In this document: piece by piece, positions 1-64,000 of the stretch
Layout of the letters: each line of letters starts with the position of its first letter
Position numbering within the stretch: the first letter of the stretch is position 1
Notes under the pieces: generated by a model
Databases searched by the model: none
What the model saw: the letters and a program-made list of their open reading frames with translations, nothing else
Told to the model about the DNA's origin: nothing
Assembly: GCF_001645185.1 (NCBI RefSeq)
Contig: NZ_LXTQ01000020.1
Span: forward strand, 1 to 64,000
Length of the DNA: 64,000 bases
Direction: 5' to 3'
Source: Methylobacillus sp. MM3
GTDB lineage: Bacteria; Pseudomonadota; Gammaproteobacteria; Burkholderiales; Methylophilaceae
Translations under genes and position numbers: made by a program

Positions 1-20
1 ACACCTATCGGTTGTCCTGA

Positions 21-33
21 TTTTTAAAGAGCA
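21..33 (-). promoter_or_regulatory. boxA-like antitermination site of an rRNA leader
   Basis: Read on the minus strand this is TGCTCTTTAAAAA, very close to the boxA element of enterobacterial rrn leaders, where NusB/S10 bind and protect the transcript from Rho. It lies downstream of five strong tandem promoters that point the same way, so a 16S rRNA gene probably begins just left of the window. The rRNA gene itself is not visible. Confidence 0.7.
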
Positions 34-59
34 TGTCGCCGTAGCAACGAGAGGGGCGC

Positions 60-87
60 ATTATACAGACCGCTTACTTCCGGTCAA
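60..87 (-). promoter_or_regulatory. rrn promoter copy 5 (nearest the rRNA operon)
   Basis: Minus-strand -35 TTGACC (87-82), 16-base spacer and consensus -10 TATAAT (65-60), followed by a GC-rich discriminator typical of promoters under stringent control. This is the only copy with a perfect -10. The upstream DNA is A/T-rich, as expected for an UP element. Confidence 0.75.
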
Positions 88-151
88 GCTTTTTGTCAGC
101 ATTATTTTACCAACAAACCCGCACCACTCCTCGCTTACATGCGAGGCGCGC

Positions 152-179
152 ATTTTACAGACCTTTTCGTTTCGGTCAA
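152..179 (-). promoter_or_regulatory. rrn promoter copy 4
   Basis: Minus-strand TTGACC (179-174), 16-base spacer and TAAAAT (157-152), followed by GCGCGCC. Same layout as its neighbours. Confidence 0.65.
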
Positions 180-236
180 GAGAAATTAACTTCGCTTTCT
201 CTTTGCTGCTTGCCTCGCCGTTGAAGCGAGCCGCGC

Positions 237-264
237 ATTTTACAGACCTTTTCGCTTCGGTCAA
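237..264 (-). promoter_or_regulatory. rrn promoter copy 3
   Basis: Minus-strand TTGACC (264-259), 16-base spacer and TAAAAT (242-237), with a GCGCGG discriminator. A run of A and T upstream of the -35 resembles an UP element. Confidence 0.65.
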
Positions 265-324
265 GAGGAAAATTTAACTTCTTTTTCCTCGCTGCTGCTG
301 CCTCGCTGCTAAAGCGAGCCGCGC

Positions 325-352
325 ATTTTACAGACCGGTTTAATCCGGTCAA
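325..352 (-). promoter_or_regulatory. rrn promoter copy 2
   Basis: Minus-strand TTGACC (352-347), 16-base spacer and TAAAAT (330-325), with a GCGCGG discriminator and an A/T-rich upstream tract. Confidence 0.65.
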
Positions 353-411
353 GAGGGAAACGAAAATTTGTTTTCCTCTACTGCCTGACTCACTCTTGAA
401 GCGAGGGGCGC

Positions 412-439
412 ATTCTACAGGCCGCAAAATTCCGGTCAA
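412..439 (-). promoter_or_regulatory. rrn promoter copy 1 (most distal)
   Basis: Minus-strand TTGACC (439-434), 16-base spacer and TAGAAT (417-412), with a GCGCCCC discriminator. It starts 46 bases beyond the tyrS stop codon with no intrinsic terminator between, so tyrS transcripts may read into the array. Confidence 0.65.
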
Positions 440-484
440 GAGCAAACGGGAAATTCTTTTTAATACGACCAGTTTGCTCTCCTC

Positions 485-1672
485 CTATATATATAGTGTG
501 ACGCGCGCAAACTTCCGTTTACCAACTTGAGCAACGACTACGCCTTCACTCAACTTCAACCCCTTATCGCTGACCTTCTCGCCATCCAGCCTGACGCCGC
601 CTTGCTCTATAGCGCGAAAGGCTTCAGAGGTGCTTGCCACCAATCCGGCTTGCTTCAAGAGTTGCGCAATACCTATTGAGCCCCCTTCCAGCGCCAGCGA
701 CATCTCGGGCACATCCTCGGGAATGCCGCCCTTGGAACGCAGATTGAAGTCATTAAGTGCCTCTCCGGCGGCCGCCTGCGAATGAAAACGCGCAACAATC
801 TCCTGCGCAAAGCGCACTTTGATATCGCGCGGATTGGCTCCAGCCTCGACATCCTGTTTCCAACGCGCGATGGTTTCCAGCGACTCGAACGATAACAAGT
901 TGATGTAGCGCCACATGAGTTCATCAGAAATCGACATGATCTTGCTAAAGATGGTATTGGCGGGCTCAGCCACACCTATATAGTTGCCGAGAGACTTCGA
1001 CATCTTGTTCACGCCATCCAGCCCTTCGAGCAAGGGCATGGTCAATACACATTGCTGGGGCTGCCCGGCCTGCTTCTGCAACTCGCGCCCCATGAGCAGA
1101 TTGAACTTCTGATCCGTGCCGCCGAGTTCGATATCAGCCTTGAGCGCGACCGAATCGTATCCCTGCAATAAAGGATAGAGGAATTCGTGAATGGCGATCG
1201 GCTGGTTTGATTTATATCGCTTGGAAAAGTCATCCCGCTCCAGCATGCGCGCCACCGTCTGACTGGCAGCGAGCTTGAGCATGCCGGCGGCTCCCAGGTC
1301 ATTCAGCCATTTGGAGTTGAACACGACCTCGGTCTGCTCCGGTTTCAGTATCTTGAACACCTGCTCGGAATAAGACTTGGCATTCTCCTGAACTTGCGCC
1401 TCCGTCAAGGGCGGACGTGTTGCGCTTTTGCCGGTTGGATCGCCTATCATGCCGGTGAAGTCGCCGATCAGAAACAAAACCTGATGTCCCAACTCTTGCA
1501 GCTGCCGCAACTTATTAAGCAGTACCGTGTGGCCCAGATGCAGATCCGGTGCCGTGGGGTCGAAGCCAGCCTTGACCCGAAGCGGCCGGCCGGACTTCAG
1601 CTTTTCAATGAGTTCCTGTTCTATCAGCAACTCATCACAGCCGCGTTTGATTATCGCTAATGCATCATTCAT
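485..1672 (-). CDS. tyrS: Tyrosine--tRNA ligase
   Basis: Class I aminoacyl-tRNA synthetase that charges tRNA-Tyr in the cytoplasm. The 395-residue product has the HLGH signature at residues 45-48, the KMSKS loop at 223-227 and a C-terminal S4-like RNA-binding domain from about 330, so it is full length. I chose the ATG giving [11 protein letters not shown] weak GAAGG-like ribosome site lies about a dozen bases upstream, and further upstream extension runs into the divergent peptidase gene. Downstream on the same strand lies the rRNA promoter array, a gene order common in betaproteobacteria. Confidence 0.96.
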
Positions 1673-1751
1673 GGAGGAACTACCTTCACCGTTAAATGTA
1701 TTTCTGTTAGCATGCTCGCTGTCCCCAGCTATGACTTCCCGAGGAGCGCCC

Positions 1752-3083
1752 GTGCAACAGGGTAAAGGCCGCATTTTATCGCAAATCAAAGCATCCCAAG
1801 AGCGAAAGCTGCGTCTGCGCTGGTTGCTGGTTCTCTCTTCCATTCCCCTCTTTGGCGTAATCACTGCTTTTGGTATCGCGCCGCAGACCGCAGTGCAGGA
1901 TGTTCCCGTTGAACTCGTCGTTGAAGAGCTCACCCTGCCATCGGACTCCATCGTTGAAGCGCTGGCGCTCGATGAGCAATCGCTCTGGCAAGCGGACGAA
2001 GTACGCAAGGACGATACGCTGGGCACCGTTCTGGATCGCTTGAACATTCGGAATACCGAAGCCGTGAACTTCCTGCGTCAATCGCCCGATGCCAGCACGC
2101 TGGCTTCGAAATTGCGCCCCGGCCGCTCCATACTTGCCAAGACCACCGCGGACGGCAAGCTGCTTGAGTTGCAGTACCAATACGACTGGGATGCGGCCTT
2201 GCAGGTCAAGCTGGACAACGATGGCTATGTTGCCAAGCAAATTCAGCTGGCTCAGGAAAGTCGTACCGAACTGAAATCGGCCGTCATTCAAAGCTCCTTA
2301 TTTGCAGCCACTGACGCCGCCGGCATTCCCGATGCCGTTGCTATGCAACTCGTCCAGATTTTCTCTTCGGATATCGACTTCCATCTCGACCTGCGAGAAG
2401 GCGACCGTTTTACAGTGATTTACGAAGCCGGCTATAGCAAGGGCGAAATGACTACCCCCGGCAAGGTACTAGCAGCGGAGTTCGTCAATCAGGGCAAGAC
2501 CTATAGCGCCTTGCTTTATCGCGACAGCAATGGTCGTTCCGACTATTTAACGCCCGATGGCAAGGCTTTGCACAAGGCTTTCCTCCGTTCTCCACTCGAA
2601 TTTTCTCGCATCAGCTCCGGATTTACGCTGGCTCGCTTCCACCCCGTGCTTAAACGTTGGCGTGCCCATAAAGGCGTGGATTATGCCGCGCCCATCGGTA
2701 CTCGGATCAAGGCTACAGCCGACGGTACAGTCATCGTTGCCGGCAAGCAGGGCGGCTATGGCAATGTCGTCATGTTGCAGCATGCAGGCGGCGTTACTAC
2801 CGTATACGGTCACCTTTCCCGATTTGCGGCCGGGCTGCGCAAAGGGCAACGTGTTTCGCAAGATGACGTCATCGGGTATGTGGGCATGAGCGGCCTGGCT
2901 TCCGGTCCGCACCTGCATTACGAATTCCGGGTGAATGGGCAACATCGCGATCCGCTCAAGGTTGCCTTGCCCAATACGACTGCCCTGACCAACATTAATC
3001 AGGACGCATTCAGGACGCAGGCACAGCCTTTGTTGGCTCAACTCGCACTTTTACGGAATACGCAAACCGCATCGCTCGAATAG
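1752..3083 (+). CDS. M23 family peptidoglycan endopeptidase, membrane anchored
   Basis: A probable cell-wall metallopeptidase. A single N-terminal membrane segment ([18 protein letters not shown]) is followed by an OapA/LysM-like region ([12 protein letters not shown]) and a C-terminal LytM/M23 domain with zinc-ligand motifs HKGVD and HLHYE, so the catalytic site looks intact. The start is uncertain. GTG at 1752 has a good GAGGAG ribosome site five bases upstream, while ATG at 1731 has none. The gene diverges from tyrS with about 80 bases between starts. Likely periplasmic, acting in cell division or envelope growth; related proteins are named MepM or DD-endopeptidase. Confidence 0.9.
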
Positions 3084-3099
3084 TCATGAGCGTTGACGT

Positions 3100-3972
3100 A
3101 TGAGCATCATTCTCGACAAGGACGCAGTCACCAATCTCCTTAAAGGCTTTCATATTCCTCCGCGACCAGATGTCTTGTGCCGATTCCAGGAGGAACGAAG
3201 CAAGCCCATTCCCAACCTGCAGGCCATTGCCGGAATTGTTAGCTCCGACCCCGGGCTTTCTGCGGGCGTGATCAAAACCATCAATTCGCCGTATTTTGGC
3301 ATGAGGCGCAAAATCGCCTCCATCCAGGAAGCGATCACTATTCTCGGGCTCGTCAATCTTGACAACATTCTGACCAGCATTGCCCTCGTCGCCTCCATCG
3401 GCAACACAGTTTCGATGGATAGATTCTGGGACACCGCCACCGACGTGGCGTTGATCTCGCGCGACCTATCGCGCCATATCACGGGCATCTCGGAAAACGA
3501 TGCCTTTACCATCGGCATGTTCCATGACTGCGGCATCGCGCTCATGATGCAACGAATTCCTGATTACAAGGCCTTTCTCAAACAAGCGAATACAGATCTC
3601 ACACATGCGCTGACGCAGCTTGAGCAAGAGCGCTACCAGACCGACCATACAACAGTTGGCTTCCTGGTAGCGAATTCATGGAGCCTCCCCGAACACATCT
3701 GCCAGGTTATCCAGCTGCATCATGACCATCGCATTTTTTCCGCCATTCCGCGGCCGCCTGAAAATGTGCTGACACACCTCGCAGTCCTGAAAATCGCTTC
3801 CCATCTAAGCCATGTCAACCGGCAACTCGACGATGGCAACGACTGGATGTTCATGCGTCAGGCGGTACTGGAATACCTTGGCATCAGTACTGCAGAGTTC
3901 GGCGAGATCGTAAGCGATGTGCGTGAGAACTCCTACACGACGCCTGCCTTGTGGCTACATAAGTTCGTCTGA
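3100..3972 (+). CDS. HDOD domain protein
   Basis: A 290-residue protein made almost entirely of one HDOD domain (residues about 15-210), a degenerate relative of HD phosphohydrolases. Such proteins are usually regulatory adaptors in two-component or cyclic-di-GMP signalling. The stretch SSDPGLSAGVIKTINSPYFG is the characteristic N-terminal half of the family, and MFHDCGIAL preserves an HD-like pair. There is no receiver, GGDEF or membrane segment. It begins 16 bases after the M23 peptidase and ends 7 bases before anmK, so the three probably share a transcript. The specific role is unknown. Confidence 0.9.
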   Translation: MSIILDKDAVTNLLKGFHIPPRPDVLCRFQEERSKPIPNLQAIAGIVSSDPGLSAGVIKTINSPYFGMRRKIASIQEAITILGLVNLDNILTSIALVASIGNTVSMDRFWDTATDVALISRDLSRHITGISENDAFTIGMFHDCGIALMMQRIPDYKAFLKQANTDLTHALTQLEQERYQTDHTTVGFLVANSWSLPEHICQVIQLHHDHRIFSAIPRPPENVLTHLAVLKIASHLSHVNRQLDDGNDWMFMRQAVLEYLGISTAEFGEIVSDVRENSYTTPALWLHKFV

Positions 3973-3979
3973 CGATATC

Positions 3980-5080
3980 ATGAGCAGCGCGGACTCCTAT
4001 TTCATCGGACTGATGTCCGGCACCAGCATGGACGGCGTTGACGCTGCACTTGCAAACTTCGAAGATGCTTCCTGCCAAATCATTGAGCGTGCCTTTGTCT
4101 CTTTTCCAGACGATCTGAAGCAGGCGCTATTGCAATTGAATGCATCAGGTGCGAATGAAATTGAACGTAGCCATCTGGCCGGCAATCACCTGGCGCGCCT
4201 GTATTCCAGCTGCATTACCGAACTGCTCGCTCAATCCGGAATCTCGACAAGCTCAATCAGCGCGATTGGCTGCCACGGTCAAACCATACGTCATCGTCCG
4301 GACATGGGATTCACCGTTCAGATCGGCAACGCTGCCCTGCTCGCGGAGTTGACCGGGATCACTGTCATCGCCGATTTCCGCAGCCGGGATATCGCTGCAG
4401 GCGGCCAGGGCGCGCCGCTGGTACCGGCCTTTCATCAAGCGGTTTTCGGTACTGCATTGGCGCATCGCGTGGTTGTCAATATCGGAGGGATCAGCAATCT
4501 CTCGAACTTGCCGCCGACAGGAACAGCCTGCGGTTTCGACTGCGGCCCCGGAAATTTACTGATGGATGGCTGGATGCTGCGTCATATTGGGCAGCCATAC
4601 GACAAAGACGGCGCCTGGGCTGCAAGCGGCAAGATACTTCCGGATCTGTTGAGCGCGCTATTGGCCCATCGCTTCTTCAAAGCCGCCCCGCCCAAAAGTA
4701 CCGGTCGGGACGATTTTCATATGCCCTGGCTGGAGCGCCATGTTTCATCTCATCATGCCCCAGTCGATGTTCAATCAACATTGCTCGAACTGACGGCAAT
4801 GTCGATTGCCGATGCCATCGCGGAACATTGCGCCGAGGCAACCGAGGTCTATCTTTGCGGAGGCGGCGCTTATAACGGCACCCTGGTGCGCCGTCTGGCG
4901 CAATTGTTGCAACCGCGAAAACTGACACTCACGGACGAGCTCGGCATTCCTGCGAATATCGTTGAAGCAGCGGCCTTTGCCTGGCTCGCGCGGCAAACTC
5001 TGCTTGGATTGCCTGGCAACCTTCCTGCCGCTACCGGGGCAAGTGGCCCCCGAATACTTGGAGCCATTTACCCGGCATAA
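3980..5080 (+). CDS. anmK: Anhydro-N-acetylmuramic acid kinase
   Basis: Phosphorylates and opens 1,6-anhydro-MurNAc released from peptidoglycan, giving MurNAc-6-phosphate for cell-wall recycling. The N-terminal FIGLMSGTSMDGVDAAL is the family signature (sugar kinase/actin-like fold). Further conserved blocks are GCHGQTIRHRP, NIGGISNLS, FDCGPGNLLMD and CGGGAYNG. At 366 residues it is of normal length. It starts just after the HDOD stop and follows an M23 endopeptidase, which gives the small cluster a cell-wall theme. Confidence 0.96.
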   Translation: MSSADSYFIGLMSGTSMDGVDAALANFEDASCQIIERAFVSFPDDLKQALLQLNASGANEIERSHLAGNHLARLYSSCITELLAQSGISTSSISAIGCHGQTIRHRPDMGFTVQIGNAALLAELTGITVIADFRSRDIAAGGQGAPLVPAFHQAVFGTALAHRVVVNIGGISNLSNLPPTGTACGFDCGPGNLLMDGWMLRHIGQPYDKDGAWAASGKILPDLLSALLAHRFFKAAPPKSTGRDDFHMPWLERHVSSHHAPVDVQSTLLELTAMSIADAIAEHCAEATEVYLCGGGAYNGTLVRRLAQLLQPRKLTLTDELGIPANIVEAAAFAWLARQTLLGLPGNLPAATGASGPRILGAIYPA

Positions 5081-5152
5081 CAAGCGCTTGCCTCACCCGG
5101 CCTCTGGCCTTTAGTATTGACCCTTTCTGTGCAACACAACGATGCGATTCCT

Positions 5153-6445
5153 ATGAAGCCGACCAAAGCCACCTTTACCCTCGACAATAGCACCGATCCT
5201 ATCGATCTTCCGGTGCTGACCGGAAGCCTCGGTCCCAATGTTGTCGATATCCGCAACCTGGCCGGGCATGGGTACTTCACATACGACCCCGGATTTCTCT
5301 CGACGGCAAGCTGCAGTTCGAACATTACCTACATCGATGGCGAGCAAGGTCTTCTTTATCACCGCGGCTATCCCATTGAGCAACTCGCCGAGCACTGCGA
5401 CTTCCCCGAGGTTGCTTACCTGCTGATCAACGGCGAATTGCCGAACGCGGAACAGAAGAAAAATTTCGCGGACACTCTCACCAATCACACCATGCTGCAC
5501 GACCAGATGAACAACGTGTTTCGCGGATTCCGCCGCGACGCGCATCCGATGGCCGTCATGGTATCGGTCGTGGGCGCAATGGCGGCCTTTTATCCGGAAC
5601 ATGCGGATGTGTCCGACCCGCGTTTGCGCGAGATTGCAGCATACCGCCTGCTTGCCAAGATGCCGACCGTCACCGCCTGGAGCTACAAGTACAACATCGG
5701 CCAGCCGTTCGCCTATCCGCAGAACCGTTTGAACTATGCCGAGAACTTCATGCACATGATGTTCGCCATCCCGTGCGAGCAGTACTCGCCCAACCCCATA
5801 CTCGCGCGCGCGCTGGATCGCATCCTCATCCTGCACGCCGACCATGAACAGAATGCCTCGACTTCGACGGTGCGCGTGGTCGGCTCGAGCGGTGCCAATC
5901 CATTTGCCTGCATTTCGGCCGGCATTGCGTCGCTGTGGGGCCCACTGCATGGCGGCGCCAACGAGGCCACATTGCGGATGCTGGAAGAAATCGGCGATAT
6001 TTCCCGCATCGGCGAATACATCAAGCGCGCCAAGGACAAGACCGACTCCTTCCGCCTGATGGGCTTCGGGCATCGTGTCTACAAGAATATGGACCCGCGC
6101 GCAGCCATCATGCGCCAGACTTGCCACCAGGTACTCGACGAACTCGGCTTGCACGACGACCCGATGTTCAAACTGGCGCTCAAGCTGGAGCAGATTGCAT
6201 TGGAAGACGAATATTTCGTCAGCAAGCGTCTGTATCCGAACGTCGACTTCTATTCCGGCATCGTCATGCGGGCGATGGGAATACCGAACTCGATGTTTAC
6301 TGCCATTTTTGCACTGGCGCGCACGGCAGGCTGGATTGCGCAATGGAACGAGATGATCTCAAGTCCGGAGCATCGCATCGCACGGCCACGACAGCTTTAT
6401 ACCGGCCAGGCGCGGCGCGACTTCATTCCCGTCGGGCAACGCTAA
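5153..6445 (+). CDS. gltA: Citrate synthase (type II)
   Basis: Condenses acetyl-CoA with oxaloacetate at the entry to the TCA cycle. The 430-residue length from ATG 5153 matches hexameric, NADH-sensitive type II enzymes. Conserved blocks include [49 protein letters not shown] and the C-terminal RPRQLYTG, covering the active-site histidines and substrate-binding arginines. A further in-frame TTG lies 36 bases upstream, but the chosen start gives the usual N-terminus ([12 protein letters not shown]). A strong terminator follows at once. Confidence 0.97.
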
Positions 6446-6449
6446 AAAC

Positions 6450-6476
6450 AAAAAAGGAGGCATTGCCTCCTTTTTT
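6450..6476. terminator. Bidirectional intrinsic terminator (gltA / erpA)
   Basis: A GGAGGCA / TGCCTCC stem with a minimal loop, flanked by A-runs on the left and six T on the right, can stop transcription from gltA (+) and from erpA (-), whose stop codons converge on it. Confidence 0.9.
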
Positions 6477-6496
6477 GTTGATGCCTGAATTGATAA

Positions 6497-6847
6497 TCAG
6501 GCAGAGAACGAGGATCCGCAACCGCAGGTCGTTGTTGCATTCGGGTTACGAATGACGAACTGGGAACCTTGCAAGCTATCCTGATAGTCGATTTCAGCTC
6601 CCAGCAGATATTGCAGGCTCATCGGATCGATCAGCAGCGTTACGCCGTCGCGATCCACGGTGGTGTCATCTTCGTTGACGGTATCTTCAAAAGTGAAGCC
6701 GTACTGGAAGCCGGAACAACCGCCGCCGGTGACGAATACGCGCAGCTTCAGATCAGGCGTACCTTCCTCGTCTATCAATTCCTTCACTTTCTTGGCCGCG
6801 TTGTCGGTAAAAACAAGCGGGCTCGGGATTTCATTCACTGCGTTCAT
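6497..6847 (-). CDS. erpA: Iron-sulfur cluster insertion protein ErpA
   Basis: A-type Fe-S carrier that delivers clusters to apo-enzymes. The 116-residue protein carries the three conserved cysteines, [11 protein letters not shown] and TTCGCGSSF near the C-terminus. I chose ATG 6847 because GAAGGAG lies six bases upstream. It is the last gene of a minus-strand run argC - DUF6776 - bactofilin - erpA. Clients in this window could include the Fe-S proteins NasA, NirB and NirD. Confidence 0.95.
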
Positions 6848-6900
6848 TTCTGACTCCTTCATATTCTGACTGGCAATTATCCGCCCGCCCACCCGTCCGG

Positions 6901-7302
6901 TCAATCCTGACTGGATGTAAGCTCTTGATTTACCACGTCGGAATCATTGATATAAACCAACTTCCCCTCAACTACGGCACCGGTATGTATTTCCAGGGTT
7001 TTGTAGTACACATCTCCGGTGACCCTGGATTTGTTTTGAAGTTCAACATAACTGCTGGCTTTAACCGGTCCGACTACCGTACCGTTGATCACCACATGCG
7101 AGGATTCGATGGCTCCCTCGATATGGCCATGTTCGCTGAGAACAAGCGTACAAGCCTTCCCCGCGATTTCACGGACATCGCCGCGGATCGCTCCGTCGAC
7201 CCGTAGCCCGCCGCTGAAATGGATATCTCCCTTGAGCGATGTTTCCGCGCCAATCAGCGTTTCGATGCGTGAGCTGGGTTTCTGCTGGTTTTTCCGAAAC
7301 AT
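6901..7302 (-). CDS. Bactofilin (polymer-forming cytoskeletal protein)
   Basis: A 133-residue protein with the right-handed beta-helix core of bactofilins. Repeating glycine/valine turns such as [19 protein letters not shown] and [20 protein letters not shown] run from about residue 20 to 120, flanked by short polar tails. Bactofilins self-assemble without nucleotide and organise cell-wall enzymes or polar structures. ATG 7302 (MFRKNQQKP) gives the usual short tail; an ATG four codons upstream is also in frame. It is separated by 12 bases from the membrane protein upstream, suggesting co-transcription. Confidence 0.93.
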
Positions 7303-7314
7303 CCTTGATCCCAT

Positions 7315-7995
7315 TCAATCCGACAAACTAAAGGTCTGGCTCAACCTGGGTCGCGTATCGCCAGCCTCCACAAATTCCACAAGCAGACTCCTGGCCTGCA
7401 GCGACTCCGGAATACTGAACACGCCATCCACTCGCCGGTATTTTTTAAAGTTCACCATCATACCTACTTGCTCGCCATCAAGGACGATATCGCGACTGAC
7501 GTTTTTCCCGTCCTGCAGGCCTTGTACGGTCAAATGCAGACTGCCGCGTATCGGCTTGCCTTCCGGCCCCGTTTGCGCCAGGTTGATTTCATAGCGATAT
7601 TCCAGCGGATTCATCGTGCGAGTGATTTTCACACCCTGAATTTTGGGGCTCCCCGCAGTGCTGCGTTCGGTGAGGATGCCCTTGTAAAAAGCCACATCCT
7701 CCTTCAGCCGCATGATTTCGTCCTGCAACAGCGCCATTTCCTTTATGGCGTTGCTGCGTGTCGCGCGCTCCACTTGCAATTGACGTTCCGACATCGCAAG
7801 CTGCGCCATGTAGGCATCGCTTTCCGGCGAGTCGGGCGAATGCGGGATCATGAATTGCCAATACGAGAAACCATAGCCCAGCCCCAGCAAGAGCACGACC
7901 GCCACGACTTTCACGTACCAGGGATGCTGCGGGCGGACGGAGACGCGCCGATCAACCGGCCCGCGACGCCTCAAGCGATGCAGGGTGCGCTTCAT
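7315..7995 (-). CDS. DUF6776 family membrane protein
   Basis: A 226-residue protein of unknown function. It has a basic N-terminus, one membrane helix ([19 protein letters not shown], about residues 30-48), a coiled coil (about 65-100) and a C-terminal beta-rich domain that should be periplasmic. Its start overlaps the argC stop by four bases (ATGA) and the bactofilin follows closely. This linkage recurs in betaproteobacteria and suggests an envelope role with the bactofilin, but that is inference. The DUF number is recalled, not searched. Confidence 0.8.
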
Positions 7996-9032
7996 GGCAG
8001 AAGCGGAACTTGCTCCAGTGCGGTCGACTCGTCAAAGCCGAACATGATGTTCATATTCTGGACAGCCTGGCCTGCAGCGCCTTTGACCAGATTGTCTATC
8101 ACCGAGAGCACGACGACCGTGTCGCCGTCGCCAGGGCGATGCACCGCGATACGGCACAGGTTGGAGCCGCGTACTGAGCGGGTTTCGGGGTGCGCTCCCG
8201 CTGGGAGTACGTCGACAAAACGCTCGTTGCGATATTGGCTTTCGTATAACGACTGCAGATCGACTTCCTTGGTCAGCCGCGCATACAGCGTTGCATGAAT
8301 ACCGCGAATCAAGGGAGTCAGGTGCGGCACGAATGTCATCCCGACTTTTTTATCGCACATGCCGGTCAGCCCTTGGCTGATTTCCGGCAAATGCCTGTGC
8401 CCAGCCACGCCATATGCCTTGAAATTATCGCCGGCCTCGGCAAACAGAAAAGGTATTTCCGCCTTGCGCCCGGCTCCGCTTACGCCAGATTTCGCATCGG
8501 CGATCAAATGAGACTCGTCCACAACGCCTGCTTGCAGTAGCGGCAAAAAGCCAAGCTGCACAGCTGTCGGATAACAGCCGGGATTCGCCACCAACCGAGC
8601 GGACGCTATCTTTTCGCGATTCAACTCGGGCAAGCCGTATACTGCTTCGGCGATCAGGTCGGGACAGGCGTGAGTCATGCCATACCATTTCTCCCACTCC
8701 GAAATGTCTTGAATCCGGAAATCCGCAGCAAGATCGATCACGCGTACGCCGGCATCAAGCAATGCGCGCGTCTGCTGCATGGCGATGCCATTCGGCGTAG
8801 CAAAAAACACCACGTCGCAGCTTGCCAGATCGGCTTGGGCCGGATCGGTAAAAGGCAGATTTACATAGCCGCGCAAACTTGGAAACATGTCACTTACACG
8901 CTGTCCGGCCTCGCCGCGCGATGTGATGTACGCGATTTCGACACCGGGATGAAGTACCAGCAAGCGTAGCAACTCGACCCCGGTATATCCGGTGCCACCT
9001 ACGATACCAACCTTGATCTTGTTCTGTTGCAT
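7992..9032 (-). CDS. argC: N-acetyl-gamma-glutamyl-phosphate reductase
   Basis: Third step of arginine synthesis: NADPH-dependent reduction of N-acetylglutamyl phosphate to the semialdehyde. The N-terminal Rossmann motif is [17 protein letters not shown] (residues 9-25), and the catalytic cysteine lies in [13 protein letters not shown]. At 346 residues it is the normal long-form ArgC. It heads the argC - DUF6776 - bactofilin - erpA run and lies downstream of rpsI, from which a terminator separates it. A later arginine gene, argH, lies elsewhere at 23820. Confidence 0.96.
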
Positions 9033-9140
9033 GATCAGCTTTTAATCGAAATTATTGAAGAAGAAGCGAACCATATTAATCAGCCACTCTGGAAAAGACA
9101 ATCAAAAGCAGCATTGATTAGCTGCAGGCCGCATAAAAAC

Positions 9141-9165
9141 AAAAAGCCGCATAAAGCGGCTTTTT
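9141..9165 (-). terminator. Intrinsic terminator after rpsI
   Basis: Perfect stem AAAAAGCCGC / GCGGCTTTTT with loop ATAAA, 19 bases past the rpsI stop on the minus strand. The T-run continues on that strand. It isolates the rplM-rpsI operon from argC. Confidence 0.9.
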
Positions 9166-9183
9166 GCAATACACATGAAACGC

Positions 9184-9576
9184 TTAGCGCTTGGAGAACT
9201 GCTTGGCGCGGCGAGCCTTGCGCAGGCCGACCTTCTTACGTTCAACTTCGCGAGCATCGCGGGTCACGAAACCGGCATTGGACAGCGCGCTCTTCAGTGC
9301 CGCATCGTAGTCGATCAGTGCGCGGGTGATACCGTGACGCACTGCACCGGCCTGGCCGGACTCACCGCCGCCGACAACATTGACCATGATGTCGAAGCTT
9401 TCGGTGTTGTTGGTCAGTTCCAGCGGCTGGCGCAGAATCATGCGCGAGGTCACGCGGGAGAAGTATTCGTCAGCAGGCTTGTCGTTGATCACGATGTTGC
9501 CCTTGCCGGACTTCAGGAATACACGTGCCACGGAGCTTTTGCGGCGGCCGGTACCGTAGTTGTATTTACCGATCAT
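9184..9576 (-). CDS. rpsI: 30S ribosomal protein S9
   Basis: Small-subunit protein whose C-terminal tail reaches the P site. The 130-residue sequence has the family start [16 protein letters not shown], the block [20 protein letters not shown] and the basic C-terminus [11 protein letters not shown]. It follows rplM by nine bases, the conserved L13-S9 operon. Confidence 0.98.
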
Positions 9577-9585
9577 GCTAGATCC

Positions 9586-10014
9586 TTAGATTTCCAGAGG
9601 TTGTGGTTGCTGCGCCACGTGATCGTGCTTGGGACCGGCATACACTTTGAGCTTGCGGAACATCGCATAGCCCAGCGGACCCTTCGGCAGCATGCCCTTG
9701 ACAGCCTTTTCCAGGGCACGGCCCGGGAAGCGCTGTTGCATCTTGGTGAAATTGGTGGTGGAAATACCGCCCGGATAGCCACTGTGACGATGGTACAGCT
9801 TGTCGTCAGCCTTGTTACCGGTAATCTTGAGCTTGTCGGCATTAACCACGACGATATAATCGCCGGTGTCCACGTGCGGGGTAAAAATGGTCTTGTGCTT
9901 GCCACGCAGGCGATGCGCAATTGCGCTTGCCAGACGGCCGAGCACTACGTCCGTGGCGTCTACCACGAACCAATCGCGCTTTACTTCATGCGATTTAGCA
10001 GAAAAGGTCTTCAT
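9586..10014 (-). CDS. rplM: 50S ribosomal protein L13
   Basis: Early-assembling large-subunit protein. From ATG 10014 the product is 142 residues, the family norm, starting [15 protein letters not shown]. It includes [26 protein letters not shown] and [23 protein letters not shown]. Longer in-frame extensions upstream are not supported by family length. First gene of the rplM-rpsI operon. Confidence 0.98.
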
Positions 10015-10093
10015 CGGAGCAACCGTATTTCGCTGAAAAATGAAAGGGGTGGATTCTATGTCAAGCGTGAGTGCACTGTCAAACGAAATCTGA

Positions 10094-10843
10094 ATGAACT
10101 GGCTTATCTCCAACTTCATGGCCGCTTTCCTGCTGCCGCCACTGAACCTGCTGATGTTGCTCGCGCTCGGCACAGGCCTGTTGCACAGCCGTTTCGCCAC
10201 CTATGGGCGACGGTTGGTCTGGCTGGCTATCGCGTTGCTTTACCTGCTTGGTACTCCACTGGTCGGGCATATGCTGCTTGCAACATTGCAGAAGCCATAC
10301 AGCAATCCTGCTCATGCCGATGCCCAAGCCATTGTGGTATTAGGCGGCGGAGTGTATCACGATGCGCCCGAGTATGGCGGAGATACCGTACGCAGTTACT
10401 CGCTGGAGCGCCTGCGTTATGCCGCCCGACTACAACACGCTACCGGCCTTCCGCTCCTTGCCAGCGGCGGCAATCCTGAAGGCGGTGAAGCCGAAAGCCT
10501 GGCAATGTGGAGTACCCTGCGCAAGGATTTCGGAGTCGATACGCGCTGGGTCGAGATCACCTCTCAGAATACCGGCGAAAGCGCCAGGAATAGCTACGCG
10601 CTTCTGCAACCGTCGGGCATCACCCGCATATTGCTGGTCACGCATGCCTGGCACATGCCGCGGGCGCGTGCCGCGTTCGAGAAGGCAGGATTTACCGTGC
10701 TTCCGGCACCAACGGTCTATGTCACCGCGCGCAAGCTGACACTGCTGGATTTTCTGCCTTCGGCCAGGGGCTTGATGCAGTCGCACATCGCCTTGCGCGA
10801 ATGGTCAGGCATGGTCTGGTACAAGCTGAATGGATCAGGCTAG
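10094..10843 (+). CDS. YdcF family protein (DUF218, SanA/ElyC-like)
   Basis: A 249-residue membrane protein with two N-terminal hydrophobic helices (about residues 5-30 and 40-62), then a DUF218 domain (about 75-240). The domain shows [36 protein letters not shown] and [12 protein letters not shown]. coli ElyC, of similar build, is needed for envelope and peptidoglycan integrity at low temperature. The chemical activity of the family is unsettled. Its 3' end overlaps the convergent ubiA by nine bases. Confidence 0.9.
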
Positions 10844-11701
10844 CCGATAGCTGGCGAACAACCCGGCGAAGATAACGGCGCCGAGCCAGTTGTTGTGCAG
10901 AAACGCCTTGAAGCAGGCTCCACGCTCGCGCGCTCTAATCAGGGTGTAATGATACAGAGCGATCACACTCGCCATGGCGAGGCCGACATAGTATGGCCAG
11001 TGCAGCCGTACCTCCATGCCCACCCAGGCCAGAATACCGAGCATGACTACGTAGCAAGCCATTACGGCTGCAATATCGTAGCGTCCGAAGAACAGCGCTG
11101 AGGAGCGAATTCCGATCTTGATGTCATCGTCGCGATCCACCATCGCATACTCGGTGTCATAAGCCACCGCCCAGAAAATATTGGCTGCCAGCAGCGCCCA
11201 GGCCAACGGCGGTATTGTGCCATTGTGTGCGGCGAAAGCCATGGGGATGCCAAAACCGAACGCAACACCGAGATAGGCCTGTGGAATGGAAATGAAACGC
11301 TTGGTATATGGATACGTCATCGCCAGGAATAGCGCGCATACCGATAACAATACAGTGAGCTTATTGAGCAGAAGGACCAGCCCGAACGCCAGCAGACTTA
11401 ACACTCCCGCCAACACCAGCGCCTCGCGCGGGCTCACCTCGCCGGTCGCCAATGGGCGCGATCTGGTTCGTTCGACATGCGCATCGAACTTGCGGTCGGC
11501 GTAGTCGTTCATCACGCAGCCGGCAGAGCGCATCAGCACCGTGCCCAGCATGAAAATCCAGACAATCAGCCAATCCGGATGTCCGTTGCTTGAAATCCAG
11601 AGTGCCCAGAGTGTCGGCCACAGCAGCAGGAGTATGCCGATGGGTTTGTCCAGCCGCATCAATCGTTCGTAGGCATCCAGTCGCGCCATCACATTCTTCA
11701 T
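10835..11701 (-). CDS. ubiA: 4-hydroxybenzoate polyprenyltransferase
   Basis: Integral membrane prenyltransferase that joins the polyprenyl tail to 4-hydroxybenzoate, the second committed step of ubiquinone synthesis. The first aspartate-rich motif is [15 protein letters not shown] and the second is [13 protein letters not shown], both intact, with 8-9 membrane helices over 288 residues. The start overlaps the ubiC stop by one base (TAATG), so ubiC and ubiA are translationally coupled and product passes directly from UbiC to UbiA. Confidence 0.96.
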
Positions 11702-12246
11702 TATTCGAGTACCCCCGGCAAAAAGACTTCGGTCACCAGAATGGGCGCATTATGCAGCATGAACACCGAGCGGCGCGCCCACAGGCATGCAGGACGTTCT
11801 GTCAGATGCTCGACGGCACGCGCATAGAGCGCATGGCGCGGCAATATTTTCCGGAAAGCCAAGGGCGTACGTACCACTTCAGGATGGGCGAAGAGCGCGG
11901 CGCCAAGAGGTTTGGCCCCCAACCGGCCAAGGTTGTGCCAGGCACCGCGCAAGCTGTTGCGCGGCAATACGCTGTGGGCAAACACAACCTGGACGCCGTC
12001 GCAGCAGAGGCTTACCTCCCGCAACAATGCCCTTTCGTGCGGGCGCATGCGCAAGAGCATCGCCTCGTCCGGCAACGGCCTTGCCCAGCGCTGGCGCACC
12101 CGCTCCACCGAGAATGCGGCGCAATGTTTACGCAAACGCTGTGTCAGCGATCCGTTATCGACCAGCCAGTGCCGGTAGGCGCCGCTTGCCGGCGGCTTGG
12201 GCAGCCAGGCAGCGCGGAAAGGAAATGGGCTAGAACGGATTTTCAT
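11701..12246 (-). CDS. ubiC: Chorismate pyruvate-lyase
   Basis: Splits chorismate into pyruvate and 4-hydroxybenzoate, the entry to ubiquinone synthesis. The 181-residue product has the small UbiC fold with [14 protein letters not shown] near the N-terminus, [19 protein letters not shown] and a closing [12 protein letters not shown]. It lies upstream of ubiA in a two-gene operon. Divergence is usual in this family, so the match rests on these motifs and on the ubiA partnership. Confidence 0.93.
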
Positions 12247-12278
12247 CGCGGCCGATTATGCCACACCGCTTTTTGCGC

Positions 12279-14318
12279 CTAAACCTTGACGTATTCTTCG
12301 GCACGGCGCAACCAGCGCTTGAGATGGACTTCCGCGGCTGGCGGATCATCGCGCAGCAGGCGTTCGGCGATGTTTCTGGCCAGGTCCAGCAGATCGGCAT
12401 CGCGCTCCAGATCGGCAATTTTGAGCAAGGGCACACCGCTCTGGCGAATGCCGAGAAACTCGCCGGGACCGCGCAACGCGAGGTCGGCGCGCGCAATTTC
12501 GAAACCGTCGGTGTTTTCGTAGATGATCTTGAGGCGCGCACGGGCGGTTTGCGACAGCGGTGCCGCATATAAAAGAATACACACGCTCTGCGCCGAACCG
12601 CGCCCCACGCGGCCTCGCAGTTGATGCAGTTGCGAAAGTCCCATGCGCTCGGCGTGCTCGATCACCATCAGGCTCGCGTTGGGTACGTCCACGCCGACTT
12701 CGATCACGGTTGTCGCTACCAGCAGCTGGATTTCATTTGCGCCAAAGGCCTGCATCACCGCCTGCTTCTCGGCAGGCTTCATGCGGCCGTGCACCAGGCC
12801 GATGCCGATCCCCGGCAAGGCAGCGGTCAATTGCTCGAAGGTTTCCAGCGCGGTTTTCAATTGCAGCGCTTCGGATTCTTCAATCAGCGGGCACACCCAA
12901 TAAGCCTGCCGACCCTGAAGGCAGGCGTCGCGCACGCGGCCCAGCACCTCCTCGCGCCGTTCCTCCGACACGACCTTTGTCGCGATGGGCGTGCGGCCGG
13001 GCGGCAATTCGTCGATCACCGAGACATCCAGGTCGGCGTAATAACTCATCGCCAGCGTGCGCGGAATGGGTGTCGCGCTCATCATCAATTGATGCGGCTG
13101 CGTACCCTTCTGCCGCAGCGCAAGGCGCTGATGCACACCGAAACGATGCTGCTCGTCGACCACCGCCAGTCCCAACCTGGCAAACTGCACCTGCTCCTGA
13201 AACAGCGCATGCGTGCCGACGGCCAGCTGCGCTTCTCCGCTGGCGACTTTCGCCAACACTTCGCTACGCGCGGTTCTGGCTTGGGTGCCGGAAAGCCAGG
13301 CGATGGAAACACCTAGCGGCGACAGCCAATCGAGCATCTTGCGATAGTGCTGTTCGGCAAGGATTTCTGTCGGCGCCATAATCGCCGCCTGCCAGCCGTT
13401 TTCTATGGCCTGCACGGCCGCCAGGGCAGACACGATAGTCTTGCCGCTGCCGACATCGCCCTGCAGCAGACGCTGCATCGGATGAGGCTGGGCGAGATCG
13501 GAACTAATCTCCGCCCAGACTTTTTGCTGTGCGCCGGTGAGGGCAAACGGAAGGCGCTCGAGCAATGCCGAGGTCAAGCGATGCTGTGCTTGCAGGCGCG
13601 GGGCGCCTTGCGTCCGACGCCGCGCATGATGCCGTCGCATCGAAAGCTGTTGCGCCAGCAATTCGTCGAACGCGAGACGACGCCAGGCGGCGTGCGCATG
13701 CTCCTGCAATGCGTCGAGACGGGCATCGGGCGGCGGCCGATGCAGGAATTTCAGGCTTTCGGCAAAACCGGGCAGATGGAGTTCTTCGAGTATGCCTGCA
13801 GGCAGGGTTTCGCTGATATCGGCATTGTGCAATGCCCAATCCACCAGCTTGCGCAAACTGGGCTGCGTCAGCCCGGCAGTGGTTGGATATACCGGTGTCA
13901 GCGCCTCGCTGAGCGGGACATTCTCGCGCACCGGGCGGCACTGCGGATGCACCATCTCCATGCCGAAAAAACCGGGGCGCGGTTCACCGAATGCCCGGAT
14001 ATGTGCGCCCGGCTTGAGCGCCGCAACCTGGCTAGGATAGAAATGAAGAAACCGCAGATGCAGCAGTCCGCCGTCCACATCCTGCAACTGGCAAATCAGG
14101 GCCTTGCGCGGACGATATTGCGTTTCCGCATGGATAATCTCACCCTCGACCTGAGCCGCCTCGCCGGGGCGCAAATCACGGATCGGCGTAATGCGGGTTT
14201 CGTCGACGTAGCGGAGCGGCAGGTGTAACAAAAGATCATCCGGCTCAAAGATGCCGAGCTTGCCCAGCCTGCCCAGCAGCGCCTTGTTGACGCCCTTGAT
14301 CGCGCCTAGACCGGTCAA
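12279..14318 (-). CDS. recG: ATP-dependent DNA helicase RecG
   Basis: Branch-migrating helicase that remodels stalled forks and recombination junctions. An N-terminal wedge/OB region is followed by superfamily 2 motifs: QGDVGSGKT (Walker A), VVDEQHRFGVHQR (DEQH box), MSATPIPRTLA and QLRGRVGRG. The start is not certain. TTG 14318 gives 679 residues, matching the family, with AGGACAGGG upstream. An ATG farther upstream would overlap ridA by over 50 bases. The gene ends with RRAEEYVKV, 32 bases before ubiC begins. Confidence 0.95.
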   Translation of the reverse strand: MTGLGAIKGVNKALLGRLGKLGIFEPDDLLLHLPLRYVDETRITPIRDLRPGEAAQVEGEIIHAETQYRPRKALICQLQDVDGGLLHLRFLHFYPSQVAALKPGAHIRAFGEPRPGFFGMEMVHPQCRPVRENVPLSEALTPVYPTTAGLTQPSLRKLVDWALHNADISETLPAGILEELHLPGFAESLKFLHRPPPDARLDALQEHAHAAWRRLAFDELLAQQLSMRRHHARRRTQGAPRLQAQHRLTSALLERLPFALTGAQQKVWAEISSDLAQPHPMQRLLQGDVGSGKTIVSALAAVQAIENGWQAAIMAPTEILAEQHYRKMLDWLSPLGVSIAWLSGTQARTARSEVLAKVASGEAQLAVGTHALFQEQVQFARLGLAVVDEQHRFGVHQRLALRQKGTQPHQLMMSATPIPRTLAMSYYADLDVSVIDELPPGRTPIATKVVSEERREEVLGRVRDACLQGRQAYWVCPLIEESEALQLKTALETFEQLTAALPGIGIGLVHGRMKPAEKQAVMQAFGANEIQLLVATTVIEVGVDVPNASLMVIEHAERMGLSQLHQLRGRVGRGSAQSVCILLYAAPLSQTARARLKIIYENTDGFEIARADLALRGPGEFLGIRQSGVPLLKIADLERDADLLDLARNIAERLLRDDPPAAEVHLKRWLRRAEEYVKV

Positions 14319-14340
14319 GCGCCCTGTCCTGCCGCTGGAA

Positions 14341-14724
14341 TCAGTTGCCCAGCACCATGACGGCATCGGCTTCCACCAGCGCGCCACGCGGCAGCGAGGC
14401 GACGCCGACGGCGGCACGTGCCGGGTACGGCTCCGTGAAGTATTCCGCCATGATGCTGTTCACCAGCGCGAAATGCCCGAGATCGGTGAGAAAGATATTG
14501 AGCTTGACGATGTCCGCCAATGAACCGCCAGCGGCTTGCGCCACGGCGGAAAGATTACCGAACACGCGGCGCACTTGCGCCTCTATGCCTTCGACCAATT
14601 GCATGCTGACCGGGTCGAGACCGATCTGGCCCGACATATAGACGGTGTCGCCGACCTTGACCGCCTGGGAGTAGGTGCCGATTGCCTTGGGCGCGCCTTC
14701 AGTGCTGATGATTTGTCTTGCCAT
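14341..14724 (-). CDS. ridA: RidA family 2-iminobutanoate/2-iminopropanoate deaminase
   Basis: Hydrolyses reactive enamines and imines made by PLP enzymes such as threonine dehydratase, protecting other enzymes. The 127-residue protein carries [23 protein letters not shown], the key arginine in [23 protein letters not shown], and the C-terminal VEADAV block. It sits between spoT (15 bases) and recG, the order found in many betaproteobacteria. Confidence 0.94.
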
Positions 14725-14739
14725 TGCTATTTTCCTTGC

Positions 14740-16938
14740 TTATTGATGTTTATGATCGGCAGCCGCGCCCTTGACGCGGTTGATGCGAACCACCTCGGGA
14801 ATCTTGCGCAGACTGCGCATCAAGCGTGCCAGGTGTTCGCGGTCTTCCACCTGCACGGTGAAATTCATGTTGGTATAGGCGCTGTCATCGCTTTCTTCCA
14901 TGCCAACGTTGTCGATGTTGGAACCGGCGGCGGCGATGCCGGCAGCGATCTTGGCCAGCACGCCCGGCTGGTTGGCCGCGGCCAGTTTGAGGTTGACCTT
15001 GAACAGGCGCTTGGTGTCGGGATCCCACTCCACGTCCAGCCACTTGTCCGGATCCATGCGGAACTTGCGGATCGCGTGGCAATCATGGGTATGCACCACC
15101 AGTCCCTTGCCCTTGTTGATGAAGCCGAGGATCGGGTCGCCCGGGATGGGCCGGCAACACTGCGCGAACTGCACCGCCATGCCTTCCGAGCCGCGTATCG
15201 TGATGCTGCCAAGATGTGTGCTCGCGCGGTCGCCCGCCGATTCCGCCATCGCCAGCAATTGGCGCGCCACCATCACATTGAGGCGCTTTCCGAGACCGAT
15301 ATCGGTCAGGATTTCCTGCTTGTCCTGCACACCGTAATCGCGCACCAGCTTTTTCCAGCGCTCTTCGCTGATCTCCGCCGGATCGGCATGCAGCGCGCGC
15401 AGCGCCTGATTGAGCATGCGTTCGCCCAGCACGGCCGATTCCGAAGACTTCATGGTCTTCAGGAAATGCCGGATATGCGCGCGCGCCTTGCCGGTGGCGA
15501 CATAATTCAGCCAGGCCGGATTGGGCTTAGCATGTGCGGCGGTGATGATTTCGACGTGGTCGCCGTTATGCAGTTCGGTACGCAGCGGCGCCAGCTCATG
15601 ATTGATCTTGACCGCAACGCAGCGGTTACCGACGTCGGTATGCACGGCATAGGCGAAGTCCACGGCGGTCGCACCGCTCGGCAATGCCATGATCTGCCCC
15701 TTGGGCGTGAACACATAAACCTCGTCCGGAAACAGGTCGACCTTGAAGTGCTCCAGGAATTCGACCGAATCGGTGCTCTCGGACTGGATTTCCAGCAGGC
15801 GCTGCAGCCATTGGTGTGTCTGTTTCTGCAACGCGGAAAGATCCGCGCCGGTATTCTTGTAAAGCCAGTGCGCGGCAACGCCCGCCTCGGCGATGTTGTG
15901 CATCTCGCGGCTGCGGATCTGGACTTCGATGGGCGTGCCGAACGGGCCAAACAGCGTCGTATGTAGCGACTGGTAGCCGTTGGCCTTGGGAATCGCGATG
16001 TAGTCCTTGAACTTGCCCGGAATCGGCTTGTACAGCGCGTGCAGCGCGCCCAGCGTCAGGTAGCAGGTAGGCGTGTCCTGCACCAGGATGCGGAAGCCGT
16101 AGATGTCGAAAATTTCCGAAAACGTCCCGGTCTTCTCCACCATTTTCTTGTAGATGCTGTACAGGTGCTTTTCGCGCCCTTTGACCTCGGCCGTGATGTG
16201 CGCGTCAGCGAGACGCTGCTTGATCGCATCCAGAATCTTGCCGACCACCTCTTTGCGATTGCCGCGCACCGCCTTGATCGATTTGGCCAGTACCGCGCTG
16301 CGCATCGGATAAAGATGCTTGAAGCTGAGGTCTTCCAGTTCCTGGTAGATCGCATTGAGACCGAGACGGTTGGCGATGGGCGCGTAGATCTCCAGCGTTT
16401 CGCGGCCGATGCGGCGGCGCTTCTCCGGTGCCATGCTGTCCAGCGTGCGCATGTTGTGCAGACGGTCGGCGAGCTTTACCAGAATCACCCGCACATCCTG
16501 CGACATCGCCAACAGCATCTTGCGGAAGTTTTCCGCCTGCGCGTGGGTAGCGGTCTGGAATTCGATCTTGTCCAGCTTGGAAACGCCGTCCACCAGTTCG
16601 GCGACCGGCTGGCCGAACTGCTCGGCCAGTTGCTGCTTGCTGACCTCGGTGTCTTCCATCACGTCATGCAGCAGCGCCGCCATGATACTGGGCGGGTCGA
16701 GATGCAGCTCGGCCAGGATGCCGGCCACGGTGACGGGATGGGAAATATAGGGTTCGCCGCTCTTGCGGAACTGCCCTTCATGGGCAGCAGCGCTGAAGCG
16801 GTAAGCCGTCATCACTTGCGCGATGTCTTCCGGCTTGAGGTATACATTAAGCAGCTGGTAGAGCTGCGAATCTTCGCTGTCGGCTGGCAGCAAAGGAGGG
16901 GTGGGTGGCGGTTTTACTGCGTGGATTCGACCACCCAT
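14740..16938 (-). CDS. spoT: Bifunctional (p)ppGpp synthetase/hydrolase
   Basis: Makes and degrades the stringent-response alarmone (p)ppGpp. The 732-residue Rel/SpoT protein has an HD hydrolase domain (HPVTVAGIL, LLHDVMEDT, KLADRLHNMRTL), a synthetase domain (GREKHLYSIYKKM, YDYI-like DYIAIPKANGYQSLHTT), a TGS domain (VFTPKGQIMALPSG) and a C-terminal ACT domain. Intact HD residues argue for true bifunctionality. It is grouped with rpoZ, gmk and yicC: GMK makes GDP, a ppGpp substrate, and omega forms a ppGpp site on RNA polymerase. The GC-rich discriminators of the rRNA promoters at 60-439 are the classic target. Confidence 0.97.
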   Translation of the reverse strand: MGGRIHAVKPPPTPPLLPADSEDSQLYQLLNVYLKPEDIAQVMTAYRFSAAAHEGQFRKSGEPYISHPVTVAGILAELHLDPPSIMAALLHDVMEDTEVSKQQLAEQFGQPVAELVDGVSKLDKIEFQTATHAQAENFRKMLLAMSQDVRVILVKLADRLHNMRTLDSMAPEKRRRIGRETLEIYAPIANRLGLNAIYQELEDLSFKHLYPMRSAVLAKSIKAVRGNRKEVVGKILDAIKQRLADAHITAEVKGREKHLYSIYKKMVEKTGTFSEIFDIYGFRILVQDTPTCYLTLGALHALYKPIPGKFKDYIAIPKANGYQSLHTTLFGPFGTPIEVQIRSREMHNIAEAGVAAHWLYKNTGADLSALQKQTHQWLQRLLEIQSESTDSVEFLEHFKVDLFPDEVYVFTPKGQIMALPSGATAVDFAYAVHTDVGNRCVAVKINHELAPLRTELHNGDHVEIITAAHAKPNPAWLNYVATGKARAHIRHFLKTMKSSESAVLGERMLNQALRALHADPAEISEERWKKLVRDYGVQDKQEILTDIGLGKRLNVMVARQLLAMAESAGDRASTHLGSITIRGSEGMAVQFAQCCRPIPGDPILGFINKGKGLVVHTHDCHAIRKFRMDPDKWLDVEWDPDTKRLFKVNLKLAAANQPGVLAKIAAGIAAAGSNIDNVGMEESDDSAYTNMNFTVQVEDREHLARLMRSLRKIPEVVRINRVKGAAADHKHQ

Positions 16939-16953
16939 TGCATCAAGCGATCC

Positions 16954-17163
16954 TTACGCCTGCCCGCGGTTGAGGATTTCCAGGCCAACCTTGCCGGCAG
17001 CGATTTCACGCAGCGCGACGACGGTCGGCTTGTCTTTGCCGGCATGGGCGACCAGCGGCTCGGATCCGTTTGCCACCTGGCGAGCGCGATACGCGGCAGC
17101 CAGGGTCAGATGAAAGCGGTTCGGAATTTTTTCCAGACAGTCGTCTACGGTAATACGTGCCAT
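16954..17163 (-). CDS. rpoZ: RNA polymerase omega subunit
   Basis: Small subunit that helps fold beta-prime and forms part of ppGpp site 1. The 69-residue sequence begins [19 protein letters not shown] and contains RARQVANG and [19 protein letters not shown] 17163 has AAGGA upstream. It lies 15 bases ahead of spoT and 22 after gmk, the conserved gmk-rpoZ-spoT arrangement. Confidence 0.97.
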
Positions 17164-17185
17164 GATGAATCCTTGTAATGCGTGC

Positions 17186-17803
17186 TCAAACGATGAAATT
17201 CCGGAGCAATTCCTGATGCTGGCGCAACTGTTTTTCGCCGCGCAAACGCTGTGCGCGAATGATCGCCAGCAGGTCATGAATTGCCGTCTCGAAACGGTCA
17301 TTGATTATAACATAGTCGAATTCGCCGACATGGCTGATCTCGTCTCGCGCCGCAGCCAAGCGTCGCGCGATGACCTCGGCGGAATCCTGGGCACGGTTAT
17401 GCAGCCGGCGCGCCAATTCTTCGAGCGAAGGCGGCAGCACGAAAATGCCGACCGCGCTGGGATACAGACTGCGCACTTGCGCCGCGCCCTGCCAGTCGAT
17501 CTCCAGCACCAGGTCGCGGCCTTCGGCGAGCACCGACTCCACCAGCGTTTGCGAGGTACCGTAGCGCGCGCCATGCACCTCGGCGCTCTCCAGGAAATCG
17601 CCCTCTTCCAGCATTTGCAGGAAGCGTTCCTCGCTGACGAAGTGATAATCCTCGCCGTCCTCTTCGCCGGGGCGCATGGCCCGCGTGGTGTAGGAAATCG
17701 AAAGACTGACCAGTTTGTCCATCTCCAGCAGGGAGCGGACCAGACTGGTCTTGCCGGCGCCGGAGGGCGCGGTCACGATAAAAAGGCTGCCTGTCATCTT
17801 CAT
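17186..17803 (-). CDS. gmk: Guanylate kinase
   Basis: Phosphorylates GMP to GDP using ATP. P-loop [10 protein letters not shown] (residues about 12-21), then [22 protein letters not shown], which binds GMP, and [13 protein letters not shown]. At 205 residues it is full length. Two start codons two residues apart (MKMTGSLF) cannot be separated. The gene begins four bases after the yicC stop, so it is almost certainly co-transcribed with it. Confidence 0.97.
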
Positions 17804-17807
17804 GATT

Positions 17808-18674
17808 TTATTCCAGATTCTGTATTTGCTCGCGCATCTGCTCGATCAGCACCTTGAGCTCCATCGAAACCTGCGAAGTCTCGGTGGACACCGATTTCGA
17901 GCCTAGTGTATTCGCTTCGCGGTTGAGTTCCTGCATCAGGAAATCCAGTCGCTTGCCGACGGCGCCACCTGCGCCGAGGATGCGCCGCACTTCCTGCAGG
18001 TGCGTGGTCAGTCGGCCGAGCTCTTCGTCGACGTCGATCTTCTGGGCAAACAAGGCCAATTCCTGCCGGATGCGTTCGTCATCGATCGTTTGCATTGCCT
18101 CGCGTAGCCGTTGCGCGAGCCTCTCCTGATAGGCCTGCATCAACGCGGGCAACAGGGGGCGAACCTTGGCGACCTGCGTTTCCATTGCCGTTACGCGCTC
18201 CAATATCAGCGCTTTCAGTTTTTCACCTTCACGCGCCCGCGAGTCGGCAAGATCCTGCAGGCATTGCTGCAATGTCGCGATCAGGTCCGCCGACAGCGCT
18301 TCGCCGGAAACCTGCTCGGTGGCCAATACGCCCGGCCAGCGCAGGATATCCGCCACGCTCAACGGCCGGCTTTGCGGAAAACGTTGCTGCACGACAGCGG
18401 TCAACGATGCCAGCTGATCGAGCATGCCGGTATTGACCTCCCCATTGGCAGCGGCATCCGCCGGCGCAACCAGAGTCACCCTGCATTCGACCTTTCCCCG
18501 GCCCAGACGCGCGCCTATGGCTTCGCGCATGGCGGGCTCGAAGCTGCGCAAGGTTTCATCCATGCGCATATGGACTTCGAGATAACGATGGTTGACTGCA
18601 CGCAAATCGAGCAGCAGGGTACCGGCCGCGGTTTTACGCTCCAGCGCGGCGAAGCCGGTCATGCTATAAATCAT
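17808..18674 (-). CDS. YicC family endoribonuclease
   Basis: A 288-residue YicC/YloC protein. The opening MIYSMTGFAALE, the block VNHRYLEVHMRMDETLRSFEP and the C-terminal KRLDFLMQELNREANTLGSKS are diagnostic. The E. coli member is an endoribonuclease implicated in small RNA turnover; the role here is inferred from family. First gene of a likely operon with gmk, rpoZ and spoT, diverging from the Ser/Thr kinase gene with an 89-base gap. Confidence 0.93.
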   Translation of the reverse strand: MIYSMTGFAALERKTAAGTLLLDLRAVNHRYLEVHMRMDETLRSFEPAMREAIGARLGRGKVECRVTLVAPADAAANGEVNTGMLDQLASLTAVVQQRFPQSRPLSVADILRWPGVLATEQVSGEALSADLIATLQQCLQDLADSRAREGEKLKALILERVTAMETQVAKVRPLLPALMQAYQERLAQRLREAMQTIDDERIRQELALFAQKIDVDEELGRLTTHLQEVRRILGAGGAVGKRLDFLMQELNREANTLGSKSVSTETSQVSMELKVLIEQMREQIQNLE

Positions 18675-18703
18675 TGAGTATGTCCTGACAATTTTTACCC
18701 AAT

Positions 18704-18732
18704 CTTATCAAATCCGCGCGGGTTCATGACAA
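18704..18732 (-). promoter_or_regulatory. Candidate promoter of yicC-gmk-rpoZ-spoT
   Basis: Minus-strand TTGTCA (18732-18727), a 17-base spacer and GATAAG (18709-18704) make a reasonable sigma-70 promoter 30 bases upstream of the yicC start. The -10 matches consensus at four of six positions. Confidence 0.4.
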
Positions 18733-18763
18733 AATAGGTTTTGTCTTCCTTGACCACGCGAGC

Positions 18764-19708
18764 ATGCAGGAACAACAAAACCGTCCCTTGCCGTCCGGCT
18801 ATCAGTTGCTGGATTATCGGATCGACCGGGTACTGAGCGGCGGCGGCTTCAGCTTCGTCTATCTCGCACGCGACAAGCGCGGCAACAGGGTCGCGATCAA
18901 GGAATACCTGCCCACCTTGCTGGCGACTCGCCTGGATGACGAAAACGTAGGCCCCAGCTCCCCCGAAAACGTCGCCGGCTTCCGGCATGGCCTCAAATGC
19001 TTTTTCGAGGAAGGACGCGCGCTCGCAAAGATCGAGCATGAAAATGTCGTGCGCGTGGTCAATTTCTTCCGCGCCAACAATACCGTGTACATGGTGATGC
19101 AATACGAGCGCGGCAAATCGCTGCAGGACTATATTCGCGGCCATGCGGAACCGGCAAAGGAGCTGTTCGTGCGCCGCCTCTTCAATGAGTTGCTGACCGG
19201 ACTGCGCGAAGTGCACACGCACAAGCTGCTGCATCTGGATATCAAGCCCGCCAATATTCATATCCGGCTTAACGGCTCGCCCGTTCTGCTGGATTTCGGC
19301 TCGGTGCGGCAAACCCTGACCGAAGTCAAACCGCAACTTTCGCCCAGTTACACGCCGGGATTCGCACCGCCGGAACAATACTTCGATCGCAAGCTGCTGG
19401 GACCATGGAGCGATATCTACAGCGTGGGCGCCTCGATGTATGCCTGCCTCGTGCGCGCCGCGCCGCTTGCCGCCGATCTGCGCAGCAAAAAGGACACGCT
19501 GGCCCCCGCACTGGAAACCGGCCTGGACATCTATTCGCCGCGCCTCCTGGAAATCATCGACTGGTGCATGCAGCTCGACCCGCTGAAACGCCCGCAAAGC
19601 GTGTTTGCCTTGCAGAAAGCCCTGCGCGAACATCTCCTGGAAGATTCGAAAAAGCCTTCGCTCCTCGACTCACTGCGCAAAAAACTTTCCGAAATAGGCT
19701 CGGCATGA
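18764..19708 (+). CDS. Serine/threonine protein kinase (eukaryotic type)
   Basis: A soluble 314-residue Hanks-type kinase. Gly-rich loop SGGGFSFVY (residues 25-33), ATP lysine K46 in VAIKE, catalytic loop HLDIKPANI with D159, and DFG at 177-179, followed by a PEQ equivalent of APE. The arginine of the usual HRD triad is leucine, so activation is probably not controlled by activation-loop phosphorylation as in RD kinases. No sensor or membrane segment. Its stop overlaps the start of a PP2C phosphatase by four bases, so the pair likely acts as an opposed kinase/phosphatase switch. Substrate unknown. Confidence 0.93.
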   Translation: MQEQQNRPLPSGYQLLDYRIDRVLSGGGFSFVYLARDKRGNRVAIKEYLPTLLATRLDDENVGPSSPENVAGFRHGLKCFFEEGRALAKIEHENVVRVVNFFRANNTVYMVMQYERGKSLQDYIRGHAEPAKELFVRRLFNELLTGLREVHTHKLLHLDIKPANIHIRLNGSPVLLDFGSVRQTLTEVKPQLSPSYTPGFAPPEQYFDRKLLGPWSDIYSVGASMYACLVRAAPLAADLRSKKDTLAPALETGLDIYSPRLLEIIDWCMQLDPLKRPQSVFALQKALREHLLEDSKKPSLLDSLRKKLSEIGSA

Positions 19709-20625
19709 AGTTCACCATCTATCAGGACAGCCGCCAGGGCCCGCGTCAGTACAACCAGGACAGGGTGGCCTACTCCTACAGCAAGGATGCGCTGCTGACG
19801 GTGCTGGCCGACGGCATGGGCGGGCATCGCAACGGGGAAGTGGCGGCGCAATTCGCGATAGAAGTGCTGACCGAATCCTTCCAGCGCATGGCCCGGCCGA
19901 AGCTGAGCAATCCTTTCAAATTCCTGGATGACCATATCCGCCAGGTGCATGACGCCATCGATCGCCATGCGCTGCTAAGCGACATGCCGGAACCCCCGCG
20001 CACCACTATCGTTACCGCGCTCGTGCAGCATGACGCGCTTTATTGTGCCCACGCCGGAGATTCGCGCCTGTACCATTTTCGGGGCGGTGAATTGCTGTTT
20101 CGTACCGAAGATCATTCCAAGGTGCAGATGCTGTATCGCAAGGGCATGATCGGCAAGGACGAAATGCTGACGCATCCAGAGCGCAACAAGATCTACAATT
20201 GCGTCGGCGGTGCCGAGCAGCCGCAGATCGAGATGTCGCCTAAGCGCGATGTGCAGGACGGCGACATCGTCCTGCTCTGTACCGACGGACTATGGACGCT
20301 GCTGGCAGATGAGGAAATTGCCGCCACGCTCCAGAACGGCCCCATCACCGATACCGTTCCCGCACTGTTCGATCTTGCCGAATCGCGTGCCGACCAGAGC
20401 GGCGACAATATGAGTGCCATCGCATTTTCGTGGGGGAATCACGCCTATAGCGGGTTTTCGGTATCGACCGCGATGATGCCGCTGGATCTCAATACCACGA
20501 TACGCGACTTCACTTCCCGCCGCGCGGGTGCGAATCCCGACCTCGCCACCGATAGCGCTCAGGACGACGAGATCGAGCGCGCCATCGCCGAAATTCACGC
20601 CGCGCTGGAGAAAATCCCCAGATAG
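19705..20625 (+). CDS. PP2C family protein phosphatase
   Basis: A 306-residue metal-dependent Ser/Thr phosphatase. Metal-binding aspartates lie in NQDR (D19), LADGMGGH (36-41), LCTDGLW and SGDNMSAI, all conserved. The C-terminal 60 residues are low in conserved motifs. ATG overlaps the kinase stop (ATGA), implying translational coupling. It probably reverses phosphorylation by the adjacent kinase. The same two activities are fused in opposite order in the protein at 47549. Confidence 0.94.
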
Positions 20626-20680
20626 CCGCCAGCGCGGCGCTTATAATTCCGTTTCGAATTCAAAGGACAGGAAAGCCAAC

Positions 20681-21397
20681 ATGCGTCCAAGCAAACGCGC
20701 CCCGGGAGAACTGCGGCACATCGAGATCGTACGCCGCTACACCAAACACGCCGAAGGCTCGGTACTGGTGAAATTCGGCGATACGCACGTCATCTGCACC
20801 GCCAGCATCGACGAAAAAGTGCCGCCTTTCCTCAAAGGCAAAGGCCAGGGTTGGGTCACCGCCGAATACGGCATGCTGCCCCGCTCCACCGGCAGCCGCA
20901 TGCAGCGCGAAGCGGCGCATGGCAAACAATCCGGACGCACGCAGGAAATCCAGCGCCTGATCGGACGCAGCCTGCGCTCCATTATCGACCTCGACAAGCT
21001 GGGCGAACGCACGATCCAGATCGACTGCGACGTGATCCAGGCCGATGGCGGCACACGCACCGCCGGCATTACCGGCGGCTTCGTCGCGCTGCACGACGCG
21101 GTGAATTTTCTGCTGGAAAAGAAACTGATTGCCGAATCGCCGCTCAAGGATTTTGTCGCCGCCATTTCGGTCGGCGTATTCGAAGGATCGCCGGTGCTGG
21201 ATCTGGATTACATCGAAGACTCCGGCTGCGATACCGATATGAACGTGGTCATGACCGGCAGCGGCGGTTTCGTGGAAGTACAAGGTACTGCCGAAGGTGC
21301 GCCTTTCAAGCGGGCGGAGATGGACGCGATGCTCGACCTGGCACAAGTCGGCATTGCTGAACTGATTGCGAAGCAGAAAGCAGCGCTCGGAATTTAA
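20681..21397 (+). CDS. rph: Ribonuclease PH
   Basis: Phosphate-dependent 3'-5' exoribonuclease that trims tRNA precursors. 238 residues with the family opening [16 protein letters not shown], then [28 protein letters not shown] and DADGGT-like [23 protein letters not shown] ribosome site precedes ATG 20681. It lies two bases upstream of rdgB, a very common pairing. Confidence 0.97.
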
Positions 21398-21398
21398 G

Positions 21399-21992
21399 AT
21401 GCAGAAACTCGTCATCGCCACCGGCAACGCTCACAAGCTGCACGAAATTCGCGTACTGCTCGAACCTTTGGGCATAGCAGTGTTGCCGCAATCCGATTTC
21501 AACGTGCCGGAAGCGGCCGAGCCGCATTGCACCTTCATCGAAAATGCACTGGCTAAAGCGCGCCATGCTGCGCGTCTCACCGGCCTGCCGGCATTGGCGG
21601 ACGACTCCGGCATCTGCGTCGAAGCCCTGGGCGGCGCGCCCGGCGTGATTTCGGCGATTTATGCCGGCGAACCGCGATCCGACGCACGCAATAACATCAA
21701 ACTGCTGGAAGCGATGCGGGACGTCGCCGACCGCCGCGCACACTATCACTGCGCGCTGGTGCTGCTGCGCCATGCCGACGATCCGCAACCCATCATTGCC
21801 GAGGGCCAGTGGCATGGCGTCATTCTCGAAGCGCCGCGCGGCGAAGGCGGCTTCGGTTACGACCCTCTGTTCCTCGATACCGAACTCAACCAGACCGTCG
21901 CCGAAATCTCCACCGCAGACAAGAACCGGGTCAGCCATCGCGGCAAGGCCTTGCGGGCGCTGGTGGAAAAATTGCGCAACATTCAGGGCTGA
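21399..21992 (+). CDS. rdgB: XTP/dITP diphosphatase
   Basis: House-cleaning pyrophosphatase that removes non-canonical purine nucleotides (XTP, dITP). The 197-residue Ham1-like protein shows ATGNAHKLHEI, FIENALAKARHAA, ADDSGICVEALGGAPGVISA and GGFGYDPLF. Its stop overlaps the start of the next gene by one base. Confidence 0.96.
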   Translation: MQKLVIATGNAHKLHEIRVLLEPLGIAVLPQSDFNVPEAAEPHCTFIENALAKARHAARLTGLPALADDSGICVEALGGAPGVISAIYAGEPRSDARNNIKLLEAMRDVADRRAHYHCALVLLRHADDPQPIIAEGQWHGVILEAPRGEGGFGYDPLFLDTELNQTVAEISTADKNRVSHRGKALRALVEKLRNIQG

Positions 21993-23158
21993 TGGCTACG
22001 ATCCAGCTTCCCGGCACGCTGACCGCGCTGCCGCCGCTTTCGCTCTATATCCATATCCCGTGGTGCGTGCGCAAATGCCCGTATTGCGATTTCAACTCGC
22101 ATGAGGCGCGCACGGCGATTCCTGAGAAAGACTACGTCGATGCATTGATTCTCGACCTTGAGCAAGCGCTGCCGCTGATCTGGGGCCGCCGCGTGCACAG
22201 CATCTTCTTCGGCGGGGGCACGCCCAGCATTTTTTCGCCCGATGCCATCGATAACATTCTGAGCGCGGTGCGCGCCCGGGTACCCTTGGCCTATGAGGCG
22301 GAAATCACGCTGGAAGCCAATCCCGGCACGGTCGATGAAGCGCGCTTTACGGGTTTCCGCGATGCCGGGGTGAATCGCCTCTCGCTCGGCATCCAGAGCT
22401 TCAACAGCCGCCATCTGGCCGCGCTGGGACGCATCCACGATGAATCGCAGGCACGCAGCGCCGCCGAGATCGCACTGAAAACCTTCGAGCGGGTGAATCT
22501 GGACCTGATGTATGCGCTGCCCGACCAGAGCATGGACGAGGCCATGGCGGACCTCCGCATCGCCTGCGATTTGGGGCCGACGCATCTTTCCTGCTACCAC
22601 CTGACGCTGGAACCCAACACCCCTTTTTACCGCACGCCGCCCTCGTTGCCCGACGACGACACCAGCGCCGCGATGCAGGAGGCGATCGAAAACGTGCTGG
22701 CGCAGCATGGATATCAGCATTACGAAACTTCGGCCTTTGCCAAACCCGGCCGGCAATGCCGCCACAATCTCAACTACTGGCTGTTCGGCGACTATCTCGG
22801 CATTGGCGCCGGCGCGCACAGCAAACTGTCGTTCCACGACCGCATCATTCGTCAGTCGCGCTACAAGCATCCTGCGAGCTATCTGCAAAAAACGGCTGCG
22901 GGAGAACACATCGAGCGCGAGCAGACACTGGAGCCTGCAGATCTCGGCTTCGAATTCATGATGAACGCCTTGCGGCTGACAGACGGCTTCGAAACGGCCT
23001 TGTTCCAGGAACGCACCGGCCTGCCTTTGTCTATCGTGGATAAAGCCCTCGCCGAAGCGGAAGGAAAAGGGCTGATTACGCGAGACTTATCGAAAATCGC
23101 GCCCACATTGCGTGGGCAGCGCTATCTCAACGAATTGCTTCAACTCTTTCTGGATTAA
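21992..23158 (+). CDS. hemW: Radical SAM family haem chaperone HemW
   Basis: A 388-residue radical SAM protein of the HemN-like type. The cluster motif CVRKCPYCDF fits C-x3-C-x2-C, with FFGGGTPS after it and a C-terminal HemN domain. The short length and lack of the HemN N-terminal extension indicate HemW, which carries haem, rather than oxygen-independent coproporphyrinogen dehydrogenase. Annotations of this family are often wrong, so the haem-chaperone role is family inference. Last gene of rph-rdgB-hemW. Confidence 0.9.
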   Translation: MATIQLPGTLTALPPLSLYIHIPWCVRKCPYCDFNSHEARTAIPEKDYVDALILDLEQALPLIWGRRVHSIFFGGGTPSIFSPDAIDNILSAVRARVPLAYEAEITLEANPGTVDEARFTGFRDAGVNRLSLGIQSFNSRHLAALGRIHDESQARSAAEIALKTFERVNLDLMYALPDQSMDEAMADLRIACDLGPTHLSCYHLTLEPNTPFYRTPPSLPDDDTSAAMQEAIENVLAQHGYQHYETSAFAKPGRQCRHNLNYWLFGDYLGIGAGAHSKLSFHDRIIRQSRYKHPASYLQKTAAGEHIEREQTLEPADLGFEFMMNALRLTDGFETALFQERTGLPLSIVDKALAEAEGKGLITRDLSKIAPTLRGQRYLNELLQLFLD

Positions 23159-23173
23159 GCGCTACTCGGCAGT

Positions 23174-23788
23174 TCAAGGCTCGACGCGCTTGAGACGGCG
23201 TCCTTGCGCTTCTTCTAGGGGCTTGGAATTGGCCTTGATCGATTCTTGCATGGCCTGCGTATTTTGCTCCAGCGCCTTCAGGCGCTGATTGAGCTTTTCC
23301 AGTTCCGCCTGACGTTTCTCGACACGCTTTTCCAGTAAATTGATCTCCGCGTCTTGCGCCTTGCTCATCGGAGCTGCCGCTGTCGGCGGGGCATTCTCGA
23401 TATCGATCGGCTTTTCGATCGCTGTGGATTTATGCACGGCGGGCTTGTGCGCTGCCGCTTTGTGCTTGCGCTGCTTGGCAGCCTTGCGCGACAAATCGAT
23501 CAGGCTGGGAATCTGCAGTGTGGTTTTTTCCTCGAAACGCTGCGTGGGCGACAACTCCGGCATCTGTTCGCGGTTCAGCTTGATCGCGGACGTTACGAAA
23601 AGCTGTTGCATCCGACGATTCTTGGGATAGAACAGCGCGGCGAGCGAATTCAGGCTCTCGCCCGGCATCATCTGCCATTCCATCGCCGTACTTGTCGAGT
23701 TGGGCATGGAGGTTTCCTCCGCCCGCGCATTGGCCGCCCCCCACAGCAGCACGCCACAGACTGCCAGATTAACGAACGATTTCCACAT
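23174..23788 (-). CDS. Exported LysM/FimV-like coiled-coil protein of unknown function
   Basis: From ATG 23788, which has AGGAG upstream, the 204-residue product has a signal peptide (FVNLAVCGVLLWGAANARA). A segment then resembles the FimV N-terminal LysM-like motif (MMPGESLNSLAALFYPKNRRMQQLF), followed by a Lys/Ala/His-rich linker and a long C-terminal coiled coil (about residues 145-200). This suggests a periplasmic peptidoglycan-associated protein, perhaps assisting envelope assembly. I do not recognise a specific orthologue. It lies between hemW (convergent) and argH (same strand, 31 bases upstream). Confidence 0.75.
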   Translation of the reverse strand: MWKSFVNLAVCGVLLWGAANARAEETSMPNSTSTAMEWQMMPGESLNSLAALFYPKNRRMQQLFVTSAIKLNREQMPELSPTQRFEEKTTLQIPSLIDLSRKAAKQRKHKAAAHKPAVHKSTAIEKPIDIENAPPTAAAPMSKAQDAEINLLEKRVEKRQAELEKLNQRLKALEQNTQAMQESIKANSKPLEEAQGRRLKRVEP

Positions 23789-23807
23789 GACCGAACTCCT
23801 GTTTATC

Positions 23808-23825
23808 CAATTATTATTATTATTC
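23808..23825. repeat. ATT trinucleotide microsatellite
   Basis: A run of six near-perfect ATT units just beyond the argH stop codon and upstream of the exported coiled-coil gene on the minus strand. It may vary in length between strains and lies where it could affect readthrough from argH. No other structure is seen in this short gap. Confidence 0.6.
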
Positions 23826-25211
23826 AGTTTTTGCCAGGTAAACGCGCGCGCGGCCAAGCGCCTCGCGTACCTGTTGCGGCGCAGTGCCGCCGATATGATT
23901 GCGGCTGGCGAGTGAACCTTCCAGCGTCAGCACTTCATATATATCGGCCTCCACCAGCGAAGAAAATGTTTTCAAGTCGGCTAGAGACAGATCGGCCAGA
24001 TCGCAGTTTTGCGCCTCGGCATGACGCACCGCGCGCGCGACTGCTTCGTGCGCATCGCGGAATGGCAGCCCTTTTTTAACGAGATAATCGGCCAGATCGG
24101 TCGCCGTGGCAAATCCTTCCGCAGCGGCCAGCCGCATCGCCGCCGTGTCGACGGTAATGCCGCGCAGCATGTCGGCGTAGATTTCGAGTGTCACCAGCAA
24201 AGTATCCGCTGTATCGAACAGCGGTTCCTTGTCTTCCTGATTGTCCTTGTTATAGGCCAGCGGCTGGGATTTCATCAGCGTCAGCAATGCGATCAGGTGG
24301 CCATTGACGCGACCGGTCTTGCCACGCACCAGTTCAGGGACGTCCGGATTCTTCTTTTGCGGCATGATGGAGGATCCAGTGCAGAAGCGGTCGGCGATAT
24401 CGATGAAGCCGAAGCGCGGACTGGACCACAGGATCAACTCTTCCGAAAAGCGTGAGAGGTGCGTCATCACCAGCGCGGCGGCACTGGTGAATTCGATGGC
24501 GAAATCGCGATCGGATACTGCATCCAGCGAGTTTTCGCAGACGTCGTCGAAACCCAGTTCCCTGGCCACGCGCTCGCGGTCGATGGGATAGCTGGTACCG
24601 GCCAATGCAGCCGCACCCAGCGGCAGACGATTGATGCGGCGGCGCGCGTCGGCAAAACGTTCGGCATCGCGCTTCAGCATTTCGAAATAGGCCAGCAGAT
24701 GATGGCCGAAGGTGACCGGCTGGGCCACCTGTAAATGCGTGAAACCGGGCATCACCGTATCGGCGTGCTTTTCGGCCAGCTCGACAATGGACTGTTGCAG
24801 CTTGCCGATACGTACCAGCACATCATCCACCGTCGCACGCAGCCACAAGCGCACATCGGTCGCGACTTGATCATTGCGCGAACGCCCGGTGTGCAAGCGC
24901 TTACCAGCGTCACCGATCTTGTCAGTGAGCCGCTTTTCGATGTTAAGGTGCACGTCTTCGAGATCCAGCAGCCATTCGAAGCGGCCGGTGCGGATTTCTT
25001 CCAGAATTTCAGCCAGGCCGCGCTCGATGGCGGCGACGTCTTCATTCGCGATAATGTCTTGCGCGCCCAGCATGCGTGCATGGGCCAGCGATCCCTGAAT
25101 GTCGAACTCGGCCAGACGCTGGTCGAATTCGACCGATGCGGTGTAACGCTTGACCAGTTCCGCCACGGGTTCATTGAAGCGGCCGGACCAAGCCTTTGAT
25201 TTATCTTGCAT
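23820..25211 (-). CDS. argH: Argininosuccinate lyase
   Basis: Last step of arginine synthesis: argininosuccinate to arginine and fumarate. The 463-residue member of the fumarase/aspartase superfamily has the signature loop [23 protein letters not shown] and [15 protein letters not shown], all intact. It runs divergently from algZ with a 30-base gap, so its promoter probably overlaps that of algZ. Confidence 0.97.
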
Positions 25212-25241
25212 CGTAAAAATTGATTACCAATAATGTAGAAA

Positions 25242-26261
25242 ATGGCAAGTATAAAGCAAAACCTTCCGCCGAATTCCATCAAGCTCCCGGACCTCCGCAA
25301 CCTGGGCGTACAGTTGCGCGTGCTGGTGCTCGCCAACTTCATGGCGCTGATTGCCGCCATCTTGCACTCCGAATCGCCGCAGGAAATCTGGCAGGAATTA
25401 CTACAGATTTCCGCCGCGATGCAGCCGGTTCTGCTGGCGAGCATGCTGCTGCTGTTCATTCTGCATCGCTGGCTGGCACGCCTGCCGTATCGGCAAGGCG
25501 TGCTGGTGGTGTTCCTGATCGTGTTCATGTTGACCTCGGTGCTGCATTTGCTCGCAGAAGGCTTGTTCGGAACGACTTCCGCACCTTCGCTGATTCGCCT
25601 CTGGTTTTTCAGTGCCGTCGTCACTGCCACGCTGTTGGCATACTTCAATATGCGCAGCCGTGCGCTTTCGCCGGCCGTGACCGAGGCGCGATTGCAGGCA
25701 TTGCAGGCGCGTATCCGGCCACATTTTCTTTTCAATAGCATCAATGCGGTGTTATCGCTGATTCGCAGCGACCCGCATCGCGCCGAAACCGCGCTTGAAG
25801 ACCTGGCCGACCTGTTTCGCGTGCTGATGGCGGACAATCGTCAACTGGTGCCGCTGGAAGGCGAGCTGGCACTGTGCAAGCAATACCTTGCGCTGGAAAC
25901 ACTGCGGCTGGGAGAACGGCTCAAACTGGTGTGGCATATCGACCATATGCCGAACGAAGCCCTGATTCCGCCGCTGTTATTGCAGCCCTTGCTGGAAAAC
26001 GCGGTTTATCATGGCATTGAGCCTTGCCACGAGGGTGGCGAAATCGTGATCGACATCTACCGCAAGGGAAATGAAGTGCATCTGCTGCTGAGCAACCCCT
26101 ATCGCCGCGACGGCCAGCACCATACCGGCAACAAGATGGCGCTTTCCAATATCCGCGAACGGCTGGCGCTGCACTTCGATGCCGAAGGGCAGCTGCGGAT
26201 ACGCATCACCGATCACCAATATCAGGTGCATATTGTGATTCCCTACCGGATCGAACCATGA
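25242..26261 (+). CDS. LytS/AlgZ-type membrane sensor histidine kinase
   Basis: A 339-residue kinase with four predicted membrane helices in the first 135 residues and a His_kinase domain. The phospho-accepting histidine is H161 in RIRPHFLFNSINAVLSLI, and the ATPase N-box is LLLQPLLENAVYHGIEP. It lacks a periplasmic sensor domain. Its stop overlaps the response regulator start by four bases. In pseudomonads the AlgZ/AlgR pair likewise precedes hemCD and controls exopolysaccharide and type IV pilus genes. Targets here are unknown. Confidence 0.9.
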   Translation: MASIKQNLPPNSIKLPDLRNLGVQLRVLVLANFMALIAAILHSESPQEIWQELLQISAAMQPVLLASMLLLFILHRWLARLPYRQGVLVVFLIVFMLTSVLHLLAEGLFGTTSAPSLIRLWFFSAVVTATLLAYFNMRSRALSPAVTEARLQALQARIRPHFLFNSINAVLSLIRSDPHRAETALEDLADLFRVLMADNRQLVPLEGELALCKQYLALETLRLGERLKLVWHIDHMPNEALIPPLLLQPLLENAVYHGIEPCHEGGEIVIDIYRKGNEVHLLLSNPYRRDGQHHTGNKMALSNIRERLALHFDAEGQLRIRITDHQYQVHIVIPYRIEP

Positions 26262-27007
26262 GCGACGACACTACACTCAAAATCCTGATCGCAGACGACG
26301 AAGCACCGGCACGCAACCGTTTGCGCGAACTGCTTGCGGAAATTCCGGAAACACGCATCATTGCCGAAGCCGCCAATGGCAAAGAGGCTTTGACGATGGC
26401 CTCGGAAAGCCTGCCGAATGTGATGCTGCTGGACATACGCATGCCGGAAATGGACGGCATTGAGGCCGCCGAACACTCGCTCAAGCTCTATCACCCGCCG
26501 GCGGTCATTTTCACTACGGCTTACGACGCGCACGCGATGCAGGCCTTCGACATGAACGCCGTCGATTACCTGCTGAAGCCGATCCGGCGCGAGCGGCTCG
26601 CGATGGCGCTCAAAAAGGCGCGCGCGCTGCTGCCGGCGCAGCTCGGCGGCATCAAGCAACTTCGCCCGCAACGCACCCACTTCAGCATCTCCGAACGCGG
26701 CCGCATCCTGCTGATTCCGGTGCACGACGTCATTTACCTGCGCGCCGAACTGAAATATCTCACCGTCAGGACGACAGAACGCGAATATCTGATCGAAGAC
26801 TCGCTCACCAACATCGAGCGCGAGTTTTCCGATCTGTTCATTCGCCTCCATAGAAACTGCCTGGTCGCCCAGAATTCCATTCGCGGCTTTGAAAAAAGAC
26901 ACAACGAAGAAGGCGAAAGCCATTGGGTCGCACTGCTGAAAGAGCTTCCCGAAACCTTGCCGGTCAGCCGCCGCCAGCAGCACATCGTGCATGAAATCGG
27001 GGGATAA
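26258..27007 (+). CDS. LytTR response regulator (AlgR-like)
   Basis: A 249-residue regulator. The N-terminal receiver has acidic residues in ADDE, phospho-acceptor D59 in LLDIRMPEMDG and lysine in LLKPI. A LytTR DNA-binding domain follows (about residues 145-245). Overlap with the kinase gene shows they are a pair. LytTR regulators usually bind two direct repeats, and I see no obvious such sites near the gene. It lies 45 bases before hemC. Confidence 0.92.
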   Translation: MSDDTTLKILIADDEAPARNRLRELLAEIPETRIIAEAANGKEALTMASESLPNVMLLDIRMPEMDGIEAAEHSLKLYHPPAVIFTTAYDAHAMQAFDMNAVDYLLKPIRRERLAMALKKARALLPAQLGGIKQLRPQRTHFSISERGRILLIPVHDVIYLRAELKYLTVRTTEREYLIEDSLTNIEREFSDLFIRLHRNCLVAQNSIRGFEKRHNEEGESHWVALLKELPETLPVSRRQQHIVHEIGG

Positions 27008-27052
27008 CCTGATAAAATCGGGCTTCTGCCAACGTTTACGATTTTCCCCGTC

Positions 27053-27988
27053 ATGAGCACATCTCCCCGCAAGCTGGTCATCGCCTCACGCGAAAGCGCA
27101 CTCGCCATGTGGCAGGCGCGCCATATTCAGGCACGTCTGCAAGCGCTCTATCCCGACGCCATCGTGGAAATTCTCGGCATGACCACCACCGGCGACCAAA
27201 TCCTGGATTCCCCGCTCGCGCGCATTGGCGGCAAAGGCCTGTTTGTGAAGGAGCTGGAGCAGGCGCTCGCGGACGGTCGTGCCGACCTTGCGGTGCACTC
27301 GATGAAGGACGTGCCGATGAACCTGCCGGAAGGCTTCGCGCTCGCCGCCACCGGCGAACGCGAAGACCCGCGCGACGCATTTGTTTCCGTACGCTACCAG
27401 CGCCTGGAAGACTTGCCGGAAGGCAGTGTGGTCGGCACCTCCAGTCTGCGTCGGCAAAGCCAGTTGCAGGCGCGTTTCCCGCATCTCAAGATCGAATCGT
27501 TGCGCGGCAATCTGCAAACCCGCCTGCGCAAGCTGGATGAAGGCCAATATGCGGCGATCATTCTCGCTGCCGCAGGGCTCAAGCGCCTTGGGCTGGAAGA
27601 ACGCATCACGCAACTGATTGCCCCTGAAAACAGTATTCCCGCCGTCGGCCAAGGCGCGCTGGGCATCGAAATCCGTGCCGACCGCGACGACATGCGCGAA
27701 CTTCTGCATCCGTTGAACCATACCGACACCGCCGCCTGCGTCGAGGCCGAACGTGCGATGAGCCGCGCACTGGCCGGCAGCTGCACGGTGCCTTTGGGCG
27801 CGTATGCACATATCGAAAACGGCGCGTTGCGCATGACCGGCTTCGTTGCCAGCGTAAACGGCAGCGAAATGGTGCGCGACTCGGTGGAGGGCGCGCCCGG
27901 CGATGCGGATGCACTGGGCCGTGCATTGGCAGAGAAGCTGATCGCGCGTGGCGCCGACCGCATCCTGGCCGCGCTGGACCATGCCTGA
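27053..27988 (+). CDS. hemC: Hydroxymethylbilane synthase (porphobilinogen deaminase)
   Basis: Joins four porphobilinogens into hydroxymethylbilane for tetrapyrroles. The 311-residue sequence shows [39 protein letters not shown] and the dipyrromethane-cofactor cysteine in [10 protein letters not shown]. It overlaps hemD by eight bases. Its product feeds haem, and through CobA at 49469, the sirohaem of nitrite reductase. Confidence 0.97.
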
Positions 27989-28760
27989 TCGGGCGCTGGC
28001 GGGCTGCGGCATCGCCATTACCCGTCCCATCGAGCAAGCCAGAACGCTCTCCGATCTCATTATCGGCAACGGCGGCAAGCCCATCCCGTTTCCGTTGCTG
28101 GACATCGCTCCGCTCGACGACTATTCGGCTTTCGATCAGGTTCTGGCCGGCCTGCCCGAAAGCGACTGGGCAATTTTCATCAGCACGAATGCCGTGCAGC
28201 AAGGCATGCCGCGCGTCACGGCACGTTATCCCACACTCCCGCCCAAACTGCGTTTTGCCGCCATTGGCCCGGCAACCGCCGAAGAGCTCGGCCGGCATGG
28301 CATCGATCTGGTCCTTGTCCCCAGCGATCGATATGACAGCGAAAGCCTGCTGACCCTGCCGGAAATGCATGACATGACTCACCGCCGAGTGATCGTTTTT
28401 CGCGGCGTCGGTGGGCGGGAACTGCTGGCCGACACCCTGCGCGCACGCGGCGCGGAAGTCGTTTTTGCCGAGTGCTACCGCCGCATCAATCCCCAGCGCG
28501 ATACGGGTGAGCTGCCGCAGCTGTGGCAAAATGGGCAACTGCATGCGCTGGTCGTTACCAGCAGCGAAGCCTTGCGCAACCTGCTACAGCTGGCGGGAAA
28601 CGCACCTTGGCTGCGCGGCACGCTCATTTGCGTCAACCATCCCCGCATCGGAGAAACGGCGCGCGCAAACGGACTACGCGTCGCCATCGCGGATGCGCCT
28701 GGCGACGAGGCCATGCTGCAATGCCTGATCCATCATTTGCAGGATCGAACAAAAATATGA
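27981..28760 (+). CDS. hemD: Uroporphyrinogen-III synthase
   Basis: Closes and inverts ring D of hydroxymethylbilane. 259 residues. The family is poorly conserved, but [15 protein letters not shown] at the N-terminus, [16 protein letters not shown] and [13 protein letters not shown] are typical, and the position between hemC and hemX is decisive. Start ATG 27981 overlaps the hemC stop; the stop overlaps the hemX start. Confidence 0.93.
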
Positions 28761-29782
28761 ATGAAAACAGCAACCTCTCCGAGCAAGTCAGGCCTGCCAG
28801 CCTAGCCTCGCAAATTGCACTGATCCTGGCTGCCCTGGCTTTCGCCGCAACGGTTTGGCAATGGCTGGACAGCCGGCAACGCACGATCATACTGGAGCAA
28901 ACGCTCACTCAGCGCCTAAGCCAGTTCGATGAGCGCAATCGTGAAGTGCGGGTGCTATCCAAGCTGACCGAGGAAAGCGCCGCGCAAGCGGAGGCCAAGG
29001 TCACCTTGCTGGAGCAACGGCTGGAAGAATCGCGCTCGCAGCAGGAAGCCTTGCAAACACTGTATCTCGAACTTGCCAACAACCGCGACGAACGGACGAT
29101 TGCCGAAGTCGAGCAATTGCTGATCGCGGCCAGCCAGCAACTGCAACTGGCCGGCAATGCGAAACCCGCCCTGCTCGCGCTGCAAACCGCCGATGCTCGC
29201 CTGCAGCAACTGGACAAGCCGCAGGTGATCGCGCTGCGCAAAATCATCGGGCGCGATATCCAGCGCCTTCAGGCATTGCCCAGCGTCGACACCGTCGGCA
29301 TCAGCCTGAAACTGGAATCGCTGGTGGACGCGGCAGACAAGCTGCCGCTTATCAGCGAGCGCCATCCGCAGTCCGACAAACCGCTGTTGCCGGATTGGGA
29401 TTCCAACCCCTGGCGACGTCTGACACAGGAAATCTGGCAGGACATCAAGCGCATGGTGCGGGTCGAGCGCATGGATGAGCCGGAGCCACCGCTGCTGGAG
29501 CCCGAGCAGGCGTATTTCCTGCGCGAAAACCTCAAGCTGCGCCTGCTGACGGCCCGCATCGCTCTGTTGCAGCATGACGAATCGACCTACCGGGCCGATT
29601 TGCAATTGGCCGGTAACTGGCTCAAGCGCTATTTCAACACGCAGGATTCCGCTGGCCGCAATGCGCTGACCGCGCTGGAACAACTTTCGTCCAGCGACAT
29701 TTCCATCGAGCTCCCTGATATCGGCGAAAGCCTCAATGCCGTCGCCAAGTACAAACTCTCGCTGGATCGGAAGCAGCCTTGA
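28757..29782 (+). CDS. hemX: HemX-like uroporphyrinogen III C-methyltransferase-related membrane protein
   Basis: A 341-residue protein with one N-terminal membrane helix (QIALILAALAFAATVWQWL), a coiled coil (about residues 45-100) and a helical C-terminal domain. It belongs to the HemX family. Although often annotated as a methyltransferase, it lacks the SAM-binding motifs seen in CobA and is probably a scaffold of haem synthesis at the membrane. ATG overlaps the hemD stop. Confidence 0.88.
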   Translation: MNENSNLSEQVRPASLASQIALILAALAFAATVWQWLDSRQRTIILEQTLTQRLSQFDERNREVRVLSKLTEESAAQAEAKVTLLEQRLEESRSQQEALQTLYLELANNRDERTIAEVEQLLIAASQQLQLAGNAKPALLALQTADARLQQLDKPQVIALRKIIGRDIQRLQALPSVDTVGISLKLESLVDAADKLPLISERHPQSDKPLLPDWDSNPWRRLTQEIWQDIKRMVRVERMDEPEPPLLEPEQAYFLRENLKLRLLTARIALLQHDESTYRADLQLAGNWLKRYFNTQDSAGRNALTALEQLSSSDISIELPDIGESLNAVAKYKLSLDRKQP

Positions 29783-30957
29783 GATTCCTGATCGGCCTGC
29801 TTTTCATTCTGATTGCTGCGGTTGCACTCTCGCTGGTCGCGGGTTCCAACGACGGCTACGTACTGATCGTCCAACCGCCTTATCGCATCGAGATTTCGCT
29901 CAACTTGCTGGTAGTGCTGCTGGCGACGGGATTTTTCTTCCTGCATGGCGTGCTGCGCCTGGTGCAATACACCCTGAATTTGCCACGGAACGTGCGTAAC
30001 TATAAACGCGAACAGCGCCGCATAACTGCACACGCGGCCTTGCTTGAAGGCTTGCATGCGCTGGCGGAAGGCCGTTATGCCAAGGCGGAAAAAGCGGCTT
30101 CCAATGCGCTCAACCTCGGCGAAGATGCTGGCCTGAGCGCGCTGGTTGCCGCTCGTGCCGCGCACAAGCTGAAAATGCTGGGCAAGCGCGATTACTACCT
30201 GGCCGAAGCCGAACGTCTCGCCCCGGAAGCAAGCCTGTCACGGCGGCTGACCCAGGCCGAACTACAGCTGGACGAGCGTCAGTACGCCTCGGCGCTGCGC
30301 ACGCTGCAACAGCTGGATAAAATCGAACCGCACCACTTGCCTTCACTGAGGCTGCAACTGAAAGCGCACCAGCGCCTCGGCAATTGGGAACAAGTGCTGT
30401 CGGTGCTCTCGCAACTCGAAAAACGCGACGCTATCGAGCCGCTTCATCTGCAACAGGTGCGCTATCACGCACATGCACAATTGCTGCAGCGCCGCGCGGG
30501 CAATCGCGAAGAGCTATTGGCGTACTGGAACAAGTTACCGGAAAAAGACCAACTGGACACCCAGCTGGCGCGCATTGCCGCCAAGGTTTTCAACGATGCC
30601 GGCGATGGCGCGACGGCGGCAAAAATCATCGAGATGAGCCTGACCCGGCAATGGGATAGCACACTGGCCGAACTCTACGGCGACAACACGGGCGGGGATA
30701 CGGTCAAGCAATTGCAGCAGGCGGAATACTGGCTGCAAAACCACCACGGCGATGCCGGGCTGCTGCTTTCGCTGGGGAATCTGTGCATCCGCCAGGAACT
30801 ATGGGGCAAGGCGCAAAGTTACCTGGAGGCCAGCCTCAGCGTAAAACCGGGCAGTGCCGCGCATCTGGCGCTGGCGCGACTGCTGGAACGCATGGGAAAT
30901 CAGGAAGAAGCCTACCGGCACTACCGGTTGAGCCTGGAATATGCGTTGAACACGTAG
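29779..30957 (+). CDS. hemY: HemY-type tetratricopeptide membrane protein
   Basis: A 392-residue protein with two N-terminal membrane helices (residues about 3-22 and 40-62) and a C-terminal TPR array (about 90-385), a layout shared by proteobacterial HemY encoded in hemCDXY operons. This HemY is not the protoporphyrinogen oxidase of the same name in Gram-positives; its function is unsettled. The start codon is TTG 29779, overlapping the hemX stop. The stop codon lies inside an inverted repeat. Confidence 0.88.
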   Translation: MRFLIGLLFILIAAVALSLVAGSNDGYVLIVQPPYRIEISLNLLVVLLATGFFFLHGVLRLVQYTLNLPRNVRNYKREQRRITAHAALLEGLHALAEGRYAKAEKAASNALNLGEDAGLSALVAARAAHKLKMLGKRDYYLAEAERLAPEASLSRRLTQAELQLDERQYASALRTLQQLDKIEPHHLPSLRLQLKAHQRLGNWEQVLSVLSQLEKRDAIEPLHLQQVRYHAHAQLLQRRAGNREELLAYWNKLPEKDQLDTQLARIAAKVFNDAGDGATAAKIIEMSLTRQWDSTLAELYGDNTGGDTVKQLQQAEYWLQNHHGDAGLLLSLGNLCIRQELWGKAQSYLEASLSVKPGSAAHLALARLLERMGNQEEAYRHYRLSLEYALNT

Positions 30958-31025
30958 CGCAGGCATCCTTGCCTGCATTGCCTCTTAAGACGCCCGATTT
31001 GATGCAGGCGAGACGCCTGCGCTAC
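30954..31025. repeat. REP-like double-hairpin element between hemY and a convergent gene
   Basis: Outer arms GTAGCGCAGGC and GCCTGCGCTAC (30954-30964, 31015-31025) pair perfectly. Inside, GCAGGC/GCCTGC (30959-30976) and GCAGGCG/CGCCTGC (31004-31020) can form separate hairpins. The hemY stop TAG is part of the left arm. Convergent position and structure suggest a dispersed REP-like element; it may shield both transcripts from 3' exonucleases. No T-run. Confidence 0.7.
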
Positions 31026-31032
31026 AAATAAA

Positions 31033-32064
31033 TCAGGCAAGCACTTTCGCCGGGACCGGCGGCGCATACGTGAACGCGTCCGAGAAGAACTCCTCAGGCG
31101 GCAGGCCGGCCGCAACGAAATCCCGATGCGCCGCTTCCACCATTGCCGGTGCGCCGCAGCAATACACCTGGTAACCGCTCAGGTCGGGGTGATCTTCCAG
31201 CACGGCAAAATGTACGAATCCGCTGCGTCCGCCCCAATCGTCCTCGGGGCGCGGGTCTGAAAGCACCGGGATATAGTCGATGCCGTTCTCTGCATGCCAT
31301 TTCTTCGGCAGATCCGGCAAATAAAGATCGCGCAAGGCCAGCGATCCGCGATACAGCGTCATCTTCCGCGTCATCTTGTGATGCAGCGCATGTTCGATGA
31401 TGCCCTTGATCGGCGCGAAGCCCGTGCCGCCGGCGACGAAAATAATGGGCTTGTCGCTCTCTTCGCGCAGGTAAAAACTGCCCATCGGGCCTTCCAGCCG
31501 CAGGATGGTTTTTTCCTGCATTTCACTGAAAACATATTCGGTGAACTGGCCGCCGGGAATCAGGCGCAGGTGCAGCTCCAGCAACTCGTCGTTGTAGGGC
31601 GCGTTTGCCAGCGAAAATGCGCGGCGCTTGCCGTCCTTGAGCAGGAATTCGATGTACTGGCCGGCCAGAAACTGCATGCGCTCGTTGCTGGGCAGCTTGA
31701 GAGTCATGACGATGACGTCGTGCGCGACGTGTTCGAGCTTTTGCACGCGGCACGGCATGATGCGCGAACGGATTGCGCTGCCGACCGTCACTTCGCGACA
31801 TTCGATGGCAAGATCGCTCTGCGGCCGGGCGCAGCAGAACAAGGCCTTGCCTTCCGCGATTTCCTTTTCGCTCAGCGCGTGCGCCTGATAAGCATTATGC
31901 TGCACCTGCCCTTCCAGCACCGTTCCTTTGCAGGCCCCACAGGCCCCATTGCGGCAGCCGTAGGGAATATTGAAACCTGCCTCCAGCGCAGCATTGAGTA
32001 CCGTATCCCCGGCCGGCACCGAAAACTGGTGGCCGCTGGGCTGGATGGTGACCCTGAAAGACAT
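31033..32064 (-). CDS. Ferredoxin-dependent oxidoreductase, CDP-6-deoxy-delta-3,4-glucoseen reductase-like
   Basis: A 343-residue electron-transfer flavoprotein. The N-terminal plant-type [2Fe-2S] ferredoxin domain has cysteines in CRNGACGACKG and CCARP. An FAD-binding domain follows (RAFSLANAPYNDE), then an NAD-binding domain (VAGGTGFAPIKGIIEH and a late YCCGAPAMVEAA). ATG 32064 with AAGGAT upstream fits better than longer options. Betaproteobacterial copies are routinely called CDP-6-deoxyglucoseen reductase, but no deoxysugar genes are near. It may instead serve an unidentified oxygenase. Confidence 0.88.
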   Translation of the reverse strand: MSFRVTIQPSGHQFSVPAGDTVLNAALEAGFNIPYGCRNGACGACKGTVLEGQVQHNAYQAHALSEKEIAEGKALFCCARPQSDLAIECREVTVGSAIRSRIMPCRVQKLEHVAHDVIVMTLKLPSNERMQFLAGQYIEFLLKDGKRRAFSLANAPYNDELLELHLRLIPGGQFTEYVFSEMQEKTILRLEGPMGSFYLREESDKPIIFVAGGTGFAPIKGIIEHALHHKMTRKMTLYRGSLALRDLYLPDLPKKWHAENGIDYIPVLSDPRPEDDWGGRSGFVHFAVLEDHPDLSGYQVYCCGAPAMVEAAHRDFVAAGLPPEEFFSDAFTYAPPVPAKVLA

Positions 32065-32154
32065 GCTTATCCTTTGAATATGCGGAAAAAATGCGCATTT
32101 TACCATATTGGACCAAGAGCCCGCCTCGGCAAATCACTCATAGCGCCCTGGACG

Positions 32155-32535
32155 TTAATCCTCCCGGCGCCATTGTCCTTCGATCACGCCATCGTCCTCC
32201 ACGGGCGGCTTGCGCGATGCAGGAAGCGGAATAATCAACAGCAGCACGGCGACAATATCGCTCAGTACGCCGGGCAGGATCAACAGAATGCCGGCAATCA
32301 TCTTTTTGGCACTGGTCAGCAACGCGAGTACGGGGTGACGGCCTTCCTGCAGCGTCTGGATCAATCTTGCAAACACGACAATGCGCTCTTCCATGATCAG
32401 TGCGGCGCCAAACGCCGCGCTGGCCAGAAGATAGCCCAGCACCCACCAGCCGTAGCGGGAGGCCAGCTCGAACAGCAGCACAACCTCCAGAACAGGGAAT
32501 GCGAGTAAAATCAGAAAAATGAGGAGCATGCGCAT
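32155..32535 (-). CDS. fxsA: FxsA family membrane protein
   Basis: A 126-residue inner-membrane protein with three to four hydrophobic helices and the family pattern FPVLEVVLLFELASRYGWW near the N-terminus, then GILLILPGVLSDIVAVLLLI. E. coli FxsA, when abundant, blocks exclusion of phage T7 by the F plasmid; the normal function is unknown. It diverges from cutA with only two bases between start codons. Confidence 0.92.
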   Translation of the reverse strand: MRMLLIFLILLAFPVLEVVLLFELASRYGWWVLGYLLASAAFGAALIMEERIVVFARLIQTLQEGRHPVLALLTSAKKMIAGILLILPGVLSDIVAVLLLIIPLPASRKPPVEDDGVIEGQWRRED

Positions 32536-32537
32536 CG

Positions 32538-32867
32538 ATGGATAATCCTACGGATAAAATTATTGTGATCAGCAATCTGCCGGATCAGGGCAGCGCGACC
32601 CGGTTGGCCGAGATATTGATTAGTCGTGGACAGGCCGCGTGCGTAAACGTTCTCGCCCCCTGCACCTCAATCTATCATTGGCAGGACAAAACCGAAAGCA
32701 CGCAGGAAGTCCCGGTACTGATCAAGACCACGCAGGAAAAATATGCCGAAGTAGAACGTACCATACGTACCCACCATCCTTATGAACTTCCCGAAATCGT
32801 CTATGTCCCAATCGCGGGCGGATTGCCCTCCTATCTGGACTGGATTTCCAAAGAAACCTCGCGCTGA
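32538..32867 (+). CDS. cutA: CutA divalent cation tolerance protein
   Basis: A 109-residue trimeric PII-like protein. Typical blocks are GSATRLAEILISRGQAACVNVL, SIYHWQDKTE and HPYELPEIVYVPIAGGLPSYLDWI. Once linked to copper tolerance, the family's real role is still open. It sits 13 bases upstream of dsbD, a widespread cutA-dsbD pairing. Confidence 0.95.
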   Translation: MDNPTDKIIVISNLPDQGSATRLAEILISRGQAACVNVLAPCTSIYHWQDKTESTQEVPVLIKTTQEKYAEVERTIRTHHPYELPEIVYVPIAGGLPSYLDWISKETSR

Positions 32868-32880
32868 GTTCCCCGCCCAT

Positions 32881-34713
32881 ATGTTACGTTCACTGATTCT
32901 TATCTGCTGCCTGCTCGTGTCCAATGCCTTTGCCGATACCGCAGCCAGCGGCAGAACCCTGTTTGTCGACGAACAGGAGCAGGCCGTCCTCGAGCCTGAC
33001 CAGGCATTCGGCCTGAAAATCGAGCCGGTCGATAACCAGACCCTGAATGCACATTTCACGGTGGCGCCAGGTCATTATCTGTATCGCGAGCGCATCAGCT
33101 TCAAAATCAAGGATGGCAGCACCAGCAATGTCATTGCGGTGGAAATGCCGCCGGGCGAAGCCAAGCAGGATCCCAACTTTGGTGAAATGCTGGTCTTCCA
33201 TCAAGGCTTCGACGCAAAAATCCTCCTGAAACACGCGGGCAGCGCCCCCCAAACGCTGACCCTGCTGGCCAGCTACCAGGGTTGCAGCGACAAGGGGCTC
33301 TGCTATGCGCCGATCCGCAAGACGATTGAAGTCGATCTGCTCGCTACCGGAAATACAGCGAGCGGCAATGACTCCAGCAGCGAAACCGACCGGATACGCA
33401 CATTACTGCAAGGCGGCAAGCTGTGGCTGATCGTGCTGGGTTTCTTCGGCTTTGGCCTGCTGCTGTCGCTCACACCGTGCGTTTTTCCGATGATTCCCAT
33501 CCTGTCCGGCATCATCGTCGGGCAGGGTCAGCACCCTACGCGCATGCATGCGTTCAACCTGTCTGTCGCCTATACCCTGGGCATGGCGGTCAGCTACACC
33601 TTGGCCGGAATCGTGGCGGCCTTTTCCGGACATCTGATCAGCACCGCATTGCAAAACCCCTGGGCACTCGGTTTCGGTGCGCTGGTTTTCGTTGCCCTGG
33701 CATTGTCGATGTTCGGCTTCTATGAACTCCAGCTGCCGAGCTCGCTGGAAAATCGCCTGATCAACACCACCAATCGCATCAAGGGCGGGCGCTTCATCAG
33801 CGTATTCGTTATGGGCGCGCTTTCGGCGCTGATCATGAGCCCATGCGTCGCCGCCCCCCTGGCGGGAGCGCTTCTGTATATAGGCCAGACCCACGACGTG
33901 ATACTGGGCGGTGCGGCGCTGTTCGCGATGTCGCTCGGCATGGGCGTGCCCTTGCTATTGCTGGGCGCATCCGCCGGTGCACTGCTGCCCAGAAGCGGCC
34001 CGTGGATGAATGCCGTGCGCAATTTCTTCGGCGTGGTGATGCTGGGCATGGCGGTGTGGCTGATTGGCCCGGTCATTCCGGCGTCGCTGCAATTGGCTTT
34101 ATGGTCCGCGCTTTTGATCGTGCCGGCGGTCTATCTGCATGCACTGGATGGCTTGCCGCCCCACTCGAACAAATGGGCCAAAATGTGGAAAGGCATCGGC
34201 ATCATGCTGCTGGTCGCCGGCATCGCATTGCTGCTCGGCGCATTGGCAGGCAGCCGGAATCCATTGCAACCGCTAGAAGGGCTGCGTGCCACGACAGGCA
34301 GCGCAGCGCATGCACCAGTGCTGCCGTTCCAGCGCGTGAAGAATGTCGCCGAGCTGGATCGGGCCGTGCAGCAGGCTCAGGGCAAATACGTGATGCTGGA
34401 TTTTTATGCCGACTGGTGTGTGGCCTGCAAGGAATTTGAGCAATACACCTTTGCCGACCCGCGCGTCCGGAAGCTTCTGGAGAATGCCATTCTGCTCCAG
34501 GCCGATGTCACGCAGAATGGCCCCGACGATGCCGCCCTCCTCTCGCGTTTCGGTTTGTACGGCCCGCCGGGCATCATCTTTTTCGACCCCAATGGCAATG
34601 AGATTTCCGCGGCGTCCGTCGTCGGCTATCAGGATGCCGATAAATTCCTGGTCACGCTCAATACCGTTTACGGCAGCAAGGAGGGCGCATGCGCACCGTC
34701 GCTCGCGTGCTGA
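32881..34713 (+). CDS. dsbD: Thiol:disulfide interchange protein DsbD
   Basis: Carries electrons from cytoplasmic thioredoxin across the membrane to keep periplasmic thiols reduced. The 610-residue protein has a signal peptide, an N-terminal alpha domain with CSDKGLCYAP, eight membrane helices with the cysteine motifs TPCVFPMIPIL and SPCVAAPLAGALL, and a C-terminal thioredoxin domain with DWCVACKEFE. All six functional cysteines are present. The 3' end overlaps the next gene, a TlpA-like thioredoxin, by 25 bases. Confidence 0.96.
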   Translation: MLRSLILICCLLVSNAFADTAASGRTLFVDEQEQAVLEPDQAFGLKIEPVDNQTLNAHFTVAPGHYLYRERISFKIKDGSTSNVIAVEMPPGEAKQDPNFGEMLVFHQGFDAKILLKHAGSAPQTLTLLASYQGCSDKGLCYAPIRKTIEVDLLATGNTASGNDSSSETDRIRTLLQGGKLWLIVLGFFGFGLLLSLTPCVFPMIPILSGIIVGQGQHPTRMHAFNLSVAYTLGMAVSYTLAGIVAAFSGHLISTALQNPWALGFGALVFVALALSMFGFYELQLPSSLENRLINTTNRIKGGRFISVFVMGALSALIMSPCVAAPLAGALLYIGQTHDVILGGAALFAMSLGMGVPLLLLGASAGALLPRSGPWMNAVRNFFGVVMLGMAVWLIGPVIPASLQLALWSALLIVPAVYLHALDGLPPHSNKWAKMWKGIGIMLLVAGIALLLGALAGSRNPLQPLEGLRATTGSAAHAPVLPFQRVKNVAELDRAVQQAQGKYVMLDFYADWCVACKEFEQYTFADPRVRKLLENAILLQADVTQNGPDDAALLSRFGLYGPPGIIFFDPNGNEISAASVVGYQDADKFLVTLNTVYGSKEGACAPSLAC

Positions 34714-35246
34714 TCGGCATACTGATTCTGACCGCGGCGGGTTTTCTTGCCTACGGAATGCTGGTTCCGGCAACCGGCACAAAAACGGATAAAGGCTCTC
34801 TATCCGGCGCTGTCGAGGCGCTTTTTGCAGCCAGCTTCCCCGACCAGACAGGCACCGCGCAATCGTTAGACCAATGGCGAGGCAAAGTCATCGTGGTCAA
34901 CTTCTGGGCGACCTGGTGTCCCCCTTGCCGCGAAGAAATGCCAGAGCTGTCGGCATTTCAGGATCAATACCGCTCACGCGATGTAGTTGTGCTGGGAATT
35001 TCCACAGATGATGCCGCTAAAATTCGCGAATTTGCAAAAGAGTCGCCAACGACATATCCGCTGCTCTCGGGAGATTTCGAAGCCATGGTATTGGCCGAAA
35101 GCTTCGGCAACACCAAGGGAATTCTTCCCTATACCGCCTTGATACGTCCGGATGGAAGCATCGCCAGCGCCTATATGGGCCGCCTCGACATGAAAATCCT
35201 GGAAAAAGATGTGATCGCTCTAATCGCTGCGCATAAGCAATTGTAA
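34689..35246 (+). CDS. TlpA-type membrane-anchored thioredoxin
   Basis: A 185-residue protein with an N-terminal membrane helix (VLIGILILTAAGFLAYGML) and a periplasmic thioredoxin fold with WCPPC (C77, C80) and the cis-proline in GILPYTALI. It is the size of TlpA/ResA reductases. Overlap with dsbD suggests DsbD reduces it, and a target such as cytochrome c apoprotein or copper-centre assembly is plausible. The substrate cannot be told from sequence. Confidence 0.9.
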   Translation: MRTVARVLIGILILTAAGFLAYGMLVPATGTKTDKGSLSGAVEALFAASFPDQTGTAQSLDQWRGKVIVVNFWATWCPPCREEMPELSAFQDQYRSRDVVVLGISTDDAAKIREFAKESPTTYPLLSGDFEAMVLAESFGNTKGILPYTALIRPDGSIASAYMGRLDMKILEKDVIALIAAHKQL

Positions 35247-35353
35247 TTGCTGTAATTTCGTCAAACTCCAGCGAATTCGCTAGACAACTCCCATGAACTT
35301 ACGGCAAACTTGCCTCCTTGCAAACCATTCACTGGCTGAACAAACCACCTGAA

Positions 35354-35821
35354 ATGGCTGAAAAAACAGGCGTCAAATCCATCCTTGTCCTGCATGGCCC
35401 CAACCTTAATCTGCTCGGACTACGCGAACCGGAGCATTACGGCAAGGCCACACTGGAAAGCATCAATAAGCAATTGTCCAAGCGCGCCGGCGAAGCCGGA
35501 GTGAGTCTTGAGGCTTTCCAGAGCAACAGCGAAGCCGACCTGGTCGGCAAGGTGCAGTCATTGGCGGTCAACAAGGCCGATTTCATCCTGATCAATCCCG
35601 CCGCATTCACGCACACATCCGTCGCGCTGCGCGACGCGCTGGCTGCGGTCAAGATTCCGTTTATCGAAGTTCATCTTTCCAACGTGCATGCCCGCGAAGC
35701 CTTCCGTCATCATTCCTACTTTTCCGACATCGCCGTCGGCGTCATTTGTGGGCTGGGCGCGCAAGGTTACGAGCTGGCACTGGAATACGCTCTCAACGCA
35801 TTAAGCTCAACAGAGGTTTAA
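35354..35821 (+). CDS. aroQ: Type II 3-dehydroquinate dehydratase
   Basis: Third step of the shikimate pathway. The 155-residue protein has [19 protein letters not shown], the catalytic region [17 protein letters not shown] and [20 protein letters not shown], including the active-site histidine and arginine. ATG 35354 was chosen; an in-frame ATG 36 bases upstream lacks family support. The accB start follows one base after its stop, the usual aroQ-accB-accC order. Confidence 0.96.
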
Positions 35822-35822
35822 C

Positions 35823-36290
35823 ATGGATCTGCGCAAACTAAAAAAACTGATCGATCTGGTCGAAGAGTCCGGCATTGCCGAACTCGAACTGACCGAAGGT
35901 GAGGAAAAAGTCCGTATCAGCCGCCAACCGGCCGGCGGCCAACCGCAATTCTATCCGTACATGCAGCAACCCATGATGCACATGGGCGCACCGGCAGCCG
36001 CTCCTGCAGCCGTTGCTACTGTTGCCGACAGCCCTTCCGCCGCACCGGTGATCGAAGGCCACGTGGTGAAGTCTCCCATGGTCGGTACGTTCTACCGTTC
36101 TCCGTCTCCGGACGCCAAGGCTTTTGTCGATATCGGCTCCAGCGTCTCCTCCGGCGATACCCTGTGCATCATCGAGGCCATGAAGCTGCTGAATGAAATC
36201 GAATCGGATCACAGCGGCGTCATCAAGGCCATTCTGGTCGAAAACGGCCAACCCGTCGAATACGGCGAACCGCTGTTCATTATCGGTTAA
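35823..36290 (+). CDS. accB: Biotin carboxyl carrier protein of acetyl-CoA carboxylase
   Basis: Carries carboxybiotin between the two halves of acetyl-CoA carboxylase for fatty acid synthesis. The 155-residue protein has the N-terminal helix [18 protein letters not shown], a Pro/Ala-rich linker (about residues 50-75) and the biotinyl domain with the acceptor lysine in [11 protein letters not shown]. accC begins 14 bases after its stop. Confidence 0.97.
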
Positions 36291-36304
36291 CCAGAGGGCT
36301 TCCC

Positions 36305-37654
36305 ATGTTCGAGAAAGTCCTTATTGCCAACCGGGGGGAGATTGCCCTCCGCATCCAGCGAGCGTGCCGCGAACTAGGCATCAAGACGGTTGCGGTACAC
36401 TCCGAAGCCGACCGCGAAGCCAAGTACGTCAAGCTGGCGGATGAATCCGTCTGCATTGGCCCGGCACCTTCCAGCCAGAGCTATCTGCACATCCCGGCCG
36501 TGATCAGCGCCGCCGAAGTCACCGACGCCGAAGCGATCCATCCCGGCTACGGTTTTTTGTCTGAAAACGCAGACTTCGCCGAGCGTGTCGAGCAAAGCGG
36601 CTTCATTTTCATCGGCCCCCGCCCCGATACCATCCGCCTGATGGGCGACAAGGTGAGCGCCAAAGACGCGATGCGGAAGGCCGGCGTGCCATGCGTGCCG
36701 GGATCCGAGGGCGCCCTGCCGGACGATCCGGACGAAATCATGAAGACCGCGAAGCAGATCGGCTACCCGGTCATCATCAAGGCCGCGGGCGGCGGCGGCG
36801 GGCGCGGCATGCGTGTAGTGCATACCGAAGCGGCCCTGCTGGCATCGGTCAACATGACCAAGGCCGAAGCCCAGGCCGCTTTCGGCAATCCCATGGTCTA
36901 CATGGAAAAATTTCTGGAACAGCCGCGCCATATCGAAATTCAGGTACTGGCCGACGAGCACGGCAACGCCGTGTACCTGGGCGAGCGCGACTGCTCCATG
37001 CAGCGCCGCCACCAGAAAGTGCTGGAAGAAGCGCCTGCACCAGGCATAGACCGTAAACTGATCGCCACCATCGGCGAGCGCTGCGCGGAAGCCTGCCGTA
37101 CCCTCGGGTATCGTGGCGCGGGGACCTTCGAATTCCTGTACGAAAACAATGAGTTCTATTTCATCGAGATGAACACGCGCGTGCAGGTTGAGCATCCGGT
37201 CACCGAACAGGTTACCGGCATCGACATCGTGCAGACGCAATTGCTCGTCGCCGCCGGACAAAAGCTGCCGTTCAAGCAGAAGGACATCCAGCTGCGCGGC
37301 CACTCCATCGAATGCCGTATCAACGCCGAGGATTCGCATACGTTTGTGCCTTCCCCCGGCCGCATCACCGGCTTCCACATGCCGGGCGGACCTGGCGTGC
37401 GCGTCGATACGCATGCGTACCACAACTACATGGTGCCGTCGCATTACGACTCCATGATCGGCAAGCTGATCACCTACGGCGACACGCGCGAGCAGGCCAT
37501 TGCCCGCATGCGCATCGCGCTGTCGGAAATGGTGGTCGAAGGCATCAAGACCAACATTCCGTTGCACAGCGAACTGATGAACGATGCAGCCTTTCACCAG
37601 GGCGGCACCAGCATTCATTACCTGGAAAACAAGCTCGGCATCGCCAGCAAGTAA
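36305..37654 (+). CDS. accC: Biotin carboxylase subunit of acetyl-CoA carboxylase
   Basis: ATP-grasp enzyme that carboxylates biotin on AccB. The 449-residue protein starts [21 protein letters not shown] and includes the glycine loop [11 protein letters not shown], the block [15 protein letters not shown] and [13 protein letters not shown]. Length and motifs are normal. Followed by prmA after 24 bases. Confidence 0.98.
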
Positions 37655-37678
37655 CCGGCACCAACCAGCAGGATAAAC

Positions 37679-38562
37679 ATGACCTGGCAATCGCTTGAAA
37701 TCACGGCGGGCGAAGAAGTCGCCGAAAATGTCAGCGATGCGCTGATGGAACTGGGCGCACTGTCGGTCAGTATCGAGGACGCCGACGCGCAAACCGACGA
37801 CGAAAAACCAATTTTCGGCGAGCCGGGGGAAGCACCGCCCGGCGTCTGGCGGCACAACGTGGTCAGCGCACTGTTCGATGCCGACGCCGATATCGCGGAG
37901 GTCATGCAGCAATTGTCCGAAGCCACCGGCCTGCGCAATCTCGGCTACACGGTACAGGCGGTAGAAGAACAGGACTGGGTGCGCGCCACCCAGTCGCAGT
38001 TCGACCCCATCCGCATCCGTGACGACCTGTGGATCGTGCCTTCCTGGCACGTCGCACCCAATCCGGAAGCGCTTAACATCGTGCTCGACCCCGGGCTCGC
38101 CTTCGGCACCGGCAGCCATCCGACTACGCATCTGTGCCTCGCCTGGCTGGCGGATAACCTGCAAGCCGGTGAAACCGTGCTCGACTACGGCTGCGGTTCC
38201 GGCATACTCGCCATTGCCGCCAAACGGCGTGGCGCAGGTGAAACGCTGGGCGTGGATATCGATCCGCAAGCGATGGTGGCGAGCCGCTATAACGCCGAAA
38301 ATAATGAAGCGGACGTGCGTTTTGTACTGCCGGACGAAATGCCAGCCTTCGTCGCCGACGTAGTCGTGGCCAATATTCTCGCCAGCCCGCTCAAGGTGCT
38401 GGCACCCGCCCTGGCGTCGCATTGCCGCAGTGGCGGGCGCATCGCGCTCTCGGGCATACTGCGCGAGCAGGCCGAAGAGGTCTCCGCCATCTATAGCGAA
38501 TGGTTCGACATGAACCCGCCGCTTCCACTCGATAACTGGGTACTGCTGACAGGCCGCAAAAA

Positions 38563-38566
<4 letters not shown>
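37679..38566 (+). CDS. prmA: Ribosomal protein L11 methyltransferase
   Basis: SAM-dependent methyltransferase that trimethylates L11. The 295-residue protein has an N-terminal substrate-recognition domain (residues 1-55), then [17 protein letters not shown], the SAM motif [23 protein letters not shown] and ANILASPL. It overlaps the next gene by four bases. The accBC-prmA order is common in betaproteobacteria. Confidence 0.97.
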
Positions 38567-39531
<965 letters not shown>

Positions 39532-39597
39532 CCCGCCCGCCGGCGCAGCATCCCGACCAAACGTGATAGCATGATTCGAAATAACAGGACAACCGCG

Positions 39598-40206
39598 ATG
39601 ACTGCCCGTAAAACCCTTTCCCAAGCAAAAGTCGACAATATTGGCCACGCCGCAGCCCGGCTGCATCGTTTACTGAAAGAGCTTGGGCATGCCGAGGGGT
39701 TGCAGCAGTCGGCGGCGACCATGCCGGACGCGCGCGACCGCCTCAGTTTCATCGATCAGACCATGCATGAGGCCTCGGAAAAAACCATCAGCGCCGTCGA
39801 GAATTCCTTGCCGCTGACCGAGAGAACGCGCACCACCTGCGCCGACCTGGTCGAACGTCTTTCCGCTGCGCCCGATCTCGCGCACCACACCGTGATGCAG
39901 GAAACCGTATCGCGTCTGGGTGAGATCGCTTCTGCGGAAGAAGCGCTGCGCCATAACCTGCTGCAAATCATGGAAGCGCAGGAATTCCGTGACGTTGCGG
40001 GGCAGATGGTCAACAAGATTCTCGATGCCGCCGTGGAAATCGAAAGAATCCTGCTCGACATCCTGCGCGAGCATGCGCCCGATAGCCAGACCGGCTCCCT
40101 GATCCGTACCGACGGGCTCACCGCCGGCCCTGCCATGAAGTCGCAATCCGATGGCCTGAACGGCCAGGATGAGGTTGACGACCTGCTGGCCTCCATGGGC
40201 TTCTGA
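39598..40206 (+). CDS. cheZ: Protein phosphatase CheZ
   Basis: Dephosphorylates CheY-P in chemotaxis. The 202-residue helical protein carries the catalytic signature QEFRDVAGQM (D132 and Q136 correspond to the essential Asp and Gln) and ends in the CheY-binding tail QDEVDDLLASMGF. ATG 39598 has AGGAC upstream. It stands alone here, with no che or flagellar genes in the window, 66 bases after the DUF3426 gene. It may act on a distant CheY or on another receiver. Confidence 0.9.
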   Translation: MTARKTLSQAKVDNIGHAAARLHRLLKELGHAEGLQQSAATMPDARDRLSFIDQTMHEASEKTISAVENSLPLTERTRTTCADLVERLSAAPDLAHHTVMQETVSRLGEIASAEEALRHNLLQIMEAQEFRDVAGQMVNKILDAAVEIERILLDILREHAPDSQTGSLIRTDGLTAGPAMKSQSDGLNGQDEVDDLLASMGF

Positions 40207-40219
40207 TTTTCTCAATACC

Positions 40220-40236
40220 CGCACTACTAGTGTGCG
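40220..40236 (+). promoter_or_regulatory. Candidate NtrC site upstream of nasT
   Basis: The dyad CGCAC-N7-GTGCG has the 17-base spacing of NtrC enhancers (consensus TGCAC-N7-GTGCA), with one change in each arm. It lies about 100 bases upstream of a sigma-54 promoter. Confidence 0.5.
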
Positions 40237-40333
40237 CCGGCCTGATTTACTGGTGCATACGCCCCCGCCTCAACACAGCCATAACACTTTCTCTGCAGCA
40301 CAATATCCTTGATTATTATAGATAAACAGCAGT

Positions 40334-40348
40334 TGGCACAGCTGTTGC
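40334..40348 (+). promoter_or_regulatory. Sigma-54 promoter of nasT
   Basis: TGGCAC-N5-TTGC with exact GG-N10-GC spacing, a full match to the -24/-12 consensus, 38 bases before the nasT start codon. With an upstream NtrC-like dyad it indicates nitrogen-limited expression of nasT and possibly the whole nasT-nrt unit. Confidence 0.8.
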
Positions 40349-40385
40349 TATCGTTGGATCAAGGATTAATTTTTATGGGTGCGCC

Positions 40386-40961
40386 ATGCTCCGTGTGATG
40401 CTTGTCGACGAGAATCAGGAGCGCTCCGCTCCGTTGCAGCAATACCTTGTCGAGGCCGGGTACAACGTTGTCGGTCATCTTTCCGATACTGCCGACTTGA
40501 ACAAGGCTGTGGTACAGATGCAACCGGACGTGATCATCATCGATACCGAATCGCCCAGTCGCGACACGCTGGAACACATCTGCGTAGTAAGCCGCGACGA
40601 CCCACGGGCCATCGTGATGTTTGCGCACGACGGCGAAACGGAAATGATACGTGCTGCGACGCGCGCCGGCGTTTCGGCCTATGTGGTGGGCGCTCTCGAA
40701 AGCGCCCGGCTGAAGCCGATCATGGATGCCGCGATGGTACGTTTCGAAGAGTACCAGGCGCTGAAGAACGAATTGGAAATGACCGCGACCAAGCTCGCGG
40801 AACGCAAGACGATAGATCGCGCCAAAGGGATTCTGATGAAACAGCGCGGGCTGGATGAGGATACCGCTTATCAGTCACTGCGCAAACTGGCGATGCAACG
40901 CGGCTTGCGCATGGGGGAAATCGCAAAACAGGTCATTCAGGCCGCTGAACTGCTGGCCTGA
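40386..40961 (+). CDS. nasT: ANTAR-domain antitermination regulator NasT
   Basis: A 191-residue RNA-binding regulator. The N-terminal receiver-like domain keeps D8, E9 and D53 (IIIDTES), but the usual lysine near residue 102 is replaced (VVGALES), so it is probably a pseudo-receiver, as known for NasT. The C-terminal ANTAR domain (about 125-190) contains KTIDRAKGILMKQRGLDEDTAY. ANTAR proteins bind paired hairpins in leaders and prevent termination. Just such a leader follows. NasS, the nitrate-sensing partner that normally restrains NasT, is not encoded beside it. Confidence 0.92.
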   Translation: MLRVMLVDENQERSAPLQQYLVEAGYNVVGHLSDTADLNKAVVQMQPDVIIIDTESPSRDTLEHICVVSRDDPRAIVMFAHDGETEMIRAATRAGVSAYVVGALESARLKPIMDAAMVRFEEYQALKNELEMTATKLAERKTIDRAKGILMKQRGLDEDTAYQSLRKLAMQRGLRMGEIAKQVIQAAELLA

Positions 40962-40983
40962 TAAAGAAGTGAATTGACGGGGC

Positions 40984-41101
40984 CGCCCAAGGATGGGCGA
41001 AACCGGGGGTTTTTAAGTGTGCCGATGCAGGCATGCGCCATGGACAAAGGCGTCTTTCTGTCGATCCGGAAATTTCGGGTCGTGGAAAGACGCCTTTTTT
41101 G
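40984..41101 (+). promoter_or_regulatory. ANTAR-type RNA antitermination leader of the nrt operon
   Basis: Stem CGCCC/GGGCG (40984-40999) closes a six-base loop AAGGAT with A at position 1 and G at position 4, the ANTAR target signature. A second small hairpin TGCC/GGCA (41020-41033) has a six-base loop with G at position 4 but G instead of A at position 1. The strong terminator at 41046-41101 follows. This matches leaders where NasT binding favours antitermination into nitrate genes. Confidence 0.7.
41046..41101 (+). terminator. Regulated terminator ahead of nrtA
   Basis: A 13-base-pair stem AAAGGCGTCTTTC / GAAAGACGCCTTT (41046-41058, 41085-41097) with an inner CGATCCG/CGGGTCG hairpin and a T-run ending at 41100. 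It lies 55 bases before nrtA and would block the importer genes unless overridden. Confidence 0.9.
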
Positions 41102-41155
41102 TTTCCTGAACGCTTTTAATTTGACATGACAAGATGCACTAGAAAGGAGCACTAC

Positions 41156-42433
41156 ATGAAGTTCATCGATGAAAAACCGGAGGCCCTGCCGACCAACCCG
41201 GAGCGTCGCCAGTTCCTGCAAGGCGCGGCGGCCGCAGCCGGAGCCGCCGCAGTTGTGGGCATGGGTTCGCTGGGTATTCAGCAAGCAGCGTGGGCCGCCG
41301 GTTCCGATGCACCCGAATTGACCGAAGTGAAGATCGGTTTCATTCCGCTCACCGATTGCGCACCGATTGCCGTCGCCTCCGCCATGGGTTTCGACAAGAA
41401 ATACGGCATCAAGATCACGCCTTCCAAGGAAGCCTCCTGGGCTGGCGTGCGCGACAAGCTGATCAATGGCGAATTGCACGCCGCCCATGTGCTGTACGGC
41501 ATGATGTACGGTGCACAGCTGGGCATCGGCGGTCCGCAGAAGGATATGAACGTGCTGATGACGCTGAACCACAACGGCCAGGCCATCACGCTGGCCAACC
41601 AGTTGAGCGAAAAGGGCGTCAAGGACGGCCCGACGCTGAAGCGCATGCTGGACAACGAAAACCGCGATTACACCTTCGCGCAGACCTTCCCTACCGGCAC
41701 TCATGCGATGTGGCTCTATTATTGGCTGGGCGCACACGGCATCAACCCGATGAAGGACGTGAAGACCATCGTCGTGCCGCCGCCGCAAATGGTGGCCAAC
41801 ATGCGCGTCGGCAATATGGATGGCTTCTGCGTCGGCGAACCGTGGAATGCACGCGCCATTTCCGACAAGATCGGCTTTACGGTCACGACCACCCAGGACA
41901 TCTGGACCGACCACCCGGAAAAGGTACTGGGCACCACCGCCGCCTTCACGGCGAAATATCCCAACACCACCCGCGCCATGATGATGGCCGTGCTGGAAGC
42001 CAGCCGCTACATCGACGCCACCGCCAACCGTGCGGCCGTTGCCAAGCTGATCTCCAGCAAGTCGTACGTGAATGCGCCGGAAGACGTGATCCTCGGCCGC
42101 TTCCTCGGCCACTATGACAACGGCATCGGCAAGAAGTGGGAAGACCCGAACTACATGAAGTTCTTCAATGACGGAAAAACGCCGTTCCCGTACCTCTCCG
42201 ACGGTATGTGGTTCATGACGCAGCACAAGCGCTGGGGCCTGCTCAAGACCGATCCGGACTACCTCGCCGTGGCGAAGAAGGTCAATCGCATCGACCTGTA
42301 CAAGGAAGCGGCCGGCGCCATGGGCATCAGCGTACCCAAGGATGACATGCGTTCTTCCAAGCTGGTCGACGGCGTGGTGTGGGACGGCAAGGATCCCAAG
42401 GCTTACGCTGCTTCGTTCAAGGTCAAGGTCTAG
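41156..42433 (+). CDS. nrtA: Nitrate ABC transporter substrate-binding protein
   Basis: Periplasmic nitrate/nitrite-binding protein of 425 residues. The N-terminus has a Tat signal (ERRQFLQGAAAAAG, twin arginines 17-18). The mature CmpA/NrtA-like domain includes KIGFIPLTDCAPIAVASAMG, PTGTHAMWLYYWLGAHGI and GFCVGEPWNARAI, conserved around the ligand. ATG 41156 has GAAAGGAG upstream. First gene of a three-gene importer. CmpA-like bicarbonate binding is possible but unlikely given the neighbours. Confidence 0.95.
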   Translation: MKFIDEKPEALPTNPERRQFLQGAAAAAGAAAVVGMGSLGIQQAAWAAGSDAPELTEVKIGFIPLTDCAPIAVASAMGFDKKYGIKITPSKEASWAGVRDKLINGELHAAHVLYGMMYGAQLGIGGPQKDMNVLMTLNHNGQAITLANQLSEKGVKDGPTLKRMLDNENRDYTFAQTFPTGTHAMWLYYWLGAHGINPMKDVKTIVVPPPQMVANMRVGNMDGFCVGEPWNARAISDKIGFTVTTTQDIWTDHPEKVLGTTAAFTAKYPNTTRAMMMAVLEASRYIDATANRAAVAKLISSKSYVNAPEDVILGRFLGHYDNGIGKKWEDPNYMKFFNDGKTPFPYLSDGMWFMTQHKRWGLLKTDPDYLAVAKKVNRIDLYKEAAGAMGISVPKDDMRSSKLVDGVVWDGKDPKAYAASFKVKV

Positions 42434-42459
42434 GAATCAACGGAAATCAGGAGACGAAT

Positions 42460-43362
42460 ATGAGCGCAACTGTCGTAGCACTCAAGCCCGAAGCAGCCGA
42501 ACCAGTAGTGGCCGCCGAAAGCAAAACCGCAGCTCTGCCTTCGTCGAAGGCGGAGGCGGCCCCAGTTGCCGGAAAAACGCTTCAACGCATCATGAATGTA
42601 TTGCGATCCATCACTCTTGCCGTACTACCGCCTATTGTGGGTCTGGCGTTTTTCATCCTGATCTGGGTCGGGATTTCCATGGTGGCCCCGGCCTTGCCGG
42701 GGCCGGCGAAAACCTGGGTTTCTGCCGTCGAACTGTTCAGCGATCCGTTCTACCAGAATGGGCCGAACGACCAGGGCATCGGCTGGAATATTCTCAACTC
42801 GCTGCAACGCGTGGGCACCGGCTTCGGTATGGCCGCTCTCATCGGTATTCCGCTGGGCTTCGTTCTGGGACGCTTCAAGTTTGTGAACGACATGGCGTCG
42901 CCCATCATCAGCCTGCTGCGCCCGGTGTCCCCGCTCGCCTGGCTGCCGATCGGCCTCTTGGTGTTCAAGGCAGCCGACCCGGCCGCGATCTGGGTGATTT
43001 TCATCTCCAGCATCTGGCCGCTGGTGATCAACACCGCGATGGGCGTTTCCAAGGTGCCGCAGGATTACCTCAACGTGGCCCGCGTGCTGAACCTGTCCGA
43101 GTGGAAGATCGCCACCAAGATCATGCTGCCATCCGCAATGCCTTACATACTGACCGGTATCCGCCTCTCCATCGGCGTGGCCTGGCTGGTGATCGTGGCT
43201 GCGGAAATGCTGACCGGCGGCGTGGGCCTGGGCTTCTGGGTATGGGATGAATGGAACAATCTCAACGTCGAGCACATCCTGATCGCGATTTTCGTGGTCG
43301 GTATCGTCGGTCTCTTGCTCGAACAGGCGCTGCTGCTGCTCGCCAAGCGCTTTAACTACTAA
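42460..43362 (+). CDS. nrtB: Nitrate ABC transporter permease
   Basis: A 300-residue inner-membrane permease with a polar N-terminal tail and six membrane helices. The BPD_transp_1 coupling loop is LNLSEWKIATKIMLPSAMPYILTGIR. The C-terminal half has VAWLVIVAAEMLTGGVGLG, typical of the nitrate/sulfonate/taurine class. CAGGAG precedes ATG 42460. It lies between the binding protein and the ATPase. Confidence 0.95.
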   Translation: MSATVVALKPEAAEPVVAAESKTAALPSSKAEAAPVAGKTLQRIMNVLRSITLAVLPPIVGLAFFILIWVGISMVAPALPGPAKTWVSAVELFSDPFYQNGPNDQGIGWNILNSLQRVGTGFGMAALIGIPLGFVLGRFKFVNDMASPIISLLRPVSPLAWLPIGLLVFKAADPAAIWVIFISSIWPLVINTAMGVSKVPQDYLNVARVLNLSEWKIATKIMLPSAMPYILTGIRLSIGVAWLVIVAAEMLTGGVGLGFWVWDEWNNLNVEHILIAIFVVGIVGLLLEQALLLLAKRFNY

Positions 43363-43373
43363 GGAGTCGCATC

Positions 43374-44162
43374 ATGGAAAAATATGTGTCCCTCGAGTAT
43401 GTGGACATGGTCTTCAGCGGCCGTCAGGGCAAATTCTGCGCGCTGCGCGATGTGAACCTGTCCATCAACCAAGGCGAATTTGTCTCGGTGATCGGCCACT
43501 CGGGTTGCGGCAAATCCACCGTGCTCAACCTGATCGCCGGCCTGCTGATGCCTACCGATGGCGTGATGCTGTGCGCCGGCCGCGAGATTGCCGGTCCCGG
43601 TCCGGAGCGTGCGGTGGTGTTCCAGAATCATTCGCTGCTACCCTGGCTGACCTGCTTCGACAACATCTACCTGGCGGTCGAGCGCGTGTTCGGCAGCACG
43701 GAAGACAAGCCCTCTCTCAAGAAGCGCACGCACGAAGCGCTGGCATTGGTCGGCCTGACGCATTCGGAGATGAAATACCCCAACGAAATCTCTGGCGGCA
43801 TGAAGCAGCGTGTGGGCATCGCCCGTGCGCTGGCGATGGAACCCAAGGTGCTGCTGATGGACGAGCCGTTCGGCGCGCTGGATGCGCTGACTCGCGCCCA
43901 TCTGCAGGATGAGCTGCTGGGCATTGTGCAGCGTACCGGCAGCACTGTGGTGATGGTCACGCACGATGTGGACGAGGCGGTATTGCTGTCCGACCGTATC
44001 GTGATGATGACCAACGGCCCGGCGGCGACAGTGGGAGAGATACTAGCCGTCGACCTGCCACGTCCACGCAGCCGCCTGGAATTGGCCGAAAACCCGCAAT
44101 ACCACCACCTGCGCGGCGAGGTATTGCGCTTCCTGTATCAACGCGAGGCCAAGGCCGCCTGA
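43374..44162 (+). CDS. nrtD: Nitrate ABC transporter ATP-binding protein
   Basis: A 262-residue ATPase. Walker A GHSGCGKST, Q-loop VVFQNHSLLPW, signature ISGGMKQRVGIARAL, Walker B VLLMDEPFGALDALT and switch histidine THDVDEAVLLSDRI. It lacks the extra NrtA-like C-terminal domain of cyanobacterial NrtC, so it corresponds to NrtD, and this importer uses a single ATPase type as in enterobacterial NasFED. Confidence 0.95.
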   Translation: MEKYVSLEYVDMVFSGRQGKFCALRDVNLSINQGEFVSVIGHSGCGKSTVLNLIAGLLMPTDGVMLCAGREIAGPGPERAVVFQNHSLLPWLTCFDNIYLAVERVFGSTEDKPSLKKRTHEALALVGLTHSEMKYPNEISGGMKQRVGIARALAMEPKVLLMDEPFGALDALTRAHLQDELLGIVQRTGSTVVMVTHDVDEAVLLSDRIVMMTNGPAATVGEILAVDLPRPRSRLELAENPQYHHLRGEVLRFLYQREAKAA

Positions 44163-44211
44163 GCATTACAACAATATAGAAATCACTTACTTTCAAATTA
44201 AAGAGGAAAAC

Positions 44212-45513
44212 ATGACCAAGCTTCGCAACACTACTCTGGCAAGCCTTATGGCCGCTGCTATCACAGCCGTCCCGGCCTATGCGGAAGAGGCTCCGGCGGC
44301 ACCAGCCGAGTACACTTTCCTGGACTCCGTCAAGGCTGGCAAGCCGCTGACCAACTTCCGCCTGCGTTATGAAAACGTCGATCAGGACGGAAAAGCCGAA
44401 GATGCCGATGCCTTTACCCTGCGCAGCCTGGTGGGCTGGCAGACTGCACCCTGGCACAACTTCAGCTTTGCCGCGCAATTGATCAATGTCGGCGTGTTCA
44501 ACGACGACTACAACAACCTCGACAAAGGGGTGAACGAACCCGGCAAGGGCAACTACCCGGTCGTGGTCGACCCGGATGACACCGACATTAACCAGCTGTT
44601 CGTGGAATGGACCGGCATCCGCAACACCAAGCTGCGCCTGGGCCGCCAGTCGGTCAAGCTGGACAACGTGCGCTTCATCGGCAACATCGAGTTCCGTCAG
44701 GTGATGCAGGTGTTCGACGGCGTCGCGCTGGAAAACAAGGGCCTGCTGCCCAATACGACCACCTATCTCGCTCACTTCGAGGGCCTGAAGCAGATCAACA
44801 CCCAGTACCGGCAAGCCAATGTCGAGATCGCCAACCTGCGCTACGGCATCTCCCCCAGCGAGAACCTGGTCGGCTACGCTTACCTGCTCGACATGCAGGA
44901 CGGTACCGCGGCATTCCGGGGCAGCAACTCCTCCAAGACCTTCGGCGTGCGCGCCGACGGCGCGCACGTGCTGAACCCGGACTGGAAGGTACTGTACACC
45001 GCCGAGTACGCCAAGCAGGACGACTACAAGGACGGCAACGACAACATCGATTCGCACTATTTGAAACTGGGCGGCGGTGCGATGTTCGGCAGCTGGTATG
45101 CCCGTCTCGACCATGAAATCCTGTCCAGCAACGACGGCCTTTCCGCGTTCCAGACCCCGCTCGGCACCAATCACCTGTTCCAAGGCTGGGTCGACCAGTT
45201 CCTGGTAACGCCGAATCAAGGTATCAAGGATACCTTCGCTTCCTTCGGCGGCAAGGTCTTTGGTGTGGCTCTAAGCGGCGAATACCACGTCTTCAAGTCG
45301 GATGAGGATTTCACCACCCCCAGCGGCGTCGGTACTGGCGACAAGTACGGTACCGAGCTTGATGTGGCCGCGGCTTACACTTACCAGAAATGGATGGGCA
45401 AGGTTGAGTATGGCCGCTTCCGCGAAGACGACGAGCTGGGCGCTACCCTCACAGCAGCCACTCGCAAGCGCGATACCGAAAAGCTGTGGCTGACGGTGAT
45501 GTACACTTTCTAA
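44212..45513 (+). CDS. Alginate-export-family outer-membrane porin
   Basis: A 433-residue beta-barrel precursor with a signal peptide (LASLMAAAITAVPAYA), repeating amphipathic strands, LRLGRQSVKLDN typical of the alginate export (AlgE-like) superfamily and a terminal phenylalanine (WLTVMYTF) for BAM-dependent insertion. No alginate genes are nearby. It follows the nitrate importer by 49 bases, so it may be the outer-membrane channel for nitrate, which is inference. A terminator follows. Confidence 0.85.
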   Translation: MTKLRNTTLASLMAAAITAVPAYAEEAPAAPAEYTFLDSVKAGKPLTNFRLRYENVDQDGKAEDADAFTLRSLVGWQTAPWHNFSFAAQLINVGVFNDDYNNLDKGVNEPGKGNYPVVVDPDDTDINQLFVEWTGIRNTKLRLGRQSVKLDNVRFIGNIEFRQVMQVFDGVALENKGLLPNTTTYLAHFEGLKQINTQYRQANVEIANLRYGISPSENLVGYAYLLDMQDGTAAFRGSNSSKTFGVRADGAHVLNPDWKVLYTAEYAKQDDYKDGNDNIDSHYLKLGGGAMFGSWYARLDHEILSSNDGLSAFQTPLGTNHLFQGWVDQFLVTPNQGIKDTFASFGGKVFGVALSGEYHVFKSDEDFTTPSGVGTGDKYGTELDVAAAYTYQKWMGKVEYGRFREDDELGATLTAATRKRDTEKLWLTVMYTF

Positions 45514-45540
45514 ACTGACTTTGGAAAGCAACAAGCAACC

Positions 45541-45572
45541 GGAACCGGCCGCAAACCGGTTCCGGATTTTTT
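45541..45572 (+). terminator. Intrinsic terminator after the porin gene
   Basis: Stem GGAACCGG/CCGGTTCC with loop CCGCAAA and a run of six T (45567-45572), 28 bases past the porin stop. It ends the nrtABD-porin unit. Confidence 0.88.
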
Positions 45573-45714
45573 GCCGCATATTCCAGAATTAATCTCCCCG
45601 AATACCTGTCTATTGTTTATTGAGGCATTCGCTGTACTACCTGGCCGCGCTTGACTTCCAAGTGCGCACTGGGAGACGATCAAGCATCTGCCTCATTTCA
45701 AAAGGTGGTCGGCG

Positions 45715-46047
45715 ATGGAAAATTTCGATTTCGATGAATGGTCCGCCCTGGCAAAGGCCGCGCCCGAGGAATTCGAATCCCGTCGGCATGACGCCATCGA
45801 ACGCATCATTTCCAATTGCACCAATACCCGCAGGCTGCGCGGCCTCCAGTGCCGTATCGATCTTGAAAGAGCACGTGCGCGTACACCCATGAAATCCTGC
45901 GTGCGTTTATCGGCGCTGATGTGGGATTCCTTTTATGAATGCCAGACCCAGTTGAAGGTGCTGGCCTACGGTCTTCCTCAACATTTTTCCGCAAAAAAAG
46001 AACCGGCCCCGGAAGCCAAAATCCTGCCTTTTCAGCCGCGCAAGTAA
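45715..46047 (+). CDS. DUF3135 family small protein
   Basis: A 110-residue soluble protein of unknown function. FDFDEWSALAKAAPEEFESRR and RLRGLQCRIDLERARARTP match the DUF3135 pattern as I recall it. It is highly charged and probably helical, with no cofactor or membrane motif. It stands alone between the porin terminator and the narK promoter, and its transcription start is unclear. Its presence in a nitrate cluster hints at a role there. Confidence 0.75.
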   Translation: MENFDFDEWSALAKAAPEEFESRRHDAIERIISNCTNTRRLRGLQCRIDLERARARTPMKSCVRLSALMWDSFYECQTQLKVLAYGLPQHFSAKKEPAPEAKILPFQPRK

Positions 46048-46116
46048 TCGTTTTTGGCAGCCAGAAAAACGCCTGCCCTTAATCAGTGCGATTGCCATGC
46101 GCCCGCACCATAGCCA

Positions 46117-46133
46117 TGCACCTTTTGTGCGCA
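46117..46133 (+). promoter_or_regulatory. Candidate NtrC site upstream of narK
   Basis: TGCAC-N7-GCGCA, nine of ten arm positions matching TGCAC-N7-GTGCA. A weaker overlapping dyad, CGCAC-N7-ATGCA, starts at 46104. Both lie about 55-80 bases upstream of the sigma-54 promoter. Confidence 0.6.
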
Positions 46134-46186
46134 GATTAACAATCTCCTGCATCACTAATTATTAATCATCAATTACTTAGAAATAA

Positions 46187-46201
46187 TGGCATACCGCTTG
46201 C
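46187..46201 (+). promoter_or_regulatory. Sigma-54 promoter of narK
   Basis: TGGCAT-N5-TTGC with exact GG-N10-GC spacing, 45 bases before the narK start. Confidence 0.8.
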
Positions 46202-46246
46202 TTTAAGCCCATCTGTTTTCATTCTTTAAATTGATGGAGCATCATC

Positions 46247-47458
46247 ATGGATCGCAGCTTCTGGAAAGCCGGCCATACACCGACACTTTTTTCCGCATTT
46301 CTTTATTTCGACCTGTCATTCATGGTCTGGGTGATTCTGGGGCCATTGGCTGTTCAAATTGCCGCCGACCTGCAATTGACGCCCGCTCAAAAGGGCTTGA
46401 TGGTCGCCACCCCTGTGCTGGCCGGCGCGCTGCTGCGTGTGGTGATGGGCGTGCTGGTGGATCACCTGCAACCCAAAAAGGCCGGCCTGGTTGGGCAAGT
46501 CATCGTGATGGCAGCGCTTACCGCTGCCTGGTTATTAGGCATTTCCAGCTACCAGCAAGCGTTGCTGCTGGGCGTGGGCTTGGGCTTCGCCGGCGCCGCA
46601 TTTGCCGTGGCGTTGCCACTGGCTTCGCGCTGGTATCCGCCGCAGCATCAAGGTGCCGCAATGGGCATTGCCGGCGCGGGCAATTCGGGCACGGTATTCG
46701 CCGCGCTGTTCGCCCCGACGCTGGCCGTCTGGTACGGCTGGAACTCGGTGTTCGGCCTCGCGCTGATTCCGCTGGCGGTCGCTTTCGTCGTCTATGCATT
46801 TCTGGCCAAGGACGCGCCGGACAGCCCGCCGCCCAAGACGTTGCATCAATATGCTGCCGTACTCAAGGACAAGGACGCCTGGTGGTTCATGTTCTTCTAC
46901 AGCGTAACCTTCGGCGGTTTCGTCGGCCTGGCGCAATCGCTCACCATCTATTTCAACGACCAATATGGTCTGTCTGCCGTGGTTGCCGGCTACTTCACCG
47001 CCGCTTGCGTGTTTGCCGGCTCCGTCGTGCGCCCCATAGGCGGATTCATTGCCGATCGCATCGGCGGCATTCGCACCTTGCTGATCATGTACACGCTGGC
47101 AGCGCTGTTCATTTTTGGCGTGAGCTTCGCTCCGGAAAGCCGCTGGATCGCGCTGGGCATATTCATGGCGGCAATGCTGTCCCTGGGCGCCGGCAATGGC
47201 GCGGTATTCCAGCTGGTGCCGCAACGCTTCCGCAAGGAAATCGGCGTGATGACCGGCATGGTCGGCATGGCGGGCGGCATCGGCGGCTTCTACCTGGCTT
47301 CCAGCCTGGGTTATGCCAAGCAGCTGACCGGCAGCTACCAGATCGGCTTCATGGTATTTGCCGGGCTGGCTATTCTGGCCCTGCTCGGCCTGCAAGGCGT
47401 CAAGACCCGCTGGCGCACCACCTGGGGTTCGTCCGCGGTCACCAGCGCGAAAATTTAA
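46247..47458 (+). CDS. NarK/NasA-type nitrate transporter (MFS)
   Basis: A 403-residue, 12-helix major facilitator protein of the nitrate/nitrite porter family. The nitrate-signature glycines are in GIAGAGNSGTVFAALF (helix 5) and GAGNGAVFQLVP with GMVGMAGGIGGF (helix 11). With NrtABD this gives the cell two nitrate uptake routes. It has its own sigma-54 promoter. Nitrate import is more likely than nitrite export given the assimilatory neighbours. Confidence 0.93.
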   Translation: MDRSFWKAGHTPTLFSAFLYFDLSFMVWVILGPLAVQIAADLQLTPAQKGLMVATPVLAGALLRVVMGVLVDHLQPKKAGLVGQVIVMAALTAAWLLGISSYQQALLLGVGLGFAGAAFAVALPLASRWYPPQHQGAAMGIAGAGNSGTVFAALFAPTLAVWYGWNSVFGLALIPLAVAFVVYAFLAKDAPDSPPPKTLHQYAAVLKDKDAWWFMFFYSVTFGGFVGLAQSLTIYFNDQYGLSAVVAGYFTAACVFAGSVVRPIGGFIADRIGGIRTLLIMYTLAALFIFGVSFAPESRWIALGIFMAAMLSLGAGNGAVFQLVPQRFRKEIGVMTGMVGMAGGIGGFYLASSLGYAKQLTGSYQIGFMVFAGLAILALLGLQGVKTRWRTTWGSSAVTSAKI

Positions 47459-47465
47459 CTGCTTG

Positions 47466-47533
47466 AACCGCCATGACGTCTTGGCACGCAGAAAAACACT
47501 TGGTTTTCTTGCGGCCTCGGCGCCTTGGCGGTT
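47466..47533. repeat. Imperfect inverted repeat of the CCGCCAAG type
   Basis: Arms AACCGCCA and TGGCGGTT (47466-47473, 47526-47533) pair perfectly, and the inner arms continue as an imperfect stem around AGAAAA/TTTTCT. It resembles degenerate dispersed palindromes whose arms repeat CGCCAAG-like words. It lies between narK and the kinase gene. Confidence 0.55.
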
Positions 47534-47548
47534 AAATAGGTTTTACCC

Positions 47549-49243
47549 ATGCCTCTCAAATTCACCCTCGGCCAGGCCACCGAAACCGGCCCGCGTTCAC
47601 GGAATGAAGACTTCTGCGGGGCAGTCACGCCTGTTGCGGAAACCCTCGCAGCCAAAGGTGCGCTGTTTGCCGTGGCTGATGGGGTTTCCGGCGGCGCCGG
47701 TGGGCGCGAGGCTGCAGAACTGACGGTACGCGGGTTGCTCTCGGATTACTACGCGACACCCGATACCTGGGAAGTCACGGCTGCGCTGGACAAGGTGATC
47801 GAGCCGCTCAATCGCTGGGTCGTCGCACAAGGGTCGGCCAACCGCGACCTGGCAGGCATGGCGTCCACCCTTTCCGTGCTGGTATTGCGCGGCACGCGCT
47901 ATATTCTGGGACATGTCGGCGATACGCGGATTTACCGTCTACGCGGCAACGACATGACGCTGCTCACCGTTGATCACGTCTGGGATCGTCCGGACATGCG
48001 CCACGTATTGAAACGCGCCATCGGGCTCGATGCCCACGTGGCAATGGATTACAGCGAGGGCGCCACCCAGGCCGGCGACGTTTTCGTCCTGGCGAGCGAC
48101 GGCGTGTGGGAGCCGCTCGGCGATCTGGGCATCCACCAGACGCTGCTGCTGCACCGCGAATTCCCGCAGCGTATTGCGGAAGAGTTGGTACGCAAGGCGC
48201 TGGCTGCGGGCGGGCAAGACAATGCCACCGCCATGGCGGTAAGGGTTGAAGAGTTGCCGAGCGAGGATCTCGGCGACCTGCTGGCGGAAGGCCGGCAGCT
48301 CAGGCCACCCTCCCGGAAGCTGGCGCCCGGCATGATACTGGACGACTTCGAGATCACCGAAGTCCTGCACGATTCGCGCGCAACGCTGGTATATCTGGCG
48401 CGCCATCTGACTACCGGACAACAGGCGGTCATCAAGACCTTGCAACCCATCCTGGCCGACGACCCCTTTTCATGCAATGGGTTGCTGCAGGAAGAATGGC
48501 TCGCCAAGCGCATCGTCGCGCACTATTTCCCGCAAGTGCTGCCCTGCCCCGGTCGCAACCTGCTGTACTACGCGATGAGCTGGCACAAGGGCGAAACACT
48601 GGAGCAGAAGCTCACGCGCGGCCATTATTTCACCGCCGTCGAGGCGGCCGGCATCGGCATTCGCCTTCTCAAGGGGCTGGGTGCTCTGCATAGACTCAAT
48701 ATCCTGCATCGCGACATCAAGCCGAACAATCTCCATCTCGGCGACGACGACCGCCTGCGCATTCTCGACATGGGGGTCGCCGTCACCGTTGGCCTGGGAC
48801 AGGAGCCGCTCGCCAGCAATGCCGGCACGCCCAGTTATCTGGCACCGGAATTGTTTTCCAATGGAACGCCTTCGGTGTCAAGCGACCTCTACTCGGCCGG
48901 CGTCACGCTGTACCACTTGCTGACGCGGCATTACCCGTACGGCGAAATCGAGCCTTTCCAGCACCCCCGTTTCGGCGCGCCGATACCGCCGACGCGCTAT
49001 CGCCCGGACTTGCCCGGCTGGCTGGAAAATATCCTGCTCAAAGCCTGTGCACGCGATCCGGAATCGCGCTTCGAAACAGCCGAGGAATTCCTGCTCGCAC
49101 TGGAACGTGGCGAACACCAGCCGGTATTGCCTCCGCCGCGCATGCCGCTGGCGCAACGCAACCCGCTCCTGCTGTGGCAAGCGATTGCGGCCTTGTCCCT
49201 GATCACGAATCTGTTGCTGATTTTCCTGATCGCCGTTTCATGA
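47549..49243 (+). CDS. Fused PP2C phosphatase / Ser-Thr protein kinase
   Basis: A 564-residue protein with an N-terminal PP2C domain (residues 1-235; RNED, ADGVSGG with D44, GHVGDTRIY, ASDGVW, GGQDNAT), a kinase domain (about 262-530) and a C-terminal membrane anchor (about 545-563). The catalytic loop HRDIKPNN is intact, but the Gly-rich loop region (VLHDSRATLVYLA) has no glycines and DFG is DMG. Similar fusions occur beside nitrate assimilation genes in other proteobacteria, so control of nitrate transport or reduction is likely but unproven. Confidence 0.93.
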   Translation: MPLKFTLGQATETGPRSRNEDFCGAVTPVAETLAAKGALFAVADGVSGGAGGREAAELTVRGLLSDYYATPDTWEVTAALDKVIEPLNRWVVAQGSANRDLAGMASTLSVLVLRGTRYILGHVGDTRIYRLRGNDMTLLTVDHVWDRPDMRHVLKRAIGLDAHVAMDYSEGATQAGDVFVLASDGVWEPLGDLGIHQTLLLHREFPQRIAEELVRKALAAGGQDNATAMAVRVEELPSEDLGDLLAEGRQLRPPSRKLAPGMILDDFEITEVLHDSRATLVYLARHLTTGQQAVIKTLQPILADDPFSCNGLLQEEWLAKRIVAHYFPQVLPCPGRNLLYYAMSWHKGETLEQKLTRGHYFTAVEAAGIGIRLLKGLGALHRLNILHRDIKPNNLHLGDDDRLRILDMGVAVTVGLGQEPLASNAGTPSYLAPELFSNGTPSVSSDLYSAGVTLYHLLTRHYPYGEIEPFQHPRFGAPIPPTRYRPDLPGWLENILLKACARDPESRFETAEEFLLALERGEHQPVLPPPRMPLAQRNPLLLWQAIAALSLITNLLLIFLIAVS

Positions 49244-49252
49244 TGCGATAAA

Positions 49253-49269
49253 TGCACTCTGCTGGTGCA
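49253..49269 (+). promoter_or_regulatory. NtrC site upstream of cobA-nir
   Basis: TGCAC-N7-GTGCA, a perfect 17-base NtrC dyad, about 100 bases upstream of the sigma-54 promoter. It is the strongest of the three candidate enhancers here. Confidence 0.7.
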
Positions 49270-49364
49270 TGCGTTTTTTGAGCATGCATTCATTCGGGGC
49301 GTAAGCGCCATATACAAACCCGTTTCCCGCATTAACCGATTGATCCAAAAGCAAAACATGATTA

Positions 49365-49379
49365 TGGCATTAAATTTGC
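49365..49379 (+). promoter_or_regulatory. Sigma-54 promoter of cobA-nirB-nirD
   Basis: TGGCAT-N5-TTGC with GG-N10-GC spacing, 90 bases upstream of the cobA start. The layout nearly repeats that of the narK promoter. Confidence 0.8.
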
Positions 49380-49468
49380 TTTAACGAGAGTAAGGCGCTG
49401 TTTACTAACCATTTTTGAGCTGTGGACTATTCATTTTGGGGCGCCAATTTTCAAGAGGTGATGTGGAT

Positions 49469-50221
49469 ATGAATACAGGCAAGGTCACTCTGATAGGCGC
49501 CGGCCCGGGCGACCCGGAATTGATGACGCTCAAGGCGGTACGCGCACTGGGTGAAGCAGATGTCGTTCTGGTGGACGACCTGGTCAATCGCGAAGTGCTG
49601 CGGCATGCCGCTGGTGCACGCATAGTCGAAGTGGGCAAACGCGGCGGCTGCAAATCCACGCCGCAGCATTTCATCAACCGCATGATGATCGCACTGGCGC
49701 AACAAGGCCAGAAAGTCGCTCGGCTCAAGGGCGGCGATGCATTTCTGTTCGGTCGCGGCGGCGAAGAAATGCTGGCGCTGCGCGCGGCCGGTATCGAAAT
49801 GGAGTTTGTGCCCGGCATCACCAGCGGCACGGCGGTTCCCGCCACGCTGGGTATTCCGGTCACGCATCGCGAATACACCCACGGCGTCACTTTCGTCACC
49901 GGACATACGCAGGACGGTACCCCGGTCAATTGGCGCGCGCTGGTTGAAGGCGGCACCACGCTGGTGATTTACATGGGCATGAAAAACCTGCCGGAAATCG
50001 TGACCGGGTTGCTGGATGCCGGCATGGCAAATGAAATGCCGGCCGCAATCATCCAGCAGGGAACCCTACCGGAGCAGAAGCAAGTAATCACTACGCTGGC
50101 ATCGCTGCCGATGGCGGCACAGCAGGAAAAGATGGCAAGCCCGGCGCTGATCGTGGTCGGCGATGTCGTCAGCCTGGCGCGAAGCGAAGCATTAACGGAT
50201 GCGCTGAAGTATGCCGCCTGA
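49469..50221 (+). CDS. cobA: Uroporphyrinogen-III C-methyltransferase
   Basis: SAM-dependent double methylation of uroporphyrinogen III to precorrin-2, the first step to sirohaem. The 250-residue protein has VTLIGAGPGDPELMTLKAVRAL, KRGGCKSTPQHFINR, ARLKGGDAFLFGRGGEE and GITSGTAVPATLGIPVTHR, covering both SAM and substrate sites. It lacks the CysG N-terminal oxidase/ferrochelatase part, so later steps need another protein. Directly upstream of nirB, which needs sirohaem. Confidence 0.95.
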   Translation: MNTGKVTLIGAGPGDPELMTLKAVRALGEADVVLVDDLVNREVLRHAAGARIVEVGKRGGCKSTPQHFINRMMIALAQQGQKVARLKGGDAFLFGRGGEEMLALRAAGIEMEFVPGITSGTAVPATLGIPVTHREYTHGVTFVTGHTQDGTPVNWRALVEGGTTLVIYMGMKNLPEIVTGLLDAGMANEMPAAIIQQGTLPEQKQVITTLASLPMAAQQEKMASPALIVVGDVVSLARSEALTDALKYAA

Positions 50222-50260
50222 CCATGGGCGCGCAGGAACTGGATATTTAGGAGAAGCAGC

Positions 50261-52702
50261 ATGGAAAAGATGAAACTGGTGGTGATCGGCAACGGGATGG
50301 CGGGCATGCGTACCGTCGAGGAGCTGCTCAAGATCGCTCCCGACTTGTACGACATCACCGTTTTCGGTGACGAACCGCACCCCAATTACAACCGTATCCT
50401 GCTGTCCCCGGTGCTGGCCGGCGAGCAGACCGTGGACGACATCGTGCTGAACAGCCGTGATTGGTATGCAGAGAACAACATCACGCTGCACGCCGGCAAG
50501 CGCGTCAACAAGATCGATCGCGTGAAGCGTATCGTTTATGCCGAAGACGGCGCCACCTTCGCCGAATACGACCGCCTGCTGCTGGCCACCGGCTCCAAAC
50601 CTTTCATCCTGCCGGTGCCAGGCAAGGAACTCGAAGGCGTGATCGGCTTCCGCGATATCAGCGACGTCGACGCCATGATCGAGGCTTCCAACACGCACAA
50701 GCACGCTGTCGTGATCGGCGGCGGCCTGCTCGGGCTGGAAGCCGCCAACGGCCTGGCGATTCGCGGCATGGATGTCACCGTGGTGCACCTGCACGACTGG
50801 CTGCTGGAACGCCAGCTCGACAGCGTCGCCGGCAAGATGCTGCAGAAGTCGCTGGAAGACAAGGGCCTCAAGTTCCTGTTGGGCAAGCAGACCGAACAGC
50901 TCATCGGCGACAATGGCCGTGTGAAGGCCGTGCGCTTCAAGGACGGTCAGGAAGTCCCGGCCGATCTGGTCGTGATGGCCGTCGGCATCCGCCCCAATTT
51001 CGCGCTGGCCGAATCCGCCGGTATCCACTGCAACCGCGGCATTGTCGTCAACGACACCATGCAGACCTTCGATCCGCGCATTTACTCCGTCGGCGAATGC
51101 GTGTCGCACCGCGGCACGTCCTACGGGCTGGTCGCTCCGCTGTTCGAAATGGCCAAGGTGTGCGCAACGCACCTCGCCAACTTCGGCATCGGCCGTTATA
51201 CCGGCTCCGTGACTTCGACCAAGCTCAAGGTCACCGGCATCGACCTGTTTTCCGCCGGCGACTTCATGGGCAACGACAAGACCGATGAAATCGTGCTGCA
51301 CGATGCGGTCGGCGGTGTGTACAAGAAACTGGTGCTGGAAGGCGACCGCCTGGTCGGCGCCTGCCTGTATGGCGATACCGCCGATGGCTCCTGGTATTTC
51401 CAGATGCTGAAGGACAGCAAGGAAGTCCACGAAATCCGCGACCACCTGATGTTCGGCCAGAACCATCTGGGCGACGCCGGCCACAAGGGCCAGACCCAGG
51501 CTGCCGCGATGCCGGACAATGCCGAAGTCTGCGGCTGCAACGGCGTTTGCAAGGGCACCATCGTCAAGGCGATCAAGGAAAAAGGCCTGTTCAGCCTGGA
51601 TGACGTGCGCAAGCACACCAAGGCTTCCGCCTCCTGCGGCTCCTGCACCGGGCTGGTCGAACAGATCCTGGCTTCCTGCATTGGCGGCGCCTATCAGCCG
51701 GCCGACACCAAGAACAAGCCGATGTGCGGTTGTACCGATCTCAATCACGGCGAAGTGCGCGCGGCGATCCGCGAGCGCAAGTTCCTGGATATCCCCACCG
51801 TGCAGCGCGAGCTCAAGTGGCGCACGCCCAACGGTTGCGCCTCCTGCCGCCCGGCGCTGAACTATTACCTGATCTCCACCTGGCCGCACGAAGCGCAGGA
51901 CGATCCGCAAAGCCGTTTCATCAATGAGCGCGCACACGCCAACATCCAGAAGGACGGCACCTATTCCGTCGTGCCGCGGATGCTGGGCGGCATCACCACC
52001 CCGGACGAACTGCGCGCCATCGCCGATGCGGCCGACAAGTACAAGGTGCCGACCGTCAAGGTCACCGGCGGTCAGCGTATCGACCTCCTGGGCGTCAAGA
52101 AGGACGACCTGCCCAAGATCTGGAACGACCTGAGCCAGGCCGGCATGGTTTCCGGCCACGCCTACGGCAAGTCCATCCGCACCGTGAAGACCTGCGTCGG
52201 CGCCGAGCACTGCCGTTTCGGCACGCAACTCTCCATGGCCATGGGCGTCAAATTGGAGAAGATGCTGTTCGGCATGTGGGCGCCGCACAAGGTCAAGCTG
52301 GCGGTATCCGGTTGTCCGCGCAACTGCGCGGAAGCCGGTATCAAGGACGTCGGCGTGATCGGCCTGGAATCGGGCTACGAGTTGTATGTTGCCGGTAACG
52401 GCGGCATCAAGACCGACGTCGCGCAGTTCTTCTGCAAGGTGCAGACCGACGAGGAAGTGATGGAATACTCCGCCGCTTTCCTGCAGCTCTACCGCGAAGA
52501 AGGTTACTACCTGGAACGCACGGTACATTACGTGGAACGAGTCGGCCTGGACTACGTGAAGTCCAAGGTGGTCGAGGACGCAGCCAACCGCAAGGCGCTC
52601 TATGAACGTCTGCAGTATGCGCTGCAAGGCTACCAGGACCCGTGGGCGGATCGTGTGGCAGAAACCCCGAAGCGTCGCCAATTCGAATTGATCAGCATTT
52701 AA
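50261..52702 (+). CDS. nirB: Assimilatory nitrite reductase large subunit
   Basis: Six-electron, NAD(P)H-dependent reduction of nitrite to ammonium in the cytoplasm. The 813-residue protein has an N-terminal FAD/NAD part (VVIGNGMAGMRT, VVIGGGLLGLEAANG). Two BFD-like [2Fe-2S] segments follow (CGCNGVCKGTIV with SCGSCTGL, and CGCTDLNHGEV with GCASCRP). The sirohaem/[4Fe-4S] domain has TCVGAEHCRFG and SGCPRNCAEAGIKD. Complete. GGAGAA lies upstream of ATG 50261, and nirD follows after 10 bases. Confidence 0.97.
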   Translation: MEKMKLVVIGNGMAGMRTVEELLKIAPDLYDITVFGDEPHPNYNRILLSPVLAGEQTVDDIVLNSRDWYAENNITLHAGKRVNKIDRVKRIVYAEDGATFAEYDRLLLATGSKPFILPVPGKELEGVIGFRDISDVDAMIEASNTHKHAVVIGGGLLGLEAANGLAIRGMDVTVVHLHDWLLERQLDSVAGKMLQKSLEDKGLKFLLGKQTEQLIGDNGRVKAVRFKDGQEVPADLVVMAVGIRPNFALAESAGIHCNRGIVVNDTMQTFDPRIYSVGECVSHRGTSYGLVAPLFEMAKVCATHLANFGIGRYTGSVTSTKLKVTGIDLFSAGDFMGNDKTDEIVLHDAVGGVYKKLVLEGDRLVGACLYGDTADGSWYFQMLKDSKEVHEIRDHLMFGQNHLGDAGHKGQTQAAAMPDNAEVCGCNGVCKGTIVKAIKEKGLFSLDDVRKHTKASASCGSCTGLVEQILASCIGGAYQPADTKNKPMCGCTDLNHGEVRAAIRERKFLDIPTVQRELKWRTPNGCASCRPALNYYLISTWPHEAQDDPQSRFINERAHANIQKDGTYSVVPRMLGGITTPDELRAIADAADKYKVPTVKVTGGQRIDLLGVKKDDLPKIWNDLSQAGMVSGHAYGKSIRTVKTCVGAEHCRFGTQLSMAMGVKLEKMLFGMWAPHKVKLAVSGCPRNCAEAGIKDVGVIGLESGYELYVAGNGGIKTDVAQFFCKVQTDEEVMEYSAAFLQLYREEGYYLERTVHYVERVGLDYVKSKVVEDAANRKALYERLQYALQGYQDPWADRVAETPKRRQFELISI

Positions 52703-52712
52703 GGTTTAGAAG

Positions 52713-53021
52713 ATGAGTGAATGGAAACAAGTGGCCGCCCTCGAGGAAATCCCTCGCCTGGGCAGCCGTGTCGTCAAGACCACGACACAGGACATCGCCG
52801 TGTTCCGCACCGCGGAAGACAAGGTGTTTGCGTTGCACGACCACTGCCCGCACAAGGGCGGCCCCTTATCGCAAGGCATCGTCCACGGCGACAAAGTCAC
52901 CTGCCCGCTGCATGGCTGGAACATCGGCCTGTGCGACGGCCAGGCCATGGCGCCGGACGTTGGCAACACGGCTTGTATCGAAGTGAAGCTGGAAAACGGG
53001 CTGGTTTTCCTCAAGGTATAA
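52713..53021 (+). CDS. nirD: Nitrite reductase small subunit, Rieske type
   Basis: A 102-residue Rieske protein partnering NirB. The cluster ligands are present as CPH (C45, H47) and CPLH (C64, H67), unlike enterobacterial NirD, which lacks a cluster. It begins 10 bases after nirB. An unusual structured gap then separates it from fae. Confidence 0.95.
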   Translation: MSEWKQVAALEEIPRLGSRVVKTTTQDIAVFRTAEDKVFALHDHCPHKGGPLSQGIVHGDKVTCPLHGWNIGLCDGQAMAPDVGNTACIEVKLENGLVFLKV

Positions 53022-53031
53022 GAAATACATC

Positions 53032-53107
53032 CCGCGGCGAGGGGCGGCGCAACGACGCGCAAAGCTTACGCCGCGGTTCCGGATACCGCAGCGTTAATCG
53101 CTGCGGT
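53032..53107 (+). other. Structured intergenic RNA/DNA with two perfect inverted repeats
   Basis: In the 262-base nirD-fae gap, CCGCGGCG and CGCCGCGG (53032-53039, 53069-53076) and then ACCGCAGCG/CGCTGCGGT with loop TTAAT (53085-53107) form perfect arms. Neither has a T-run. I recognise no known riboswitch. The rest of the gap holds a weak terminator and a possible fae promoter. Confidence 0.5.
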
Positions 53108-53216
53108 CTGTCGAAGAAACTTCAATTCGTTGCAGCGGGGCAACGCTGGAAAGCCGGAATAGCAAGCCATGGAGATACCTTGTCGCCTTGGCCGCCGCTC
53201 CGGAATTTCCGAATAA

Positions 53217-53248
53217 CCGGCTCGCATTTTTGCAGCCGGCCGCTTTTT
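53217..53248 (+). terminator. Possible terminator between nirD and fae
   Basis: Stem CCGGCT/AGCCGG (53217-53222, 53234-53239) with a short inner GC pairing, followed by CCGC and five T (53244-53248). It could end the nir transcript or act as an attenuator 35 bases ahead of fae. Confidence 0.45.
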
Positions 53249-53283
53249 AATTATATGTACGTAACCCTGTATAGGAGATTCAA

Positions 53284-53823
53284 ATGGCAGTAATCGATCG
53301 CGTTCTGGTAGGCGAAGCCCTCGTCATTGACAACCGTCCTGACGGCAGCGGGCTGGATCTGCTGAACGTCGCCCACATCGACCTCATCATGGGTCCGCGT
53401 GGTTCCGCGGCGGAAGAAGCTTTCTGCCGCACCCTGACCGACCAGAAGCAAGGCGTCAACGGCCTGTTGGCCGTGGTGGCTCCCAACCTGATGGCGAAGC
53501 CGGCGACCGTGATGTTCAACAAGGTCACCATCAAGAACGGCAAGCAGGCGGTGCAGATGTTCGGCCCGGCACAGCGCGGCGTATCGATGGCGGTGATGGA
53601 TTGCGTCGCCGATGGCACGATCCCGCTGGAAGAAGCGGACGATGTGTTCATCTGCGTGGGCGTGTTCATCGACCACAAGGCGGACATCGACGAGCGCATC
53701 CAGGAATGGAACTACCAGGCGACCAAGCAGGCGATCAAGAGCGCTGTCGCTCGCGAGCCCAAGGCCAAGGACGTAGTCGCGCAGTACAAGCAATCCGCTC
53801 ACCCGTTCGCAGCAAAGAACTAA
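53284..53823 (+). CDS. fae: Formaldehyde-activating enzyme
   Basis: Catalyses condensation of formaldehyde with tetrahydromethanopterin to methylene-H4MPT. The 179-residue protein matches the family over its length: [17 protein letters not shown] with the catalytic histidine at H31, [53 protein letters not shown] and the closing SAHPFAAKN. Between VGEAL and VAHID it has about nine more residues than classical Fae ([13 protein letters not shown]). A TAGGAG ribosome site precedes ATG. No other H4MPT gene is in the window. It lies between nirD and nasA. Formaldehyde detoxification or methylotrophy is implied, or a paralogue with another aldehyde or pterin. Confidence 0.93.
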
Positions 53824-53905
53824 ACGGCATATCATGGAGATGGTCCCGGCGATGCCGGGGCCGCCCTTGAACAATTTGTAAGCATTTTATAGCGACACAC
53901 TATCC

Positions 53906-56596
53906 ATGCAGGAAACACGATCCACTTGTTGCTACTGCGGCGTCGGCTGTGGGGTCATCATCCAGTCCGAGAACGACCGCATCATCGGCGTGCACGGTGA
54001 CCCGGAGCACCCCGCGAATTTCGGACGGCTCTGCACCAAGGGTTCCACCCTGCATCTTTCGGCCCGCAGCGAAGGCCGTGCGCTTTATCCGGAAGTCCGC
54101 CGCAGCCGCGCTGAAGCACGCCAGCGCACGACCTGGAACGAAGCGCTGGATCATGTTGCCGAACGCTTTGCCGGCATCATCCGCGAACACGGCCCCGATG
54201 CCGTCGCGTTCTATATTTCCGGCCAGCTGCTGACCGAGGACTATTACGTCTTCAACAAGCTGTCCAAGGGCCTGATCGGCACCAACAACGTCGATACCAA
54301 TTCGCGCCTGTGTATGTCCTCCGCCGTCGCCGGCTACAAGGTGACGCTGGGCGCGGACGCTCCGCCGGCCTGTTACGAGGATATCGACCACACCGGTTGC
54401 CTGTTCATTGCCGGCTCGAATACCGCATTCGCGCACCCCATCCTGTTCCGCCGCATCGAGGACGCCAAGAAACGCAACCCGGACCTCAAGATTATCGTCG
54501 TCGATCCGCGCCGCACCGACACCGCGCAATTCGCCGACCTGTTCCTGCCCATCCAGCCCGGTACCGATGTCGCGCTGTTCAACGGCATCCTGCACATTCT
54601 GCTGTGGGAAGACATGCTGGACCAGGAATTCATCCGCGCCCACACCGAAGGTTTCGATGCGCTCAAGGCCACGGTGCGCGAATACACGCCCAAGATGGTC
54701 GCCGAGATCTGCGGCATCAACGAGGCCGATCTCATTACCGCCGCCAAGTGGTTCGGCCAGGGCCCGACCTTGTCGCTTTACTGCCAGGGCTTGAATCAGT
54801 CCTCCAGCGGCACCGACAAAAACAGCGCGCTGATCAACCTGCACCTGGCTACCGGCCAGATCGGCAAACCCGGTGCCGGCCCGCTTTCGCTTACCGGCCA
54901 GCCGAATGCGATGGGCGGCCGCGAAGTGGGCGGCATGGCCAACCTGCTTTCCGCGCACCGCGACCTCGCCAACGCCGAGCATCGCGCCGAAGTCGCCCGG
55001 CTGTGGAATGTCGATGACGTCCCCGCCACGCCCGGCAAGACCGCCGTGGAAATGTTCGATGCCATCAAGAGCGGCGAGATCAAGGCCGTGTGGATCGCCT
55101 GCACCAATCCCGCGCAGTCCATGCCCGACCTCACCAGCGTGCGCGATGCGCTGGAAAAGGCCGAACTGGTCATCGTGCAAGAGGCCTTCCATAACACCGA
55201 CACCACGCAATACGCTGACGTGCTGCTGCCCGCCACCACCTGGGGCGAAAAGGAAGGCACCGTCACCAATTCCGAGCGCCGCATCACGCATGTCACGCCT
55301 GCTGTCCGTGCACCGGGTGAAGCACGTGGCGACTGGGATATCGCCGTCGATTTCGCACATCGGCTGGGCAAACTGCTGGATAACGGCCGCGACGGACTCA
55401 AGCTGTTTCCGTACACCAGTGCCGAAGAAGTCTTCAACGAACACCGCGAAACCACGCGCGGCCGCGATCTCGACATTACCGGCCTGAGTTACGGCCTGCT
55501 CGATACCCAGGGCCCGCAGCAATGGCCTTTCCCGGAAGGCGCTACCACCGGCCGCGCCCGCCTCTACAGCGACGGCGTGTTCGTCAAACCGGATGGCAAG
55601 GCGCATTTCGCCAACACCCAATACCGGCCCACGGCCGAGAAAACCGACGCGCGCTACCCCTTGCACCTTCTCACTGGCCGCTTGCGCGACCAATGGCACG
55701 GCATGAGCCGCACCGGCAATGTGCCGCAACTGTTCAATCACGTGGAAGAGCCGCTGCTGGCGATGCACGAGAGCGACATGTCGCGCCGCGATATCGCTTC
55801 CGGCGACCTGGTGAAGGTCAGCAGCCGCCGCGGCAGCCTGGTGCTGCGCGCGCAGGCTTCGGAAGAAATGCTGCCGGCGCAGACTTTCATCCCCATGCAC
55901 TGGGGCAGCCAGTACATGAACGGCATGGGTTGCAACAGCCTCACCATAGGCGCGATCGACCCCCTTTCCAAGCAGCCGGAACTGAAGCACGCCGCAATCA
56001 AGGTGGAGAAACTCAACCTGCCGTGGCAGATGGTCGCGATGCGCCGTTGCGACGACCTGACCGTGCTCGACCGCGTGCGCGAGTTGCTGGAATGCTTCGA
56101 ATACGCGAGCTGCGGCCTGTACGGACGCAATCCCGGCATCGTCGTGCTGCGCGCCGCGCATCCGCAGGCCCCGGAGGCGATGATCCATCATCTGGACGAA
56201 TTGCTGGACATGACCGACACCAGCAAGACCATCAGCTATAACGACCCCAGGCGCAACATTTCCAAGCGCATCCTGGTCGAGGGCGGCGAAGTCATCGGCG
56301 TACGCCTACTGGGCGAAACGCTGGCTGCAGGCTGGCTCAAGGAAGTCATGGTGCAGGGCCGCCTGACCGACGAATTGCGCCGTTGGGCGCTCGCGCCCTT
56401 GAGCGCGCCGCCGGTTGGCGGCAAGAGCCGCGGCCGCATCGTCTGCAACTGTCTCGACGTTTCCGAACTGGAAATTCAGGCTGTGGTGGCCGAAGGCGGC
56501 GCTACGGTCGAGAGCCTGCAATCGCGCCTGAAATGCGGCACCAAATGCGGCTCTTGCGTGCCGGAGCTTCGCAGGCTTGCCACAGCGCATAAGTAA
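53906..56596 (+). CDS. nasA: Assimilatory nitrate reductase catalytic subunit
   Basis: Molybdopterin enzyme reducing nitrate to nitrite in the cytoplasm. The 896-residue protein has the N-terminal [4Fe-4S] motif (C8, C11, C15, C43), molybdopterin oxidoreductase domains (TNSRLCMSSAVAGYK, GSNTAFAHPILFRR, QGLNQSSSGTDKN) and a dinucleotide-binding domain (LLTGRLRDQWHGMSRTG). The C-terminal BFD-like [2Fe-2S] domain has CNCLDVSE and KCGTKCGSC. No separate reductase subunit (NasB/NasC) is nearby, so electrons may enter through the C-terminal cluster from a ferredoxin or flavodoxin. A terminator follows. Confidence 0.96.
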   Translation: MQETRSTCCYCGVGCGVIIQSENDRIIGVHGDPEHPANFGRLCTKGSTLHLSARSEGRALYPEVRRSRAEARQRTTWNEALDHVAERFAGIIREHGPDAVAFYISGQLLTEDYYVFNKLSKGLIGTNNVDTNSRLCMSSAVAGYKVTLGADAPPACYEDIDHTGCLFIAGSNTAFAHPILFRRIEDAKKRNPDLKIIVVDPRRTDTAQFADLFLPIQPGTDVALFNGILHILLWEDMLDQEFIRAHTEGFDALKATVREYTPKMVAEICGINEADLITAAKWFGQGPTLSLYCQGLNQSSSGTDKNSALINLHLATGQIGKPGAGPLSLTGQPNAMGGREVGGMANLLSAHRDLANAEHRAEVARLWNVDDVPATPGKTAVEMFDAIKSGEIKAVWIACTNPAQSMPDLTSVRDALEKAELVIVQEAFHNTDTTQYADVLLPATTWGEKEGTVTNSERRITHVTPAVRAPGEARGDWDIAVDFAHRLGKLLDNGRDGLKLFPYTSAEEVFNEHRETTRGRDLDITGLSYGLLDTQGPQQWPFPEGATTGRARLYSDGVFVKPDGKAHFANTQYRPTAEKTDARYPLHLLTGRLRDQWHGMSRTGNVPQLFNHVEEPLLAMHESDMSRRDIASGDLVKVSSRRGSLVLRAQASEEMLPAQTFIPMHWGSQYMNGMGCNSLTIGAIDPLSKQPELKHAAIKVEKLNLPWQMVAMRRCDDLTVLDRVRELLECFEYASCGLYGRNPGIVVLRAAHPQAPEAMIHHLDELLDMTDTSKTISYNDPRRNISKRILVEGGEVIGVRLLGETLAAGWLKEVMVQGRLTDELRRWALAPLSAPPVGGKSRGRIVCNCLDVSELEIQAVVAEGGATVESLQSRLKCGTKCGSCVPELRRLATAHK

Positions 56597-56612
56597 GCGC
56601 TGACATCAAAAT

Positions 56613-56651
56613 AAAAAAGCCCCGAAGAACTGGATTCTTCGGGGCTTTTTT
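56613..56651. terminator. Bidirectional intrinsic terminator (nasA / dienelactone hydrolase)
   Basis: A 16-base-pair stem (AAAAAAGCCCCGAAGA with its complement) around a 7-base loop, with A and T runs at the ends, sits between the convergent nasA and hydrolase genes. It marks the right end of the nitrate region. Confidence 0.92.
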
Positions 56652-56707
56652 ATTTCCGTTATTCCGGGCCATCGCAGACGAAAGCCCGGAATCCGGCAGG
56701 CATCAGA

Positions 56708-57448
56708 TCAGCGCAGCGTGCGGCCGAACAGTTGCAGCGCCAGCTGGTAACCGGTCATCGCCAGTTGCGGATCGTAGCGTTCGCCTTCGTCGCGCATGAA
56801 GGCATGCTGGCCGTTGAATTCGTGCCAGGTGAATACCAGGCCCTGGGTCTCGTTCAGCGCCTTGTAGACCTCGGCACGCTTCTCGCCCGGGATGTGCGGA
56901 TCCTGCTTGCCCCAGATCATCAGCAGCTCGCCCTTGATTTCGTTGCGGCGCTCCATGCTGTGCTGGCCCGGCTGATTGGGGATGGTGTTGGTGTGCAGAT
57001 CGGTAGCGTAAAAGCAGGCGGTCGCCTTCACTTCGGGTTGCAGCGCGGCGCGGAACGCCAGATGGCCGCCGATGCAGAAACCCATCGCGCCGACATCACC
57101 GGTGCACCATGGCTGCTGCTTCACCCATTCGATCAGCGCCTTGTTGTCGCTGTCGTAACTCTCCACCGGTTTGGCCGCCTTGTCGGCGTTGCCCTTGTCG
57201 CGGCCTGCGTCGTCATAGCCCAGCACGGTGCCGATCGGGTTTAGCTCGTGGAACACTTCCGGCACCAGCACAGCATAGCCGTGACCAGCCATCACGCGGG
57301 CGGCGCGCTCGATGGGGCCGGTCTGCTGGAAGATTTCGGAATAAAACAGGATGGCGGGATAGCGTCCCTCGCCTGCCGGCCGGTGCACATAGGTGCGCAT
57401 CGTACCGGTAGGCGTGGATAAATCTGCGATATGACTCTGAACAATCAT
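56708..57448 (-). CDS. Dienelactone hydrolase family protein
   Basis: A 246-residue alpha/beta hydrolase of the DLH family. The nucleophile is a cysteine, C125 in GAMGFCIGGHLAF, with the aspartate in WGKQDPHIP and the histidine in FNGQHAFMRD. True dienelactone hydrolase acts in chlorocatechol degradation, but no such genes are here, so the substrate is unknown. Monocistronic between a terminator and a 109-base gap before tpiA. Confidence 0.92.
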   Translation of the reverse strand: MIVQSHIADLSTPTGTMRTYVHRPAGEGRYPAILFYSEIFQQTGPIERAARVMAGHGYAVLVPEVFHELNPIGTVLGYDDAGRDKGNADKAAKPVESYDSDNKALIEWVKQQPWCTGDVGAMGFCIGGHLAFRAALQPEVKATACFYATDLHTNTIPNQPGQHSMERRNEIKGELLMIWGKQDPHIPGEKRAEVYKALNETQGLVFTWHEFNGQHAFMRDEGERYDPQLAMTGYQLALQLFGRTLR

Positions 57449-57557
57449 TGAATGGCTCCTGGGGAGATAGATTTAGCGCGATTTTATTCTGGAATTTTGA
57501 TGATCCGCACGAGGGCGATCATTTTACATCGCTTCGCGCGGAAAAGGGCTGCCGGGG

Positions 57558-58346
57558 CTAAGGCTTGGCAGTAGCGAGGCAGCGCGTCGCCGTGGCATGT
57601 GCGGCGCGGCAGATGGGCACGAAATCCTCGGCCTTGAGCGAAGCACGCCCGATCAGGCCGCCATCGATGTCCGGCATTTCGAAAAGCTGTTCTGCATTGG
57701 CGCCGGTCACGCTGCCGCCGTAGAGGATACGGACGCTGGCCGCGACCTCGTAATCCAGCTTGGCAATGCGGTCGCGGATGAATGCGTGCACTTCCTGTGC
57801 CTGCTCCGGCGTCGCCGGCTTGCCGGTGCCGACCGCCCACAGCGGTTCATACGCCAGTACGGCATTGTCCAGCACATTGGCGCCGAAGCGCCGGATCAGC
57901 GAATCCAGCTGGCGTCCGACGATATAGTCCGTCCAGTCGGACTCCCGCTCCTCGGCGGTTTCACCCATGCAGAAGATCGGCGTGATACCCGCCTGCTGCG
58001 CGGCAAGAAAGCGTGCGGCGGCAGTATCGTCGGTTTCGTGAAATTGCGAGCGCCGCTCGGAGTGGCCGATCAGCACATGCGTGCAGCCGTAATCCGTCAA
58101 CATGTGCGGCGCCACCGCACCCGTTAATGCGCCGTTCTTGGTGGAGCAGAGATTCTGCCCGCCCCAGGCCACATTGGTGTCTTGCAACAGCTGCTGCGCC
58201 TGGCAAAGATAAGGGTACGGCACGCAGACCACGTAATCGGAATTGTCGTACCCATGCACGCCCGCGACCAGCCCGTCCAGCAGCACTTTGTTCGTGGCGA
58301 TGCTGCCGTTCATCTTCCAGTTGCCGACTACCATCTTGCGTCGCAT
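57558..58346 (-). CDS. tpiA: Triosephosphate isomerase
   Basis: Interconverts dihydroxyacetone phosphate and glyceraldehyde-3-phosphate. 262 residues with GNWKMNG (catalytic lysine), IGHSERR (histidine), AYEPLWAVGTG (glutamate; leucine replaces the usual valine) and ILYGGSV with GGLIGRASL for phosphate binding. In many betaproteobacteria tpiA precedes secG and the nuo operon, but here it is followed by a hydrolase gene instead. Confidence 0.96.
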   Translation of the reverse strand: MRRKMVVGNWKMNGSIATNKVLLDGLVAGVHGYDNSDYVVCVPYPYLCQAQQLLQDTNVAWGGQNLCSTKNGALTGAVAPHMLTDYGCTHVLIGHSERRSQFHETDDTAAARFLAAQQAGITPIFCMGETAEERESDWTDYIVGRQLDSLIRRFGANVLDNAVLAYEPLWAVGTGKPATPEQAQEVHAFIRDRIAKLDYEVAASVRILYGGSVTGANAEQLFEMPDIDGGLIGRASLKAEDFVPICRAAHATATRCLATAKP

Positions 58347-58415
58347 GCTCTTGTTTTTCCTGATTAACCGTCAAGCCCCATTCTAGCGCTAAACCCCGTC
58401 GCCGCGCATGGAATC

Positions 58416-59468
58416 TCAGTCCTTGGGCAAGGTCGACATATCGATCACGAACCGGTATTTCACATCGCTTTTCACCATGCGGTCATATGCTTCGTCTATC
58501 CGGTCCATGGCGATCATCTCGATATCGGACACAATGCCGTGCTCGGCGCAGAAATCCAGCATTTCCTGCGTCTCCGGGATGCCGCCGATCAGCGACCCAC
58601 CCAGTTTTCGCCGTTTGAAAATCAGGCTGCCGACGTTGGGCGATGGATGCGGCTGATCCGGCACGCCCACCAGGCACATTGCGCCATCGCGTTTCAGCAG
58701 TGCCAGGAATTGATCAAGATCGTGCGGCGCAGCCACGGTGTTGAGGATGAAATCGAAACTCAGCGCATGCTGCTTCATCTCGTCCGGGTTCTTCGAAATC
58801 ACCACCTCGTCCGCACCCAGCCGCTTCGCATCCTCTACCTTGCCCGGCGAGGTGGTAAACAGCACCACATGCGCCCCGAACGCCTTCGCGAACTTGACGC
58901 CCATATGCCCCAACCCGCCCAGACCGACCACGCCGACCTTCTGCCCTTTGCTTACTTTCCAGTGCCGAAGCGGCGAATAGGTCGTGATGCCCGCGCACAA
59001 CAGCGGCGCGGCGGCCGCCAGATTGAGCTTTTCTGAAATTCGCAGCACGAAATACTGATCGACGACGATCAGGTTCGAATATCCGCCATACGTTACCTTG
59101 CCGGTATGTTGGTCGGAGCTGTTATAGGTGTACACCGTATGGTCGCAATACTGCTCCAGGCCCTCCTGGCATTCCGGACAGGTACGGCACGAATCCACCA
59201 TGCACCCCACTCCCGCCAGATCGCCCGCCTTGAAGGCGGTGACCTCGCTGCCGACCTTCACCACCCGCCCGACAATTTCATGCCCCGGCACCATGGGAAA
59301 CACGCTGCCACCCCACTCGTCACGCGCCTGATGCACATCGGTATGGCACACGCCGCAATAAAGAATCTCGATCTGAACGTCCTGCGGACCGGGCTCGCGC
59401 CGCTCGAAAGTAAATGTACTCAAAGGTGATTTTGCATCGTACGCGGCATAGCCGTGGGCTTTCAGCAT
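58416..59468 (-). CDS. Zinc-dependent NAD(P) alcohol dehydrogenase
   Basis: A 350-residue medium-chain dehydrogenase. Catalytic zinc ligands are in CGVCHTDVH and GHEIVG, the structural zinc cysteines in CRTCPECQEGLEQYC, and the cofactor motif is GVVGLGGLGHMGVKFA. It is closest to the YahK/cinnamyl-alcohol type that reduces varied aldehydes with NADPH. Substrate unknown; aldehyde detoxification is plausible given fae nearby but not shown. Complete. Confidence 0.94.
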   Translation of the reverse strand: MLKAHGYAAYDAKSPLSTFTFERREPGPQDVQIEILYCGVCHTDVHQARDEWGGSVFPMVPGHEIVGRVVKVGSEVTAFKAGDLAGVGCMVDSCRTCPECQEGLEQYCDHTVYTYNSSDQHTGKVTYGGYSNLIVVDQYFVLRISEKLNLAAAAPLLCAGITTYSPLRHWKVSKGQKVGVVGLGGLGHMGVKFAKAFGAHVVLFTTSPGKVEDAKRLGADEVVISKNPDEMKQHALSFDFILNTVAAPHDLDQFLALLKRDGAMCLVGVPDQPHPSPNVGSLIFKRRKLGGSLIGGIPETQEMLDFCAEHGIVSDIEMIAMDRIDEAYDRMVKSDVKYRFVIDMSTLPKD

Positions 59469-59556
59469 GGCTGGCTCCTTTGTGGATCTAACGTACAGGG
59501 AAGGTCAGTTCGACAAGCCGACCAAGGGCATTGTTCAACCGGATTCCGAAGCGAAC

Positions 59557-59772
59557 TCAGGGCTGCTTGCGCAATGGGTCGAGCAGCGGCTTCAGTCCGT
59601 TGTGATCCATCTCCTGCATCAACGCCAGCAGACGGCCGATTTCACCGGGCGGAAAACCCTCGCGCGCAAACCAGTTCAGGTAATTCCCCGGCAGATCCGC
59701 AATCAGCCGTCCCTTGTACTTGCCGTAAGGCATGGTGCGCGTCACCAGGAGTTGCAGATCATCGGGGGACAT
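59557..59772 (-). CDS. DUF3820 family small protein
   Basis: A 71-residue protein with the DUF3820 core MPYGKYKGRLIADLPGNYLNWF and a C-terminal helix. The fold is small and possibly nucleic-acid binding, and the function is unknown. It starts 10 bases after the nhaD stop with no clear ribosome site of its own, so it may depend on nhaD translation. Confidence 0.88.
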   Translation of the reverse strand: MSPDDLQLLVTRTMPYGKYKGRLIADLPGNYLNWFAREGFPPGEIGRLLALMQEMDHNGLKPLLDPLRKQP

Positions 59773-59782
59773 TATTCAGGCA

Positions 59783-61066
59783 CTACGACAAGAGCCAGCT
59801 CTGCGCCAGATACACGCCCGCGCCGGCAAAATAACCCACCAGTGCGAGCCCGCTCATTTTTCTTACGTACCAGAAGAAATGGATCTTCTCCATGCCCATG
59901 GCAGCGACCCCGGCCGCAGAGCCAATAATGAGGATGGAGCCTCCGGTACCGGCGCAATAGGCCAGAAACTCCCAGAAAAAGTGATCCGGCGGATATTGCG
60001 TCAGGCTGTACATCCCCATGGAGGCCGCCACCAGCGGCACGTTATCGACGATAGCGCTCACCAGGCCGATGGCCATCACGATGACGTCTTGCCTGCCGAT
60101 AGTGTGGTCCAGCCATTCCGCCAGCGACGACAGCAGATGGGTATGCTCCAGCGTGGCGACCGACAACAGAATGCCAATGAAGAAAACAATCGACCCCATG
60201 TCGATACGGCTCAGCGCATTCACCAGGGTCAGTTGCTGCCTGGCTTCGTCTTCCTTGTCACGATGGATAAGATCGCCCACCAGCCACAAAATACCCAGCC
60301 CGAAGAGGATGCCCATGTAGGGCGGCAGATGCGTCACCGTCTTGAATACCGGCACGGCCACCAGAATCCCGAGCCCGAGGAAAAACATCAGGTTGCGCTC
60401 GAAATGCGTCGTGTGAATACCCTGTTGATCCTGTTCCTGAGCGGGAGCAATCACCTCTTTGCCACGCAAAACATATGCAGTGATGACGAGCGGAACCGCC
60501 AGACAGGCCAACGATGGGAGCAGCAAGCCCTGCATGATGGCCATGGTGGTGATTTGCCCGCCTATCCACAGCATAGTCGTCGTCACATCCCCGATAGGCG
60601 TCCACGCACCGCCGGCATTTGCAGCGATTACGATAATTCCCGCAAAAAACAGCCTGTCCTCATGTTTCGCAAGAATCTTTCGCATCAGCGAAATCATCAC
60701 AATGGTGGTGGTCAGGTTATCGAGAATCGCGCTTAGAAAAAAAGTCACGCCCCCGACCAGCCACAGCAATGCAGAAAGCCTGGATGTGCGTATCCGCGAA
60801 GTAATCACATCGAAACCGTGATGCGCATCCACGACTTCAACAATGGTCATGGCCCCCATCAAAAAGAAAACGATCTGCGCCGTATCGGTCAGCGACTCAC
60901 CTAACTCCCCGCTGATTCTGAGATGATCCCCGCCAGTTAAGGCATAGATCGTCCATAGCAAACCCGCCCCCACCAGTGCAGAAGCCGATTTGTTGATTTT
61001 GAGTGGGTGCTCCAGCGCAATCGCAGCGTAGCAGAGAACAAAAATGATGATGATCGCAACAAGCAT
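59783..61066 (-). CDS. nhaD: NhaD-type sodium:proton antiporter
   Basis: A 427-residue inner-membrane antiporter with 11-13 helices. Family motifs are LDNLTTTIVMISLMRKIL, NAGGAWTPIGDVTTTMLW and SAIVDNVPLVAASMGMY, the two inverted halves of the ion-transporter fold. ATG 61066 (MLVAIIIIFVLCY) gives the usual N-terminus; extra in-frame sequence upstream is not hydrophobic. It would extrude Na+ at alkaline pH. Confidence 0.93.
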   Translation of the reverse strand: MLVAIIIIFVLCYAAIALEHPLKINKSASALVGAGLLWTIYALTGGDHLRISGELGESLTDTAQIVFFLMGAMTIVEVVDAHHGFDVITSRIRTSRLSALLWLVGGVTFFLSAILDNLTTTIVMISLMRKILAKHEDRLFFAGIIVIAANAGGAWTPIGDVTTTMLWIGGQITTMAIMQGLLLPSLACLAVPLVITAYVLRGKEVIAPAQEQDQQGIHTTHFERNLMFFLGLGILVAVPVFKTVTHLPPYMGILFGLGILWLVGDLIHRDKEDEARQQLTLVNALSRIDMGSIVFFIGILLSVATLEHTHLLSSLAEWLDHTIGRQDVIVMAIGLVSAIVDNVPLVAASMGMYSLTQYPPDHFFWEFLAYCAGTGGSILIIGSAAGVAAMGMEKIHFFWYVRKMSGLALVGYFAGAGVYLAQSWLLS

Positions 61067-61201
61067 AGTGAGAGCTCTACTAAAACTATTCCAATTACTA
61101 ATCCATTGGGCTATGGGGGTAACTGGACGATTTATTGTCCAGTTATATCCTAGCAACACTGAAGTTTTAACTTCTCCAATTGCATATCTTCGGTGGCAGC
61201 T

Positions 61202-62401
61202 TCACATGCTGCCATTGCTACCCACCAGTCGAGCAGTCTTTGGATCGTAGATCATATTGATGATTGACCCATCCCGAATACGTTGAACAGCTTCGTCAAT
61301 CACATGAAGCGGCACTAGGAACCATTCCCTCGGCTTGACTGGATGTCCAAAGCGATCTTCGATTGTCAAGTCGAGCTGTGCTGGCCCGAGCAAGCGGTGG
61401 AATATATTCTCCAACCTAATACGGTTCAGGTTGTGTAACGTATAGGTGGCGACCACCTCCACGTCAGCCAACATATAAGTAGCATCCTTGGCCGCGCCTG
61501 CGATGCGGGTCTCAACCTTCCCGCCTGTCACGCCGATCTTATGGATCAGCTCTCGGTGCTCGGCGACGAAGGAGTGGCTGGAGAGGCTGCGCAGCACGTA
61601 GATGGTTCCGGTCTCGATGTCGTCAGCCTCAGACGCATCGCCAAAAAGCGGCCCCATGTCCGGATCGGTTAGACGACGACCCGTCTCGTCCTTGTAAAGC
61701 GCACGCTGCAAGGAGCGAAGTAGCAGATCGCTTTCGGTGCCGTTGGCGTAGATAACACGCAAGCGGGCATTTATTTCTTTGTTGGGTGTGCGGTACGGTT
61801 CCTCCATCTCGGCCACATAGGCTAGTTGCCCACCAAGTATGAAAAAATTGCCGATGGCAATACTTGCATCGCGTCCGAAGCGCAGCGTTTTGCGAACGCC
61901 AGACTTCAGCTCCCGATCCACCAGCTCGAACAATGGTTGGAACTCATTAAAATCCGCACACGGCGTTCGGTCGGCGATTTCCTCAACCGCACGCTTTTCA
62001 GCGCTAGAACGCACATGGCGCAGCACATTGATGTCGTTTTGGTCGGCAGGCTCATCGCCAATACCTAACTCGGCCAGCAAGGCGTCTTCGTCCAATTCAT
62101 CCACATTAGCCGCCGTCGCCGCTGTCGCACCAGACAGCAAGCCGGGGGCATCCAGCTCAGCCAGCAAGGTTTGCGCTTCCGGCAACTTGCGTAGCTGGTC
62201 TAGGCGCACCGCATACAGACGCTCGAAGATGTCTCGGTCCTCTCCATGCAACGGAGTGCGGCCGTGTGCCTGATAGAAGCGCAGAATATCCTCGAAGCCG
62301 GCGATAATGCGTTCCTCACGCGGAGTCCGGCTAGAAGCCTTAAGTGGGGTAACCTCTACTCCCAACGCATCCAGCAGCTCGTCATCATCCATTTCAGCCA
62401 T
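61202..62401 (-). CDS. GIY-YIG nuclease-like protein of unknown specificity
   Basis: A 399-residue protein. Residues 1-260 resemble nothing I know and include an acidic stretch (about 100-120). The C-terminal region (about 265-345) fits a GIY-YIG fold of the T5orf172/Mug113 kind: GTIYVLRSL, HKIGVTGGKVETRI with a conserved arginine, and NRIRLENIFHRLL with the metal-binding glutamate E331. ATG 62401 overlaps the stop of the upstream helicase gene by eight bases, so they form one unit. Probably a DNA-cutting effector. Confidence 0.8.
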   Translation of the reverse strand: MAEMDDDELLDALGVEVTPLKASSRTPREERIIAGFEDILRFYQAHGRTPLHGEDRDIFERLYAVRLDQLRKLPEAQTLLAELDAPGLLSGATAATAANVDELDEDALLAELGIGDEPADQNDINVLRHVRSSAEKRAVEEIADRTPCADFNEFQPLFELVDRELKSGVRKTLRFGRDASIAIGNFFILGGQLAYVAEMEEPYRTPNKEINARLRVIYANGTESDLLLRSLQRALYKDETGRRLTDPDMGPLFGDASEADDIETGTIYVLRSLSSHSFVAEHRELIHKIGVTGGKVETRIAGAAKDATYMLADVEVVATYTLHNLNRIRLENIFHRLLGPAQLDLTIEDRFGHPVKPREWFLVPLHVIDEAVQRIRDGSIINMIYDPKTARLVGSNGSM

Positions 62402-64000
62402 TGCTGAATTCCCCCTGTACCTGCGCTGCTTTGGCCTGCGCACGGTAACGTGCGAGAGCAGCTACACCTTCTGCCATGCGCTTTTCCCAAGCGTCAGCGG
62501 AATTGATGTCAGGCAGGCGGCCTCGCTCATTCTTGAACTGCAAGGCACGTTTTGCCAGCTCTCGGGCTTCGTCCTCAGGGATACTCACCTTCTTGGCAGC
62601 AATGCTGGCCTGCACCTGCCGCAGCGACTTCTCATCCATTGCTTTTGCAAGTACCGCATAGGCGGCATCAAATGGGTTGATGCGGTCGATCAGGTCAATA
62701 TCCAGATCGCGCACATTGACGAACTTGCGCACCCCATCTATCAAAGCTGTACTGCCATTTGTTGCGCCTTCAGCATCAGCCTGGGCCAATGCCAGTTTGG
62801 CCTGCTGTGTGATATTCATGGCAGCGATGGCGTGTTGCCGGATCGCCTCTTGATCTACCTCACTCAATTCCGGGTAACGCTCACGTACGATCTTGCCCAT
62901 GCGCAACTGGGTCAGCTCTTCAGGCAAGGTGTTTTCCTTGTCGAACAGGCCACGCTCCAGCACAGTTTTGTCCTGCAAGAAGCTGGTGACCACTTCGTTC
63001 AAGTCTTCCTTGCAGATGCGCGTGGCCTCCGAGCTTTGTGGTGTTGCCAGTCCGTTGATTTCCACGTGAATCTGACCAGTGTCCTTGTTCACGCCGATGT
63101 TGTGGCCGCCCTCCTTGTAGCCTTCCTCGCCATAATCGAAGCCATCCTTCGGTCCGTTGTTCTTGGGAGTGAACTCGTAGCGCGGGGCCAATACTTGTTC
63201 CATTAACAGGCTAGCGGAAATGGCTTTGAGCATATCGTTCACTGCCTCGGCCACAGCAGCTTGCTCGGCTTCAGGCTCAGCAATCAGGTTGGTAAAGCGG
63301 GCACGCTCTTTGTTCTCGGCATCGCGCGTTGCGCGGCCAATGATCTGCACAATTTCGGTCAGACTGCTGCGGTAACCAATGGTCAGCGCGTGTTCGCACC
63401 ATATCCAGTCAAAACCTTCCTTCGCCATGCCCAGAGCGATAATGACATCCACATGATCGCGATTGTCCTTTTGCTTCGGATCTTTAAGTGCAGCCAGCAC
63501 GCGAGAACGCTGGGCCGGGTCACTGTCATCAACGAGATCGGCCACTTTCAGCGTGCTGCCATCCTGTGCTTTCACCAGATGGAAGCTCGTGACCGGATCA
63601 ACCCCTTGCCACTCTCCCAGCGCGTTGATGATTTCATTGACCTCACGCTCCTTGTCCTTGAGGCTCTCGCGTGCATTGACGTTCGGAATATGCACGATGG
63701 TTTTCAAGGACGGATCCAACACCTTGGCGACGGCATCCACGTAACGGCCTGTGTAAAAGAAGTAGCCGATGTCCAGCGACTTGAGCCAATTGTAACCGTT
63801 GAGCTGTTCATAGTAGGTATAGGTAACTGTCTCGAACTTGGCCTCATCCGTCGGGACCAGTACTGCCTCACTATCGCCACGGAAGTAGGAACCGGTCATG
63901 GCAACCAGATGCACCTTGTCGCGGGCTATGAACGCACCCAATTGGCTGCCCAGCTTGTTGTCCGGATTGCTGGAGACATGGTGGAACTCGTCAATAGCGA
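62394..64000 (-). CDS. DEAD/DEAH-type superfamily 2 helicase, partial at the window edge
   Basis: The last 535 codons of a large helicase whose N-terminus lies beyond the window. Visible motifs are a Walker B variant DEFHH (63978-63992), motif III MTGSYFRGD and motif VI QIIGRATRD, with a long C-terminal region rich in helices ending at ALARYRAQAKAAQVQGEFSNG. It resembles helicases of restriction-like or mobile-element systems more than housekeeping helicases. It overlaps the GIY-YIG gene, so the two products likely work together. No methyltransferase is seen within the window. Confidence 0.85.
   Translation of the reverse strand, partial: AIDEFHHVSSNPDNKLGSQLGAFIARDKVHLVAMTGSYFRGDSEAVLVPTDEAKFETVTYTYYEQLNGYNWLKSLDIGYFFYTGRYVDAVAKVLDPSLKTIVHIPNVNARESLKDKEREVNEIINALGEWQGVDPVTSFHLVKAQDGSTLKVADLVDDSDPAQRSRVLAALKDPKQKDNRDHVDVIIALGMAKEGFDWIWCEHALTIGYRSSLTEIVQIIGRATRDAENKERARFTNLIAEPEAEQAAVAEAVNDMLKAISASLLMEQVLAPRYEFTPKNNGPKDGFDYGEEGYKEGGHNIGVNKDTGQIHVEINGLATPQSSEATRICKEDLNEVVTSFLQDKTVLERGLFDKENTLPEELTQLRMGKIVRERYPELSEVDQEAIRQHAIAAMNITQQAKLALAQADAEGATNGSTALIDGVRKFVNVRDLDIDLIDRINPFDAAYAVLAKAMDEKSLRQVQASIAAKKVSIPEDEARELAKRALQFKNERGRLPDINSADAWEKRMAEGVAALARYRAQAKAAQVQGEFSNG

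Follow-up and report, generated by a model that had tools for sequence, protein, structure and literature searches.

The first 64,000 nt of contig C20 of Methylobacillus sp. MM3 (hereafter the window; the contig is 357,669 bp long, in a genome of 2.96 Mb on 59 contigs) begin with five promoters of one kind in a row, raising the question of which gene they serve and why there are five. All of them lie on the minus strand, between positions 439 and 60, and have the form TTGACC-N16-TANAAT followed by GCGC. From the promoter most distant from the 16S rRNA gene to the nearest, these are P5 (412–439, TAGAAT), P4 (325–352, TAAAAT), P3 (237–264, TAAAAT), P2 (152–179, TAAAAT) and P1 (60–87, TATAAT); in each pair of coordinates, the higher is the first base of the −35 element and the lower is the end of the −10 element. 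The initial annotation had described five tandem TTGACC-N16-TATAAT-like promoters with 85 to 92 bp between the −10 elements, each with its own A/T tract and GC-rich discriminator, and this description held throughout. The −10 elements are spaced by 87, 88, 85, and 92 bp in the order from P5 to P1, the 22 bp above each −35 element contain 68–77% A+T, and GCGC directly follows the −10 element in all five promoters. Positions 1–2000 of the window contain six promoter-like sites, five of which are the array members, compared with 1.2 (sd 1.2) in 50 shuffles, and a triple-promoter pattern has three matches in the window vs. none in 100 shuffles. Tandem Repeats Finder reports an 88-bp repeat at 141–442. 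The gene at 485–1672, by its protein sequence probably tyrS (tyrosyl-tRNA synthetase), is encoded on the same strand as the array and ends just before P5. Between the promoters and the 16S gene, at 19–33 on the minus strand, there is presumably a boxA-like antitermination element of an rRNA leader, identified by eye from its likeness to the E. coli rrn motif.

Contig C20 ends at base 1 of the window, and positions 1–127 (minus strand) overlap exactly with the end of contig C3 (5,538 bp), which carries the leader, the 16S gene (C3 3714–5254), the genes for tRNA-Ile and tRNA-Ala, and the 23S and 5S genes. Via this 127-bp overlap, the array leads into a 16S-tRNA-23S-5S operon, as the initial annotation had proposed, and the 16S gene that was to be sought to the left of the window is found on the adjoining contig, starting 217 nt beyond the last −10 element (C3 5471). 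The locus is a tandem rrn promoter region, with at least two sigma-70-type promoters in the same direction and a complete rRNA operon downstream. The further suggestion that this would be the single rrn operon of the genome had to be abandoned. Contig C3 has two different upstream flanks (C20 and C58) and two downstream flanks (C40 and C1); it is therefore a collapsed contig common to at least two rrn operons. In the second operon, C58 ends in the same leader after a tRNA-Met gene, and there are two promoters, TTGACG..TAAAAT and the shared P1. The two operons are 96% identical over about 160 bp (C58 64181–64339 vs. window 1–160); the likeness spans P1 and stops inside the P2 promoter, and the DNA farther upstream differs. 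A contig that ends at the array and a collapsed rrn operon could suggest that the copy number is an assembly artefact. However, the longest exact repeat within the array is 25 bp, compared with the 127 bp of the contig overlap, and we therefore consider an assembly error in the copy number hardly credible.

Two other properties ascribed to the array, near-identity of the copies and helical phasing, were not confirmed. The 88-bp units are 53–79% identical, with 79% for P2-P3, 75% for P3-P4, 70% for P2-P4, and 53–64% for the P1 and P5 units in comparison with the rest; the P1 unit shares 98% identity with the P1 unit of the second rrn operon. Judging from these identities, the middle block P2-P4 looks like the duplicated part of the array, and the end units P1 and P5 look older. 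The spacings correspond to 8.29, 8.38, 8.10, and 8.76 turns of 10.5 bp (Rayleigh R 0.24, p about 0.74), and the best of the five periods tried was 11.0 bp (R 0.71, p about 0.08). Across the family Methylophilaceae, 81 spacings from 49 arrays, chained up to 160 bp and many of them orthologous, range from 73 to 145 bp with a median of 94, and R is 0.31 at 10.5 bp; for the 32 distinct spacings, R is 0.26–0.32 and p is 0.04–0.11 over the five periods, a weak hint of helical phasing across the family.

If the middle units were duplicated and have since diverged to 70–79% identity, they could be no more than decaying products of tandem duplication, in which case only the proximal promoter, perhaps together with the distal one, would be active. 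The one congener compared, which has two promoters at the same tyrS-rrn locus and no middle copies, fits this possibility. However, both hexamers and the GCGC are kept in all five copies despite the diverged spacer: 1 of 16 element columns is variable, vs. 9 of 16 spacer columns (Fisher p 0.006; columns counted by hand), although this comparison is partly circular, the promoters having been found by their elements. The spacer length of 16 bp is also kept. Furthermore, folding predicts that the transcripts of P5 (389–405), P4 (302–318), P3 (214–230) and P2 (129–146, all on the minus strand) start with a hairpin, and every middle copy retains this 5′ hairpin with a changed loop. Mere decay of the middle copies is thus improbable.

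Comparing the promoter copy number among relatives, as the initial annotation had suggested, revealed that it is lineage-specific. Of 159 Methylophilaceae genomes with a completeness of at least 80%, 120 contain the strict promoter and 39 have no strict match; about as many genomes as these 39 have single promoters only. At the strict spacing of 70–100 bp, three or more promoters are present in 13 of the 159 genomes, that of the window included. Altogether, 80 genomes from 19 genera contain 94 tandem arrays: 65 of two promoters, 20 of three, eight of four, and a single one of five, in the genome of the window. The window array is thus the extreme case of an arrangement that is common in Methylophilaceae. 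Directly upstream of the array, tyrS is found in 70 and a tRNA gene in 8 of 107 entries, which take in several loci of one place as well as arrays outside the family; four of the tyrS matches are only 25–27% identical. An Rfam scan found 16S after the array on the same strand at 15 of 15 loci, that is, 11 from the family and four named others (12 and three if locus L043 is counted as family). Among 24 genomes, the number of 16S genes is 0–3 each, several of them fragmented or collapsed, and we propose no inverse relation between the count of rrn operons and that of promoters per operon. In four family genomes, the array regions exactly match those of Methylovorus menthalis, Methylovorus mays, Pseudomethylobacillus aquaticus, and Methylobacillus flagellatus. 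In genera g13 and g15, whose listed genomes are 1.0–1.4 Mb in size, no listed member has a strict promoter match, and the rrn promoters of these small-genome genera seem to be of another form.

The family arrays share an order in the third base of the −10 element TANAAT. Listed from the most distant promoter toward 16S, these bases are G-A-A-A-T in the window array. The arrays of genus g11, which resemble those of Methylobacillus gramineus, arboreus, and caricis, have the series G-A-A-T; those of Methylovorus have G-A-T-T or G-G-T-T, those of g3 have G-A-T or G-G-T, and two-promoter arrays mostly have G-T or A-T. Toward 16S, the bases rise from G via A to T in 84 of the 94 family arrays, whereas one array falls (G155), five are flat (G024, G026, G082, G130, G157), and four are mixed (A-G-T in G091, G094, G129, G159). 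The proximal base is T in 87 arrays, G in four, and A in three, and the upstream bases are G in 68, A in 56, and T in nine cases. When bases were shuffled within arrays, none of 5,000 shuffles reached the observed genus-averaged score of 0.85, the largest value being 0.51, and 18 of the 19 genera scored positive, none negative, and one zero; the genera share descent, and the 94 arrays represent far fewer independent events. The proximal T is missing in seven arrays (G010, G021 twice, G082, G130, G155, G157). The array of G082 is cut by a contig end, whereas in G021 it is the TAAAAT promoter that comes directly before a boxA-like element, a true exception to the order. The discriminator also depends on the place in the array, with GCGCG(G/C)C at 61 of 81 upstream sites and GCGC(A/C)CC at 44 of 49 proximal sites; judging from the motifs, this might change the initiating nucleotide.

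Such an order need not have been selected. It could have been inherited from one ancestral pair, with a distal non-consensus and a proximal consensus promoter, to which extra copies were added from the upstream kind only. The arrays occupy the same locus across genera of related family members, and the middle units of the window array have the same base type as promoters in upstream places in other arrays, both of which agree with inheritance. However, the spacers differ between genera, and the third base nevertheless keeps its place (T at 87 of 94 proximal sites, G or A at 124 of 133 upstream sites). We regard inheritance without selection as rather unlikely.

Outside of Methylophilaceae, the order is different. 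A scan of 84,980 species genomes (contigs of at least 3 kb, the window's own genome possibly excluded) for three such promoters in a row retrieved 43 stretches, ten of them from Methylophilaceae by name or identity and 33 from others, including three from one species (P. saudimassiliensis). Unequal bases are present in 26 of these 33 arrays: 19 arrays fall toward 16S, none rises, and seven are mixed. Hence, the order toward 16S in Methylophilaceae is opposite to that in most other tandem arrays compared. The arrays of Thalassolituus, Oceanobacter, Halopseudomonas, Gallionellaceae, and others are otherwise similar, with three to five units mostly 78–112 bp apart (two gaps are 143–145 bp), but in these Proteobacteria, unlike in Methylophilaceae, the distal promoter tends to be the one with the consensus TATAAT. 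One locus from a MAG labelled Thiohalomonas denitrificans (L036, 340–1100, minus strand) has, in a relaxed scan, five promoters after tyrS, with TTGATC in the farthest and GCAC after the nearest promoter and hairpin-like sequences after several −10 elements; this is apparently an independent five-fold array.

The RNA encoded between the promoters is structured. The read-through leader of the window array (412 nt) has a folding z of −4.17, and for 26 chosen arrays the RNA between the first and the last −10 element has a mean z of −3.65, compared with −2.47 for the other strand and −0.33 for 52 upstream control stretches, which are mostly coding and therefore compare imperfectly with leader RNA. 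In the family, many transcripts would open with a hairpin of the type CTCGCT-loop-AGCGAG. Over the first 34 nt beyond the −10 element, the mean z is −1.38 in the family (70 windows, 40% below −2) and −0.45 in another set that includes a few Methylophilaceae (118 windows, 10% below −2). Both sides of the stem are changed in G021 (CTCACTT..AAGTGAG). Such hairpins would be likely to protect the untranslated leader, which is made before boxA, from RNases and Rho.

Inverted repeats are also found above the −35 elements of the window array. Those above P5 (439–480, beside the tyrS stop), P3 (265–290), and P2 (178–203) were detected by an inverted-repeat search (I1, I5, and I4, respectively), and an imperfect one above P4 (353–378) was read from the sequence and is not in the list from that search. 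Clear as they are in the window, these repeats are weak across Methylophilaceae (mean z −0.80, 21% of 72 below −2), so that they were dropped as a general family trait; elsewhere, the stretch above the −35 element is weaker still (mean z −0.38, 11% of 124 below −2). In four of the five window copies, a GACC-N10-GGTC dyad overlaps the −35 element and the spacer, and P5 has GGCC. In the family arrays, GGTC accompanies TTGACC in 27 of 70 cases, compared with 2 of 29 where the sixth base differs (p 0.0014). Among 141 distinct family promoters, the matching half-site is absent from all 55 that deviate at the sixth base, and GGTC is missing in 109. The halves thus do not co-vary, and the dyad was rejected as a regulator-binding site. 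Because of this same dyad, spacer stretches of family promoters fold more stably (mean z vs. shuffles −1.14, 72 sites) than those elsewhere (0.04, 124 sites).

Building on the promoter sequences observed, their place after tyrS and before rrn, the third-base order in the family, the varying copy number at the locus, and the structured RNA between the promoters, we consider it probable that the array serves as the control region in front of one of the genome's two or more rrn operons and that its five sigma-70-type promoters, one distal TAGAAT, three middle TAAAAT, and one proximal TATAAT, work together; the activity of each promoter is inferred. Many operons of the family show one strict promoter or none, which slightly lowers our confidence. 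Each promoter would bind RNA polymerase independently. Neighbouring polymerases with alpha-CTD contacts need a distance of at least about 80–100 bp, and units of about 88 bp, packed near this limit, could serve as separate loading sites, from all of which transcripts would run into the same 16S gene. The strength of −10 elements presumably decreases from T via A to G at the third base; with the weaker promoters upstream, their traffic would leave the strong proximal promoter accessible, and all five could fire together. The GC-rich discriminators may confer sensitivity to ppGpp/DksA and to the initiating NTP. Copying of the middle unit would have added loading sites, most useful when free polymerase is scarce; the multiplied units carry TAAAAT, the middle non-consensus type, whereas the proximal promoter has TATAAT.

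This arrangement can be illustrated by a toy model of polymerase traffic, run with assumed rates at low, middle, and high settings. With the rising order at the middle setting, all five promoters fire (0.18, 0.27, 0.16, 0.12, and 0.21 per s), whereas with the falling order the distal promoter takes 66, 75, and 80% at the low, middle, and high rates, respectively. Five promoters yield 54, 36, and 20% more than the proximal promoter alone as the binding rates rise. The order barely alters the total output (0.93 rising vs. 0.90 falling; 1.08 vs. 1.10 at the highest rates), and therefore output alone does not explain it. The modelled traffic rather suggests that a rising order would reflect cooperating promoters, and a falling order promoters held in reserve.

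Alternatively, the G-A-T order could reflect different regulation and not strength, such that the upstream promoters, with unstable open complexes, are under growth-rate control, and the proximal TATAAT promoter provides a basal level. The discriminators differ by place and could change the initiating nucleotide, and the roles of the E. coli promoters would follow the same physical order, P2 being constitutive at a low level and P1 being driven by Fis and a UP element (PMC4696680). However, promoters at all places have GC-rich discriminators and A/T-rich upstream DNA (mean A+T 75% for proximal and 70% for upstream promoters), with no clear division between regulated and unregulated promoters. 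Differential regulation is a real possibility, not far from an even chance, next to the cooperation of the five promoters that we prefer.

Tandem rrn promoters as such are already known, and the array of five is a large example of them. The E. coli rrn operons also have GC-rich discriminators, UP elements, and boxA; they resemble the array in their tandem promoters before 16S, the discriminators, and boxA, but have two promoters, about 120 bp apart, whereas here there are five, about 88 bp apart, with the consensus −10 element at the proximal end. This pair, P1 and P2, is present in each of the seven E. coli operons (PMC4696680). In Mycobacterium, M. chelonae rrnA has five promoters, the promoter number varies between species, and an rrn operon is also found after tyrS; however, there the multi-promoter operon is the one after murA, the tyrS-linked operon has a single promoter, and no order rule is mentioned in the available part of the source (PMC10218544). 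A literature search by title, with subscription journals mostly outside its reach, found nothing on rrn promoters of Methylophilaceae or on ordered −10 series. Potentially new, then, are the ordered −10 series and its direction in Methylophilaceae.

We tentatively propose that the rrn operons of Methylophilaceae have position-coded arrays, with a distal TAGAAT, a varying number of middle TAAAAT, and a proximal TATAAT with its own discriminator, in the reverse of the order in most other tandem rrn arrays and with a hairpin at each transcript start. The number of middle units might then be an evolutionary dial for the rRNA supply, an alternative to multiplying rrn operons. Bacteria are usually compared by their rRNA operon count. 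Should the number of promoters per operon be a second dial, one that changes faster, the capacity for rRNA synthesis could not be read from the operon count alone. The ordered series, running in opposite directions in two sets of Proteobacteria, also offers a natural experiment on the interference between neighbouring promoters.
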